Shown here one piece after another: positions 1-64,000 of a DNA stretch of 64,000 bases. A model generated the notes under the pieces. The model was not told where the DNA came from. It searched no databases and saw only the letters and a list, made by a program, of their open reading frames with translations. Both the position numbers and the translations under genes were made by a program. How positions within the stretch are numbered: the first letter of the stretch is position 1; each line of letters starts with the position of its first letter. The DNA is from Sipunculus nudus (Eukaryota > Annelida > Sipuncula > Golfingiida > Sipunculidae): contig CM049316.1 of assembly GCA_026874595.1 (NCBI GenBank), positions 65,639,176 to 65,703,175 of the forward strand, in the 5' to 3' direction.

Positions 1-600
1 TAATTTTAGATGTCCCTGAAATCTCCTACCATACCGAAAAATGGGTCATTAGGACTTCGTTCCTTCAAGATATTAAGGAAAAAAAAACTCTGTTTTTCAT
101 AAAAAAAAGCCATTGTTACACTTCAAGGCTGCCTAATATCAAAACCACTGATCTGTTTTTGATCGTATTTAGTATTCACATTCTTTAATACATTTTCTAT
201 GAACATACCAAAAATTAGGTCAGTATTGGGTATTATTTTGAAGTTATGGGCCAAAACATAAGGCAATTTTTAAAAAATCAGGAAATATATTTACTCACCT
301 AACATGAGAATTGCTGAATCTAGAGACTTTTTTCAGGAATATAACTTTATTTAATCAAGATTCAATTATTTACCCAAAATTAGATCTGAATTTTGCAAAT
401 TTTTCAAGTTATTAGCATAAATAAAAAATCAATACCTTAAATTTTGTCCAACTTTGGCACTGTTGATTTAATTTTCACAGCATATATACATAAGGATTTA
501 ATCTTTTAAAATCTGAAATTTCAAAGAAATTGATTGGAAAGAATAGCTTTTATTCATGTTTTCATACACCATGTGAAGTGTTGTTTACATCTAGTTCACC
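1..600 (+). repeat. Dispersed repeat family A, internal unit, cut by the window edge
   Basis: This AT-rich stretch aligns by eye with 17372-17960 and 18046-18690. Shared landmarks are TTAGATGTCCC near the start, a block reading CACTTCAAGGCTGCCTAATA at about 119-138, AAAACCACTGATCTG, and near the end CCAACTTTGGCAC followed by TTTAATTTTCACAGCAT. No open frame is preserved, so this looks like a non-coding part of a transposon-derived repeat. It lies in a DGAT1 intron. Confidence 0.7.
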
Positions 601-1318
601 TAGTAGTACAGCCTTCACTTGCATTATGTAACCCACCCTAGGCAGCTTGCCTTGGGTCAGCCTGGCCACTACCAGCAGGCTTCCCCTCTGCCCTGCACTC
701 CCCCCCCCCAGATGGTGCATAAACTAGATGAATGTTATTATTTTCTGTATTTGATTCATTCTTATTCTAGGCTATGCTACATTTTAGATTTTGTATTGTA
801 CCACCAGGGTTACAATGATTAAAGTGTACATTTAATTGTGTCCACAAAGTGGTGTATTGTTATGAAAGTGTGGATGTTCATCAGATAAGTAATTCCTTAC
901 TTCAGAAATGTAAAAACTTCACCAGATGTGAAATTGACTATTAATTCCAGTAATAAATTAAAACTGGGATAGTAATTAGCACAATGATATTGTTTGTCCC
1001 TCATTCAACCAACAGTGTGTATAATTTATTTGAAAAGATGTTTTATTTTATCAAATTACTTTTATTTTATTTTGGTGAATAACATTAAGCATGTACTGAA
1101 AACTCTAATGTGCAAAACTTTTTTATACCGATTCAAGGAATATTCTTGTAGATGCCATGTTGTGGCATTATTTTCTTTTAAATTCAGTTTAAACATTTAT
1201 GATTTTAAAAAAATAAAATATATGTGTATGCATAATATGACCCAATATGAGCTACACTCTGGATATATGATGATTGCAACTTTTGCAACAATTCTAATAT
1301 TAACTTATATTTTCAGGT

Positions 1319-3765
1319 TTTTTTTAGCTCAGCTGACTTTCAGTCATGCTGGGCTATAGCGATGGGTCTTTGTCCGTCGTCCTTCCGTCTGTCCGTCCGG
1401 CCGGCCGTCCGGCCGTTTGCAGGGCACAAATCGTAACCGTAGGGGCTAGGGCCATGAACCCTATGCAGTCTTAGAGGTTATAAAAAGATCTCCTTGCAAA
1501 GCTGAAATTAGGTCACTGCGACCTGTATTCTCGAAGTTATGGGGTGTGTTTGCACCCCCCATAAATAACTCTTTGAGACAAAATTTTCATCCAAAACCTT
1601 CCATCTTTCACATACAGCTCACCTACCAACAGGGGAAGAACCATAATTTTTTTTAGGTCAAAAGGTCAAAGGTCAAGGTCACAGGAGCCTCTTCTTTGAA
1701 AAGCCTGTGGATGCATTTTAAGCCAACCCTTTCATCCCAATTCTTTGATCTTTCACATATAGCTAACCTACTAAGTTGGAGAAGAATCCTATAGATTTTG
1801 AGGTAACAAGGTCAAAGGTCAGGGTCACAGGATCCACTTCTTTGAAAAGGTTGTGGACACATTTCAAGCTTGACTTTTCATTCCAAACCTTCCAGCACTG
1901 ATATCGCTTCTCTGCCAACAGGGGAAAAGACCTGTTGATTTTGAGGTCAAAGGTCAAGTTCACAGCACCCACTTCTTGCGTGGAGTCATTTTCAGGCAAA
2001 CTTTTCAATCTGTACCTTCCATCTGTCCTATATGGCTTACCTACCAATAAGGGAAGAAGCCAATTGATGTTGAGGTCAAAAAGTCAAAGGTCAAGGTCAC
2101 AATATTTAATTGTTCTAAATGCTTGTGAGCATATTTCAAGTGTAACTGTTCAACCCAAACCTTCAGTCTTTCACATATGCCACATCTATGCATCTCTCAG
2201 TTTGACTCAAACTTCATATTTATGGGTCTTTTTGCTTGAATAAATAACTTATTGATTTTGGGGTCAGCTGGTCAGCAGGTTAAAGGTTGCAGGTCAAAGT
2301 TATTCACCCATTGGTTGCCAAGTAATTACACCAGATTTAAGTAGTTAGTGGTTACCCATCATTGAGAAAGAATCCAGTTGATATATGGGCAAAAGGCCAA
2401 GGTCATAGGTCAGGGATGTTCACAATTACTTATTTTATAGACTATCTCTATTTTTCTTGTATATATAACCATCCCACTCCAGCTGGTACATCTCCCTGTG
2501 TGGCTGTAATTGTGAGTGACACTGGTGACATATGACTCCCTTTTGTATCAGCCTATTAAGTGATAAGGCTCAGTGATAGGTAACTCGTTACTTCATAACA
2601 AAAACCCTGTTGTCAGAATGCTTCAGCCAGGCATTAAGACTATGAGAGTATAGTATTAAGGTTTAGCTACTGATTTATAAGATGATGGGAACATTTTGCA
2701 GTTTATTTTATGGAATCCTAGCAATAAACTTAGTTTCCTAGATATCTGAATATTTTAATATATATCACCACATATAAAAGCAAGTGTTTGTTCTCATAAT
2801 ATGTGGATGTGTACCTTGATTTAGGATGGCTTTTTGTTTTATTTCAAGACTCTTAGTCATGCTTTCTGCATTTCTTTTCTTTCAGGTTTGGCAGTTTACC
2901 TACCCTGCTGACCCCATTGAAAAGCAGAGTGATAATAAAAAATATTGGACTTACACTTTTTACAATTGCATATCTATAAATCTGATATGAGGGCCTGGAC
3001 ATGCCTTTTGAATTATTTTGGGCATTAATTACTGGATAATTTGCCCCAAGTTTGGTCTCTTATTGGAGAATGTGGGATATCAAATGTCATACTTTCCATT
3101 AAAATCCATTATGTCTGCCAGTTAGCCACCTTAGAAATTCTTTCTTCAGTGCAGTTTCAGTAATTTTTCTTTAATGTTTGGTCCGATTTAGAGAATGTTT
3201 GTTGTCTGATTTCAGACTTGTCAGAAGTCCAATATGGCCAGCAGGCAACCATCTTTTAATTCCTTTTGATCATATTATCTCAAGAACAGTTAAAGTGAAT
3301 GCAGTTGGATGTATATTTAAATGTAATCTTGTAAAGGATTGGGTCAAATATTTCTGAATAAATATTACCATCATTTATAAAAGTGCAGTACAGTTGGCTT
3401 GTATTGAATAAAAATTCATACAGAAGCACCTGTTTCTCAATAATTCTTGCATGTATTTCCTTGATTTTTGCTATATATTTTGATCTTATATTTGCCCTTT
3501 GTGGTGTTCCTTTTGAGACTGACAGGTTTCAAGCAAACTGTTGGAATAGTTCCTGATAGCTTAACAATCATGCATTTTCCTCAGACCATCAATTCACTGT
3601 GTTTTAACCAGACATAGGTGATATATATTTCTGTTGTCATAGAAAATTTTGAACAAATTTGCAAATTGGTTCTTCAAAATTTGACTGGAAGTTGTGAATC
3701 TCAGTCCATGATGTCACAGGTCATGCTTGGCAGCTGAGCATCATGACCCATGGGTCACTTGTATT
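1319..3765 (+). repeat. Dispersed repeat family A/B copy inside a DGAT1 intron
   Basis: The left end TTTTTAGCTCAGCTGAC, followed by a CTGTCCGTCCGGCCGG-type tract (about 1376-1420), matches the left end of the copy at 17213. The right-end motif CAGCTGAGCATCATGACCC (about 3732-3762) matches right ends at 4728 and 19905. The interior differs from the 17-kb copy: it carries an array of AGGTCA-rich units (1540-2440), and 2441-3731 shows no coding signal. Whether both ends belong to one insertion is inferred from order and orientation. Confidence 0.5.
1540..2440 (+). repeat. Tandem array (~130-146-bp units) of AGGTCA direct repeats
   Basis: Degenerate units share the order 'ctttcacatatagct.acctac..a.ggg.aagaa', then a run of AGGTCA half-sites, then 'cac.tctttgaaaag'. 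Half-sites are exact at 1655, 1663, 1670 and 1676 (spacings 2, 1 and 0); at 1809 and 1816 with GGGTCA at 1822; at 1944 and 1951 (spacing 1); and at 2073, 2088 and 2094. TCAAGGTCA occurs at 1673-1681 and 2091-2099. An inverted site AGGTCACTGCGACCT lies at 1510-1524. AGGTCA is the nuclear-receptor half-site, but any regulatory role here is inference. Confidence 0.7.
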
Positions 3766-5531
3766 AAAAATTTATAAAACCTGTAAATAAAAAAATGATT
3801 CAGATAAAAACTTCTTAATGAAAAAAGTGGATATGCTTAAAAAAAATAGGATTATATATAAACTTAAATGCATTATTCCCTTGAAAGTGAAATAAAGGTA
3901 TTAGTCCATTCTGTCCACTTGCCTGTCCATCTGTAAATTTTCATATGCATCACAGTATCTCAAAATTTTACTGGTTTTCTTCATGACAGTCTTGTCAGAG
4001 TATTAGTTTGCAATCATATATTTAGAACTTTACTATAACGAAGTAGGAGGGCCCCTTTCCTCTTAGCTTTTCATATTCTTATATAAATGAAAAACATTAC
4101 AATAGAATATTTCTACATCCACCTTCGTGCTGCCCTCACTTTTCCCTTCTCCAAACCCCATCCCAAAGTCAGCCTCAGTAAGCAAGAACAAGATGAATCA
4201 GATATATTCATACTTTAATATTTTGTATAACTATTCATCCATAGGTACCTATGTACATGCCAGAAATTATGTCAATATTGTGTAATATGTAGACATAGTG
4301 GGCATCACAATAATGTACCTTGTCAAGACTTAAAGAGTTATTGTGTCATACAGTCACAAATTCATAAATCACTTCATCAGCATAGTTAATCATAACATCA
4401 TATCTGTCAAATTGAAAGCTTGCAGACTACCATACACTTTAGATCCTTCAACAAATAGCCTTATCATCATTCTACTACTGCTTATTACTGCTGTCATTGC
4501 ATTCATATTTGCTCAAATATATCACAATTTTCAACCCCTCCTAAATAAATAAAAAATAAACCACTATATTTGACTCTATTTATCCATCAGTCAGGTAATT
4601 TCATTTATCATTTACTCACATATTACATTACATTCCTTTATAATAGCCCAACATGTCCATGATATTCATAAGCTTTATCGACTCGATATAGTATCACAGT
4701 GGAGAAACATTTATAGTACAATCACGATCAGCTGAGCGCCGTGACCCATGGGTCCCTTGTTTCGTTATGTTTCCATACACCACTCGGCAGTGGAACGTGG
4801 TTAGAATGTGGTGCGGCCAGTAAGTAAGGTTTTGGGTATTTTTTACTCCAGTGAAGAAGCCTTCCAGGTATTTTACAATTATAAGGTGCGGCCATTAGAC
4901 GACGTGCGGCGGCAAAATGCGGATCTATGGTATAATGCTGTATTGCACCAGTTAGCTGAAGTAAGCATTGAAGGTGGGGTACAAAATTTCTGCAAAAGAC
5001 ATTAAGAGAAAGAAAGTAGCAGAAAGGGGGTAACAGGAGGTTAAATCAAACAATTTTAGCTGTAAGCGGGCCATGATGTCTTCATGGTTGGCCATTGCAT
5101 AAATTAAAGGTCATGTGACTGTGAATCATGTGACCTGTCTTGTGATGGCATAAACCAAACCGAGGATATCTAACAGGTCCGAGAAATGATCATTCACCCA
5201 ATTATTGCCAATCCCCTATCCACTGACCAGTCTTCTAAATATTGACCAAATCACCTAAATATTGCCAGTGATTGCCCATGCATAAATCTCTATGGTGCTT
5301 ATTTTTACACCAAGATGTATTTTGGAGAAGTAAACCCTCAAGGGTTGAACTTGAACCACTTCCCTTTTCTTATATAGTGGGTCATATCAGGAGGCATACA
5401 GGAAAATATGTTATACCCCATAAAAAGGAACTTCCTAGTAACCAACATGAGCAGTTAAATATGTATGAAAACATAATGAAAACCTACTTCAAAAAAAGCC
5501 GTCACTAACTAAACGATTTCTGTGTTTGCAG
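3766..5531 (+). other. DGAT1 intron, mostly unassigned
   Basis: Another right-end motif of the dispersed repeat (CAGCTGAGCGCCGTGACCC and the bases following) sits at about 4728-4765, so part of 3.9-4.7 kb is probably an older copy. Open frames at 4808-5005 (65 aa) and 5272-5508 (78 aa) match nothing I recognise, and neither has conserved domains or clear splice sites. The DGAT1 exon that should precede 5532, carrying the catalytic histidine, was looked for (an end reading FFHE) and not found, so it lies upstream of the window. Confidence 0.5.
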
Positions 5532-5594
5532 TACCTTGTATCTGTTCCACTACGCATGTTCAGAATCTGGGCATTCATGGCTATGCTGTCACAG
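5532..5594 (+). CDS. DGAT1: Diacylglycerol O-acyltransferase 1, penultimate coding exon (partial gene)
   Basis: DGAT1 is an ER multi-pass MBOAT enzyme that joins diacylglycerol and fatty acyl-CoA to make triacylglycerol. This 63-bp exon (21 codons, phase 0 at both ends) is bounded by TTTGCAG at the acceptor and GTAAGA at the donor. It encodes YLVSVPLRMFRIWAFMAMLS plus Q. That matches the DGAT1 segment directly after the catalytic FFHE motif, which in vertebrates reads nearly the same (EYLVSVPLRMFRLWAF). The active-site histidine is on the exon before this one, outside the window. It joins in frame with the exon at 7322, which continues VPLAIF. The other MBOAT acyltransferases (SOAT, DGAT1-like) are less similar in this block. 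Confidence 0.92.
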
Positions 5595-7321
5595 GTAAGA
5601 AAGGTCATGCTTTTAGAACTCCTTTTTTTAAAGGGAACAGAGCTTATTAAAATCAGTAATCTGAAATGATAAATAATTTTAAAGAATTTATAATTCATAT
5701 CTACTCAGCATCATTAAGTCATAAAATATGGAATGGGTGATTACTTTGTAATGTAAATGTAGATTTTTTTTCCATGATAGAAAACAAAATTTTGTAACTT
5801 CTTTTAACAGAGCTGTCTAAGAGTGAGGCTGCAAATTACCTAAAAGGAACCCTTGTCTCTGAGATCAGATGTATATGTTAGGCATTCATTTGAGATTTAT
5901 ATGGCATTAAATAGTTATTATATATTATTTATGAATGGAAAAGTTTGAAGCTTTAGATGAAAATTTGAAAGTGTCTGAAAAGTTGATCTAAGTTATATAT
6001 GTTATAACATATATAGGGGTAATGCTGCATTTGTTACTGCTCTGAAATATGGTAATTATGAGTTTCCTAGGCTGAGTGGAAAAAAATTTTCGAAACATTA
6101 TCCAATTTGGATGTACCACTTGGTAACTAGGATTTTGCGGAGCATGACGATTAGTCCCACTTAGTGACTTTCACCTTAATTCACTGCTTTTTGAGATGCA
6201 GGGAGCATTTAAAGACACCAATATTTGACTGCTTTACATGAGAGTTTTCAATGTCAAATAAAATTGAACAAATGTGGCATGAAACATATTTTATGGATCA
6301 GTTTCTTTTTGGTTGCTATAACCTTCTAGACATCTGGTCATCGAATCTACTGTCTGGTACCAAATGTTTTCAAGTCGTATGTACAACCTGCCATATAGTG
6401 ATTACTATATTTCCGTGTGGTAACGAACGCAGCATTTAGTGAAGAGCAGCCAATAAACATGATGTTGTGCAGTACTGTCATAAAGAGTTCATAGCAAATG
6501 ATAAATACTATGAAAAATAAACATTATTATGATTATTAACATTGGTATCCAGGCTTTGTCATTGACTTAAAGGGACACATTCAGGAGCATTATTATGCCT
6601 ATTCTTTTTACTCTTATATCAGTTCACTTTTGTTTTATACAAAAGTTTCAAGACAAAAGCATCCCAGCACAGCCTTTTAGTTACTCCCTTTTGGCTATTT
6701 AATACCTAATTATAGTTTTGCTTGTTAGTAAATACAGTCCACATGTGTCTGTTTACAATAACTTGGCCGTGTGACCGCAGGTCCTGATTTGCTCATGTGT
6801 GACAGATCCTAAACAATTTAAGTTTCAGCCAGGGTAACATGTATTATAGTTTTGGGCCAAGTCAGGGCATTACCTGATTGACAGAAGTTTAAGCCCAGGC
6901 AGTGCAGGGAGTTCCATGCGCTCTATTTATGTTGACACCTATGATCATGCAAGGTCCGCTGTTTTTAACACTTGTGTGCAGGAGTATACTGTTTCAGGGG
7001 ATTATTTTGGCAGGTACCAATTTATTTCAAAGAGAAGACAGTATTTTTCATGTTAATTCAAGATGATTTATAGGTGATTAAACCATTTTAAGCTAAGTTA
7101 AGATAAGGGTATTGAAGCAGACTTGTGAACTATAAATTGTAAATTGCACCAGGCACCAACAGTGGCACAAAACATAAACATAGCATGCATGCCTCCTGGT
7201 TTTTCTCAGAAACTTTTGTATTCAGCCAAAATGAGCGAGTAGCCTGAGATTATATACATATTATTTTAAATGATTATATGAACCTTTAATTGATTAAATA
7301 TAATGTTTGCCTTTTCTGTAG
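5595..7321 (+). other. DGAT1: Last intron of DGAT1
   Basis: The intron runs from GTAAGA at 5595 to TTTTCTGTAG ending at 7321 (1.7 kb). I see no other exon, RNA gene or recognisable mobile element in it. The open frame at 6251-6439 has no recognisable similarity. Confidence 0.85.
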
Positions 7322-7468
7322 GTCCCCCTTGCCATATTTGTACGTCAGTTTGAAGGGAAGACAGGTAATATGATGATGTGGATCAGCTTGATCATTGGGC
7401 AGCCAGCAGCCATCTTGATGTACTACCATGACTACTACGTCACAAATGTAGCTACGTCAGCAACATAA
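7322..7468 (+). CDS. DGAT1: Diacylglycerol O-acyltransferase 1, last coding exon (C-terminus)
   Basis: After the acceptor TTTTCTGTAG the exon encodes 48 residues and a TAA at 7466-7468. It begins [16 protein letters not shown] and contains [20 protein letters not shown]. This is the DGAT1 C-terminal block; the vertebrate protein has PLAWFVGRF, then GNAAVWLSLIIGQP, then LMYVHDYYVLNY. The IIGQP-to-HDYYV segment is the last membrane helix and tail of the MBOAT fold. Phase 0 continues the exon at 5532. The tail after HDYYV is short (TNVATSAT), as in other animals. I recognise the family from memory; a protein search would confirm it. Confidence 0.93.
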
Positions 7469-7925
7469 TAACAACAGCCTGTATCTCAAGCATTTCAACA
7501 TAGAGAGTACATGACCACAGCATCAGATGTAGCATGTCAGCAATAGAATGATAATATGACAGCCAGTGTCTCAGCACAGACATTAGATGAATTTTACATC
7601 AGAACTGTAACAACATTAGCAACATTTATGTAACAGCCAGTATCAAAGCAAAGATGGATATAGCACAAATTTGCATATATTAGTTATTGCATCTTATAAT
7701 TAGTCTAAGAAAATGGATGCATAAAAATCATAGCAACAGCAAACTGGTATGTAATAGACATTTATCTTGCCTCTCTGGAAACAGGCTCAAGCTTTAATAG
7801 GTGGAATAATGCAATATTGCCATTCCATTTAGCAATCACATACTGTAAGAGAATCATTGACACCTCATAGAGGATGTAAAGAAAATGCAGTGTTTTTGAA
7901 TCATAAATAAATGATTAGCAGAGTT
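7469..7925 (+). other. DGAT1: Probable DGAT1 3' UTR
   Basis: This sequence follows the TAA directly. It has no open frame and reaches a canonical AATAAA at 7906-7911. The cleavage site is not visible, and other AATAAA motifs further on (for example about 9598) could give longer transcripts. Confidence 0.5.
7906..7911 (+). terminator. DGAT1: Candidate DGAT1 polyadenylation signal (AATAAA)
   Basis: This is the first exact AATAAA on the coding strand, 438 bases after the stop codon. AATAAA is frequent by chance in DNA this AT-rich, so confidence is moderate. Confidence 0.4.
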
Positions 7926-8705
7926 TTAAAGTAGGCCATTCCATATTGATGTTTCTTTGTATATAACTTACTGAGTAAATATTATGAATTATATTACCAT
8001 AGCTGGAGTACATGACCAAAATCTAAACTCTGTTCCACTGCTCCTGCACATGTATTTTCTGGGAATGCATTTTATTCAGGCATCTTAGCAAAATTAGGTA
8101 AGTGGGAAATTAATAGAATGAATTTGTGGAATATATCTGTGTGACTTTGCCAGGCATCAGGTATTCCTTTGGCTGTGTTCACAGTTGGCATAGCAGGTAT
8201 ATAGGGTGTTGTGATACTCTGTGTGAAATCATGTCAAATTCCTGGGGATGTACCTTATGTGAAAATATGGAAAAGAACCCCCTTAGGACACACATGGCAT
8301 CGGTTGGAGGCAATACTACAGGGGCATCACACAACAATGATTAAATATCACAACCAAATTTAACAAATTCTTTACTTTCCAATTCACTGTTCAAATTTTT
8401 CCAAAAATTGCAAGATTTCTCTTCGGATCTCAGCTAATGATGCTTTCTGAACAGAAAAATCATCATGGGGAAAGCAGGACAACAGGGTTTGTGGAACAGA
8501 TTATAAATACAAAGGGTACCTCTGTAAAACGCAAAATAGCCAGTATGCAGTTCAGGGAGAACTTACCAAGCTTAAGTGCTGTTTTATTTTCATTGTTCAT
8601 ATTGTTTGATGTCAGTTAATATAACTATGTTTGTTGAAAGTTATTTTTGTAAAATGTGCTTTCTAACAAGTTAATAATACCAAAGTAATGAATTTGGATA
8701 ATTGA

Positions 8706-8708
<3 letters not shown>

Positions 8709-8757
<49 letters not shown>
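8709..8757. repeat. (AT)n microsatellite
   Basis: Uninterrupted AT dinucleotides, about 24 copies, 1.3 kb beyond the DGAT1 stop codon. Confidence 0.98.
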
Positions 8758-8761
<4 letters not shown>

Positions 8762-10782
8762 CAGCTTAAGAATATTTTTCATGTTTTGTATGAAAGAGTA
8801 CAGTGCATATAGTATATGTCATAACAAAGTCATATATTGTGCCATGACAATCATGCCTAATGTTGTAAATCTCCACAAGAGGTCACTCTGCAAATGAACT
8901 TTATTTTTACTTTTCATGCCCTCATTTCACCCCACCATGTTGAAAATAGACCATATGGGAAATAAATTCCAGTTTGAGTAGAGCCTGTTATTCCAAATCA
9001 ATGCAAAAATTGTTTCTATAGAAGTGAATACAATTACTTGAGTGTGGTGGCATTCAAATAACTGGGCTTGTTAATACTAGAAAAAAAAGACAGTAGCTGT
9101 ATTGTGAAGTCCAGAAGTTGATGCAGGGGGGTTTCAGCCACCACAACTTTCTATTAAGGGTTTTAGACCAATGTTTGTAATCTAGACCCCCCCCCCCCTT
9201 TCAAGAGCTTGGGACTTAACATTAGTCCTCCTGGGTTGGACACCCCCTTTTCCTAAACCCAGGATTTTTACCCTGAAATCTCCATTGTACTTACAGCAAG
9301 ATTTTGCAGAAATACCTTATATTATGACATAGGAAAGAAGATTTAGGTAGTAATTAATATCTCAGAGTTTATCTCAGATGGAATATGTTCTGGGAAAGAT
9401 AATTTTTGGAGCATCATTACTGTAATGTGTTGTCTATCTCTGAAATACTGAAGCATGCATTTGTCATTGTATTACATAGCAACTGTTTTCCTACCAGATT
9501 CGCATAGCTATACATGTATATTTATCAATGTAACCGGTGAGGATAGAGTACTTGTGGTTAACTTTGTTGTGTTTTTACAATTGTTGAAACAATGGAACAA
9601 TAAATGTCATCGTAAATGATCTATGACAGTGTTAATGTAATAAAAATACAATATGTATATTACAAAATATCAGAGTCATTGTTATGATAATATACAATAC
9701 ATAGTGTAATATTATTGTAATCATAATCCATTTCACATATAATGCAATGATGTGTACTATTGTCCTCACCATGACACCACGGATACATGACTGAATGATG
9801 AAATAAATGAAATGATAATTAAAAAAAAAAAATTGCACTGAGATGTTTACCATGTAGTTTTGTCTTACATGTGCCCTGTTGTGTCAAGGCCTTTGATCAT
9901 GTAATTTTATGTGTTGGACAAGCTATAATTTCTGAAAAATATAATTAAGTGCATGTTAATAAATTTAAATGAAAATCCAACAATTTATAATTGATTGTGT
10001 ACAATGCTAATACAGATTGTTACAGCAGATTGATAAATTATCAAGTTGATCTTTCTTTGAGAAGGACAGCTGTCAATGATCCATTTTCCCAGTTTTCCAA
10101 CTTCTTTCACAGACAATTTTGAAAAAAAAACAAAAAGGATTTGAAGCAGAAATATAGGCCTTCTATAGGAAAACTTCAAGAATTTGACAATATATTTTCA
10201 GAAGCCATTTTCATTTTCACTTTAACTGTACTACATCTTTACTTAAATATTTAGTTTTGTAGCTGTTGTATGTCCTTTGTGAAAAAAAATATACCAGGAA
10301 ATATATCCTATATGTGTGAGTTTGTTAAATAACAAGGTTAGTTCTGAGATTTTTTAAGAAACAAGAGTTGTTTCAAGAAATCAAGACCAATCATGGCATT
10401 CCATTTTGTGCAGATTTTTTGTAAGATTTGTAATTTTTGTAAATAATTAATAGGCACAAACATGAACAATTTACACAATTTTAGAACAGACAATTAGGTT
10501 ACATTTCCATGTTTTAAAGTAGGTTGCACTGATGTATTTTCTGCAATATATGTGTCAATCCTACAGGAGGGTGCTAGAGGAGACTTGCAGTAGAAAATTT
10601 TAAGGCTATTTACACTGGTGTTTGTTGTTTATGTTCAGTTTTATATGTTCTTCAGTAATGGTTTTCAATATATATTTTCACAGCAATGTCTTTCATAGCT
10701 CTTTGTATATCAAGGTCAGTTTGTGCTAAAATATTTCAGTGAATATATGACCATACTGCTAATCTACATAACTTCCAAAAAT

Positions 10783-10797
10783 AGGTCACACTGACCT
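10783..10797. promoter_or_regulatory. Perfect ERE-type palindrome, isolated copy
   Basis: AGGTCACACTGACCT is two AGGTCA half-sites inverted with a 3-base spacer. This equals the consensus oestrogen response element. The flanks (ATAGGTCA...TGACCTAATTT) match the units at 15.3-16.0 kb, so this is probably a lone relic of the same repeat. No function is shown. Confidence 0.45.
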
Positions 10798-11569
10798 AAT
10801 TTAAGTTAATCATGCAGGAATCACTTGAAATGGAGTATATTTTGCATTTGCATTTTGTTCATCAGATGTTGAACGATTATGTCATGTTGCTGGCATGAAA
10901 TTGAACACTTTCAGTGTACCTAGATGTGGCACTGAAGATTTCAAGAGATAGATGGTAAATAAACTATTCATTTTGCAATTAAAGAAAACATGTTGCTGTC
11001 TTGTTAAGTACTTATGTTCGTAGACAATGAATAACAGACTATACACTGTACAGAGCATCACCAAAATAGGGGTTACAAAATTTCAGGGTAATTCAACAAA
11101 AGGGATTGACTTTTCAAATTCCTCTTAATCAGATAACAGTTGATAGAATTTGCATTTTCTAACAACATATATCAGTTGTTAGCTCAAAGAAACTGCAAAT
11201 TTAAATTTCTGGGGAAACTTATATTCCAGGGAATCTTAGCATTACATTTTTGCTGAGTTTATTAAGTATTATGCTAGCTTTTGTCTAACAGTGCTAACCC
11301 TTGTTATTGGTGATGTCCTCGCATCATTAAGTGGACACTGATGGAGGCCTCAAATTCTAGTCAGACACTTTTACATCTGTACATCTTAGGAGAATACCTA
11401 ATAGACATATATATCTAAGAAAGGAAAAAGAATCAATTTTTAAAATTGATATACATTTTACTAATCAGCATGTGCATTATGTAACATTAGGCATGTTGGG
11501 TATGTTCATATTGTTTTGAGGTGCACATAAAAGGGACCGAACTGTTTCCCTTGTTAAGCTTGCTTATTT

Positions 11570-11645
11570 AGAAAAGCAGTTGGAATGCCGGACTTGTCAC
11601 CAGCTACCTGAGTTTTAATCCCAGATCATCTAAATATTTTCCCCC
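11570..11645 (+). repeat. Decayed tRNA-derived SINE head
   Basis: AGTTGGAATGCCGGACTTGT followed by GAGTTTTAATCCCAG keeps the order and spacing of box A, anticodon region and box B of a tRNA-derived SINE (compare TAGCTCAGTTGG, GCCGGACTTGTAA and GGTTCGAATCCC). Both boxes are mutated, so it is probably inactive. Confidence 0.4.
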
Positions 11646-13439
11646 GATCAAAATTGGTGCTGATCCTGGAAGTATGATGTGTATCTAGGCTAATATTGTA
11701 CTGGCAGGAATGATATAGTGAGAGCCTTGCAATGGGGGTAAAAAATATTCCAACTGCCAACAGCAGAATTCTGATGCAAGAATTTTATAAATATTAGTAA
11801 TAAATTTAGAAAAGGAATAAGGATAAGAAATTGTTTCAAGCACAAACACTAGATGGCTCTGATAACCATACTGATACATGAAACCTTTTATTTTAAATAT
11901 GTTGAAAGGTTATTTCAAAATAACCAATGGCTTTACTGTTACTGGTACAAGCACTGCACAAGGTGCTCAGGTACTAATAGCAAACAGAAGATTCAAAGTG
12001 CCATTTCCAAACTAATTTTCAGTTTATGAAAAGAGCACAATAACCATTCACTATTTTAAGGGAACATGGAGGTTAATTAGACAAATACCAGTGTTTTCAT
12101 ATGATAAGCATGCATGCTAGAAGTTCTATGTTTTTCTACAATATGGTTCATTTGCACAAATTAGCATATACACTAGTAATGCATGTAGGAGAATTTAATG
12201 TTTGTTATTTTTGTTTAATTGGGCAACAAGAAAGGGACCTAATAGCAACTATATGACAGCCAGTAATGCTGCTTAAAATTCTTAAGTTAAACATGCTGTG
12301 TATTAATGTGAAAAAAATCATGGCAAGTTTTAACAAATTATGTTTACATTTATAGGAGCATTTGCCAATTCACAAATGCATGCACAAGTTCTCCAACACA
12401 AGGCTTTATATCCTGTAAAATATTTCTTTAAACATTTTTTTATTATTTCATTTGGTAGTTTGGTCACAACAGTGCTTGTGTCTGTGCTTATGGATGTGAT
12501 TAAGAGTGTAACTGATTAGCTAGTAGCATAACTGTGTATTTTAATGTGCTGTAAATTACTTTATCAATTTAATGACAATATTGTGCCAGCGGCACAGTTC
12601 AGAATCTGTGGATTTAGAGACTGACAGCTTTTCAGTTATATATTAAATGTAAATAAATTTCAGTGAAAATTTACATCTTGTTTTGGCTAATCAGTAGTCT
12701 TGTGAAACTGATGATGTAAATGATGTGAAACATGTTAATGATTCTACATAAATATCATTGCAGTGTTGTTAAGTACTGACAGTTGCATCATTCAAAATGC
12801 ATGTAAACTGTGACATTATTTCTTATTTGTTTCTTGGGCCATATTTTCATGTGTAAATGCATCTAGGATGCTGGTTAGAAATTATCAATGGTATTTGTGT
12901 AAGAGATGACATGACATCTCATGTTTGCATGATACATACCATTTGTAACAATTATTTTTGTTTTAGAGACAATAAAATGTATGAGCATCCTATGTATAGT
13001 GGCTTCACTCTCATCTTTGTAAACATACCAGGGCTCAGAAACTCCCCAACTGACCGATCCATGAACTCTGTGACCTTTATCGAATATTCATTCAATGAAT
13101 AATCATAAGCATTACTTAAAGAGCAACTAATCAGGTGACCGTAAGCATTGTAAAGTGTCAATCATCTGACAAAAACAAAAATGCATAATTAGGCAGAACT
13201 CTGCTAAACAGAACACATGTAGTCTTTACCAGTACCCATGTTTGCATGATTTCAGGATATTTTCTTATACAAAGAAGACGGTATAAAAAGTTCTAGGCCA
13301 TAGGTTGCAGGAGCCATTCCTCCAACTACCGAATATAAATGTCTCATCTTGCATGTAATTTGTATGAGACCACTTAAAATATTGCAAGATGGTTCACAAT
13401 CACCAAGATATATTCAACAATGGAGAACTGCGATACCAG

Positions 13440-14070
13440 TTGATGATGTCAGTCAATGCGACATCACACGTCATCAAACTGTGTGACATTATTATGTTGT
13501 AAACAGCTCTCGCTACTCGGGGCATGGAAGACCTTCTGTGTAGGAGCATATGCATGGGGGCTCTTTATAATAATTAGGTTAAAAGGGCGGAGCATTTGGG
13601 CTGTGGTGGATAGGTCAGTTTTAGCCACTGGTACTGGTAACTGCTCCTCAAGCAGGGGTATTACAAAGCAGTCATCCCAGGTCTCCTTTGTTATAACTGC
13701 TGCTTTGTATGACAAGGTTCTCTGGGCATTACCCCCAGGGTGGGCAGGGAGCAAATAATTGTAATCAGACCAGTAATAGGATGGTATCTCATTGTGCATC
13801 CAGCTTCAAATTCTAAACATGCGACACCTGCCATTGGGGATGTAATTTATAAACTAGACAGATTTGAACAAGAGAGGGACGGGTTACCAAAAATAGATGG
13901 CCATCATACTTGTGACCAGGAAGATTTCTGTAACATTTTATACAAACAGCTTCTGCTGTTGCTGAGATGTTTGGTATTACATAAGTTAAATTTTAACATG
14001 TACCCAAACACTAAAACATTCAGTTCTGTGATTGGTAATAATTGGATTGGTATGAAGAATCCATTTTGAG
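13440..14070. other. Unassigned stretch with open frames on both strands
   Basis: A - strand frame at 13464-13799 (111 aa; starts MHNEIPSYYW, contains TWDDCFVIPLLEEQLPVP) and a + strand frame at 13740-14069 (109 aa; contains GDVIYKLDRFEQERDGLP) stand out by being less AT-rich than the flanks. Neither matches a family I know. They overlap in opposite orientation, so at most one is real. A decayed transposon or retrocopy is as likely as a gene. Confidence 0.3.
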
Positions 14071-14666
14071 AGCAAACCATTCAAAGCACACACATTTAAT
14101 TTCCCTTGGTCTAAGATACCAATAGCCATGAAAGAAAAGCTAAAAATTTTTTAAAATTTTCTTACTAACAGAGTAATAAGCAGAAAATACCATTTCTCCT
14201 CACAGAGAATAAATTACCGCAGGTAGTGCAATCTGCAGACAAAAAAATCAATTTCATTTAATACTTGCTAAAGGATATCTAATTAAAAAGTCTGTAAGTG
14301 CAATGACTATGGTGGGGTGGGGGTCAGTGGAGGGTGCTTTTTCTCAAGTTTATATTTAATACCAAGATGGAAACAGATGAAACTTGCATGCAGTATGTAC
14401 AATGATTGAAAGTGAACATTTTATTAACAATACTCATTTGCAAATTTGTCTTCTTTCTATTCGATCATAATTCACTACCCCACACAAAGGTTAAAAACCA
14501 TGCCTTTTAGCTGAATGTCATATTTTGATCGGCAGATTTCATACACGCATCCTTTCTTAGCCATATATTTTGAGAAAATGTCCTTTGATCGCAAAGATAT
14601 CGTTCTTCTATGCTATTGTTCTTGGTCATCACTGTTAAACACACACACAAGTTCTTTACAATTTCA
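14071..14666. other. Intergenic, downstream of MRPS17
   Basis: AT-rich, with a G-rich patch near 14311-14325 (GGTGGGGTGGGGGTC). No coding or repeat signal is seen. Confidence 0.6.
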
Positions 14667-14672
14667 TTTATT
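14667..14672 (-). terminator. MRPS17: MRPS17 polyadenylation signal (AATAAA on - strand)
   Basis: TTTATT on the + strand is AATAAA on the coding strand, 22 bases after the stop codon. Such short 3' UTRs are usual for small ribosomal-protein genes. Another TTTATT near 14419 is an alternative. Confidence 0.5.
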
Positions 14673-14693
14673 ATTAAAACAAAGCTCCCTGTG

Positions 14694-14969
14694 TTATACT
14701 GGCGTTCCCTTGGTATTTTGTTCTTCACTTTTATTTGTTTCAAATATTGTATTAAACTGTCTATGCTCCATGTCTGTGAAGTATGGACCTTTACATCTGC
14801 GTCCAGTGATAGGGTCCACCCACTGTCCTACTGGGAATACAGTTTCTCTGATCTCGTATTTGACTCTCCAGCGCGGTGGGTCTGATGTTGACTGGATACG
14901 CACCACATCTCCGATCGTCTGGATGTCATCAGGATCTGCAGCCCAGTAATGAGCTCGTTTGTGACAATA
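14694..14969 (-). CDS. MRPS17: Mitochondrial ribosomal protein uS17m (MRPS17), exon 2
   Basis: This exon encodes 91 residues and TAA (14694-14696). uS17m is an OB-fold protein of the mitochondrial small ribosomal subunit that binds 12S rRNA early in assembly. The exon starts after acceptor TTTGTATTTCCAG and begins YCHKRAHYWAADPDD. It then has IGDVVRIQ (human TVGDIVLLR), then KYEIRETVFPVGQWVDPITG (human AEIVFKVGKVIDPVTG) and RRCKGPYF. In-frame codons exist upstream to 14981, but the splice acceptor and the alignment with human MRPS17 put the exon start at Y. Joined to exon 1 it gives 131 residues; the human protein has 130, with no gap across the junction. Confidence 0.93.
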   Translation of the reverse strand, partial: YCHKRAHYWAADPDDIQTIGDVVRIQSTSDPPRWRVKYEIRETVFPVGQWVDPITGRRCKGPYFTDMEHRQFNTIFETNKSEEQNTKGTPV

Positions 14970-15329
14970 CTGGAAATACAAAGAAACTAATTTTCAGTAT
15001 AAATTAGTATTAGGAATTGATTAATAAATCATGCTTGATGATTGTAAAGACAAAAACAAGTGACTAATGCGTCATGACACTCAGCTGAATTTGACATGAA
15101 TACAGTTGATGCATGTATTAATTATTGATGTTATGATCTGTTAAAATATATATTAAAGAACCTTGGACAATGACTAGAATGACTTCCAGAGTGCTCAAAA
15201 TCGTCTTTTTTGTCCATCATCCCTAGGAAAAAAGGTAACAGCAAGAAGATTTTTACTAGGATTTCCCTTGGTGCTAAGTTAGAAGTTTCTAAATCAAACT
15301 GCTGATGACTTGTGTTCAACTGACTTATA

Positions 15330-16030
15330 GGGTTCTCAAATCATGTTGTTTCACACTGCTCACAGAACATAGGTCACAATGACCATATTTTGGATGTCAA
15401 AGGAGACATAACGACCTCCATTTGTATTATAAAAGACATTCATAGAGCCAACAGTTAAGATTTGTGACCTGTCTTTCTGGGTGCTCAAAATTAGGTTTTC
15501 TGCTCATAGTTCAGAGAATATAGGTCACAGTGACCCGATTTCAAGATTCAAAGGAGACTTACCGAGGACCTCCCTGAATGTCATATTAGAAGGTTCTAAG
15601 TCCAACAGTAAAGTTAGGTGACATGCCTCACTGTCTAGGTGCTAGTAAACATATTTTTTTCCTATTACTTTCAGAATATAGGTCACCATGACCTACTTTC
15701 AGGTTTCAAAGGAGATTTGGCCAGAGCAACCTAGGATGTTGAGTTATAAGATTCTAGGCCTAACAGTTACAATTTGAATCTTGTCTGAATGTCTGGCTGT
15801 TCAATATCATGTTTCTGGCCAATCACTCAGAGAATTTAGGTCATCACAACCTAATTTCAGGTTTTAAAGAAAATTTGCCCAAAACGTCCCTGGATATTGA
15901 ATTAGAAGATTCTAGGGCTAACAGATTCAGTTTGTGCACATCTGACTTCTCTCAAAATCATATTTGCGACCAGTAGCTCACAGAATATAGGTCACCATGA
16001 CCTAATTTCAGGTTCACAATGAGATCTGAA
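15330..16030. repeat. Five-unit tandem array carrying ERE-like palindromes
   Basis: Units of 151-158 bp repeat the order 'ctcacagaata', an inverted AGGTCA pair, 'atttcaggttt.aaagga.a', then 'gaatttagaaggttcta.g.c.aacagtt'. The palindromes are AGGTCACAATGACCA (15371), AGGTCACAGTGACCC (15522), AGGTCACCATGACCT (15680, perfect), AGGTCATCACAACCT (15838) and AGGTCACCATGACCT (15989, perfect). The unit repeats as a whole, so this is a minisatellite-like array in which the palindrome is the best-kept part. It lies about 360 bp inside the intron from exon 2 of MRPS17. Confidence 0.85.
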
Positions 16031-17261
16031 ACTGTAACTTTTTAGAGGACGGGGGGAATTTTAAGGTACTTTCTTGGGGTAAAATTACTCATATTTAATA
16101 ATAGGTCAAATTTTGCTCCCTCTGCGTTCCTACTTCTTCAACCTCTTATGACATCAAGACTTTTTATCATAGCCATGTATCCATAGCCAGAAAAACAGAT
16201 ACCAGCGTTCAGACCCAGTGTTATTACAGTTGTTTAGACCGACAGCTAACTGGCCTGGTAACCCCCCATGTATTGTCCACATCCTCACAAAGAGAATGTA
16301 GCTTGATGGAGAAGGAACACAGTGGGAGCAAACTTTGACCTATTATTTAGTAAGAGTGGAGGAAAATGTAGCCAATATTTAGGGGTCGCGAAAACTTAGT
16401 TTTATTATTAATGACTAAAGTATATTTATTGTTAATTACTGCATCTAATTTAATTAATACATCAGGTATTTCCTGTTTTACTTTTTTTTGTGTGAATCTT
16501 GATTACAATCACCAGTCTATGGAAATAAGTTTTGGAGTGCTTCATGCGACAGGGGTCTGACTTTGGGTGTCACATATTTAATCTGATTCGTACAAAGGTT
16601 TACTGACCTCCAGGGATGTGTTCTTAACTTGTGTTAGGTAATGCTAAACACAAACATTGAGGCAGTCATAATGGCCATGCTTTAGGCCGCTTTACTGACC
16701 TATACCATTTGAGAATGTCAAACATAACCACAACTGTGGCTGCAAATGTTCATTCAAGCAACTGGGTTTGCTTATATGTATTTTTTAACTGGTTAAGTGC
16801 ACATAAATTGGACAGATTTAAGGCTACTGCTTATCAAATATATTCGCTTTCATCACGTTCCCAAGACAATCCATACAAAAATTATAAAGTGGAACACATG
16901 GGGCCTATTATCACTCTGTTCATTCCTTATCCCTATTTTTTAAATGTGTACTGATTGACATGTTAACTATGATCCTAGACCCATGTTGCATGAAGCAGCC
17001 TCTTCCTGTGACCAAGTGTAAGTACCCTGGTTACTCTAGAGTGCTTAAGCATGACTGGTTACTTTGGGTGGGGGTCACTTCTTCCTACGACCCCCCACCC
17101 CCCCCCTCCACACTCTTTGTAAGAAGGAAGGCCAATAAGTATGTTTTTAAATTTTTTAAGACTTAAATGTTATCTTTGATTAAGTCAAGATACTGTATAT
17201 TACGTTGAATGTTTTTAGCTCAGCTGACTATAAGTCATCTGAGCTATAGTCGTGGTCCATT

Positions 17262-17314
17262 GTCCGTCGTCCGTCCGTCTGTCCGTCCGTCCGTCCGTCC
17301 GTCCGTCCGTCCGT
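17262..17314 (+). repeat. (TCCG)n tetranucleotide tract
   Basis: About eight uninterrupted TCCG copies preceded by imperfect ones. It sits at the same place, just inside the left end of the dispersed repeat, as a degenerate TCCG/GCCG tract at 1376-1420. Confidence 0.9.
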
Positions 17315-18133
17315 AGATGTGGCACGTTTTGAAACCGTAAGACCTAGGAATCCAAAATCCGGCATAATGTTAGATGTCCCCAAGATCTCCTACCAAGCCG
17401 AAAACTGGGTCTTTTCGACTTCGTTCCTTTGAGAAATTAAGGAAAAACCTGAATTTTTCATTAAAAACCTATTTTCACACTTCAGGACTGCCTAATATCA
17501 AAACCACTCATCTGTTTTTCCTCATATTTACCATAAATATTCCTCTATATAGTTCCTATGTACATTCAAGAAAATATGTCTGTATTATATAATTTAAAAA
17601 AGTTATGGACCCAAACATAATGCATTTTGTAAAAAATCAGGAAAGATATTTGATCACTTAACACAAAACATGTTAAAGCTATGGACCTTTCTTCCAGTAA
17701 TATAACTTTAATTAATCAAAATTAAATTGTATACCCAAAATTAGATGAAAATCTTTTAAATTTTTTAAAATATTAATAAAAATAAAAAATTGGTACCTTA
17801 AATTTTGCCCAACTTTGACCATGGCACGTTTTTTTCCTGTAAGTACTGTGGATTTAATTTTCACAGCATGTTTTTGTTACCTTTTCAACTGTTAACACCA
17901 AAAATTTGAAACCAGTTGATCAAAAACTGTAGATTTTATTCAAGTTTTCAAGCACCATGTAACATATTGTATACATCAAGCTAGTGTTATGCAGTTTGCA
18001 AGAGCTCAGCTCCCCAGCTTCAGCTCTTAGTTCCTTAAATTCGGCATACAGCTAGATGTCTCCAAAATCCCCTACCATGCCAACAATTTGGTCACTAGGA
18101 CTTAATACCTTCAAGATATTAATGAAAAACTTC

Positions 18134-18309
18134 ATTTTTCCATTAAAAACCCATTGTTACACTTCAAGACTGCCTAATATCAAAACCACTGATCTGACTT
18201 TAATCATAAATAATATACATATTTTTTCCATTAAAAACCCATTGTTACACTTCAAGACTGCCTAATATCAAAACCACTGATCTGACTTTAATCATAAATA
18301 ATATACATA
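18134..18309 (+). repeat. Exact 88-bp tandem duplication inside the dispersed repeat
   Basis: The block starting ATTTTTCCATTAAAAACCC and ending AATAATATACAT occurs twice head to tail (18134-18221 and 18222-18309) with at most a one-base length difference in the T-run. The near identity implies a recent local duplication. Confidence 0.85.
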
Positions 18310-20001
18310 TTTTTCTGCACATGCCAGAATGATGTCAGTATTGCGTAATTGTTTTAAGTTATGGGCCCAAACATAATGCACTTTGTAAAAAATCAAGAAA
18401 TATATTTACTCCCTTAACAAGGGGATTGCTGAAGCTAGAGATTTTTTGTCAGGGATGTAACATTATTTAATCAAGATTCAATTGAATACCCAAAATTAGT
18501 TATGAATTTTTCAAATTTTATAAGTTATTAGTATAAATGTAAAATTAGTAACTTAAATTTTGCCCAACTTTGACCATGGCACGTTTGTTTCCTGTGAGCA
18601 CTGTTGATATAATTTTCATATCATGCACACATAAGGATTTCAGCTTTTAAGTTTAGAAAGCTGAAAGAAATTGGCCAAAAATTGTAGCTTTTATTAATGT
18701 TTTTATGAGACCCTGTCAGACTTTGGCTCTCTCCAGCCCCTCTTGAGTCACCTGTATGTTGACCTTGTTGACCTTTCATCAAATTATGCATTCTTGAGGT
18801 GAGGCATACAGGGAATCCAGGCAGCTTATGGCCAGCCACAGTTGATCCAGGTGTCCAACCCAACTCATCTAGTAGTTTTAACCAACTACATACAATAAAC
18901 AATAAATTAATAAATTTTTATTGGTTTTTAATAAAAAATTAATGAAAAATAGAAAAGGAATTTGTTAGTTTATTATAACAGGATATTAACTTGCAGTTAC
19001 TGATGATATAAGAATCTTGTATCGATGGATAGAATGTCACATATTCCAAATAACACCATGCAGTCACCTATGGCATTTTTCAGTTCAATTTTAATGATAA
19101 AGAAGTAAATCATATCATTCATTACTAATCATTAGGGATCATATGATGGAAATTAATGATAGACAAAGATGCATTTGATAATATTAATCTAGATTCCTAC
19201 TGTGTCTAGTGTGTACATTGATGTGAAATTAGTCCAAAATGAATTTATTACAGTTATTTTTTAATATAAATAAAAGCCATAAAACCAGGTACTTATGATC
19301 GTTATTTAAATGTGTGAATTTTGTATATTCTGGATTCTCAACATCATTGTTTGGTGAAAACTGAATAAATACCAGACATGGTGAGAATACTTTGTAATTG
19401 TATTTAAATACGAATATGATTATGTACTCCATTATAAAATTTCTTGCATAAAGAATGGGAATTCAGGTAAAAATGAAAGTATATGAATACCAGTGCAAAT
19501 ACTTTCAAAATGTATTCATGAATGCATTCATGAATAAATTCTTTAATATTATTTTAATAATCATTTCAGTTATATTTCATTTTAAAAAATCATATGATTC
19601 TCTTATTATTTTTAATAAAAATTATATTTGGGACAATATTTGTATTTTTTTTTAATTAATAGTTAAACCCTTATATTATATATTCTGCTTATAAGTTATA
19701 TTGCCAAGTCAAAATCTGTGTGACAATAGTACTCCATTTGTTAATAAAATAAATGAAATCAATCCTCTTCCCTTTCTCCAAAAGTACTATCAAAATCATA
19801 CATAAGATAAACAACAACAACTCATATTACAGCTTATATTTATTACCACACAAAAACCAGCATGTGCCTCATTTCTAAATAATATTTTTTTATCATATAT
19901 AACAGCTGAGCGTCGTGACCCATAGGTCCCTTGTTTGAATGCATATAACCGACTTTGAGGTTATGACGAGGTTATGATAGTATATGGATGGATGGTATGA
20001 T

Positions 20002-20647
20002 AGGATACCAGTCGATTCGTCACCACAGTCATTTCGTCACCAATTAACATGCGGTACCAAACGGTCAATTTGTCACTAATGTTTTGTATGATAAAATGTC
20101 TATCTATTACAATTAAAATTAAAATACACAATGATACCTATACTAAAAAGTTTGTTTGGTTGTTAATACTTTTAATTAACGGCTCAGGATACACCATTAG
20201 TGGATTACATGTAAATACAAACATTGCGCAGCATGGCCAACTGGCCACCATGGTATTCAGGGCTATTTACGTCACGGTTCATCGTAAACAATTCCCCCAC
20301 GGTAGCCCGTTTGAAATGTTTTTTTTTATTACATACACGTAGGTGTTTTCGTTAAATAAAATCCACGTCCACAATTGACATAGAGGAACAAGCCGCCAAA
20401 AGAACTATAATATCTGAACTGGCCTTTGCAGAGTAAAAACGCTTTTTTTGCAGTAACTATTTTCCCGGCCATATTTCACTCTTCTGTCCTTCAGTATTCT
20501 GTTCTTCTGTCATTCCCTATGCATTTGAATTGCTGATTTTAAGAATGTGCCAGATCAAGTCCATACGCCTGACGTATCCTGAGAGTTACTTCGTCACCAA
20601 TTTCCTGTGGTGACGAAATGACTGTGGTGACAAAACGACTGGTTCCC
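20002..20647. mobile_element. MITE-like element, 646 bp, with terminal inverted repeats and 7-bp TSD
   Basis: The left end reads ACCAGTCGATTCGTCACCAC then AGTCATTTCGTCACCA. The right end, reverse-complemented, reads ACCAGTCGTTTTGTCACCAC then AGTCATTTCGTCACCA. Flanking GTATGAT occurs at 19995-20001 and 20648-20654, a plausible target-site duplication. The motif TTCGTCACC is also repeated inside the ends. The interior has one 97-aa open frame (20049-20342) that resembles no transposase, so the element is non-autonomous. Superfamily is not assigned. Confidence 0.75.
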
Positions 20648-20676
20648 GTATGATGTTTAGGATTCATATAATGGTA

Positions 20677-21148
20677 GACCTAGTTGTGGCTCTGTTGTAA
20701 ACACAGAGCCACAGGTCCCTGCCTTCATTTATCTAGCGGACAGGAGCGCATGCAAGAGACTACGATGTACCCATTTTAAGGACATTCAGCCTGTGGTTAT
20801 AAGCCCCGGCTGAATGGCTGTTGATTGTTTCTTGCTAGCCCTGTGCACTGCATGTGTTACATCATCACTGCAAACTTACTGGCGCACCCAGCTGAAATGT
20901 GAAACAATCAATGTGTTACCTTGGTAACAATGCTGCCTATGGCCAATGGTCGGTGTGTATGGAGTGGTCCAGTTATAGGAAGGACAATCACACCATGCAC
21001 CAGTGATGATGCATGTACAATGACTCTTGAAACAATCAGCACACGGGGCACTGGACACCCAACATCAGGTGTAGCCTGTTCCCATCCGCTAGATAAATGG
21101 AGGCTGGGGCCTGTGGCTCTTTGTTTACAACAGAGCCACAACTGGGTC
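20677..21148. mobile_element. MITE-like element, 472 bp, long terminal inverted repeats, TA target
   Basis: The left end is GACCTAGTTGTGGCTCTGTT then GTAAACACAGAGCCACAG; the right end, reverse-complemented, is GACCCAGTTGTGGCTCTGTT then GTAAACAAAGAGCCACAG. The inverted repeats align for about 65 bp (to TTTATCTAGCGGA) and weakly further in. Both flanks are TA (20675-20676 and 21149-21150), the target of Tc1/mariner-like elements. The left end can fold on itself, because TGTGGCTCTGT pairs with ACAGAGCCACA. There is no transposase. The four overlapping open frames here come from the inverted repeat and are not genes. Confidence 0.75.
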
Positions 21149-21338
21149 TAATATAACGGGGAAGTAAGAGGCAGATAAAAATAAGAGGCTTTAATTAAAA
21201 TTCAGGCAGCAGGACATAAACTGTTCACAGAAATGTTGTGCATCCGAGAGGTGCGTGAATTATTCTACAGTCGTGCCAATCAATCGATCGATCCATCCAT
21301 CAACCCTTATGGTTATAACATTAACAATCACCAAATTG

Positions 21339-22434
21339 GGGAGGGTATAATTCGCTGATCAGCGCGCTGATCAGCGGTCTGCAGTATAAAACGCTGATCA
21401 GCGCGCTGATCAGCCATCTTTCAATTAAAGCATTAATTTGAGGCAAATTATCTCCCATATAGCAACATCCGCCTATTTTGTGATAAAATATGATTAAAAG
21501 ACACCTTTCCTATCGGTATTACATATTTACAAACATATGCATATATTTTTATTGTGTTCATAATTATACATGAAACGCAAGTTACCTGCCAGTGACTATT
21601 TCGCTGATCAGCGGCGCTGATCATGAACCTTTCAATCCAAGCATTTATTTTAGACAAATAAGCCCCATATAACAACCTCCGACTATTATGTGATTAAATG
21701 TGATTAAAAGATACATATTCTATAAGTGTTTTATATTCACAAACAACGAAAACACTTTTAATGTGTTACTTAATATGCATGAAACCTTTCTACCACCTAT
21801 ATCGCTGATCAGCAAACTGGGCAATCGCTCATCGGCAATGATTTACGTACTTCTTGACTATGATTCCTGTCATCTGTGATTCTCTATAATGGTTATATTG
21901 AAGGTTCTCAGTTGTTTTACTTATACCCTGTGAAACCGAGTGATTGCCAATGCATCGCCCATACCAGGCTACTTCATATACAACTTTAAAATATCAGTGC
22001 CCCACCGACCACTCGGAGATATTAGTTAACAGCGCTGCAGTAATTTGTTGTCAGGTGTTCACTGGCCAGATGACTGAAGTGAGATCAATAGGTGAGATAT
22101 ACACTTAGTATGAATGTATATAAAATTTGAATTTATCAAAAATAAAAATGTTAAATGTATATAGCCTTAATAAAAGACTGATTATCCTCTTATTTTTATT
22201 AAGAACTGTACGTATATAGCCTAAGGATTCTTTCATTCTTCATGTACAATATAATCGTTCCTTAAAAACTTTCACAAGTTTCTTTACATCCCTCTTATAT
22301 TTCCCTTTTTTGCATTTAACAAGTTGGTCGCCAGAATCTTTTTCAAAACCTTTATATAGATGATCTGATCGATTTTAACTTGATGTTGATAGATTACTCC
22401 TGTTTTAATCCCACATATATATATTATATTATAT

Positions 22435-22478
<44 letters not shown>

Positions 22479-24599
22479 TGAAGTAACGTCAAAGAATAAC
22501 TCCACAAAAAATATTATCGGTATTTATTTTTTTTTCATTTTATAACAGGACATTTCCATTATTTTGTAAAAATGTCCGCATATCTATTGCTTTAACATCG
22601 TTACTTATATATTTCTAAAAAAAATGATTGGAATAGGAATGCTTTTCATAGTTTTGGAAAACAGTATATACTATCAACATAAATATACTGAGTACTAGAA
22701 AGGTTGAAGGAGTAATTACTTTTAATTACAACACTATAATAAATCATCACCGTTTCTTTTTTAACTTTTAAGGGTAGTGAATGCCGATAAACGGTGTTAA
22801 AACAATAAGGTAACAGGATGGATGTAACATCTAAATTTTACAATGGCATTGTTATTCAAAACTTCATCGTTTTTATAGTGTGTTAGCCTGTTAGGTATTA
22901 TAAAATATTAAACTTTTAAAATATTTATTATAAAAGAAGTCTGCATGCTTTAAGTAATAAATTTGCCAATGATTTCATTTATTTTAATTCAACACAGTTC
23001 TTCTTCTTTAACACCGTTATATGTTGAAATAGGCATAATTTCAAGAAATAAATAAAATGACTTAGAAACATATTAGAAAATTATTTTATCGCTAACATTT
23101 TTATTGACCGAGGAAGATTGCTATAAATTTCCCTTCTATATTTATTGCACTATACCTTCTGTGGGTTGCAGTTTTATTTTGTTTCAGGATATAATCGGAA
23201 CACATTAAAATTAAGAATACGCAGTTTACAAGGTTAAAATATATTTTTAATAAACAATACATCGTACAAGTGAACCTTCCATATTTTTTCTAAATAAATT
23301 ATGCGGGACCGCGCAAGTCACAGTGTTGAAATTGATGATACACTTGTAGGGCATTAAATTAGCCGAAACTATAATTCAACATGAAGTACCTGCTCTGATG
23401 AAAGAAATTATATATACCAGTAGTTTACATTTTTATTGCCACAATAGACTCCATAAAATAAATATTTAGATGTTATTTTTCAGATGCTGTATACCTGCTG
23501 AAATGGGAAGTTTTTCGTAGAAAGACCCTTCCATTAAATTGTATATCCTTTGACGGTTACTTTAGGAAAACGACTCAATATGTCTTCTTCTAAATAATTA
23601 ATGATTGCCCTCTCACTTTTGTCTGATCAAAAAACACCTTGTCTTACCAGTTTCTATAAAGGCCTCCTTTTAAATCAATTTTTTTTTTTAAATCAACAAT
23701 ATTACCGATTGCAAAAAAGTCCACAGTCCACAATATTTTGCTGTTGGTTCATTAGTGGCATTTTCACTTAAATATATGTGCAAGATATTGTTAATAAATT
23801 AAATTTTTAAATTCATTCAAACTTAATTTTAATTTCAGCTATTTTTATCACCTGGCCGGTGAAAATCTACCAGCAAATTACTGCAGCGCCCCCTACCGTT
23901 AGCTAATGTCTCCTGTGGGGAACAGATTTTTGTAAATTGTATGTCATTGTGGTACGATGTTTAGTCAGTCATTCGGTTTTCACAGGAAATAATTAAGTAA
24001 AACAACTGAGAGGCTTATATGTTACCATTATAGAGAATCACAGATGACAGGTATCATAGTCATAAATACGTAAGTCATTGCCGATGAGCACTATATCAGC
24101 GTCAAGGCTCAAGCGATTGCGCAGTTTGCTGATCAGCGAAATAGGTGGTAGAAAGGTTTCATGCATAATAAGTAACATATTAAAAGTGTTTTCGTTGTTT
24201 GTGAATATGAAACACTTATAGAATATGTATTTTTAAATCATATTTAATCACACAATAGTCGGAGGTTGTTACATGGGGGCTAATTTGTCTAAAATAAATG
24301 CCTGGATTGAAAGGTTCCTAATCAGCGCCCCTGATCAGCGAAATAGTTACTGGCAGGTAACTTGCGTTTCATGTATAATTATGAACACACAAAAAATGCA
24401 TAAATTTGTAAATACGTAATACTGAAAAGAAAGGTGTCTTTTAATCATATTTAAACACAAAATAGGCGGAGGTTGCTATATTGGAGATAATTTGCCTCAA
24501 ATAAATGCTTTAATTGAAAGGTGGCTGATCAGCGCGCTGATCAGCGTTTTATACTGCAGACCGCTGATCAGCGCGCTGATCAGCGAATTATACCCTCCC
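21339..24599. mobile_element. 3.26-kb element with ~740-bp terminal inverted repeats and 9-bp TSD (MULE-like, non-autonomous)
   Basis: Ends are GGGAGGGTATAATTCGCTGA and its reverse complement. The perfect 9-bp duplication ACCAAATTG flanks it at 21330-21338 and 24600-24608. The arms (about 21339-22074 and 23848-24599) align along their length with substitutions and small indels. Each arm starts with back-to-back copies of the 12-bp palindrome CGCTGATCAGCG (left arm: 21353, 21365, 21392, 21404), then has two degenerate ~200-bp direct units, each closed by another copy (21602, 21803). The ~1.8-kb centre is very AT-rich with no open frame of 60 codons. A 9-bp duplication plus very long inverted repeats is typical of Mutator-like elements; that assignment is inference. 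Confidence 0.85.
22435..22475. repeat. (AT)n microsatellite preceded by ATATT pentamers
   Basis: ATATT/TATAT pentamer units (about 22418-22440) run into uninterrupted AT dinucleotides in the centre of the long-inverted-repeat element. Confidence 0.95.
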
Positions 24600-24662
24600 A
24601 CCAAATTGTGGGAGCCCCAAATGATCACCGACACTGTGAGCGATATTAGATGAATAACTCAC

Positions 24663-24782
24663 CATCATCTGTTTTTTGTCTAATCGCATTTTGAAGACTC
24701 TGACTTTTACGGCTTTCAGATATTCACTCTTCTGAACAACATGGCCTATGTACATGGCCACTCGGGAGTCTGGCCGTGGCAT
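24663..24782 (-). CDS. MRPS17: Mitochondrial ribosomal protein uS17m (MRPS17), exon 1
   Basis: This is 40 codons from ATG (24780-24782) to donor GTGAGT, phase 0. It encodes MPRPDSRVAMYIGHVVQKSE and then YLKAVKVRVFKMRLDKKQMM. It aligns with the human MRPS17 N-terminus (WIVGKVIGTKMQKTAKVRV, then RLVLDPYLLK): the GKVI-type strand, the basic KxxKAVKVRV strand of the OB fold, and the LD turn all fall in place. Reading continues open past the donor, but only the spliced product aligns with exon 2. No cleavable mitochondrial presequence is evident, as for human MRPS17. Exon 1 ends 64 bp from the end of a large transposable element. Confidence 0.92.
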
Positions 24783-25427
24783 CTTAATTATTAATTTGAC
24801 AGCAACGGTCCTCTAATCTGACAGGTCTCTTCTGCACGCAGGTCATAGGTCCTATTATCGCCCAGTGTCAGGGAGGATGCAACCTCCAAGCATGCACACA
24901 TTTTTGTCAGCGCTTGGTCCTTTTAAGATGATCTTTTCGACGTGGAAATGCATTTTGGAATTTTATTTAGACATATTATGATATACTCTGAATTAACAGA
25001 ACAAAACATCTGGCAAAACTTTCTCCGTGAATACTAATAAACATTTGAAAAAAAAAAAAAAATTATTGCTTAGTTGTGATTCGTTTCACAAACGAACTCT
25101 AGATGGCAGTTTGGTCAGTCCCCCCTCGCACAGCTTAATGCAGTTTTGTTTGTCTCTGAAAACCAAGACTATCTCAGAATGCACTCAATATTTTTCTTTT
25201 TTTTTTTATCATTAAAATTTCTTAAAAATTCTTGGACGTTACGAAATTTCAATCAATTTTAAAGTTTCAGATAATATAAATTGTTATGGTTATGATTATT
25301 ATATAAAATATACAGAAACATTCATATTTTTTTTATAACACTATAAAATAGGATCTACAGCTGAAAGAATAACGTTAAAAAGCTAAACGAGATCTTAAAA
25401 TTCAACTGCGATGGAGAATCACAAGCT

Positions 25428-25429
<2 letters not shown>
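24783..25429. other. Upstream region of MRPS17
   Basis: It should hold the MRPS17 promoter and 5' UTR, but no TATA box or initiator can be fixed by eye. The open frame at 25027-25215 begins with a poly-lysine run from A-tracts and is not credible. No divergent gene is seen. Confidence 0.5.

Positions 25430-25512
<83 letters not shown>
25430..25512. repeat. (AT)n(GT)n compound microsatellite
   Basis: About 24 AT units pass directly into about 17 GT units. The 73-aa frame across it is an artefact of the repeat. Confidence 0.98.
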
Positions 25513-25515
<3 letters not shown>

Positions 25516-25780
25516 TTTCATCAGTTCCCTCTAATAGCCCCCCCCCCCCAAAAAAAATCAGTTTTATGCTATATATCCCTCATCCTGTGTGCATATAAAT
25601 GCGCATGTGTTTGTGTGTGCGTGCGAGTGTGAAAATGATCAAGGGATTCCAGTTTATATTCCTTATACTCCTCTGTGACACTTAACTGGATAAAATATGA
25701 GCAGTTTAATATTCACATATTTCTAAACCGAAACAAATAGGACTCAACCAAACCTCGGTCACACGTACGCCAGTTGTGTG

Positions 25781-25788
<8 letters not shown>

Positions 25789-25861
<73 letters not shown>
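25789..25861. repeat. (AT)n microsatellite
   Basis: More than 30 nearly uninterrupted AT units. The 118-aa frame on the - strand (25706-26062) runs through it and is not a gene. Confidence 0.98.
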
Positions 25862-25865
<4 letters not shown>

Positions 25866-26350
25866 ACAATCATTAAAGGGGCCCAATTACCTATCTGAAC
25901 TTTATAAACAAAATTTTGAAGATAATCCCTTAAAGCTTTCATAAAAAAAGGGCCAGTAAACGTGGATATCATCGCACACAGGCTGCTTGTTTTGTTTATA
26001 ATATAAGTGATCTGGCAGCATATCAGACATGCCAGAGCTTTGTAAATGGCGTTTTGCAACAAAAAACCTTTCGACCGCTAATACCTTCTCGTGTGTCAAC
26101 ATTGCTGTGTTACTAACATGTTGTTAATAAAAATCATACATCCTTCACGAAGGCCTTATTTAATTATATATAAGAACTTTTTCACAACCTCAATTACCCT
26201 TATATCATTAATATATACAAAGAGGAAGCCAGAAATCACATTTTTTTCAAAAGGTAGGTGAATAGGCATCTTTACGTTAAAAATTCACCATTTACTTATC
26301 CTCATCAGCTTCTAAGCTTAATTTATTCATGATTTATAAATAGAATTTGA

Positions 26351-26351
<1 letters not shown>

Positions 26352-26397
<46 letters not shown>
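26352..26397. repeat. (AT)n microsatellite
   Basis: About 22 uninterrupted AT units. Confidence 0.98.
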
Positions 26398-26403
<6 letters not shown>

Positions 26404-27890
26404 ATTATTTTCTTTATAATTGATAATATATATTCATAACACGATGACAATTCCTATATTCTAAACCAGAAAAAAAGTAAACATTTCAAAGCATTCTGTC
26501 TTTCGGAAAGCTCGGTCTTGTTAATTTCAAGTTCGATGTGCATGATGTAGTGTATCTGTCTTTTTTAGAACTCGTTCACTTTTATACGCCAGCGCAGCGT
26601 CCACTCTTCACCGTCCACCGTCTGTTCCGAAATAACTAAACAGCTATCATAATGAAACTTTGCAGACTGTTTTGCCATGTGAAGAATATACCAAAAAAGC
26701 TTTTGCTGACGCCAATTATGTTGACCAACTTTCCGCGGGCTGAAATGTACGCTCTTTATACAGCGCTTTAACTATAGGCATACTCCTTATTTCGTAAGCG
26801 CTGTTTGTTATGACCTCGTTTCCTGAATTGCTACACCAGAGGGAAGCACTGTATTTTTGACCAATCAGATGAGACCTTGTGCTGGACGACACGGCCCAGC
26901 AAGGAATACACGGAGCCAATCATGTTCATTTCGTTTTGAGTGACAGCTCATCGCCCCGGTAACCGTCTGAACAGGCCACAGGCTTAAAGAGAATTGCCCC
27001 AGACGTGGTTTGCTTAGGGCCTTGGGCACATAGGATGCCCGGCCGGTGAGTTGTAATTCAAAGGAAACGTAACAACAAAGGCTGCGTGCACACCTCGCTG
27101 GCTGGTTTCAGTTTTGCAGACAACAGATACATGGCTACGTTAACACAGTCATAATTTCATGACATAGGCATGACATCCTGTCCCAAGCCGACGAACCATG
27201 CTTGCTTGAGTACAAACGAGATGTAGTTGATAACACACAAGTGCTCTTGGATAAAATGCTCAGGGGTACAGGGGGCCGAGCGTGCGGGGCTAGCTGTACT
27301 TTTCACACCTTTGCCCCGGCGACAACAACGGCCCAGAACTAATTAATTAGGGTCACCAATGGGCTTAACACATGACTGCAGGCCTCGAGACTCGTAATTA
27401 CAATCCTCATTTTAGGTTTTTACATACTTGAAATATATTTCGGAAATACGAATAAATTTCGGTTCCCCATTTTAATTTTCGGAAAAACGAATTTTCGGAA
27501 ATTCGGCATTCGGAAATACGGCGCTCTACTGTATTTTTATATTAACTTTTTTTATTTCTTAATCACCCACCATCATGCACAAAAAATTCACCTTAGTTTG
27601 AACCTAACCCTCTTCGGTTTCGTCTTTCTCGCCTTTCTCTCTCTTGTTTTCTTTCTCTTTTAGTCTCTTTTACTCTCTCTCCCTGACATAAACACAAACG
27701 CGCACACAAACCCAGCCAGTTAAAATACGTAATGCCGAGCCTTACCTTGTTAGCGAAAAATACGTCGGAGAAAAAAATATACTGGTCTAAGACAACAGAA
27801 AATAAACACTGCTCAAAGACGTAAGTAACATTAAAATTTATGTAGCGAATTATGTATTTTATTTTTCATTTCATAATTAATATATTAATG
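26398..27890. other. Intergenic stretch with a GC-richer, promoter-like patch
   Basis: From about 26700 to 27330 the sequence is noticeably richer in G, C and CpG than the flanks. It has two CCAAT boxes in the same orientation (26861 and 26916), but no exon can be attached to it. A block at 27440-27530 repeats TTCGGAAA/TACGAA-type motifs (TTTCGGAAATACGAA, TTTTCGGAAAAACGAA, ATTCGGAAATACGG) and is probably a short decayed repeat. Confidence 0.4.
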
Positions 27891-27896
27891 TTTATT
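27891..27896 (-). terminator. Candidate polyadenylation signal for the unassigned - strand gene
   Basis: TTTATT on the + strand reads AATAAA on the - strand, 57 bases after the TAA of the candidate terminal exon. Confidence 0.35.
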
Positions 27897-27952
27897 TAGG
27901 TTTAGTAAGTATATTTCAGAGCCTTTCCCTCATGATCTCAGCCTGTGTCTTG

Positions 27953-27991
27953 TTAACAGACGACGGATGCCCTGCATGAGTCGACTGAAAT
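27953..27991 (-). CDS. Candidate terminal exon of an unrecognised - strand gene
   Basis: After the strong acceptor TTTTTATTTTGCCAG it reads ISVDSCRASVVC and TAA. It is phase 0, which is the phase left by the exon at 28312-28463, and an AATAAA follows 57 bases later. A competing + strand exon reading exists for the same place (TTAACAG acceptor at about 27959 and AAAT|GTAAGT donor at about 28046), so the strand is uncertain. No family is recognised. Confidence 0.35.
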   Translation of the reverse strand: MSVDSCRASVVC

Positions 27992-28311
27992 CTGGCAAAA
28001 TAAAAACAAACATTGTCAGCCATCATGGACTACTCTGGATAAATGTAAGTTCAATGCCTGGCAGGTTTTGTTAAACACAATGTTATAACTAGAAAACTCT
28101 GTTTATTAAAAAGTTCATAAATATTCCTTGAGATTAATGTTTTTGTTTTTAATATTCTGAACTAAATTTAACATGTTAAAAAATTGTAAAACATTTGGTT
28201 TTAAATATGAAAGGCGATTGTAAATTTGGCTAATAACTTAATATATTAACACGAATAAAGATCAGGTAAGAATATCATATGTATTTTTTCAACAATAATT
28301 CGTAAACAAAC

Positions 28312-28463
28312 CTTTGTTTTATTCTTGTGCTTTCTCTGTTCGGCGATGGAGCTAGTTGGTGTAGGTGGCGCCACCTGCTGATCCCCAGAAGTTTGGCAGG
28401 AGACATTGCCCAGGATGTCGTCTATCCGTACTGCGGCGTTTAGCGGACCAACGTTGGTGAACT
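28312..28463 (-). CDS. Candidate internal exon of an unrecognised - strand gene
   Basis: Bounded by acceptor TTTTCATTCAG and donor AAG|GTTTGT, it is 152 bp with one fully open frame (2 bases plus 50 codons). The encoded segment includes FTNVGPLNAAVRIDDILGN, QQVAPPTPTSSIAEQRK and the basic end HKNKTK. The other two frames contain stops. It is markedly less AT-rich than its surroundings. With the 27953-27991 exon it makes a consistent 3' end across a 320-bp intron. Upstream exons (expected at higher coordinates) were not found, and no domain is recognised. Confidence 0.4.
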
Positions 28464-30822
28464 CTGAATGAAAAGATTATGGAAAATGTATATTATATTA
28501 TATTATATAATTTATATTACATGATATACCTATATTAAATGAGAATAGCATATAATGGTAAAACTGTTTTATAACATTATATTAAATTATATTTTAGCAT
28601 ATCATCATATCAATAACATTTATATAAAAATATATCTATATATTTTATTTTATTTAGTAATATATTATATTATATTATATTATATCATTTATGTTACATA
28701 TTATATTATATAACTTTATTTTTTATTCCTCCTTTGGCAGATAGACACAGCTGTGTCGCTTGGTGTCGCCAGTGTTTGCGACTTAGCATTAATTACAGCC
28801 GGGCCTGTACTGTCCTAAAGTTGCAGGCCCGGTTCAAATGTTACAGGCCCAATTAATTCTTTTTGTAAAGAATCTTTAGGTGATCTTAATACAAACTAAA
28901 TTATGATGACCTCTAAGTATATTTAAGGTACATACTAAATAGAATGGCTAATATCTTTAAGAAAAATCACATTGTGATGCATGGGGTACAAACATAGAGG
29001 ATCTTATGTTAGAAAAGTTTTCCTGCATTACGATAACCTACATTGGATCGATCAAAAAAGTTTCATCAGATATGCATCAAGTCATATAACGGCATTAGCT
29101 TTTTCATGGATTTATTCATACACTGACAAAGGACAAAGAAACTGTTAACTTTTAATTTAACCAGCGCAAATCAGTAACTGATCATGACAAAATTCCAGCA
29201 TAACGAGATCTTAACTTGGTGAATTAAAAGGCTTAAGGAAAAACGTCTATAAATATTTTCTTTTCTAACGATTAGGAACAGCCCTTTTACAGTATGGAAG
29301 ATATCCCAGAGTTCTCGCCAGGTTATTTCAGCGTAACGGCTATTACGCCGCCATTAAGTGTTAATATCAAGCATGCGACCGTGTACCGGATGATGACCGA
29401 ATGTCAATTAACAGTCCAAGTTTAAACCCCCGGAGCTCTTGATTGTATTGACACATTTTTCCTCATCCTGAGAGAAGACATCAACCTGCATAAATATTAT
29501 TATCATGAGATGATCGATGCGTTTCTATGACCCATGTTTCTGGGACCGCTTGGGTCATAGTTTATGCGCGTATGAGGGCGAACTCGAGGCGGGTTTGACC
29601 TTGATACGACACAATGCAAGCACAAATATAATCACCGGAGATTGTTTAAATAACATATACACGTATTCAATATCCTCGTTCTTCGTCCCCACACAAAAAA
29701 AAATCGACGGATTTCATCAAATGGGTTGACATTTGCTCCATCTCGTCTCCGTTTGAGCGGCGCGAATCTCAAACTTGTTGTCATCACTGGTCAGGACACA
29801 GCGACGGCGACTTAAAATCACGCCAGGCTGGCTATTTACAGGTTCGGTTAATGGTTGCTTATTCAAATAAAATGGTTGCTTAGGAATACAAGGGTATAGC
29901 CCAATAGCGCTACATGAAAATTCCAATCTTCTCGCTAAGTAAATCAATTGGTCGCCATATCATCAACAACGTCGGCATTTTTAAATAGTCCTATTTTACT
30001 TATGCGAAGTACACATGGCTTCATGGTTACATCTTCTGTACGTTACCCCTGCAGTTATCAGGAAGGGTTCGGGTTCCTTGATAGTTTGAGAAAACTCCTG
30101 ATGAACATATGTCCTCTCAAAAGTGAACAGATCGTCGCCGATTGTCTGCTTTTGATATCGCATTTGTACGCGCTGTTGAGAACTGTGGCACACTGACCGT
30201 TTCCCGCCAAAAAGATCACCATTTCCACAACAAGAGATAAACGCCACAGGTTCGACAACTTGGCAGAACTTCTATGCCGTAATTGCTCTGTGCCTGGATT
30301 AACCGAATCTAATGACATAGTACCAAAACTGTTGACATATAACCACCAAAAACACCTCCAGTCAACCTACAAAACCACTTTTCTTGGTCACCTGAACTTA
30401 AGGTTCTTCCACGAAGTATGCCAGTGGACGAAAAGAAAGTCTGCAAACCAGTTAAGGTTAGAATATATCTTTCTTCAAACAGCCCATGCTAGACTCATTG
30501 TAGCACATTTTATACAACATCCAATATAGAATAGATATGTCTCTGGACATTCAGAATTGTGATGTCATTCACAGGATAGTTTTCTTTGTAAATATAACGA
30601 ATGAAAAACACGCTTAGATATGGGCGCATGTTTAAATTAACTTAAATGACTTAAATGGAATGGTCGTTATGATATTCAAATTATGGCCCGTTTAATATTT
30701 TGGTCGTGCAGTATGACCATCCGGCCAACGCGATAACACGATTCACACAACAACTTTAATTTGACTCGCACTTGGCCGATTTTGGGAGATTTTACTGAAT
30801 ATATATATATCTATATATACTA

Positions 30823-30829
<7 letters not shown>
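28464..30829. other. Unassigned region between the candidate - strand exons and 30.8 kb
   Basis: 28490-28720 is made of TATAT/ATATT pentamer-rich DNA. From about 29280 to 30530 the base composition is closer to coding, and overlapping open frames of 70-89 codons exist on both strands (for example 29948-30196 +, 30260-30529 +, 30058-30318 -). None matches a known family and none has a convincing splice pair, so none is called. Confidence 0.4.

Positions 30830-30918
<89 letters not shown>
30830..30918. repeat. (AT)n microsatellite
   Basis: Long AT array interrupted once by ATAC. The 75-aa frame on the - strand is an artefact. Confidence 0.97.
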
Positions 30919-30920
<2 letters not shown>

Positions 30921-32069
30921 CATTTTGATTAATTCTGAAGGTAAGGTATATTTTAATTTAGCATATGGAAAAGGATGAGAACTGGAAACCAAACCGAAAT
31001 GGCACTTTTGTAAAATGAAAGAATTGTAATAAACATGGTTCTTTGAACACAAAACGTTATGGTGTGGCGATAAATGCGAATTTATCTTAATGTAATACTT
31101 ATAAAAGGAAGTTGGTCCACTTTTTTGTCCTCGTTGTTCTCTGAAACCGCGTTGTGTATGACACTTTGCTACACCTCATGTTGAAGTTTATTGTTCCCGT
31201 AGTGATTTTGCCGATATGAGGATAAACGTTTGTAAATGTACAAATCTTTGTGAGAGAGTTTATCTCCGAAACCAGCCGAACTGCCTTCGGCAAAGACCAA
31301 AATGGCTGCAGGTCACTTAGTGATCTGGTTATTCAAACTCCAGCGCAGGATTAAGGTATATTGTGAATTGGAATGAACCCTGCTGTCAGTGTTTGGCCCG
31401 ACATTTTATACTCAGTCACTGACCCACGTGCATTTTCATTAATGGTGAAAAGCATTGGACTCTAACAGACACCTGTCACAAAACATAGGTGAAGTACACG
31501 CAATATAGACTTATATTTCTCATAGGAAGGCCGATACCGGGGACTGTCTCTGTATACGTTTATATAGGTAGGCAGGGAGAGTCCATGCTATCGACTTTTC
31601 TTTATGCAATACGCTGGCCGAGAGTGAGATTCATTTGTTATATGGAACAGCTGCTTGTGGTGACAACAATAAAATATGTAACCAGTAAAAGATGTTCGAT
31701 AGCCTGCATGCTCCCGTGTCCCATACCGGTCCGCAAATGTAAACATCATGACTAACCAGGTCTTCACGGTAGCATAATGATGTATGAATATTTTGCCACC
31801 AACACAATAAATAATATTTGTACATATATCTTATTGAGAGAGTATCCTACAAAAATTCTATAATTTGTTTTTACTGTTAGAAAAACAGATTGAGCCAACA
31901 TTACTCATCTGATTTCATACATCCCCCAAACCCAATAAAAAGACTGATTACCGGGTTTATCAGCTAGTAAAAATATAACATTGAAAACATTAATGTAGAT
32001 AAAGAGAAACAGCTATTCTATGTTTGAAATATAAACCTAACTTTATCATTCTATAGCTGATTTAGGTTT

Positions 32070-32199
32070 AACATGACAAATCCTCTGTGACCCTTGATAA
32101 ACCATGTTGATTACATTGAAAATTATGTTTTTAAATATAAATATAATTTTTGATGTAATCAACATGGTTTATCAAGGAGCACAGAGGACGTGTCATGCT
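32070..32199. repeat. Near-perfect hairpin: two ~57-bp inverted arms, 15-base loop
   Basis: The left arm (32070-32126) contains CCTTGATAAACCATGTTGAT then TACATT. The right arm (32142-32199) contains its reverse complement GATGTAATCAACATGGTTTA then TCAAGG. The outer parts pair as well (ACATGACAAATCCTCTGTG against CACAGAGGACGTGTCATG). It could be a compact palindromic MITE or a source of hairpin RNA; the sequence does not decide. Short ATGATAAAGCATGA-type repeats follow (32196-32260). Confidence 0.75.
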
Positions 32200-34075
32200 T
32201 TATCTAAGCATGAATGATAAAGCATGAATGATATCTAAGCTAGAATGATAAAGCTAAGGCAAGTCCTCATGGTTATAAAATAAAGCCCCATTGTGCACGC
32301 GGGACATATCTGGCCATACATGTAATGTACATAGTAACAGGTACTGGATCTAATAAGGAAGTGAAACAACGTTAACACATGATATCTGTGTGTTGTTAAT
32401 AATAACTCACCAGTCCTACAGTAAACAAAAAGCTTTCTCTCATTATTGACAAATATTAGTCAGATACCATACTGCCCTTTCTCTCTTCATATAGAATGAA
32501 TGGAAAGAAAATATTGATTATATTTATAAATTTTTTTTTTATCTGGCGAAAGTAACAACTATTCATGGATAAAAATACTGTTGTTGATTTAACGAATGTA
32601 TCGTTATTACGCTTGAGGAAATTTTGACTGCTGTCATTGCCTCTTGACCGTTTTGTTTTTTAATACTTAGCTTTATCTCATCAGGTATGGGGAAGCCATA
32701 AACAATAATTTTATTAAATTTTAGATTCGGTTTAGATCAATCCTTTTGCTGGGTCGCTACCTTTGTTTATTTCGGATGTCAGTTCATTGCCAGTTTCTTC
32801 TCCTACCGCTTGCATATTTACTGTTTTCAATCTGATCAATTTAAATCAGGCATTATTGCATAATTTACTTGTATCTGGTCTTTCCCTTCTCGCAGAGTTA
32901 AAGTAGTCATTAAACGCTAGGGCATAGTGTATGATGTTTGCCAATCTCCGAGGGTTATGACGTATGACATGTTTTTGATTTGCTGTGACATTGTCAACAT
33001 GTTACGCATATGCGGTGGCCCTGAACGGGGATAGGCAAGTTTGTTAAACTTGGACTGGTAAAGTTTAAGGTACAGGTTTCGCATTCGCCTTTGAATTTAT
33101 AAATTCCATGTCTCTCCATGTCTGTAATTCATTCCTATAACATGTCCTGAATTCTGATTCGAGATTTACCCTCTTGGTGTAACTTGCCTGTTGGTCTGTT
33201 TAGAAGCAAGATATGTTCCTGCAATATTTAAATGAATGGGAAAAACAGCCCACTTGTGGCAAAGGCACATGTCGAAATACCAGGTAAACCCAACTTAAGT
33301 GGAAACTCAGGATTACGGAGGTTTATGGAAGAATCTTACATCACAACATCATTACTAACACTATTTCAGGAAAGTAAACAACATATATTACCAGATGTGC
33401 AGGTCTTTCTAAAAACAGCCCATTACTTCATATTGCTAATGCCGCTGTTTGAGCTCATTGCGGCGAGATATGTGCTTTGTAAGTAATATGTTTCTATGGC
33501 TCCTATTTTGTTGGAAATTGAATGACCCCCAACTAAAAAAACACTAAGCAAAAGCATTATCTTCAAATTTTACAAAGGTTTGCTGTGTCGTACGAACCGT
33601 ATAACAATAATATATCTCATATTTGTGTAAAAGGATTACATCACCTTATGAGCAAGCTAAGGAGGGTCGGTGTATCCAATGCTTAGTATGTGACATGTTG
33701 TAAATCGGCAACAGAACAAAATTCGAGGATTTGTTATACTTTATTGCCTAATTACATTGATTTATGTTGAATAACTGTACCATTATACAAAATATTTAAA
33801 TCGAATTTAGCTCTGTATAGTTCGTTTTTGTATCAATTGTGACGATGACACACATGATTAAATTATTTAAATGCTGAAACCCCTAAACCACCTTTCAAGG
33901 TTAATGGTATTAATCAAAATAAGAATAGTCAATCCTTGATGCCAAAAAAGTCGAGTTGGAGGTACTGAAAAACTTTCCATTTTCATTCTTTCAAATGTGA
34001 TATCTTACCTAAAGGTTGAATGCCATGATATTTCATTTTGTACAATTGTCACAAGATAATGTTTTTATTTTTATA
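32200..34075. other. Unassigned region
   Basis: AT-rich with no recognised gene. The frame at 33232-33486 (84 aa) has no recognisable similarity. A GAGATTTACC/CTCTTGG context near 33160 shows nothing definite. Confidence 0.5.
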
Positions 34076-34100
34076 GGGGGGAGGGGGTGGGGTGGGGGGG
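34076..34100 (+). other. Strong predicted G-quadruplex
   Basis: Four G-tracts of 6, 5, 4 and 7 bases separated by single-base loops (A, T, T) fit the tightest G4 consensus. It lies about 700 bp beyond the TLR stop codon, with the C-rich strand as the TLR sense strand. Confidence 0.7.
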
Positions 34101-34279
34101 TCTGAGTCTCAGAAAAGACAGTTTCCGCTGAATAGTTTGACCTGATTTTTATATATTGGAAGACACATGATGAATCACAAGGAATGGGTGCAGAACACAT
34201 TTTATCCATAACCACAAATAGATTCAGAAGGTTACAAGTACGTGCAGATTACAAACTACATGCAATACGTCATAAGAGT

Positions 34280-34328
<49 letters not shown>
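34280..34328. repeat. (GT)n(AT)n compound microsatellite
   Basis: About nine GT units followed by about fifteen AT units. Confidence 0.97.
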
Positions 34329-34331
<3 letters not shown>

Positions 34332-34702
34332 AAAAAAACTATTTGAAAATGTGTTATATATATATAATTGATACTATAATTTAAAGTATGCTTTTCAACA
34401 GCAGAAATATTTCTGGTGCAAGCATGTATATTTGATTATCTTGATTAAGATTCAATACTTATATACAATTATCTTTCTCCCAGCAAGCTTTTTTTTTCGG
34501 TGAAACATATTATTGCTAAATACTTAAGAATGTCTCTTTTGAATATTGGAAAACACGAGATCCCTGATCTTAACAGACCCACTATTCTATATTTCAAAGT
34601 CTTTTTTTCTATCAGCTAGAGATGAAATAATATCAGGTATACTTTGGATAATTTGTTGCCTGTTCATAAACCTATGATTCGGTTCTCATTCTGAGCAACA
34701 TA

Positions 34703-34708
34703 TTTAAT
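34703..34708 (-). terminator. Possible TLR polyadenylation signal (ATTAAA)
   Basis: TTTAAT on the + strand reads ATTAAA, the commonest variant signal, 86 bases after the TLR stop. Chance occurrence is likely in AT-rich DNA. Confidence 0.3.
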
Positions 34709-34793
34709 GCTCACCGATGGCCAAGTCAACATCAAAATAATATGTTTGTACAATTTTAAACAGATTACCCTTAAATACCAGTTCATGTTCTTC

Positions 34794-37225
34794 TTAAAGA
34801 AGTCCTGACCGCAGGCGTGACCAAAATTGGGACACACTGTTGGTCAAGTCTTCCTCTGGCCAAACAAGGTAAGTGTGACGTCTCATAATGTCTAAAAGCG
34901 TTTGCGGCACATCATTAGATCGAACGTCCTCGAGCAAAATGACAATAATTTTATCAATTCCCCTTTCCATCATATGTTCCCGATTCATATGCATTTCAAA
35001 TTTACACCAAGCACTTCGAACAAAATGTCGTGACAGCACAATGATCGTTTTGCGACTCGTGGATAGAGCGCGCAAAATGTATTCTTCGATAGGCCATCCA
35101 ACTTCAAAATCCCTGTAATGAACAAAAAGGCGAAATGGGGTCTCTCCGCCTTCCATGTTAGGGATAAGATGACTGATTACCCATTGAATATTCTTCTCGC
35201 TGTAGGCCACGAAGGCATCGTATTGAAAATTTCCTTTTTCTTCGAATAATTCAGCATACAGTTCACGCCGAATTTTCAGACGGAGGCAAAAATATTTCAT
35301 GCCCCATGTGCGACAATAATCACAATATATTATAAATAATAGTGTCAAACAAACGATGACGATGGCAAGTATACTTAATATTAAGTACAACCATTCCATG
35401 TTTAAACACTGACGTTCAAGTTTAGGCAGAATGTCTTTTTGCAGCAGGGAGAAGGGTATATTTTGCCCTTGAAGATTACATGATATATCCGAAAAGTTAG
35501 CCAGGTTACGTCGGTATCGGTACAGCCATCTGAGAAAATATAACGATCTACATGAGCATTCTATCGGGTTGCCCCTCAGGTCCAGTTCAAACCTCTCATC
35601 CGCTGTCCGATTTCTCTTAATTACATTACTCAGCACGGAGAGAACTTGTCTATTTAGGTAGGTTATTATGTTCATTGAAACGTTGAGAAGGCCCAGATTA
35701 CTCAAATAAGTGACACCCTGTGAACTGAGGTCGGTTATTCTGTTGTTTGAAAGGTCAAGAGTTACCAGATTTATCAAACCAGTGATACCGGGAGGAATAT
35801 CAAGTAAATTGTTATTTTTTTAATATCAGGACCCCTAAACGAGGATGGGTTGAAGTGTTGAAAATATTTCGTGATATAGTATAGATATTGTTGTTACTCA
35901 GATCTAAATATTCTATATTATGTAAATAAGGAAATGCTCCTCCGTCCATCGACAAGAGACCCCCAAGATTGTTGTAGGAAAAGTCTATATAAACAATAGC
36001 TGCTGCCAAGTTCTTACCAAAAGCATTCTTTGAGAGATAGCGGCAATCGTTTCTAGAAAAAATCGATATGCAGCCCATTTCCTGGATTGCACAGTTCAAT
36101 GCTTCCGAAAATATACAAAAATTGATTGCGGCCTATACCTATGAATACATTTCTGATAAATCCCTGGTTCCATAAGTACAAATTAAAACTTGGCGGAACC
36201 GATGTGACACCAAATGTATCATAGGCAACTAAACGAGTAAGACTTGTAGGCCAGTAAAACAATGATTGGGTGTAAAGGTTGGCGTTTTGTAATGATAGGT
36301 TGCTGGTGTTCTTATCATGAACCGAATCAATTGCAGATAGTTTAAGAAAAGTATTAGACTGTATGCTGCATATGTTGTATAGAGATACGTGGATTGTACC
36401 TGAAGAACTAAGCATTTTCATATCTTGATGGTAATTTCTTCCTTGCTTGGTGCCGCCAACAGGCAAGGTTTGATAGCTTATGTCGAGAATTTTTAAACGT
36501 TCCAATCCAAATAAAAATGTGTATGTAAACAAATGGTTCATATAAAGGTCGAGTTCCTCTAAATTTGGTGTATATGCACCAAAAGAGCCGCGGATGTAAC
36601 AAATAAAATTTTCACGGAGGAAAAGTTTCCTGAGTGAAGGAGCTTTGATTGATTCAAGGACAGAAATCGTGATGTCTTTTTTAGAACATTCGTTCATCGG
36701 TGTTATACCAGAAAGATTCAATATATTTAGTTTCCCTTTTGGAAGAGAACGCATAAAGTATATCAAAGTGCGATATCTATTCTCCCCTAAAAAAGTCCTG
36801 GACATGTCTAGTTCCACCAAATTTATGAGGGGTGCCATGGCATCAGACATGTTTACTTGCTCTTCATCCAACCCGAGGAAATTGTCACTGAGATCTAATA
36901 ACTGTAACCGCGACAGACCCTGGAATGCTTCTGTATCCAAAACTTTGATTTTCGATTTCCGCAGCTGTAACTTAATTAAATTGAGACATTTGGCAAAAGT
37001 ATTGTTCTTTACCCTGGATATATTGTTTCCAGACAGTATAAATTCTGTGACGTTATCTTGACATAATTTCGGTATCTCGGTCATCCCTAGGTTGCTGCAG
37101 TTAACCCTCATGAATGCGCCAGTACTTGTACAACGACATGGAGCGCACCTTTTGGACTGTACTTTGGAACTAAAAACTATATATGCCAAAAGAATGACAT
37201 ATATAAGTGATAAGGTAAAGCTCAT
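34794..37225 (-). CDS. Toll-like receptor, single coding exon, two apparent one-base frameshifts
   Basis: This is a type I membrane receptor of innate immunity, signalling through TIR-TIR contacts with MyD88-type adaptors. Ignoring the two frame breaks it would be about 809 residues: signal peptide (1-24, MSFTLSLIYVILLAYIVFSS), LRRNT with Cys 27, 30, 32, 43 and 55, many LRRs (LxxLxLSxNN, for example LVTLDLSNNRI), one LRRCT (NPIECSC...ISC, about 552-606), TM (about 611-634, YLILSILAIVIVCLTLLFII) and TIR (about 667-807). TIR box 1 is YDAFVAYS, box 2 HYRDFEVG, box 3 FW. One LRRCT makes it a single-cysteine-cluster TLR. Frame breaks: stop at 36053-36055 beside an A6 run (36057-36062), and stop at 35812-35814 beside a T7 run (35815-35821). 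Removing one base near each restores an LRR-like reading. It is therefore either a young pseudogene or an assembly error; the intact TIR favours the latter. Confidence 0.93.
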
Positions 37226-37330
37226 TTTTGGTCTCTCTTCAAGTTGTTAGGAGATAAATCCTGAGATGCAGGGTATACCTTTCCGTGACTCAAACGTCCT
37301 CCATCCCTAGATCAGCTGAAACAGTTTGCC
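37226..37330 (-). other. Probable TLR 5' UTR with an upstream splice acceptor
   Basis: On the - strand TACTTTATTTGCAG ends at 37331, followed by 105 bases with no ATG competing in a strong context before the TLR start. Many animal TLR genes have an intronless coding region preceded by a non-coding exon, so a 3' splice site here is plausible. The matching donor may be at 38467. Confidence 0.4.
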
Positions 37331-37973
37331 CTGCAAATAAAGTATATTCGTTATCTCCATCTTGAAGGCAATGTGTTTTGACTCATGAAAATATATTTTG
37401 AGAGACAATGTAGCTCATGTAATTACTATGCTCCTTTTACTAAGAAATGAAACGATGCAGTCATGCGGAATGACGGGAAGATCACCTTGATGAACCTCCT
37501 TAATTTAATGTTGAATTATATTAGTTATCAAATCTGCACCAGTAAGCCGCGATGTCTCGGCCTCATATGTTCCATATATGTCGTAATCATTGATGTCAAT
37601 ATCAGGGTGCAATATTTCCTGTTTTCTATCATTTCAATATATGTCATGTGATATATAAATGACATCAATGCGGCAACGGCCTAAGAATCATTTCCTTATT
37701 TATATGAAAATGGTAAGAAAAGACTATTGTTGTTCAGTAATATGGGAGTATTGTAAGTAAAATAAACAGGGATCGTTAGGAAGATGTCAGTGGTTATGAT
37801 TTTGTAGTAAATAGACCGTCTTAAAAGTGAGTTATGATCAGCAAACTTTCATGGCTATGAAGAGCATAGAGGTTGTATAAGCAAAGCGAGCAAAAAAAAA
37901 AAAAACCAATTCCTCTGGATATTAATTATATCGAAAGCAAAAGCAAATGGACAGCTGTAACAGGCATGTAACT

Positions 37974-37976
<3 letters not shown>

Positions 37977-38012
<36 letters not shown>
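37977..38012. repeat. (AT)n microsatellite
   Basis: About 17 uninterrupted AT units in the proposed 5' UTR intron of the TLR gene. Confidence 0.97.
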
Positions 38013-38018
<6 letters not shown>

Positions 38019-38467
38019 CAAAAATACCATTTACATTACACAGTCCAGTAAAAAGAACGTGACGTTCGTTGTAATTGATTATCATTACAAGTTTCTTTTT
38101 ACAATCATTATTACTGTTACAGTTAAATAAAACGAGCCACCTTGGGTTAAAAGCCTTCAATATATCAACTGGCTGGTGACAAGAGCATTATATCTCACTA
38201 CTCTGATAATGGACAAATGAAAATCACATTAATATGTGCTAAAATAACACTGACTAAAATTACAGATATTATACTACACACTGAGTGTACCTCACAACAC
38301 TATTTGAAGTTTATCCGAGCAGAACGTAACGAAAGCAAATATTCTAAAAATCATTAAAATGCAGAAGTTTTGAAATACACGTCCTTTCCTTTCATTCATA
38401 CACCTGCTTATTATGGTTATCATAAACATATAATTTAAATATATTGTAGACATGTATTGGTCCTTAC

Positions 38468-38716
38468 CTAAAGCGTTCAGAGTGAACATCTGATACGGAT
38501 TGTGGAGATGTCTTAAACAGAAACTTCTGGCCGAAGTTCATTATCTGATAAAAAGTGATCGGCTACCAAGGCCTTCCACAGAGGTTTATTGTTATCGTTA
38601 TCTTTCGAAAAACCATGCTTCCTTCTACAAATGATAACCATATAACCGTTGACGTCAGTAATGTCTGATTGTAGGACCGTAGTCACGTTTCCCTGAAACC
38701 CATAAACGTTGTCCAT
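38468..38716 (-). other. Candidate upstream exon of the TLR gene, or separate small ORF
   Basis: On the - strand a 67-codon ORF (38513-38716; MDNVYGFQGNVTTVLQSDIT..., ending LRPEVSV) has balanced composition unlike its AT-rich surroundings. Forty-five bases after its stop a good donor CTTTAG|GTAAGG occurs (38468/38467). It could be a 5' UTR exon (with an upstream ORF) spliced to 37330, or a small unrelated gene. No protein family is recognised. Confidence 0.3.
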
Positions 38717-41700
38717 TGGTGATTATAATACTAATATGTGGAAATAAGTGTTTTTTTTCTCATTGAGATGACGTGACAAAAACACATTACCACGTAGACA
38801 CAGCAGTCAAGTGGCATGTAATATGTCATTCGTGTGAAATGGTCCAAAAATGAAAGTATTTTCCTTTCTTTATCTGGTTTAGTCACTAACTTTTGATCGA
38901 AGTATGGTTTCATGATAGTTTTGAATGAGTGGGTAAATAATTATTCGGTATTCATACTAAAAATATGTGGGCTGAACTAGATTTCCCTACACGGCAGCAG
39001 TCAGTTTTAAGTGAACTCCAAGCACTGTGGCTATTTATCAAGCTACAACTATAATTATTCCTGAGACGTGAAAATTTTCATTTAAATAGAGGAAGAGGTA
39101 GGGTTTGAGAAAGGTATCCATAGTGCATCAGTGTACAATGAGTAAGATAATTAAGCTAGGGCTATAAAAACTAGTTTGAGGAGGAGCCAGGGAAAGATCG
39201 GTATTTCATTATAGAAAACGGCGTCATGAAGGCTTCAGTCGCTGCTTAATCACCCATCTAAAAAATCAAAAGCGAGATTCATCGTAGGTATTTTCAAATT
39301 GTGTGATAAATTAAAGAAAATATTTTAAGAGATTAAAATTTGATAACATATTGTAGACGGACGTAACTTTATAATGATATTGGGTGGCGAGACGATTACT
39401 TTAAATCTTAAAAAAAAACACCCACATTCACATGTCTCTGGTGTTTAGACAAATCTCTTTTGTAAGATAGCTCCCCATTTTTAATTGCAATATGCCAATT
39501 GTATTTGAATATTGTTGGTCTAGAGTTGCGATCCATTTTGGGTCAGCAATCGTGTCAGAGTATGAGCAAAGCATTCTTATTGCGGGTATCTGACCTTCAG
39601 ATAAAAGTAACATGTTAATTTTATATCTTAACATTGCCTGTTCAGTGGCCATTTGAGAATGACACTTGACTAAAGGTTGTGAAAGTTGGCCAATTATGTC
39701 TAAAATTATTTCCAGGTGTTTCCTTTATTTAATGTGGATGTGTTGTCTAAGGAATTTGTGTAACATTTTAATACAACATTGCTGTATAGAAAAGCGAACC
39801 GTCGGTCTGTAATGCTGGCCAAAAAAAGCCACTATTTGACGCAATTTTAAATTAAGCATGCGAACGTAAAATAAATTGAAGAAACAGGACACAACACAAT
39901 GGAGTGTTATGCACCAACACATGGAGTAAAACATGAAAAAAAGTTGCATTGTTTTCGCATATTGTCTACATAACTGCTATGCACAGTGAACGACAGTGTA
40001 TTACCAAAAAAAAAAACACGGAGCCTGCACAATAACCATATTCATAATGGCAGAAAAGACCATTTTATGTAAATCTTATAAATATGTTACCTTTGTTATC
40101 TATTTGGGACATTTAAATGATTTGTCTGTTATATTTTATGCATGAGCACATTAAGTTATGTTGATGCAGGAAGTCATGCAGGAACATATCGCGTTTTTTT
40201 TTTAAGACGAGCATCAGTCAAATACTGCGGATTGTCTTTTAGTAACGATAATTACCGTTTTGTCCATTTTTAAGTGCAATAGTATCTCTTCCTAAAATGG
40301 AATAATCAAATGAACATGAACATTCTTTACATTATATATTCGTATATGTAACAATCTAGTCCTGTTACTATAATCATGCTTTGACCCGCAAAAACCCGCA
40401 CTTATATATCATGTAGCGTCCCACAATTTTTTTGCCAGCAAATCATTAAATGGTAAGCGTGCGTGGTCACCCAGCGCAAAGGTGTAATGTTCAGTTTTAC
40501 ATCATTATTATTATTAGTCATTTAGATCTCTATGGCATTCATATAGATCTATATGAATGCCACTATCATCCACGATGAGAGTTATTTGAGGAAGTTAACT
40601 CGTCATCGAATGATAGAATGATGCCCTAAAGCCCCTTTTAGACTGGAGATATTTAAACCTTCTACTTATGGTAGATGAAATTTACATTATCCCTTATAAT
40701 TGAAAAGGTAATACAATCCTAAATGTCAGGTTTGTAAGAATGATACTGATACTAACGGTAGTTCCATCCCTACTTAGACGCATCTGCACATCTGAAGCCA
40801 CTTCTGAGGTGCTGTCTGAAGGTCTGATTTTTCATAAAACATTAATTCCTGTGTTTCCGATTAGACTTCCTTACATTTATTGCTTAATTAAAGCACTTAC
40901 TGAAGATGCATTTTCAGGCAACGCATATGTACCTTACTGCAGCAAGTTTTATTTTATTAACAGATGTTATTTGTGTAAAATACAGTAAAATTGCTCCTTA
41001 CAAGCATTTGCTATTAGGACCTGCGGATCACGTTTGCTGGTCCTTCAGGTGGTCGCGAACGCGATATTTCATTGTATATACATAATGCAATTCCGTCGTT
41101 CTGATTTCGGCTTGTCAGATAATACTTCATATAATATTTTGTTATGTACTAATTTTTATATATTTGTGAGAAAATGAAATTGGTTAATCAATATTTGCAA
41201 GTGATAGCAATATTTGTTTTATGGTTAATAATTTTTCAATTTGTCTGGAAAGAGAACAGTTTGCAAAGCGCGTGGAATGGTTGTAGTTCATCTATTCTTC
41301 GGAAATCGTCTCCAATGAAATTATTCTATTTATCTCACCGCCACTCAATTAGTAGATCACACCTCTTTTGTGACAATGTTTTTTATTCTCGAAGTGTTTG
41401 GTTTGTTGTTCCACAATTGTAAACAGATACAGAGAAGTTAATCATTTGGACTGTCGGAAAATAGTTTTTAGAAGTTGTAAGCAAGAAGTTTCCAAGAAGA
41501 AGTTCCTTTTCTGTTATATAGGTGAAAAGATAGCGGTAAGTACCATACTATAAAACATGTAATATCAGTGGGTTTATCAATGGACTGTAAATAAAACTGA
41601 TGAAATATAGGTTATTGAGTCATGGCGATCAGTGGATGGGTTCTAATTTTGACACCGGGACCTTAAATGGACTGTAACTTTGCATCCGAGATGAAAGGAG

Positions 41701-42219
41701 AACTAAAACGTCTAAAAATAACTTAAATATCAAATGACATAAATAGCAAAGACTTGTTTATCTTCTCAGTTTTAAATCTATATCGATTTTTAAAGTAGGT
41801 CCGTTAAATGTATACAATAAAATATTTTCTAAATCGCATCTCCTATCAAAGTCTATAACTTTTAGGCGTTATCTATCGATATTTCCCCAACCAAAATTCA
41901 GCAGTTTTGCAGTATATTTGAAGCAGTTTTTCAGTAGATAGCCGGAGCAGTGTATTCAGCAGGTCTGCAGCAGGTATTCAGCACATTTACAGCATATGCT
42001 CTTTATGTGCTCCAAGACCTATGGATTATATGCAGCAAGTCTGCTCAACTCTTACCATGTATAATGCTGTATTGCGCAGCAGATTTTGAACAGCGATGGA
42101 ATCCATGGTAATATATGGTTCTAATTCGAACTTCTCACTATCAAAATAAGATCTGATACCGCTAAACAGGTTGGATAACCAGTTTAAACATATTATCGAG
42201 GACCTGGCTTACACACATA
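38717..42219. other. Unassigned intergenic region
   Basis: No gene is recognised. The frame at 41174-41422 (82 aa) begins with a hydrophobic MKLVNQYLQVIAIFVLWLII segment that could be a signal anchor, but nothing else supports it. Frames at 39428-39652, 39725-39949 and 40740-40988 are unremarkable. A 30-bp perfect palindrome lies at 40533-40562. Confidence 0.45.
40533..40562. repeat. Perfect 30-bp palindrome
   Basis: TGGCATTCATATAGA is followed directly by its reverse complement, with no spacer (centre AGATCT). Confidence 0.95.
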
Positions 42220-42489
42220 CACTTTTCTAACCATTTCACAAAGCTCTCAATAGATGGCGCTGTCACACACACAAAAACAAATTTCAAGCAAAACGTTCTT
42301 TCTAGGAACTTGAAAGAAACTTCCCCAGCATAGTTTTCCCCAGCCTTTTTAATGCACTTTTCTAACCATTTCACAAAGCTCTCAATAGATGGCGCTGTCA
42401 CACACACAAAAACAAATTTCAAGCAAAACGTTATTTCTAAGAACTTGAAAGAAACTTCCCCAGCATAGATTTCCCCAGCCTTTTTAATG
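42220..42489. repeat. 135-bp tandem duplication (two copies)
   Basis: The block starting CACTTTTCTAACCATTTCAC and ending CCCCAGCCTTTTTAATG occurs at 42220-42354 and 42355-42489 with only a few substitutions. The period is 45 codons, and one - strand frame stays open across most of both copies (repeating TAPSIESFVKWLEKC). Coding is possible but not shown; the motif ATAGATGGCGCTGTCA occurs in each copy. Confidence 0.9.
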
Positions 42490-42647
42490 CTTTAATAATG
42501 CCTTAACAGCTTTTCGTATGCGAGGACCGGCAAGTCCTCACAGGAAAAAAAACCTCGCGCGTTTGGTGAGCCGTCAATATCGTGCCCTTTAAAGTTCGGT
42601 TATACAAACACACACTCACAACACACACACAACGCACTCTCTCAAAC

Positions 42648-42824
42648 ATTATGTCTGGACAGCTGAGTGGTAAAACGCTCGGCCCTCTCCGCTGGCGACC
42701 CGGGTTCGATTCCCTGTGTGGCTATGAGAGTCGGTTGCCAGTCGGTGGCCAGTCCCAAATCGGTGGTTTTCTCCGGGTCCTCCGGTTTCCTTTACCAACT
42801 ACCAATGCCCATCATCCGAGCCTG

Positions 42825-42830
<6 letters not shown>
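42648..42830 (+). repeat. tRNA-derived SINE with Meta-type central domain
   Basis: A pol III box A (GCTGAGTGGTAAAACGC, about 42662-42677) and box B (GGGTTCGATTCCC, 42702-42714) lie at tRNA-like spacing. They are followed by GGTGGTTTTCTCCGGGTCCT and CCGGTTTCC (42762-42790), a central domain shared by many invertebrate SINEs. The same block is at 61821. The element runs into an (AT)n tail at 42830. It is not a functional tRNA gene: the 3' acceptor half does not pair. Confidence 0.8.
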
Positions 42831-42859
<29 letters not shown>

Positions 42860-42897
42860 AAAAATATATATATATATATACAAATATATATATATAT
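42830..42897. repeat. Interrupted (AT)n microsatellite at the SINE tail
   Basis: Three AT runs separated by ACAAAA and ACAA. Confidence 0.95.
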
Positions 42898-43784
42898 ACA
42901 AAAAAAACAACAAAGGCGAATGTGGTTCTTTATCATTACAAATTAAGTCATAGGTTGTTTCAAAAGTATTATTTTTTGTGGTTCAAGGTCTTAATGGAAC
43001 TGACAAGTTACTCAGTGCCAAACCAGATGGCGCTGAACACTAATGGTCAGATTTGCCCGACAACCAGAGAGATCGAAACCTTACGCGGTGGTTGTATACT
43101 GTGGTCGTTCTACATCTCATTGTCGGGCATTATTGATATGACTAAAAGCATATTAAAAGCATGAGACTGAAAATTATAATTCCCCAGAAATATTAATGAA
43201 ATGAAACACAGAAGGGGATTAAATCAACATCAGTTGACACTGTGACCAAAATCACCTTAACACTGAAACTTACAAAGCACTTGTTTATTTCTGGTGCCTC
43301 GATACACCTGTATACACTTACAAATAAGGTCAAGGTCTTCTGGTGACCAAATCCTAATGTGCTGGACTTCAATAATATTTGATAAAATATCAGGGATAAT
43401 GCTATATAATCTAATTGAGGTGCTGAATTACAAAATAGTTTTGTCCATTCTTTAGTTTTTTTTACGTCAAGTTTAAGCAACAGAATATTTGAAAGTTGGT
43501 ACGGAATAAGTTTTTGATTATTTCATAATTCCTAGATCCTTCACAAAACGAGTTAGTTTTACTTATTTTATATTTTTTTTTATAATTCCAACGCTTTATC
43601 AGTGTTTGAATAATACGTTTAAATGTTAGTATCTAAGCGGTTGTATATTAATAAACACAATTGCAAAAGAAAAAACACTATATGTATTTAACCATGCATG
43701 TGTTCGTCATATACGTAAACTGAATATGCAAAATACTTAAAATCAAGGTGTGTTATTCTAAAGTTAGTTTGGCAGTTACACCCT

Positions 43785-44042
43785 CAGAGGGCCATGCCCC
43801 CCCCCCCCCCCAGTATCCATTACTCCCCGTCCTCCCGAAATTTTTATTAAGTTTAATAATGACAACATTCTGTAAAACACAATCATACAAAACCTGTCAC
43901 TGGTATCACAGAGATTTTGGATTATTTTTAATATAAAGCATTGCACATGCAATAATTAACGTATTGTTTATTGATAATTCTACATTTCATTAGGTTTGGT
44001 TTAATCCAGCAAATATGATATTTTTAACTGATATTTCTAATT

Positions 44043-44102
<60 letters not shown>

Positions 44103-44176
44103 TATATAATATGCTTCAGTTGTCTTTGCCAAATATTTCGGCCTCGTCCCCTCCCTCAATCCTGGCTACGCCCCTG
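43785..44176. mobile_element. hAT-like MITE, decayed copy with internal (AT)n
   Basis: Aligns with 48214-48581: shared ACTCCCCGTCCTCCC, then ATTTCATTAGGTTTG (ATTTCATCAGGTTTG in the other copy), then GCAAATATGATATTTTT, an (AT)n array, and near the right end CTTTGCCA followed by CCCTCCCTCAA. The right end, reverse-complemented, is CAGGGGCGTAGCCAGGATTG. The left end is eroded (CAGAGGGCCATG, then a C-run), so no target duplication is visible. Confidence 0.7.
44045..44093. repeat. (AT)n microsatellite inside the hAT-like MITE
   Basis: About 24 AT units at the position equivalent to the array at 48461. Confidence 0.97.
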
Positions 44177-45206
44177 CTTTCTCAATTAAATATAAATAGT
44201 ATATTTTTTTAAATTATAAGGTTTTAGAAATCACTTCCTGACCTCATCCAAATGTTGAAGAGAGTGTCACTTGTTACCAAAACAATTTTCAAGACAGGTG
44301 TTAAATGTATAGTGCAAAACCATACGCTTAATAAAAAGGGTATCGATTTATTGCGACTTGTTGTATCATTATATATCTAACCTGTCCTGCGATCTCGTAA
44401 AACACCATGCTACAGAGAATATTAGCCTGGCCAAGAGTGTACTTTGACCTCAAAACGTAAAGGTCATGCGAAGTGAAATTGACATCTCTGTGTCAGCTTT
44501 CACGACTTGACTGATTAAAACCAGCTGTGACACTGAAACGTACAAGGTCTTGTCAGATTTCACCTTTCTGCACCTGTTTGTACTCAGTAAAAGGCGACCA
44601 TAGCTTGGGCCTATCCACAGAATGTTTATTTATTTTAATAGAGGATATTAGATTCAATTGGAAATTGACCTAAATGTTTATCTTTTTATAGCCATATAAC
44701 TCTGAATGAAATGAAACCAAACTATCCACATTGAACGAACCATTTAACTTACGTGCGTATTCTTAATTTTTACAAAAGCTTATCGGTTTAGCCCCTGCAG
44801 TACAACCCGTTGTTCCTGAAAGCAAGTCTTTACAATCCCTATATCTAAAATCATTTCTATATTATATTTTAACATTTTAATTGAAAAAAATTAACAGAAA
44901 GCCATTTTAATCACCCAGTAATAGCAAGTCACTTGTTCTCGGGCTTATATTAATCTACATGACAATGTCTCAAGAGCGTTCTTTTTGACAATTTCTCGAT
45001 CATGTCATTATCTACGTTAAAACAGAAATATAAATTTTGCTTCCATAAATGAATTTTAAATTTCATCTGGAAAGACACACGATAAAAAAAAAAAAATACA
45101 CTTGAGAAGAATTCAAATTTTATTTTTAATCTAGAAAGAAATTAAAAAAAAAAACACTTGAGAAAAAAAATATGTATACCAACAGCACGAAGACAGTACA
45201 CGGTTC
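44177..45206. other. Unassigned intergenic region
   Basis: AT-rich. No gene, inverted repeat or SINE is seen. Confidence 0.6.
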
Positions 45207-45250
45207 AGGGGCGGATCCAGGATTTTTCAACAGGGGGGGGGGGGGGCTAG
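45207..45250 (+). repeat. Fragment of a CAGGGGCGGATCCAGG-type transposon end, with G-run
   Basis: CAGGGGCGGATCCAGGATTT is followed by a G-run of about 15. Related ends are at 46930-46988 (opposite orientation, CTGGATCCGCCACTG) and 47839 (CAGGGGCGGATTCAAGAG). The CAG(G/T)GGCGGATCCAG start is hAT-like. No matching target duplication joins the 45207 and 46988 ends, so they are probably independent relics. Confidence 0.5.
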
Positions 45251-45290
45251 AATCAGAAACTGGTTTTAATTTGATACAGATAAAGTACAA

Positions 45291-45296
<6 letters not shown>

Positions 45297-45353
<57 letters not shown>
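45297..45353. repeat. (AT)n microsatellite
   Basis: About 28 uninterrupted AT units. Confidence 0.98.
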
Positions 45354-45354
<1 letters not shown>

Positions 45355-45844
45355 TATTAAGAAGTGTAAAAACATGGGCAATGTTTGGAAGAAACGTAAA
45401 TGTAGACTCAAAAGTAAAAATTTTCATATTATGATTATTGGTAATTTTATTTGAAAATATATTTCGGAAGTACTTGCAAACTCGCTCATCCGTTGTATAC
45501 TCCTGTACAATGCTTGACAGGCAGGAAATACTAAATAAATTACAAAAAGCATAACAGCTTAATAATTTGGCGCAATTTATAATAAAGAAGCAACATTTCT
45601 TGATTAAGATAACCTCCAGTATGTGTTATAAATGCAGGCTTGATGGAATATATTAATCTGTGAAAACACGCATGCATGTATATAACTTTTACAGCTGCTC
45701 TTTATTTGGGTAAAATTACACAAATACCAGTGCATACACATGAACAAAAAAATCTCATCGTGATCCTTATGTGTGAAAAGACTTTTTTTTTTTTGCAAAT
45801 TTGCATATAACTTCAAAGTATTCGCATATTTTGAGAATTTGGTT

Positions 45845-45862
45845 GGGGGGCGGGGGGGAGGG
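45845..45862 (+). other. Predicted G-quadruplex
   Basis: GGGGGGCGGGGGGGAGGG: G-tracts with one-base loops, where the long middle tract can supply two of the four runs. Confidence 0.5.
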
Positions 45863-46929
45863 AAGCAGCTATATACCCAACCCCATAGCCTATATATGCG
45901 CTATCAATTATCATTTGTGATCATATCAAAGCAGTGGAAAATTAGAACCGAGCACATGCACGCAAGGACGCATCTATAAGCATTCCTCTATTATATCAAA
46001 ACCAAGTTTACCGATTCATAAAATAAATGCATTCAAAAGTAATTAGCAACATTGAATTATGTAAATATTAATGTGAGGCAAACCGATACCCCATTATAAT
46101 TAGTTAAATACTCGAACTACAGCTGATTCAAAGTTGATTTTACTCATTCGAGATTATTTTGAATAACCAGTAGCTTTAATTACTCTTCCCTGTGTGCGGC
46201 TGCTATATAAAAGAGCTTATCAGCTTACGGTAAATTTGATCTCTGGCATGTACGTCTTGATGTATTATAAAGCATTTGCTATCTAGTATATATTTATGCA
46301 CCATTGATAACGGCATTGCTGATCGATAAGAAATATTCATAAATTAATGCTGTGGGTATAATATTTAATTTTCCTGTCACATTTTGAAAAGTTGTTCTTT
46401 TCACCATATACGTCTAACAAAGTGTTCGACTACGAAAATTCAAACGGATATATACAGCCCAATCTTAGTCATTAATCATTTAAATGTTATTAATGACGAG
46501 CCAGCACGTTTTCAGATTTTAATTCTGCAATCACAAAAAAGACCATGCATATACATACACTGTTTACTGTGTTGTTTACTATGTATGTATTTCCCAAAAC
46601 AAGCCAATTGAAAAAATGTCGTTCAAGATTTCGAAGCCTTAAGAAGCTGCAACATTCTACGTGAACTGCGTAGAATTAATTTGGATAGAAATGTTAATGT
46701 CTGCATCCATTGTGGGTATTCCAATTTATTCTATTAAAATATAAATAGATATGGGCATTGCACAGACACACGCTTTTAGTTCCTTTTTTCCCCCAGTTTT
46801 TTGTTGTTGTTGAATTGGTCTTTTGTTTAATGCTATATGGTAATTATAAATAAAATAATGCAAATGACATAAGGACATAACGCATAGATAAACATATTTC
46901 TCTGATAAAGAGGCCTATAACACTGGTTT

Positions 46930-46988
46930 ACGAGGGGGGGGGGGGGGCTTCAGCCCCCAAAGCTCCCCCTCTGGATCCGCCACTGCAG
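46930..46988 (-). repeat. Fragment of the same GGCGGATCCAG-type transposon end
   Basis: A G-run of about 15, then CTCCCCCTCTGGATCCGCCA and CTG. Reverse-complemented it begins CAGTGGCGGATCCAGAGGGG. Confidence 0.5.
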
Positions 46989-48084
46989 TTGAGGGTAAAA
47001 ATGATATATAATTTAAGGGTTTAATATTAATTTTAAATGACCTTTTGATTGATTTATTTTGAAATAGGCGTTTTCCCCAGTGCTGTCTTAAGGTAATATA
47101 TCAGACGGTTCTTATATGAAAACACGAGCGAAAAAGAGTCTGTGGGACGGAAGAAAAATCTGTTTACTTTACGGCACCCTCATGGACGAACGCACGGACG
47201 GAAAACCTGGTAACTATAAAGGGCTTCCGACAGACCCACTTGGAACACCTCGACCGTATCCGTTGGCTTCTCACCTCGGATTTACATAAGGGGCCACTAT
47301 GGAAAGTATTCCGGCAAGGCGGGGTTTAGGCCAGGTCAACTGCACACCTGTTGTTCTCTTTGTTAGACATAAGTCGAAACTATATCATAACGTATGTAAA
47401 GCATACCTTATTAGAAGAAAACTTATAAATAATAAGTTAAATACTTACAGATGTACTGTGTGTGTGGTTGGAGATTGCGACAGAAAGATGCTTAATTGAT
47501 CAAAGCACACCAACAACGGCGAAAAAAAACCATCTGAATCAGGATAAATTAATTACCTCGGTTCACCGACTAACCTCAGTCAGTGTAAATAATTATTTTC
47601 ATTTCTTAGAGCTCTTTTTAACGACTTTTTCAGAAAAGGTATTTAGGAATTCTTCAAAAGGTGGCTATTCAGGCGCCGGAGACCTTTTCATTAACCATGG
47701 TCAATAAATAGAACGTTCTCCGAAAGGAAATTCGGACATAGGACTTGCTGAGGCGTGTAGCTTTCATTATCACGGCGTTCACCCCCAATGTCGTTGCTGA
47801 CCCGAGTCTGACGCATCATATCCCAGAGGGCTTCAGAAACAGGGGCGGATTCAAGAGATTTTAACGGTGCACATGATGTATAAACAACGGCCTAGAGGCA
47901 CAAATAGTACCCCGTCACATGTAGGAAAGTGTGGCATCAGAGATGGAGCGAGAAGGACGCACGGAAGGACGGACGGGCGTCCTGACAAATGCGGATCATT
48001 TTAGTAGTCCTTCCTCCTTACGGCGGAAGACTAATAACTGTAAGGTACGTGACTATGATGAACGACAGTGATGTAGTCGAGATC
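46989..48084. other. Unassigned intergenic region
   Basis: GC content rises over about 47100-47340 and 47690-47990, but no exon can be defined. The frames at 47299-47499 and 47462-47707 resemble nothing known. A third GGGGCGGAT-type transposon end is at 47839. Confidence 0.45.
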
Positions 48085-48213
48085 ACACCATCCAATTCCA
48101 AGTGCAAGTCCGAGTCCAGACCACTCAAGTCCAAGTCATAGGCCCGTTTTCCATGAGGTTTTAGTCCACCTTCTTCGAGTCCAAGTAATTTGATAAACGA
48201 TCCCCAGTCCGAG

Positions 48214-48455
48214 CGAGGGGTGTAGCCATGACCCTTTCCTTCCCCTCCCCCGGTCGCATACAGTACTCCCCGTCCTCCCAGTATTCACTTAGTCTAATAT
48301 CTAATGTAATGTTTATTGATATTTCTTCATTTCATCAGGTTTGATCCTGCAAATATGATATTTTTTATTAATTCATTTTGTACAACTTATTTTTTTAACT
48401 GGAATTAAAACAGTATGTTGTGTGGAATTATTATGGTATATATAAAATATATTAT

Positions 48456-48520
<65 letters not shown>

Positions 48521-48581
48521 TGATTGGCTTTGCCATATATTTTTGCCCCTCCCCTCCCTCAACCCTGGGTAAGTCCCTGCG
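48214..48581. mobile_element. hAT-like MITE, 368 bp, with candidate 8-bp TSD and internal (AT)n
   Basis: Ends are CGAGGGGTGTAGCCATG and, reverse-complemented, CGCAGGGACTTACCCAGG. AGTCCGAG flanks both sides (48206-48213 and 48582-48589), the length used by hAT transposases. Because the site is in GAGTCC-rich DNA, the match could be partly coincidental. The interior is AT-rich and non-coding, with an AT array at 48461-48518. A second, eroded copy is at 43785-44176. Confidence 0.7.
48461..48518. repeat. (AT)n microsatellite inside the hAT-like MITE
   Basis: About 28 AT units. The 68-aa frame across it is an artefact. Confidence 0.98.
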
Positions 48582-49050
48582 AGTCCGAGTCTATGTCGTA
48601 CAAATATCCTTATCCTTCTAAAATTTCAGATTATCATGTACATTTTACTATAATTACACACATGCTTTTACTATAATGGTTGTTACATTTATAGCTTTCG
48701 ATGCTGAGTTTAGTACATATAGTGTTATTATTTTGTTATAGTCTGTTAGTACTTCGCAAATAGACAAAAGTCTTTATATTAGTTATATTAGTCTTTATAT
48801 GAGTTATATTTCTGTTGGACTCGAGTATGATTCGGTCTATTATGTCACGTCCTTACCTGTGAGTCCGAGTACAAATCTGGGTCCAGAACCCCCCCCCCCC
48901 CCCTCCGAGTCCTTAAAAAAGCAAAGACTCGAGTCGTACATCACTGATGTACGATGCTGTGCTGACGGAAAGAAGTGGACCCTGGCATGATATGTTTTTT
49001 TTTTAAATGGAGATATACTTATATTTTAATGCATTACAAATATAGAGAAG

Positions 49051-49055
<5 letters not shown>

Positions 49056-49099
<44 letters not shown>
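49056..49099. repeat. (AT)n microsatellite
   Basis: About 22 uninterrupted AT units. Confidence 0.98.
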
Positions 49100-49103
<4 letters not shown>

Positions 49104-50769
49104 AGGTCAGACCAGATGATCTTTGACCAACCTTCATAATTCCTACCTTTAGTACTTTGATGAGAATCTACCCATGGAATCTATAGTTAACTGGATCTAA
49201 TTCAGGGTAACAATGCTCCATATGGAATGCTAGAATGTTCATAAGCAAATATATAGCATCGTAAACGAACTAAATGCACATGCCCTTAGTATTTAACCAT
49301 ATCTAGACTGTTTTAGTAGTATTTTGACGACACCTCGCGACCTTAGATATTTTTCAACATTTTAACTTCAAAAAGATATCAATAGATGCCATATATGCTT
49401 AAAGGACTGTAGATAAAAAATTCAAAACAAACTTGAAGTTGGTTTCATTATATTGTACACAAAGTGCCCCCATGAGGCTAATTCACGGTCTTCCCCTAAT
49501 CCTGATTTAACTTTAAACCTTTTGCTTCAACACTCATAATGTCTTGCTTGCTCCCAATCTCTGGGCATGTTCTCCTGGTTATAGGTTTTCTATACTTGCT
49601 ACAAGATGAATATTCCTTGAATTTCATCCTAGAATTGTGTTGCGTTCCCTTATTCCCGCAGCAGCCAAAAACATCTGTTGGAAGGAAATGTGGGTCCAAA
49701 GTCGATCGTAAAATTTCTCATCCTTTCATAACCACCTTGCTTATCATGCCGGTCCTTTATCCGGAGCGTGGTTATTTTCCAGGACACTAGGTTCTCATTC
49801 AATGTCTGTAACTACCGTCAACACAGAAAACTGGCGCGGCCTTCCTTAACAGTTTGGTTTCTCATTGCCTTCGTAGAATGTAAACTGGGCCATGCAAAAC
49901 ACGGACGATTACAATTTATGAAAACTGGAGATATACTGTAATGTTAGATATTGCTTGTAAAACCATAATTTATGTTAAAATGATATAGAAGATGCTTAAT
50001 TAGAAATCGCTTATCTAAAGCCAGCTATTAATCTAGCTTTTTTAGGAAGATAGTGATATCTTGTTTACTCTGCGTACATATAAATAAACTCCAGGTAATT
50101 AATGTTTGGAAAAGTACTTGTAACGCCTCTGTGATGGATGTACAAGCTGTAAGAAACACAGCAATATTGACAAATGGAAAAAAATAACATGTAACCTGAG
50201 GCCAAAAGGTACGTCACTAGTTGCAATTAAAACGCCTTTTGTGAAACTCAGGTTCATCTGGCTTAATGCCAGATGACTTTGATATAAACAAAACGAACAG
50301 CCTGTGAGCGGTGGGATCGGCATTTTCTGGTATAATTTGTCATAAAATGTATAAAGAAGGGGTTATATTCAGTTATTAGATGTTAGATATCTGGTCAATT
50401 TATTGTGGGCATGCCTCTCCTAAATATTAATTTTCCAACGTTCGAGGAACCGTCACAGTAAGCATTCTGACAGCACGGGCTCACTTTGGTATTCCGGCCC
50501 CTTATCTTATGTCTGAAAACATTGTTTTTTTTCTGGATAAATGATTTCTTTTTGCGTGCATACATTATCACTCTTGATCGATAACACGGAAATGCAACAA
50601 ATCAATTATTTTTTTTTATAAGGATAGGACCATGGCCTGCTGGTGGCACTTTATTGAATGATGATGAAGGCATTCATACGATAATGGTGATATGGTATTA
50701 TAAAGCCTTCTGGATTTCACGTTTTATATGCAGTGGGTTAGTAAAAAATCCAGAAATCATAACCTGTCG
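49100..50769. other. Unassigned intergenic region
   Basis: A less AT-rich patch at 49490-49800 carries a 67-aa frame on the - strand and an 83-aa frame on the + strand over the same bases. Neither is recognised. No other structure is seen. Confidence 0.45.
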
Positions 50770-50876
50770 TTAAGACAGCGAGATAACACCATTATGCCAT
50801 TGAGGCACCAGTGGGGTTTGAACCAGGGATTCATCTCCGAATTCCAACGCCTTAATCACTAGGCTACGTCCTACCC
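50770..50876 (-). repeat. tRNA-derived SINE head
   Basis: On the - strand TAGCCTAGTGATTAAGGCG (50848-50866, box A) and GGTTCAAACCCC (50813-50824, box B) sit at tRNA-like spacing. The sequence does not fold into a complete tRNA and continues into SINE-like body sequence. Confidence 0.7.
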
Positions 50877-51383
50877 TTAGGATATTATGATGAATATGGT
50901 CTATATAAATCGGCACGTCACTAAAGTATTTAGGATTATAGGAAGGGAGCGTATATGTTGAGTTTAAAATAACTGAAATAATATGATAATTTTATACAAA
51001 CATAGACATAAATTAAGCAGCCTGTGTGAAAAGTCTTTATTGCTTGCGATTATATACGTTGGATCGAAAGATTCTTGTTTGCCGCGCTAAAATATACATT
51101 TCACTGAGAAAGTTAAAATTGTTTTATCGTCGGAGCTCTTGAAGTTATAATCAGGCTAGTCAGCATCCACACATGAAAACTGGCTTCACGAGTTTTGCAT
51201 TGTTTCCTAAGCCTGTGATTCAATTGTTTATCCTTTATATATGTCTATCTAGTATCTATCTAGTATCTAGTATCATTTTCTTGTTCTGTCTTTCCCTGAC
51301 GACTTACTTTTCTGAAAACACAGAGAGTATGAGATATTGACACAAGGGCCTAATCTTTTACAATCTTATATTTCTTTAACCAG

Positions 51384-51499
51384 AGCTTTTCCAGAAGTGC
51401 CAAGTCCTTCAGTGCTATTATCCCTTCCTTTATTACGTTCTGCGCCACACAGTGTAATTACTTCGATGTTTTTGGTGAATGTGGGAAATGTGTGATATG
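51384..51499 (+). CDS. Candidate cysteine-containing exon of an unrecognised gene
   Basis: The acceptor TTTCTTTAACCAG and donor ATG|GTAAGAT are both strong. The 116-bp interval has one fully open frame (38 codons plus 2 bases) reading SFSRSAKSFSAIIPSFITFC and then ATQCNYFDVFGECGKCVI. The other frames have stops. The four spaced cysteines suggest an extracellular module, but I recognise no family, and no neighbouring exon was found. Confidence 0.3.
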
Positions 51500-51854
51500 G
51501 TAAGATATAGATTTTATACCTTTTTACATCTACCATAACAGTCATTTTTACCTCATTTTAATTGCCGTAATTTGTTCTGTTCCACCACCCCTATCACCTC
51601 TGGTGCATCCTAACCTTAAACTCTGTTGATTAAGTTGAATACATGTTAAAATTTTAATATTGTATTGTTACGAATGGAAGTGAATGATGTGAACGGCGTC
51701 CACCCGTGCTGGTTTAAGGCTGAATTACAAACATTATTTAAATAAAAAGGCATGACAAATGCATATTCATATTTGAAAAAAAGAATTAAAATTTAATTTT
51801 CAGTAAGCAAGAATTTTCAGAAGATATAAGAAAAAGAAAGAGATCTGCTCAAGT

Positions 51855-52345
51855 CATGGATTGCTGGTCTTGAACATATTTGCTTCATTGGTGTACAAAA
51901 TATGAACTAACCCTTAAATAATTGTGTTCCTATTTATGATAATATGACAAGACAGGCAGTTACACATGTAATTAATTTTATATATACTGGCATGTCTGGC
52001 TATTTACCATTTACGATAAAATTACAGCAACTACATGGAAATTCTCCGAAGCGGTTTCTTCTACCTTCCGCTGAATGTGTGTAATATTAGACCTGTACTG
52101 GCCAGTACAAATTTAAGTAAATAGCGTTTATCAAATATGGCTACCATGCTACGTTGAAAAGTATTTATGATAAAATGAATGACATTTTCAACCAATTATC
52201 AATCCATCACTAACTTTCATAGACCAGTTCCAGTAAGTCCATGTTCAGGTTAATTATAATGGGGAGTTATTATGATTAACAATGGAAGTAATCATGAATA
52301 CATTGCGATGAAGGCGTATTTCCATGGAGACTGGTTTACCTTTAT
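51855..52345 (+). repeat. Diverged segmental duplication, copy 1
   Basis: Aligns in order and orientation with 53306-53810. Shared blocks include TGGATTGCTGGTCTTGA / TGGATTCCTGGTATTGA, TATGGCTACCATGCTACGT / TATGGCTGCCTTGCTACGT, GTTAATTATAATGG, and ATGGAGACTGGTTT / ATGGAGACCGGTTT. Non-coding in all frames. Confidence 0.8.
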
Positions 52346-53305
52346 ATGTTTATTTAGGGGAAATGTTTTAATTGCTGAAACATTTAAATTGTTATCACTG
52401 ATAGTCATTCTAAATTACACTGCGAAGACGGCCCTCTGGTGCAAATAGCTGGCGTCATCTGTCGCACTAAAATGGAACTTTTCTTATCTATTTGCTCTGG
52501 TTTCGTCCATGATCTTGCGTCTTTTTACTGTATTCGCGCAAATTGCACCACGATTTTTTTTATCTTGATGATGAATTATGGGAAGTCCGGAAATAGGTTC
52601 ATTCTCCGTGTTTTGTTTCTGAGATTTTATATCTATCATGTTGAAAGTAATTCGGTAAGCTGACTCAGAAAACAATAAATATATGAAAAAGAAATTCTAT
52701 TTTGAATCATTCAGATACACAACTGAGTAAACCTGTCGTATTAAAATACAAAATATGCAGCTGTTTGTTTGAATCTGATTGTTTCGTGGAGTGTTAATCT
52801 AATCCAAAAAAAGAGAAATGGGCTTAGATGGGGAGTTTGGTCCAGTTTAGGGACAGACATGAAAAATGAATTGGCACCAGTCCAGTTTCTTTCATATTGA
52901 GGCAGACACTAACCACCTGCTCAATATACGTCTACGTCTCATCTTTTCCTGACGGTCCATACACAAAACATTTAATTAAACCGTGGCATGAGCTTCATCT
53001 TACCATTCCATCAATTGCCCATTGTGTTAAATTATTATGCCCTTTTATTTACTAAACTATTAAGCTCTCGGCATGAGATTTCTCACAGCTTTTTCAAAGT
53101 ACAATTTCTTGTAAATGTCAAAAATATACTCCCTTAACATTGGTAATATTTGTTTAATTCTTTAAACATGATACGTTTCTATATAAGTATATACGTAGAT
53201 GCTGTTCCCAATATAGCTGATCATTATTTTTTTTCCAGAATAATTATTACTTTGGTAGGTTTACTTTAGAGATCGCAGTAAATACATATTATTATATTTA
53301 ATATA
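52346..53305. other. Unassigned spacer between the duplicated segments
   Basis: A 74-aa frame (52439-52663) ends at a donor-like AATTCG|GTAAGC but lacks a convincing acceptor or recognisable product. Confidence 0.4.
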
Positions 53306-53810
53306 TTCTTGGATTCCTGGTATTGACCAAATTTGCTACATTTATGTACCAAAAGATGCACTGACCCTTTATAAACGTATTGCTATTTATCACATAATGA
53401 CAAGATATGCAACTAGACGTATAATTATTTTTTACCATCCTGGTTAGTTAAGATTTATGATAAAATCAAAGCAATTATATATTATTTCTTTCACCTTGCA
53501 CTGAATGGATGTAATATCAGACTGACTGGGGAAATAATTGTGCACCAATTAAACAGAAATAAAAAATAATATATTCCATGCAAATCCTGTTTATGGTTGA
53601 TAACTAATATGGCTGCCTTGCTACGTACAAAATATCTAGGATAAAATATATATGACATTTAAATCAATAATTAAGCAATCACCTATTTTCACAGTCCAGA
53701 GTCAATAAGATCTTAGTTCATGTTAATTATAATGGAAGTCATGGAAGTGATTATATGAATACACATCGATGACAAGAAGACGTATCATCATGGAGACCGG
53801 TTTTCTTGTC
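53306..53810 (+). repeat. Diverged segmental duplication, copy 2
   Basis: Partner of 51855-52345, offset about 1.45 kb. Substitutions and small indels throughout show that the duplication is old. Confidence 0.8.
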
Positions 53811-54749
53811 ACGTCTGGTTATAGAGACGAGTTTCGTTCTGTCGGAAGTTTGGGACAGCTGACCGTACGGGTTACGACTTATAACCACAAACCTATGTCT
53901 TTGCCCCTGCAAAATAACGGATGTTGAAGATCATTTAAGATTAGTGTGAAGAAGCATGTCTTCAGATGTTATTATCGCAGTAACAAGTGTACTTATCTCC
54001 ATCATCTCCCTTTTTCTTCTGAATCTTCTTCGTTGTCTTCTTCTTCTTCTTCATCTGGTTCCAGTGCATTTGCGTGATGCCTTTCTTTGCACTGGTTATT
54101 ATAACGGCCCTTTATGCGATAGATACACATAGAGAGATTTTACCGGCTGAGACACTTTTTCAGTGTTATATTTATAACTATTAGCGAATACCCATGTGTT
54201 CATATATTTGATCGTTTTCATATTTAGTGTACTCGCTTACATAATATTGTGAAAATACAACTGGACTGTCAAATAGGCCACCTACCCTTTTATAGTACTC
54301 GTGCTGTTATAGTTACTTGTATATTTTGTTTTTATGTTTAAGATTGTAGCAGGACCTCATTGAAAAACAGCTCTTGTTGAATCAGCTATCCTGAAGAAAT
54401 ATATAGACAACAGTGGATAATACAAGACTGCCTCCAACGATCTGTTAATTCTTTGTCTGTTTTCCCAAGGCCCGGAAATCCGCTAGCAGACTCCTAAGAG
54501 AAGATGTACCAGTCTTCCAGACATGCTTTTCATGGGGCCATTATTTTTCTAAAGAAGACAATGTCATTTATATTGTTAATAATACGTAACTGTATTTGTT
54601 TGAAGCTGCACAGAAGATTTGGATGTCTCAGCCAATTTGGACAGCCTAGTACCTAACTGTGGTTTGCTTAATATTCACGAGTTTAAATATTCGCGATTTT
54701 GATTTCTTCATTGTTTCGTGAGGGTTACGATTTACATACAGTAACTTAC

Positions 54750-54799
<50 letters not shown>

Positions 54800-55298
54800 C
54801 ATATCCCTTATTGTATCAATCACCTTTATACCTTAACAACTGCAGGATGAGCTAAATAATCTTTGAATTCCGCGTAACATAACATGTGTGTTAATATAGA
54901 CGCCACAGGCTCAATATACGTGAGATGCCATTTAGGCTTTAGAATAAATGACCGTTCACCTGTGCAGATGTATCGTGTTTGGCTCTATTAAATGAATATC
55001 ACTTGAATTACAAAATATTAAAATTTTAACAAAGCCCTGTTATACAGCATAATGTTTTCAAACGTATTTATAAAAACCGGATCTTTCAGTGAAACAATGA
55101 CGGATCCAGTCGGATCCATTGGGCCCGCTAAATTTTCTGCTTTGTTGTACCCTAGAAAATTATACCTGTTTCGAACGGTGCAAATGGATATACCTGACAT
55201 AACTTTAAAAATGTGACCTTAAACACCTGGGCTGGCAGTAATTTTTCAATACAAAACAATATAAAGCCGTATCATAATTGATCTTACACTCCCTACGA
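53811..55298. other. Unassigned intergenic region
   Basis: Contains a CTT-rich stretch (about 54010-54055) and an (AT)n array near 54757-54799. A short ATG frame from 53956 (about 58 codons, leucine-rich because of the CTT repeat) is not considered a gene. Confidence 0.5.
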
Positions 55299-55515
55299 AG
55301 CGGTTATACACTGCAGTCATCCAAGATCTTCTTCGCTTTAACAGAGCGGGAGACTTTAAAACTTGGAGTTGGATGCACAATGCGAAACCAAGCTCTCATT
55401 GGTCTGATTACAATTTCTGTGCCCAGTGCCAGGCCTTGTGGTGAAACCCGAACCATCTTGCTTTACAAAGCAGTGGTTTTAGCGAAGGAGAGAAAGACTG
55501 CAGTGTATAACCGCT
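55299..55515. mobile_element. Short inverted-repeat element, 217 bp (MITE-like)
   Basis: A perfect 20-bp inverted repeat, AGCGGTTATACACTGCAGTC at 55299-55318 and its complement at 55496-55515. The similarity extends inward imperfectly (CTTCGCTTTAAC against CTTCGCTAAAAC). No target duplication is evident. The 96-aa frame over it has no recognisable similarity. Confidence 0.6.
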
Positions 55516-56654
55516 GGGTAAAAAGAGTAATTTGTCCTAAGATAAAATATTTTCTTATAAAAAACTAAGTAATAATGTGTTAAATACATCCTCTCTTTTC
55601 TACAACTTAACATAAGAACGATGGTCGTCTTTATGACCTGTCGGTAAGGTAGCCCAGACATGTCCACATTTGGTGCTTCCTGAATGTTGTTAAATGAAAC
55701 CTTTGGTTTTCTTGTTGCCCTACCCCCTCTTTTGGAGAGCAATTGTATTCAGAAAATTTTTGACTGGTTCCCGGAGACAATATGATCTCATTACTTTGAA
55801 CATCATACGATGATTACATCTGTATGCATAGACCTAAAAACGGCCTCTGATATTCCCAGGGAATATGAGCGATATGGTAGGAACTTTGAGGTCTTTGTTA
55901 TAAGATACTGTGACTTGAAGTTTGTATATAAGAGCTGACATTCTATATGACATTTTTAGTTACTTACACAGGAGAAGGCAATCTTTTGTCTGAAAAAGAC
56001 AAAGTGACAGTTTGACAAGTATATATAAACATAAAAGTGTACTGTCATAAATGGCACATCAATCTGTACACCTTAAAATTGATCTCAAACCAACAGAGGA
56101 ATCTGAATATCCAATGCTCTAGAACATAAATATCACTGCCGCTGGAGCCAAACTGTGTGGCATTTTCTTATTGTTGACTTTATATCACCAGGAATGTATT
56201 TTGTGTAATGTTACCTTCGATGATACGTATACGCAAAGTGTAAGGTATATTTATATGTAAAATTTGATGGGACTGTGATACTGCAAAAAAAACCCAGTTG
56301 TTTATTAATTTGTCTGATTATGTCATAGGTTTAAGAAGTCCGGATATTGTATACAATATGAGGGTTCCCTCGGTAACAACCACTCCCGCTTAATTAAGAG
56401 AAAAGATAGGCAACCTTCGTTGCCACAGGCGAGGTCATCCTTTTCCCTGTGACAATTATACAAGGCTTAATGGCATCTAAAAGCATCATGAACGTTTCTT
56501 ACAGAATATTATAAAGTCCAAAACGGGAAATGATTATAGATCAATAACTATAAATAAAACAATGAATATATATACGATTACAGCCATGTACACAATACAA
56601 GACCAATGCAAAATAATAAAAGAGTAAATAAATAACATAACATTACACAACATT
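55516..56654. other. Unassigned intergenic region
   Basis: No gene or repeat is recognised. Confidence 0.5.
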
Positions 56655-57180
56655 TCAGCAACTGCCACATTTATCTATATTTTGTTTAGTCCAGTGAACC
56701 TGTTTCTTTGATACAACACGGTGATATGAAACATTGACAAATATCATCTGCACTGGAGAGGGACGGGAGAAAACGGGTGTCAAATTAAACGCCTTGAATG
56801 CCGTGTAACTGATGAAGGAGCCCACATCGCCTCGGCGAACAAAGGGTGCTACAAAAATGTTATCAATATAACTTGAATGCACTCCTGAGGCCCCGGTATG
56901 AGTCAGAGCCGCTAGTGTGACGTTGGATTGAAAGCACCCTGACGACAACTGCGAGTGGCAGACCACCTCGCCGGGGAATAGACCGACCTGTCATTTCATT
57001 CAGGGGTAACGTGGCATAAAGGCTTTTTCCCCAGAGAGAGTTAAGCCGGCACTTCTCCGATGGAAGCTCTCGGGCATTCTTCTTATTGACCCGGAGAAGC
57101 GTTTTATATCATACATAACGGCTGGGAAGGTCAGAAAATTGTCCATATGGGATTTTGTGTCCTGTTGTATACAGCAATAC
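56655..57180 (-). pseudogene. Possible degraded coding segment with two in-frame stops
   Basis: One - strand frame is open from about 57180 to 56655 except for TGA at 57000-57002 and a second TGA three codons on. Composition is less AT-rich than the flanks. It reads TLSGEKAFMPRYP before the stops and VGLFPGEVVCHSQLSSGCFQ, then FVRRGDVGSFISYTAFKAFN after them. No family is recognised, so the pseudogene call is tentative; it may be non-coding. Confidence 0.25.
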
Positions 57181-57248
57181 AAAATACAAAGTAATATGGA
57201 AAGCAAAAAAAAAAAAAAAGTATGGTTTTCAGGCACCGCACACATCAA

Positions 57249-58979
57249 TGCTAAATCTTCGCCACAAAAAAATTATATTTTTGTTTTCAATTTTGAGGTC
57301 CAGTCGCTCTGACATTTCTTTCAAGAAGACAAAATCATACAATTTTGATAGAATTTCCTTTGTTATGTAGTGCTTTTACTTGTTTAACAAAATAAATATG
57401 TTATTTTCATGCTTTTTCTTTATCATTTATCATCTTTATCGAAACATACAAAAATTAAAAAATAAAATAACCGCCTGCCCGCATTGATATTTGAAAAAAA
57501 GTGCCTCAGAAACAAACCTTCTTTTTGGGCCTAAGTCCAAGTTATAAAGAGCGCAAGCAGTCAGTCTCCTAATTTAGGAAAAAATCTTGGATTCTCTATC
57601 GCGCCAGGGATAGGTTACCCGCTGTTTTATTTGTTTTACTTCCACCCAGTAGGTAATGCAAGCCATTAATTAGCTGGCTAATATTAAACAACATGACAAT
57701 CATTCAATGTTTTTTTCTTTCTAACATGTCTTTATCTACCTTACAACTGAAATTTTAAATTTCGATTCAACAAAGAATTTAAATATTTTTTTTTCAAGAT
57801 GAAAATACACACTAGAGGAAAACGAAAAGTAAAAATCAGATATTACATCAGTAGTTTAATATTACCCAACTAAAAAGTGCGTTAGTGTTACTGGATGATT
57901 ACAATAGCGTACATTTGGACCGTTAACTCTTTTAGTGTTATCACATATTTAAATAAATGAAAAGTTAAAAAATGTGTATACTATCAGGGAGAAGTATGTA
58001 CCAGGTTTAAAATAATGTATACCTCATAGGGCCTATGATGATCTTGAAACAACGTTTGGATTGATCTTAGATAGTGGTTTGTGCCAGTTCTGCTACGTTA
58101 TATATATGGTGCATAAATAGGTCGCTTTAAATTAAAATTTGAGTAATATACTGATACATTATCTTTATTTGAGTTAGCGAATGCATGTGCTCTGTCGAGC
58201 GTCCTTTTTAATATAGAAGTTTGTATAAAAGTTGAGCTGATATACATATTTCGGGATAAAACAAATGTTGCTTATTCTGCCGAGGGGCTTAAATGGAATT
58301 AAACATTGGTAATTAATGGCAAATTAAGGATTTACGATGATGCTTATGGTAATCTTGTGGACAGGCCACAAGAACTAGAAAACAGCAACACATTTGCTGC
58401 ACGAACGGTCCTTGCACCAAGGCCTTAGGGAATATTTATTGGCAGAGGCAAATTTGTTATCCTGGAACCTAGGAAACCAGGAAATGGCAGTCTGAAAGCA
58501 AGAATTATAATATGACAGACTGGACATCACATAGGAGTAAGAAGAAGAAGAGGAGATCTATATATCACGGATGCTTCATACTTAAAAGTCTGCCTTGAAC
58601 TGAATCATGTAAAAAGTATTATATCAAATGGTAGGCTACAAGTTGTATTAAATTATAACAATTAGAACGAAACCCATGAGATTTATATGTTATTCCTTGT
58701 CTCAGTTTCGACACCGAAGTCTATTAGTGAGTTCAGGTCCGTTGCTGTAAAATGACTTAAGTCATACTTTGGACTTCCTTCGAGAGGCAAAGTGAGTCAT
58801 TAAAATAAACATCTGACTCGTAACTGTTAAAATGGTAGTTAAGCCTTCTCCTTGACTTAAATGTAAACCAATGTATTACGTTAGACCCATATTAGTGTGA
58901 GTAGGTTCATCTTCTCACTTGAACTAATTGCCTCTCATCGACATTTTAATCTCTGTGATAACTAGAAAAGCACTCAAAA
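57249..58979. other. Unassigned intergenic region
   Basis: AT-rich. No exon, SINE or inverted repeat is recognised. Confidence 0.5.
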
Positions 58980-59254
58980 AGCGTAGACCTCCGCCTAATC
59001 AGCTCATTACCTCAATATATCATTTTAAGAAATGCAGCATTTTCCCTTAAAAACGGGTTCCAGATCCGGGTTCCTGATCCGGATCACCCAAAAATTTAAT
59101 TATCGTTCCTTGTATCATTGCCTAGCTATCCTGAAAATTTCATCAAAACCCTTAATAACTTTTTGAGTAATGTTGCTAACAGACGAACAAAGAGGATAAC
59201 AAAGAAACAGACAATCTAACGCCGGCAAAAACATAACCTCATGATGGAGGTAAT
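58980..59254. repeat. Short dispersed repeat with ACCTCC...GGAGGT ends
   Basis: The left side carries TAGACCTCCGCC. The right side carries CTAACGCCGGCAAAAACATA, then ACCTCATGATGGAGGT. Between them is TGAAAATTTCATCAAAACCC, then TAATAACTTTTTGAGTAATG, then TTGCTAACAGACGAACAAAG. This wording is familiar from a repeat common in marine invertebrate genomes; that recognition is from memory. Confidence 0.55.
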
Positions 59255-61804
59255 AAATGACGGAAAATGGCGGGTTACTTACCCAAAATGCCTTGTTTTC
59301 ATAGTGACCCACCCAAATGAAATACGTATCGGTTGCTTCTTAGACTTGGCTGTTATATTTATATATCGATTGAGGCAAGAGGATAGATACGGTTCAGATG
59401 GCTCTTATAAAAGTCGAAATTATCATGGATGCCCGTAACGAAAATCGATATCAAAATTAAATATTGTTTTTCTTAATATTAGTCTTACTTCATTTTCAAG
59501 GCATATAAGTAAAATTGAATCATTACTTTTGTGGCTTCATCGCATGTGGAGGCTTATTGGAATATTTTTTTTTCTGGATGGACCTTTTAGGGACCTTCAT
59601 TCTCTTTTTTTTTGTCCATGTTTGCCCTAGATCTCAAATTTGAATGACTTTCAAAAACTGACATTTTTGCACAATATTAGTAAGATGTCACATATTAGCA
59701 CCTCTTATTTATTTTGACCTTGACCACTCCATAGCCGTTTCCTCATTGTCGCTCAGTTGCGGGCGTCGGGGGAAGGATCAAGTGGCGATTGCAAACATCT
59801 AATTTCTGTGGAAACTGTTTCGATGTTTTCGATTCGATAATCATTATGAATAATTCCCTCTCGATATTTATTCCCAATAATATCAGTAATCACACTTCGA
59901 ACCCGGTCGATAATTGATTTTAAGGTAAATAATCATTTGCCATACTATGTGCATTATCCCGCGCTATTAGATTTTTGTTATAATACATCAGTATCCCAGC
60001 AAATACGGACATACTATCACCAATTCACCTGTATTATACATTGTTGTGGTTCTGTGTTTGAGTAAACACAGTCAACTTGTGTCTGTTTAATATAACAAGA
60101 CTTCTTGTCTAGAGCATGCCTGAGCATGCGCGACAACTCCCAAACAATGAGAAGATAAAGTGAAAGAAGAAACACAGAAGAAACACCAGTCTGAAGCTTG
60201 AAGAAATCTTGATTTGTAAAGTTGTGTGGTACGTCCACCAGGTGGCGTGTGCGCTCTGTTATGTGAGCGCCACTATGCGCGCACGTTGCCAGCTTATTTG
60301 TACAGGAAAAAACAAACGGTTTTAAAAAGAAAAATATTGGCAGGTACTTTGATATTTTAGGCAAAATATCCTAAACTCTATGTATATTAAAAAAAATTGA
60401 CGCTCCTGGCCAAGCCTATAGTTGACAGTTGTCCCATTCTCCCGTGAAAGTATAGGCAAACATAAAAAGACGTCCGTCCGTTGATTTATCACTTTCCACC
60501 AGATGTTGCCACGCTCCGTTTTCCTTTTCCTACTGTGCTAGTTATATGGACCCATCAAGAGAAAGGTATTAATAGTCCATGGATTCCTTTTACGTCTCTA
60601 AGGGCAAACGTTTAAACTGGTTTCTAGCCTCAAGTGCTTCCATTAGAGTCTGATCAGAAAGTAGATGGGCCTGTATGTATAATTACAGACAGCTTGGCAA
60701 TTTTCTGTGTCTGTTTTATTGGCTTAATTTGAGTTTCACGGACATTCCGTTATTTATGATATGTATTAAAAAAGGAGGATATTTTCCACTTACACCAGAT
60801 AAGTGCTTATAGTAAACCTCACGGATCATTGAACCCATATACAGGAGAAGAAATCTCTTTCACAAAACTCATTAACTGAGAAGTTAGGTTTGAAGACCTG
60901 CCAGAAATGTTTTTTTTTTCATGTAGTCCTGCATGCTTGCCTCCTCCAAAACGACCTCGCGACAAATTTAATCACCCTAGGGTGGGCAGACCCGTGTGAG
61001 GTGCATACCCTTAAGCGAGGCCAAGAAATCGACATCAGTTGTCACGGAGACCTCGCATTCAGGGAGTCTAGTCTAATACAACATCTAATACAAGTCTTGT
61101 GAACTTTAGACCTCAGAAGGTGACATCCTTAAGCTTGTAACCTTGGTGTGTCTTTTTGTTATCGCACCTTTATCAATTGGCTTTTTTATCAGCGAGGGCC
61201 ACAAATAGTTGTCAAGCTACGCCCTGAAACTAAGAGACAAATCTTGCAAGTTTTGCTTGCAGGCGAGGGATTCTAAACAGCGCTAGCGGCGTTTACGCTG
61301 TTATCTCATTACAAAAGCATGGATCATACCAGGCCGTTGCTAGGCAACAGATCAACTTGACCTTTGTTGTATTGGTTACATCTTTACATGTAACTAAACG
61401 AGATCGGTGATACTTCTCTACGTTGGCATGTTGTTGATTTTCCCCTGCAGAAAATGTCAACGGATGCTTCAGGTTACATAGATCATATAGGACAAAGTCC
61501 TAGCCGGTCGTTTACCTTCTAGAAATACATAAAAAAGCGAACCAGGGATCTTACGATAAGCCTGTGCTCTTATGCATATTTAGTCAAAACAATTAAATGA
61601 AACAGTGAAACAGAAAATGCAAGTTGATAGACAAGATAAGGAATTTTAGCCATGATCTTAAAGCTGGAGAGTAATTACTAATCTTAGACCAAAGGCAAAT
61701 CATTTTCAAAGCTAACAGTAAGCAACAAAGATGCCACTTCCTACAGCTAAGTCATAAGTCGAAAATCAATGGGACTTTTTAATTTACTACACAACAACTA
61801 CTAC
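59255..61804. other. Unassigned intergenic region
   Basis: A CTCF-core-like match lies at 60235-60247. The longest frame (60017-60364, -, 115 aa) has hydrophobic segments but no recognisable similarity. The frame at 60890-61102 is likewise unassigned. Confidence 0.45.
60235..60247 (+). promoter_or_regulatory. CTCF-like core motif
   Basis: CCACCAGGTGGCG differs from the core CCACCAGGGGGCG at one base. A single motif match proves nothing about occupancy. Confidence 0.3.
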
Positions 61805-61953
61805 TTGCCCGTCCAAGGCCGGTGGTTTTCTCCGGGTACTCCGGTTTCCTCCACCTCTGCAGACTACCGAACGCCATCACCGGAGCCATGGAGAGTGCCT
61901 CGATTAGTTATAATAACTATTTGTACAATCCATGTAAAATAAATAAGTTTATA
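61805..61953 (+). repeat. SINE 3' half with Meta-type central domain
   Basis: GGTGGTTTTCTCCGGGTACT and CCGGTTTCCTCC (61821-61852) match the central domain of the SINE at 42648. An A/T-rich tail (AAAATAAATAAG) follows. The tRNA-like head is missing, as in 5'-truncated retrotransposed copies. Confidence 0.7.
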
Positions 61954-61954
61954 T

Positions 61955-62097
61955 TTACTACTTATACTACTACTACTACTACTACTACTACGCTGTTGCT
62001 ACTACTACTACTTCTACTTCTATGCTGCTGCTGCTACAACTACCACTACTAGTACTTCTACTACTACTACTTCTGCTACTACTACTACTATTACTTA
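61955..62097 (+). repeat. (CTA)n-type trinucleotide microsatellite, interrupted
   Basis: ACT/CTA units with CTT and CTG interruptions. It lies just beyond the SINE tail. Confidence 0.95.
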
Positions 62098-63711
62098 TTA
62101 TAAGGTGGTCAGAAACCCCATATTTACCTCCGCTTCATAACAAATTTCGTAAAACGTAGGACCATTAAATTTAATAAAAATCCGTACAACCATTGGTTAA
62201 AACTTTACCAAAAAACCCAGGTCAATGTTAACCAAAATATGAAAGCAGGAGAATTAAAACTAACTGAGAAGAATCGGGAAACTTTGTTTTGATTCGTAAA
62301 AATAGGTTCCAGTACAAACAACATAGCACCGCCTTCATTTGTATGCTAGGCATTTGATCATTGTGTTGTAGAATGTGGTGATTGTAGCCAGAGCCGTTAC
62401 CAAGATATTGGGTGCAATAGTTGAATGCTGAAAGATGGAGGGCCAACAGTGGGTTTTGTCTCATAACCTGAAATTTTAGAATGAGCTTAAAATAGCTCTT
62501 TGACCTCAGGCGAACAATAGTAATGTATCAGGCTGTTAAGGTTAATACCAAAGCAAAACTGACAAAAGAGCGAAACGCAAATATTTGAAAAGTGGTTCAG
62601 GAGTCCAGTCCACGTTTCCAGCAACTAGGACTTGGTCTTTGGAGTGAAATATAAGAAAATGGTACAATAGCTCATGAGTCTCAGTAGTCAGGAATAAAAA
62701 GAGAAGATATCAGCTATCCCCCTGACATTACACGCAACTAACGGCCCTTCAGACGGAGATCTATAATGTCTGCATGATCTGTATTGAACAGTCAATGTGG
62801 AGAAAACAATGTCTATGTGTAATCGGCGTGCATCAAAATGGCCTTCTACGTCAGAATATTGCCGGCAAAGTCAACCAGATATCATGTTTAGGGGTCTTGT
62901 TTCTTTTGACGTTTTATATATAATGCTCATGAAGACTAGAAATTATTTTTTACTTGGGGCACACGCATGATGTGCGTGTGTGTCTGGTTCTAGTGGTTTT
63001 ATTAGTCTTAAGACACGTGCCTATTGAAAATTTAGCATTTTTTTTTATAAATCAACAGTACAGTTCCTTCGCTACACAGCCAGAATAACCCAGAGGGTGC
63101 CAAATATACAATATATTTTTATATATTTATTAATTTATAAATCTTTCAACAAAGTAATTGATCTCAAATTAGTTTTTGTGGTCATCATAGGCATTAGTGC
63201 CTTGCACAAAATATAAAAAAAAGTCTGAGAGAATGACCGATACCGTCTAGTGAGCAGCCCCTTGGCATCCCCAGAGGAAGGAAATCTGGAAACCGCTAGA
63301 AATCTTAATATGATTATCGATTATACATGGGCGGATTTTAAAGGGTCTTTTTCGACCAAAAATTACACGTTACAATTGAAAACAGCGCTTGATGTTGCTT
63401 TTGACACGGTTTTGGTCCTTATATTTCTGCATGCGAGATTTAGGTATAAAGTTTACTAACACTCCGGCTCTTGTTTACATATTCCAGGATAATGAGTCCC
63501 CTCCCCCTCCATTTTCTAAGCTATTGTGTCCACCCCTGTTATAGGCCCGTGATCGGAGATCTGTGTTTCTGAAAGAAAGCCAATATTGATTATCGGTTTT
63601 AAACATTCTCATAAAGAACGAACAAAAACGTGGAGTCGGGGTTCGAACTGATCTCTTTGACTGGAGCAGACCGGGGCTCGCATCAGATTCCTCACCCATA
63701 ACGAGATATAA
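62098..63711. other. Unassigned intergenic region
   Basis: No gene or mobile element is recognised. The - strand stretch 63640-63700 contains GTTCGAACCCC, which resembles a box B, but has no box A partner. Confidence 0.5.
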
Positions 63712-63990
63712 GAGAAGTCATTTTCCAGGTATTGGCCTCCACTTATTGTAAGGAGAAGACGAAGCAAAGTCTTTGAATGTATAGCTGAAGATGTCTCTCC
63801 CAGCCAAGGACTAAGGTATCCAAGACGCCTTCTCAGGTTAGCTCCAGATCACCCGATACAAGGCCAAGACGAAAAGTCAGACGAGTCAGCAGAGCACCAG
63901 CACCCGTGCCCACTCAACGATGCGCATTTGGGTATTTTTTTTAGAAATCTCGACATAAAGAAAGTAAAAGGGATGATTCCCTTGTAGCTA
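63712..63990 (+). other. Open frame at the right edge, possible exon
   Basis: After TTTTCCAG (to 63728) a frame without a start codon stays open about 87 codons to TAG near 63988. It is rich in charged residues (VRRRRSKVFECIAEDVSPSQ, then DEKSDESAEHQH). It could be a terminal exon of a gene whose other exons lie outside my recognition. No family is recognised. Confidence 0.25.
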
Positions 63991-64000
63991 ATTGTAATTC

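What the first reader, a model, noticed from the sequence alone, without database searches (positions are those of the whole stretch)
21339..24599. Long-inverted-repeat, MULE-like element with palindrome-studded ends, beside MRPS17 exon 1
Seen directly: perfect 9-bp flanking duplication ACCAAATTG; ~740-bp inverted arms; and in each arm back-to-back copies of the 12-bp palindrome CGCTGATCAGCG followed by two ~200-bp direct units, each closed by another copy. Known: 9-bp duplications with very long inverted repeats point to Mutator-like elements. Inference: the palindromes may be repeated transposase binding sites, and the arms would make a very long RNA hairpin if transcribed with the MRPS17 intron. 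I know of no described element with this end structure.
Basis: partly seen in the sequence, partly recalled or inferred. Interest (0 to 1): 0.75.

Follow-up and report, generated by a model that had tools for sequence, protein, structure and literature searches.

The report
Jumping DNA with long mirrored ends
This is one of many copies of a non-coding jumping DNA element with long mirror-image ends, sitting in the first intron of a mitochondrial ribosomal protein gene; it is a new family of a known kind rather than a new kind of system.

Summary
A 3,261-bp element (21339-24599) is bounded by a perfect 9-bp duplication, has inverted arms of about 0.8 kb, and carries 12 copies of the palindrome CGCTGATCAGCG (0 of 100 shuffles reach 12). 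The host assembly settles the main doubt. The 24-bp terminus occurs 266 times (control 0). Of 51 copies with both ends found, 43 have an exact 9-bp duplication and 4 more have one mismatch; 0 of 2,550 wrongly paired flanks match. In 40 of 48 arms the four outer palindromes keep their positions within one base. Some copies at different sites are 98.9-99.8% identical. No transposase was detected in the copies examined, and none of 131 scored MULE-domain matches lies within 85 kb of the 172 exact termini. It is a non-autonomous, foldback-type transposon, most likely mobilised by a Mutator-like (MULE) transposase; that rests on the 9-bp duplication, GGG ends and long arms, not on a linked transposase. 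'No described element with this end structure' is too strong: Tetris and Muta1 share main features. The element lies inside MRPS17 intron 1, 63 bp past the donor. Inner palindromes are not clearly conserved; the outer 78 bp are.

The parts
21330..21338 (.). left copy of 9-bp target site duplication ACCAAATTG
24600..24608 (.). right copy of 9-bp target site duplication ACCAAATTG
21339..24599 (.). whole non-autonomous foldback transposon, 3,261 bp
   Evidence: copies in the host genome
21339..22144 (+). left inverted arm; outer ~560 bp strongly conserved, remainder diverged
23786..24599 (-). right inverted arm
21353..21376 (.). outermost back-to-back palindrome pair, left
21392..21415 (.). second palindrome pair, left (last base changed)
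21403..21613 (+). left ~205-bp unit A, closed by exact palindrome 21602-21613
21614..21814 (+). left ~200-bp unit B, closed by palindrome 21803-21814 (1 mismatch)
24562..24585 (.). outermost back-to-back palindrome pair, right
24523..24546 (.). second palindrome pair, right (1 mismatch)
24329..24535 (-). right ~205-bp unit A with palindrome 24329-24340 (1 mismatch)
24127..24328 (-). right ~200-bp unit B with palindrome 24127-24138 (1 mismatch)
22145..23785 (.). AT-rich core (27% GC), no coding family found, shared by other copies
24663..24782 (-). MRPS17 exon 1 (coding part); GTGAGT donor starts at 24662
14970..24662 (-). MRPS17 intron 1 (phase 0, 9,693 nt), which contains the element; coding sequence continues in exon 2 from 14969

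Best explanation
It is a non-autonomous cut-and-paste DNA transposon of the foldback type. A transposase supplied in trans, most likely Mutator-like, recognises the two identical 78-bp ends (GGGAGGGTATAATT, then two back-to-back pairs of a 12-bp palindrome). It cuts at the GGG termini and inserts the element with a 9-bp staggered cut. The palindromes most likely serve as repeated, two-fold symmetric docking sites for dimeric transposase, and the ~200-bp units arose by tandem duplication of subterminal sequence ending in such a site. Shown: shared exact ends, 9-bp duplications, near-identical copies at different sites, conserved outer 78 bp, conserved arrangement. Inferred: cut-and-paste chemistry, MULE transposase, and binding to the palindromes.
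For: There are 266 termini (up to 2 mismatches) against 0 for the reversed pattern. Of 51 copies, 43 have exact 9-bp duplications; 0 of 2,550 wrong pairings do. Near-identical copies have different flanking duplications: L013/L014 99.75%, L015/L016 98.9%, L020/L021 99.0%. The four outer palindromes (up to 2 mismatches) keep positions 15, 27, 54 and 66 within one base in 40 of 48 arms. Columns 1-78 average 98.8% majority agreement against 90.5% for 79-480 in 44 arms. There is no Pfam match at E up to 1 in six frames of the window element. MULEs with 8-11 bp duplications, long TIRs and G/C-rich first bases are described, as are foldback elements assigned to Mutator. The host does carry MULE-domain sequences: 131 matches, 150 of 252 candidates scored.
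Against: No transposase was detected in the copies examined. None of 131 MULE-domain matches lies within 85 kb of any of 172 exact termini; the 94 termini with 1-2 mismatches were not all located, and 102 MULE candidates were not scored. The inner palindrome at 465 is no better conserved than other 12-column windows (68% score as high) and that at 264 only mildly so (14% score as high). The conservation figures are biased: 18 of the 22 copies used came from a similarity search with the window's own outer 422 bp, and ends were recognised by their first 24-26 bp.
Confidence: 0.8

Rival explanations
1. Same kind of non-autonomous foldback element, but mobilised by a transposase outside the MULE superfamily (for example P/Galileo-like, Rehavkus-like or an undescribed one).
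For: No scored MULE-domain match near any exact terminus. Foldback structure is said to evolve in different lineages, with exceptions to Mutator (passages of PMC4079207); that Galileo belongs to the P superfamily is recalled.
Against: 9-bp duplications in 43 of 51 copies, GGG ends and long arms fit MULEs as described. Duplication lengths of 7-8 bp for Galileo and P elements are recalled, not read.
Confidence: 0.15
2. The palindromes are not transposase sites but sites for another protein, for example an element-encoded anti-silencing factor (VANC-like in VANDAL MULEs) or a host regulator.
For: VANC proteins bind short motifs that accumulate by tandem repeat formation in non-coding parts of VANDAL elements (passages of PMC5735166). 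The palindromes here also accumulate in tandem units.
Against: The best conserved palindromes are the four within 78 bp of the ends, where transposase sites are expected. The VANC21 motifs are arrayed in one orientation, and the word palindrome does not occur in that paper's text.
Confidence: 0.15
3. The palindromes act as DNA or RNA structure (cruciform or hairpin), not as protein sites.
For: A back-to-back pair folds on itself (10-bp stem, -15.6 kcal/mol as RNA).
Against: Single copies also occur, and the exact letters of the outer copies, not only their symmetry, are conserved.
Confidence: 0.07
4. Chance or an inverted segmental duplication, not a transposon.
For: Only one odd locus (L111/L112), whose flanks are mirror images of each other.
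Confidence: 0.01

Closest known systems
Tetris (Drosophila virilis foldback transposon; PMC4079207, passages and one section read)
   Same: Non-autonomous, very long inverted arms containing ~220-bp tandem units, 8-10 bp duplications, no conserved reading frames, assigned by its authors to Mutator largely on duplication length, autonomous partner not found.
   Different: No CGCTGATCAGCG-like palindromes at unit junctions were mentioned in what I read; unit number varies and units expanded into satellite arrays; different host.
Muta1 of Aedes aegypti (PMC5225508, passages read)
   Same: MULE classed there as a type 2 foldback element, 8-9 bp duplications, TIR with a terminal palindromic motif plus 12-bp subterminal repeats, over 300 putative non-autonomous derivatives.
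   Different: TIR only 145 bp; palindrome 10 bp and imperfect; repeats not described as palindromic in the passages read; encodes an active transposase.
Plant MULEs with tandem TIRs (PMC3310237, passages read)
   Same: Terminal sequence duplicated in tandem at one or both ends; mostly non-autonomous; some multi-copy.
   Different: Whole TIRs are duplicated rather than subterminal units; no palindromes mentioned in the passages read; plants.
Arthropod MULEs with long TIRs (PMC13359780, passages read)
   Same: TIRs up to 1193 bp by its text (its table gives up to 1527), G/C first bases; authors suggest long TIRs may hold several transposase sites.
   Different: Complete elements with transposase; arm substructure not described in the passages read.

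Membership tests
MULE (Mutator-like) superfamily | 8-11 bp target site duplication | tested here: met
   43 of 51 exact 9 bp, 4 with 1 mismatch, 1 with 2, 1 exact 8, 1 scored as 5, 1 none
MULE (Mutator-like) superfamily | long terminal inverted repeats with G/C-rich ends | tested here: met
   ~0.8-kb arms, GGG ends
MULE (Mutator-like) superfamily | MULE DDE transposase encoded by the element or by an autonomous element with the same ends | tested here: inconclusive
   No Pfam match in this copy, L026 or L060; 30 host MULE segments gave 0 hits in 26 sequences, 30 of 30 self controls hit; no scored MULE match near 172 exact termini; 94 mismatched termini not all located
Foldback-type transposons (structural class) | long inverted arms built of internal direct repeats, with a non-coding middle | tested here: met
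Rehavkus | 9-bp duplication, 26-400 bp TIR, PHD-finger transposase, minisatellite near the 3' TIR (as given) | tested here: inconclusive
   9 bp met; arms longer; no transposase to test; tandem repeat finder shows only an AT run in the core
P superfamily / Galileo | THAP-domain transposase, shorter duplications (recalled) | not tested
   no transposase found; P-type transposases were not searched in the host

The most novel reading that the evidence does not exclude
The element is mobilised by a transposase outside every known 9-bp superfamily, whose recognition code is a spaced array of perfectly two-fold symmetric 12-bp sites (two back-to-back pairs per end plus repeats every ~200 bp), so that end-copy number tunes synapsis.
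Probability: 0.06. Interest if true: 0.6.

Novelty: new member of a known kind. Interest (0 to 1): 0.3.

Why it matters
It adds a recently mobile, well-delimited foldback family with an unusually regular end. With many copies that differ in arm content, it could be used to test whether repeated subterminal sites raise transposition, a question discussed for Tetris and Galileo (PMC4079207) and for tandem-TIR MULEs (PMC3310237). It also puts a potential RNA hairpin of more than 500 pairs into the intron of a mitochondrial ribosomal protein gene, a possible substrate for small-RNA or editing pathways.

Tried and rejected
Autonomous partner: I examined the long or odd copies L026 (5,966 bp), L060 (9,525), L061 (9,320), L062 (6,362), L063, L017 and L023. 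L017 and L061 carry reverse-transcriptase insertions (RVT_1, E 2.9e-36 and 2.2e-12). L062 and L063 share a ~3.2-kb nested insertion, 97-98% identical. L026 holds a nested insertion with 484-bp inverted arms. L060 has ~7 kb of unexplained DNA with no family match below E 0.085. Six-frame Pfam scans were run only for the window element, L026 and L060; L061, L062, L063, L017 and L023 were judged from reading-frame lists and the tblastn below. A weak L060-L047 DNA match looked like a transposase lead but is not collinear. tblastn of 30 MULE segments (of 131 matches) against the copies: the first run read 11 minus-strand loci on the wrong strand; the rerun corrected 10 of these (L044 stayed wrong by frame length) and gave 0 hits in 26 sequences, with 30 of 30 self controls.

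Viral-contig scans with two patterns found 0. A prokaryote scan with the 22-bp double palindrome found one stretch, in a Marinicaulis MAG, taken as chance and not followed.

The highly repeated 607-aa MULE-domain family was considered as the source. Its repeat runs through almost all of the ~9 kb fetched, so its ends are unknown; not linked.

A divergent subfamily seen in L060 was traced (40 of 325 candidates scored; best other copy C4:89729698, 99%); no transposase lead came from it.

Host identity was not established. A mollusc is only a guess from contig sizes and gene content.

Full report
OBSERVATION. The element spans 21339-24599 and is flanked by ACCAAATTG on both sides. Both ends read GGGAGGGTATAATTCGCTGATCAGCG. 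Its arms align over 806/814 bp at 82%. In a gapped alignment identity is 98% in the first 100 columns, 88-96% to about column 600 and 64-76% further in; the outer 78 bp are identical; K2P over 788 aligned positions is 0.153. Twelve copies of CGCTGATCAGCG, each with at most one mismatch, were found in the 64-kb window by a search that allowed two, all in this element; 100 shuffles average 0.47. In each arm two back-to-back pairs (positions 15/27 and 54/66) are followed by two ~200-bp units closed by single copies. Units A and B are 75-76% identical within an arm, and like units are 92-94% identical between arms, so the unit duplication is probably older than this insertion. The two outer pairs are themselves a short tandem duplication, each preceded by GTATAATT or GTATAAAA (sequence).

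SURROUNDINGS. A spliced peptide (with three stray residues at the junction) matches solved uS17m chains, best E 1.9e-14; the exon 1 peptide alone matched nothing. Exon 1 codes at 24663-24782 on the minus strand with donor GTGAGT from 24662, and exon 2 resumes at 14969. The element is therefore inside a 9,693-nt phase-0 intron, 63 bp from the donor. Folding of the two outer 562-nt arms as sense RNA, joined by ten A in place of the real 2.1-kb loop, gives 511 inter-arm pairs at -846 kcal/mol; three folds with one arm shuffled gave -272 to -290. Transcription through it was not tested.

COPIES IN THE HOST. The assembly (1.43 Gb, 153 contigs) was searched. The outer 422 bp gave 40 scored of 330 candidates. 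The core gave 40 scored of 395, whose main rows are 85-97% identical apart from itself. The 24-bp terminus with up to 2 mismatches occurs 130 times forward and 136 reverse, control 0 and 0. Split by the preceding base, exact termini number 97 (C or G), 43 (A) and 32 (T), 172 in all.

I examined 51 copies with both ends: this one, 18 of the 20 regions, three of the four loci, and 29, the latter chosen as convergent pairs of exact termini seen. Dropped: L017 (right end not in the fetched stretch), L027 (left end not found), L063 (right end not found by script). Result: 43 exact 9 bp; 4 with one mismatch; 1 with two; 1 exact 8 bp; 1 scored as 5 bp (L014), which reads as an exact 9-bp duplication if its last 4 terminal bases are missing; and 1 without any (L111/L112). 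Wrongly paired flanks: 0 of 2,550. The 43 exact duplications show no strong sequence preference, 57% A+T.

Copies with nearly identical sequence and different flanking duplications (L013/L014 99.75%, L020/L021 99.0%, L015/L016 98.9%) point to recent movement; the window copy is 97.3% identical to L018 over its full length.

ARCHITECTURE AND CONSTRAINT. In 24 copies (48 arms), 40 arms have all four outer palindromes (up to 2 mismatches) at positions 15, 27, 54 and 66 within one base (my count). The other 8 arms lack one or more or have them shifted. In 44 arms of the 22 copies over 1.5 kb, columns 1-78 average 98.8% and 79-480 average 90.5% majority agreement. Two biases apply: ends were recognised by their first 24-26 bp, and 18 of the 22 copies came from a similarity search with the window's own outer 422 bp. 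The first unit-closing palindrome (264) scores 0.946, reached by 14% of 12-column windows; the second (465) scores 0.888, reached by 68%. So the ends look constrained, but the inner palindromes at most weakly so.

TRANSPOSASE. The window element has no Pfam match at E up to 1 in six frames. The long copies examined are long because of other DNA: reverse-transcriptase insertions in L061 and L017, a shared 3.2-kb insertion in L062 and L063 and a nested inverted-repeat insertion in L026, and unexplained DNA in L060, which has a perfect 9-bp duplication CCACTGGGG. The host has at least 131 MULE-domain matches (150 of 252 candidates scored), but the nearest to any of the 172 exact termini is 85 kb away (157 termini; the other 15,, nearest 585 kb). 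Termini with 1-2 mismatches (94 of 266) were not all located. Thirty host MULE segments gave no tblastn hit in 26 element sequences, while all 30 found their own loci.

INTERPRETATION. A non-autonomous foldback transposon family, recently mobile, most likely driven by a MULE transposase not found here. The 9-bp duplication, GGG ends and long arms meet two MULE criteria; the transposase criterion is inconclusive. By analogy with Muta1, Tetris and Galileo (the last two as discussed in passages of PMC4079207), repeated subterminal motifs are plausible transposase sites. This is inference.

COMPARISON. What I read: passages of PMC5225508, PMC6446971, PMC13359780, PMC3310237 and PMC5735166, and passages plus one section of PMC4079207. 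Tetris is structurally closest. Muta1 shows that a palindromic terminus with 12-bp subterminal repeats exists in an active MULE. Literature searches listed no paper that I recognised as describing this family; for papers other than the six named I saw only listings. Repbase was not available, so a catalogued consensus of this family cannot be excluded.

Noticed in passing
window 20675-21150: A second, short inverted-repeat element (71-bp arms, 90% complementary, 334 bp between) lies about 190 bp left of the transposon, MITE-like; duplications not checked.
   Followed up: no
window 34794-37246, minus strand: Toll-like receptor-type gene: leucine-rich repeats and a TIR domain in different frames of neighbouring open stretches, so intron, frameshift or pseudogene.
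   Followed up: partly
L053, L056, L057, L059, L120, L121: A MULE-domain open frame of 607 aa occurs in 43 of 131 match rows. Two copies are 98% identical over ~8.96 kb, nearly all that was fetched, with no ends and no inverted repeat reported. Could be a large, young mobile unit.
   Followed up: partly
L062 257-3426 and L063 2669-5838: The same ~3.2-kb insertion (97-98% identical) sits at two different places in two copies, with apparent 9-bp and 8-bp duplications of element sequence at its edges.
   Followed up: partly
L026 3052-5766: Nested insertion with 484-bp inverted arms, 95% identical.
   Followed up: no
L111/L112 (G000:C10:6852048-6855912): Copy with its terminal 16 bp repeated at both ends and flanks that are reverse complements of each other: inverted duplication or assembly artefact.
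   Followed up: no
L014 right end: Right end appears to stop at the inner GGG of GGGAGGG, with a 9-bp duplication in that register, suggesting alternative cleavage at either GGG, or a small deletion.
   Followed up: partly
G000 contigs C5 and C6: Exact termini are uneven: 1 of 157 on C5 and 17 on C6; none of the 15 added later lies on either.
   Followed up: no
L060 2360-9396: About 7 kb of DNA inside a copy with a perfect 9-bp duplication has no family match below E 0.085; captured DNA or nested element.
   Followed up: partly
window 18135-18314: Perfect 88-bp tandem duplication; another of 135 bp at 42220-42490, 97%.
   Followed up: no
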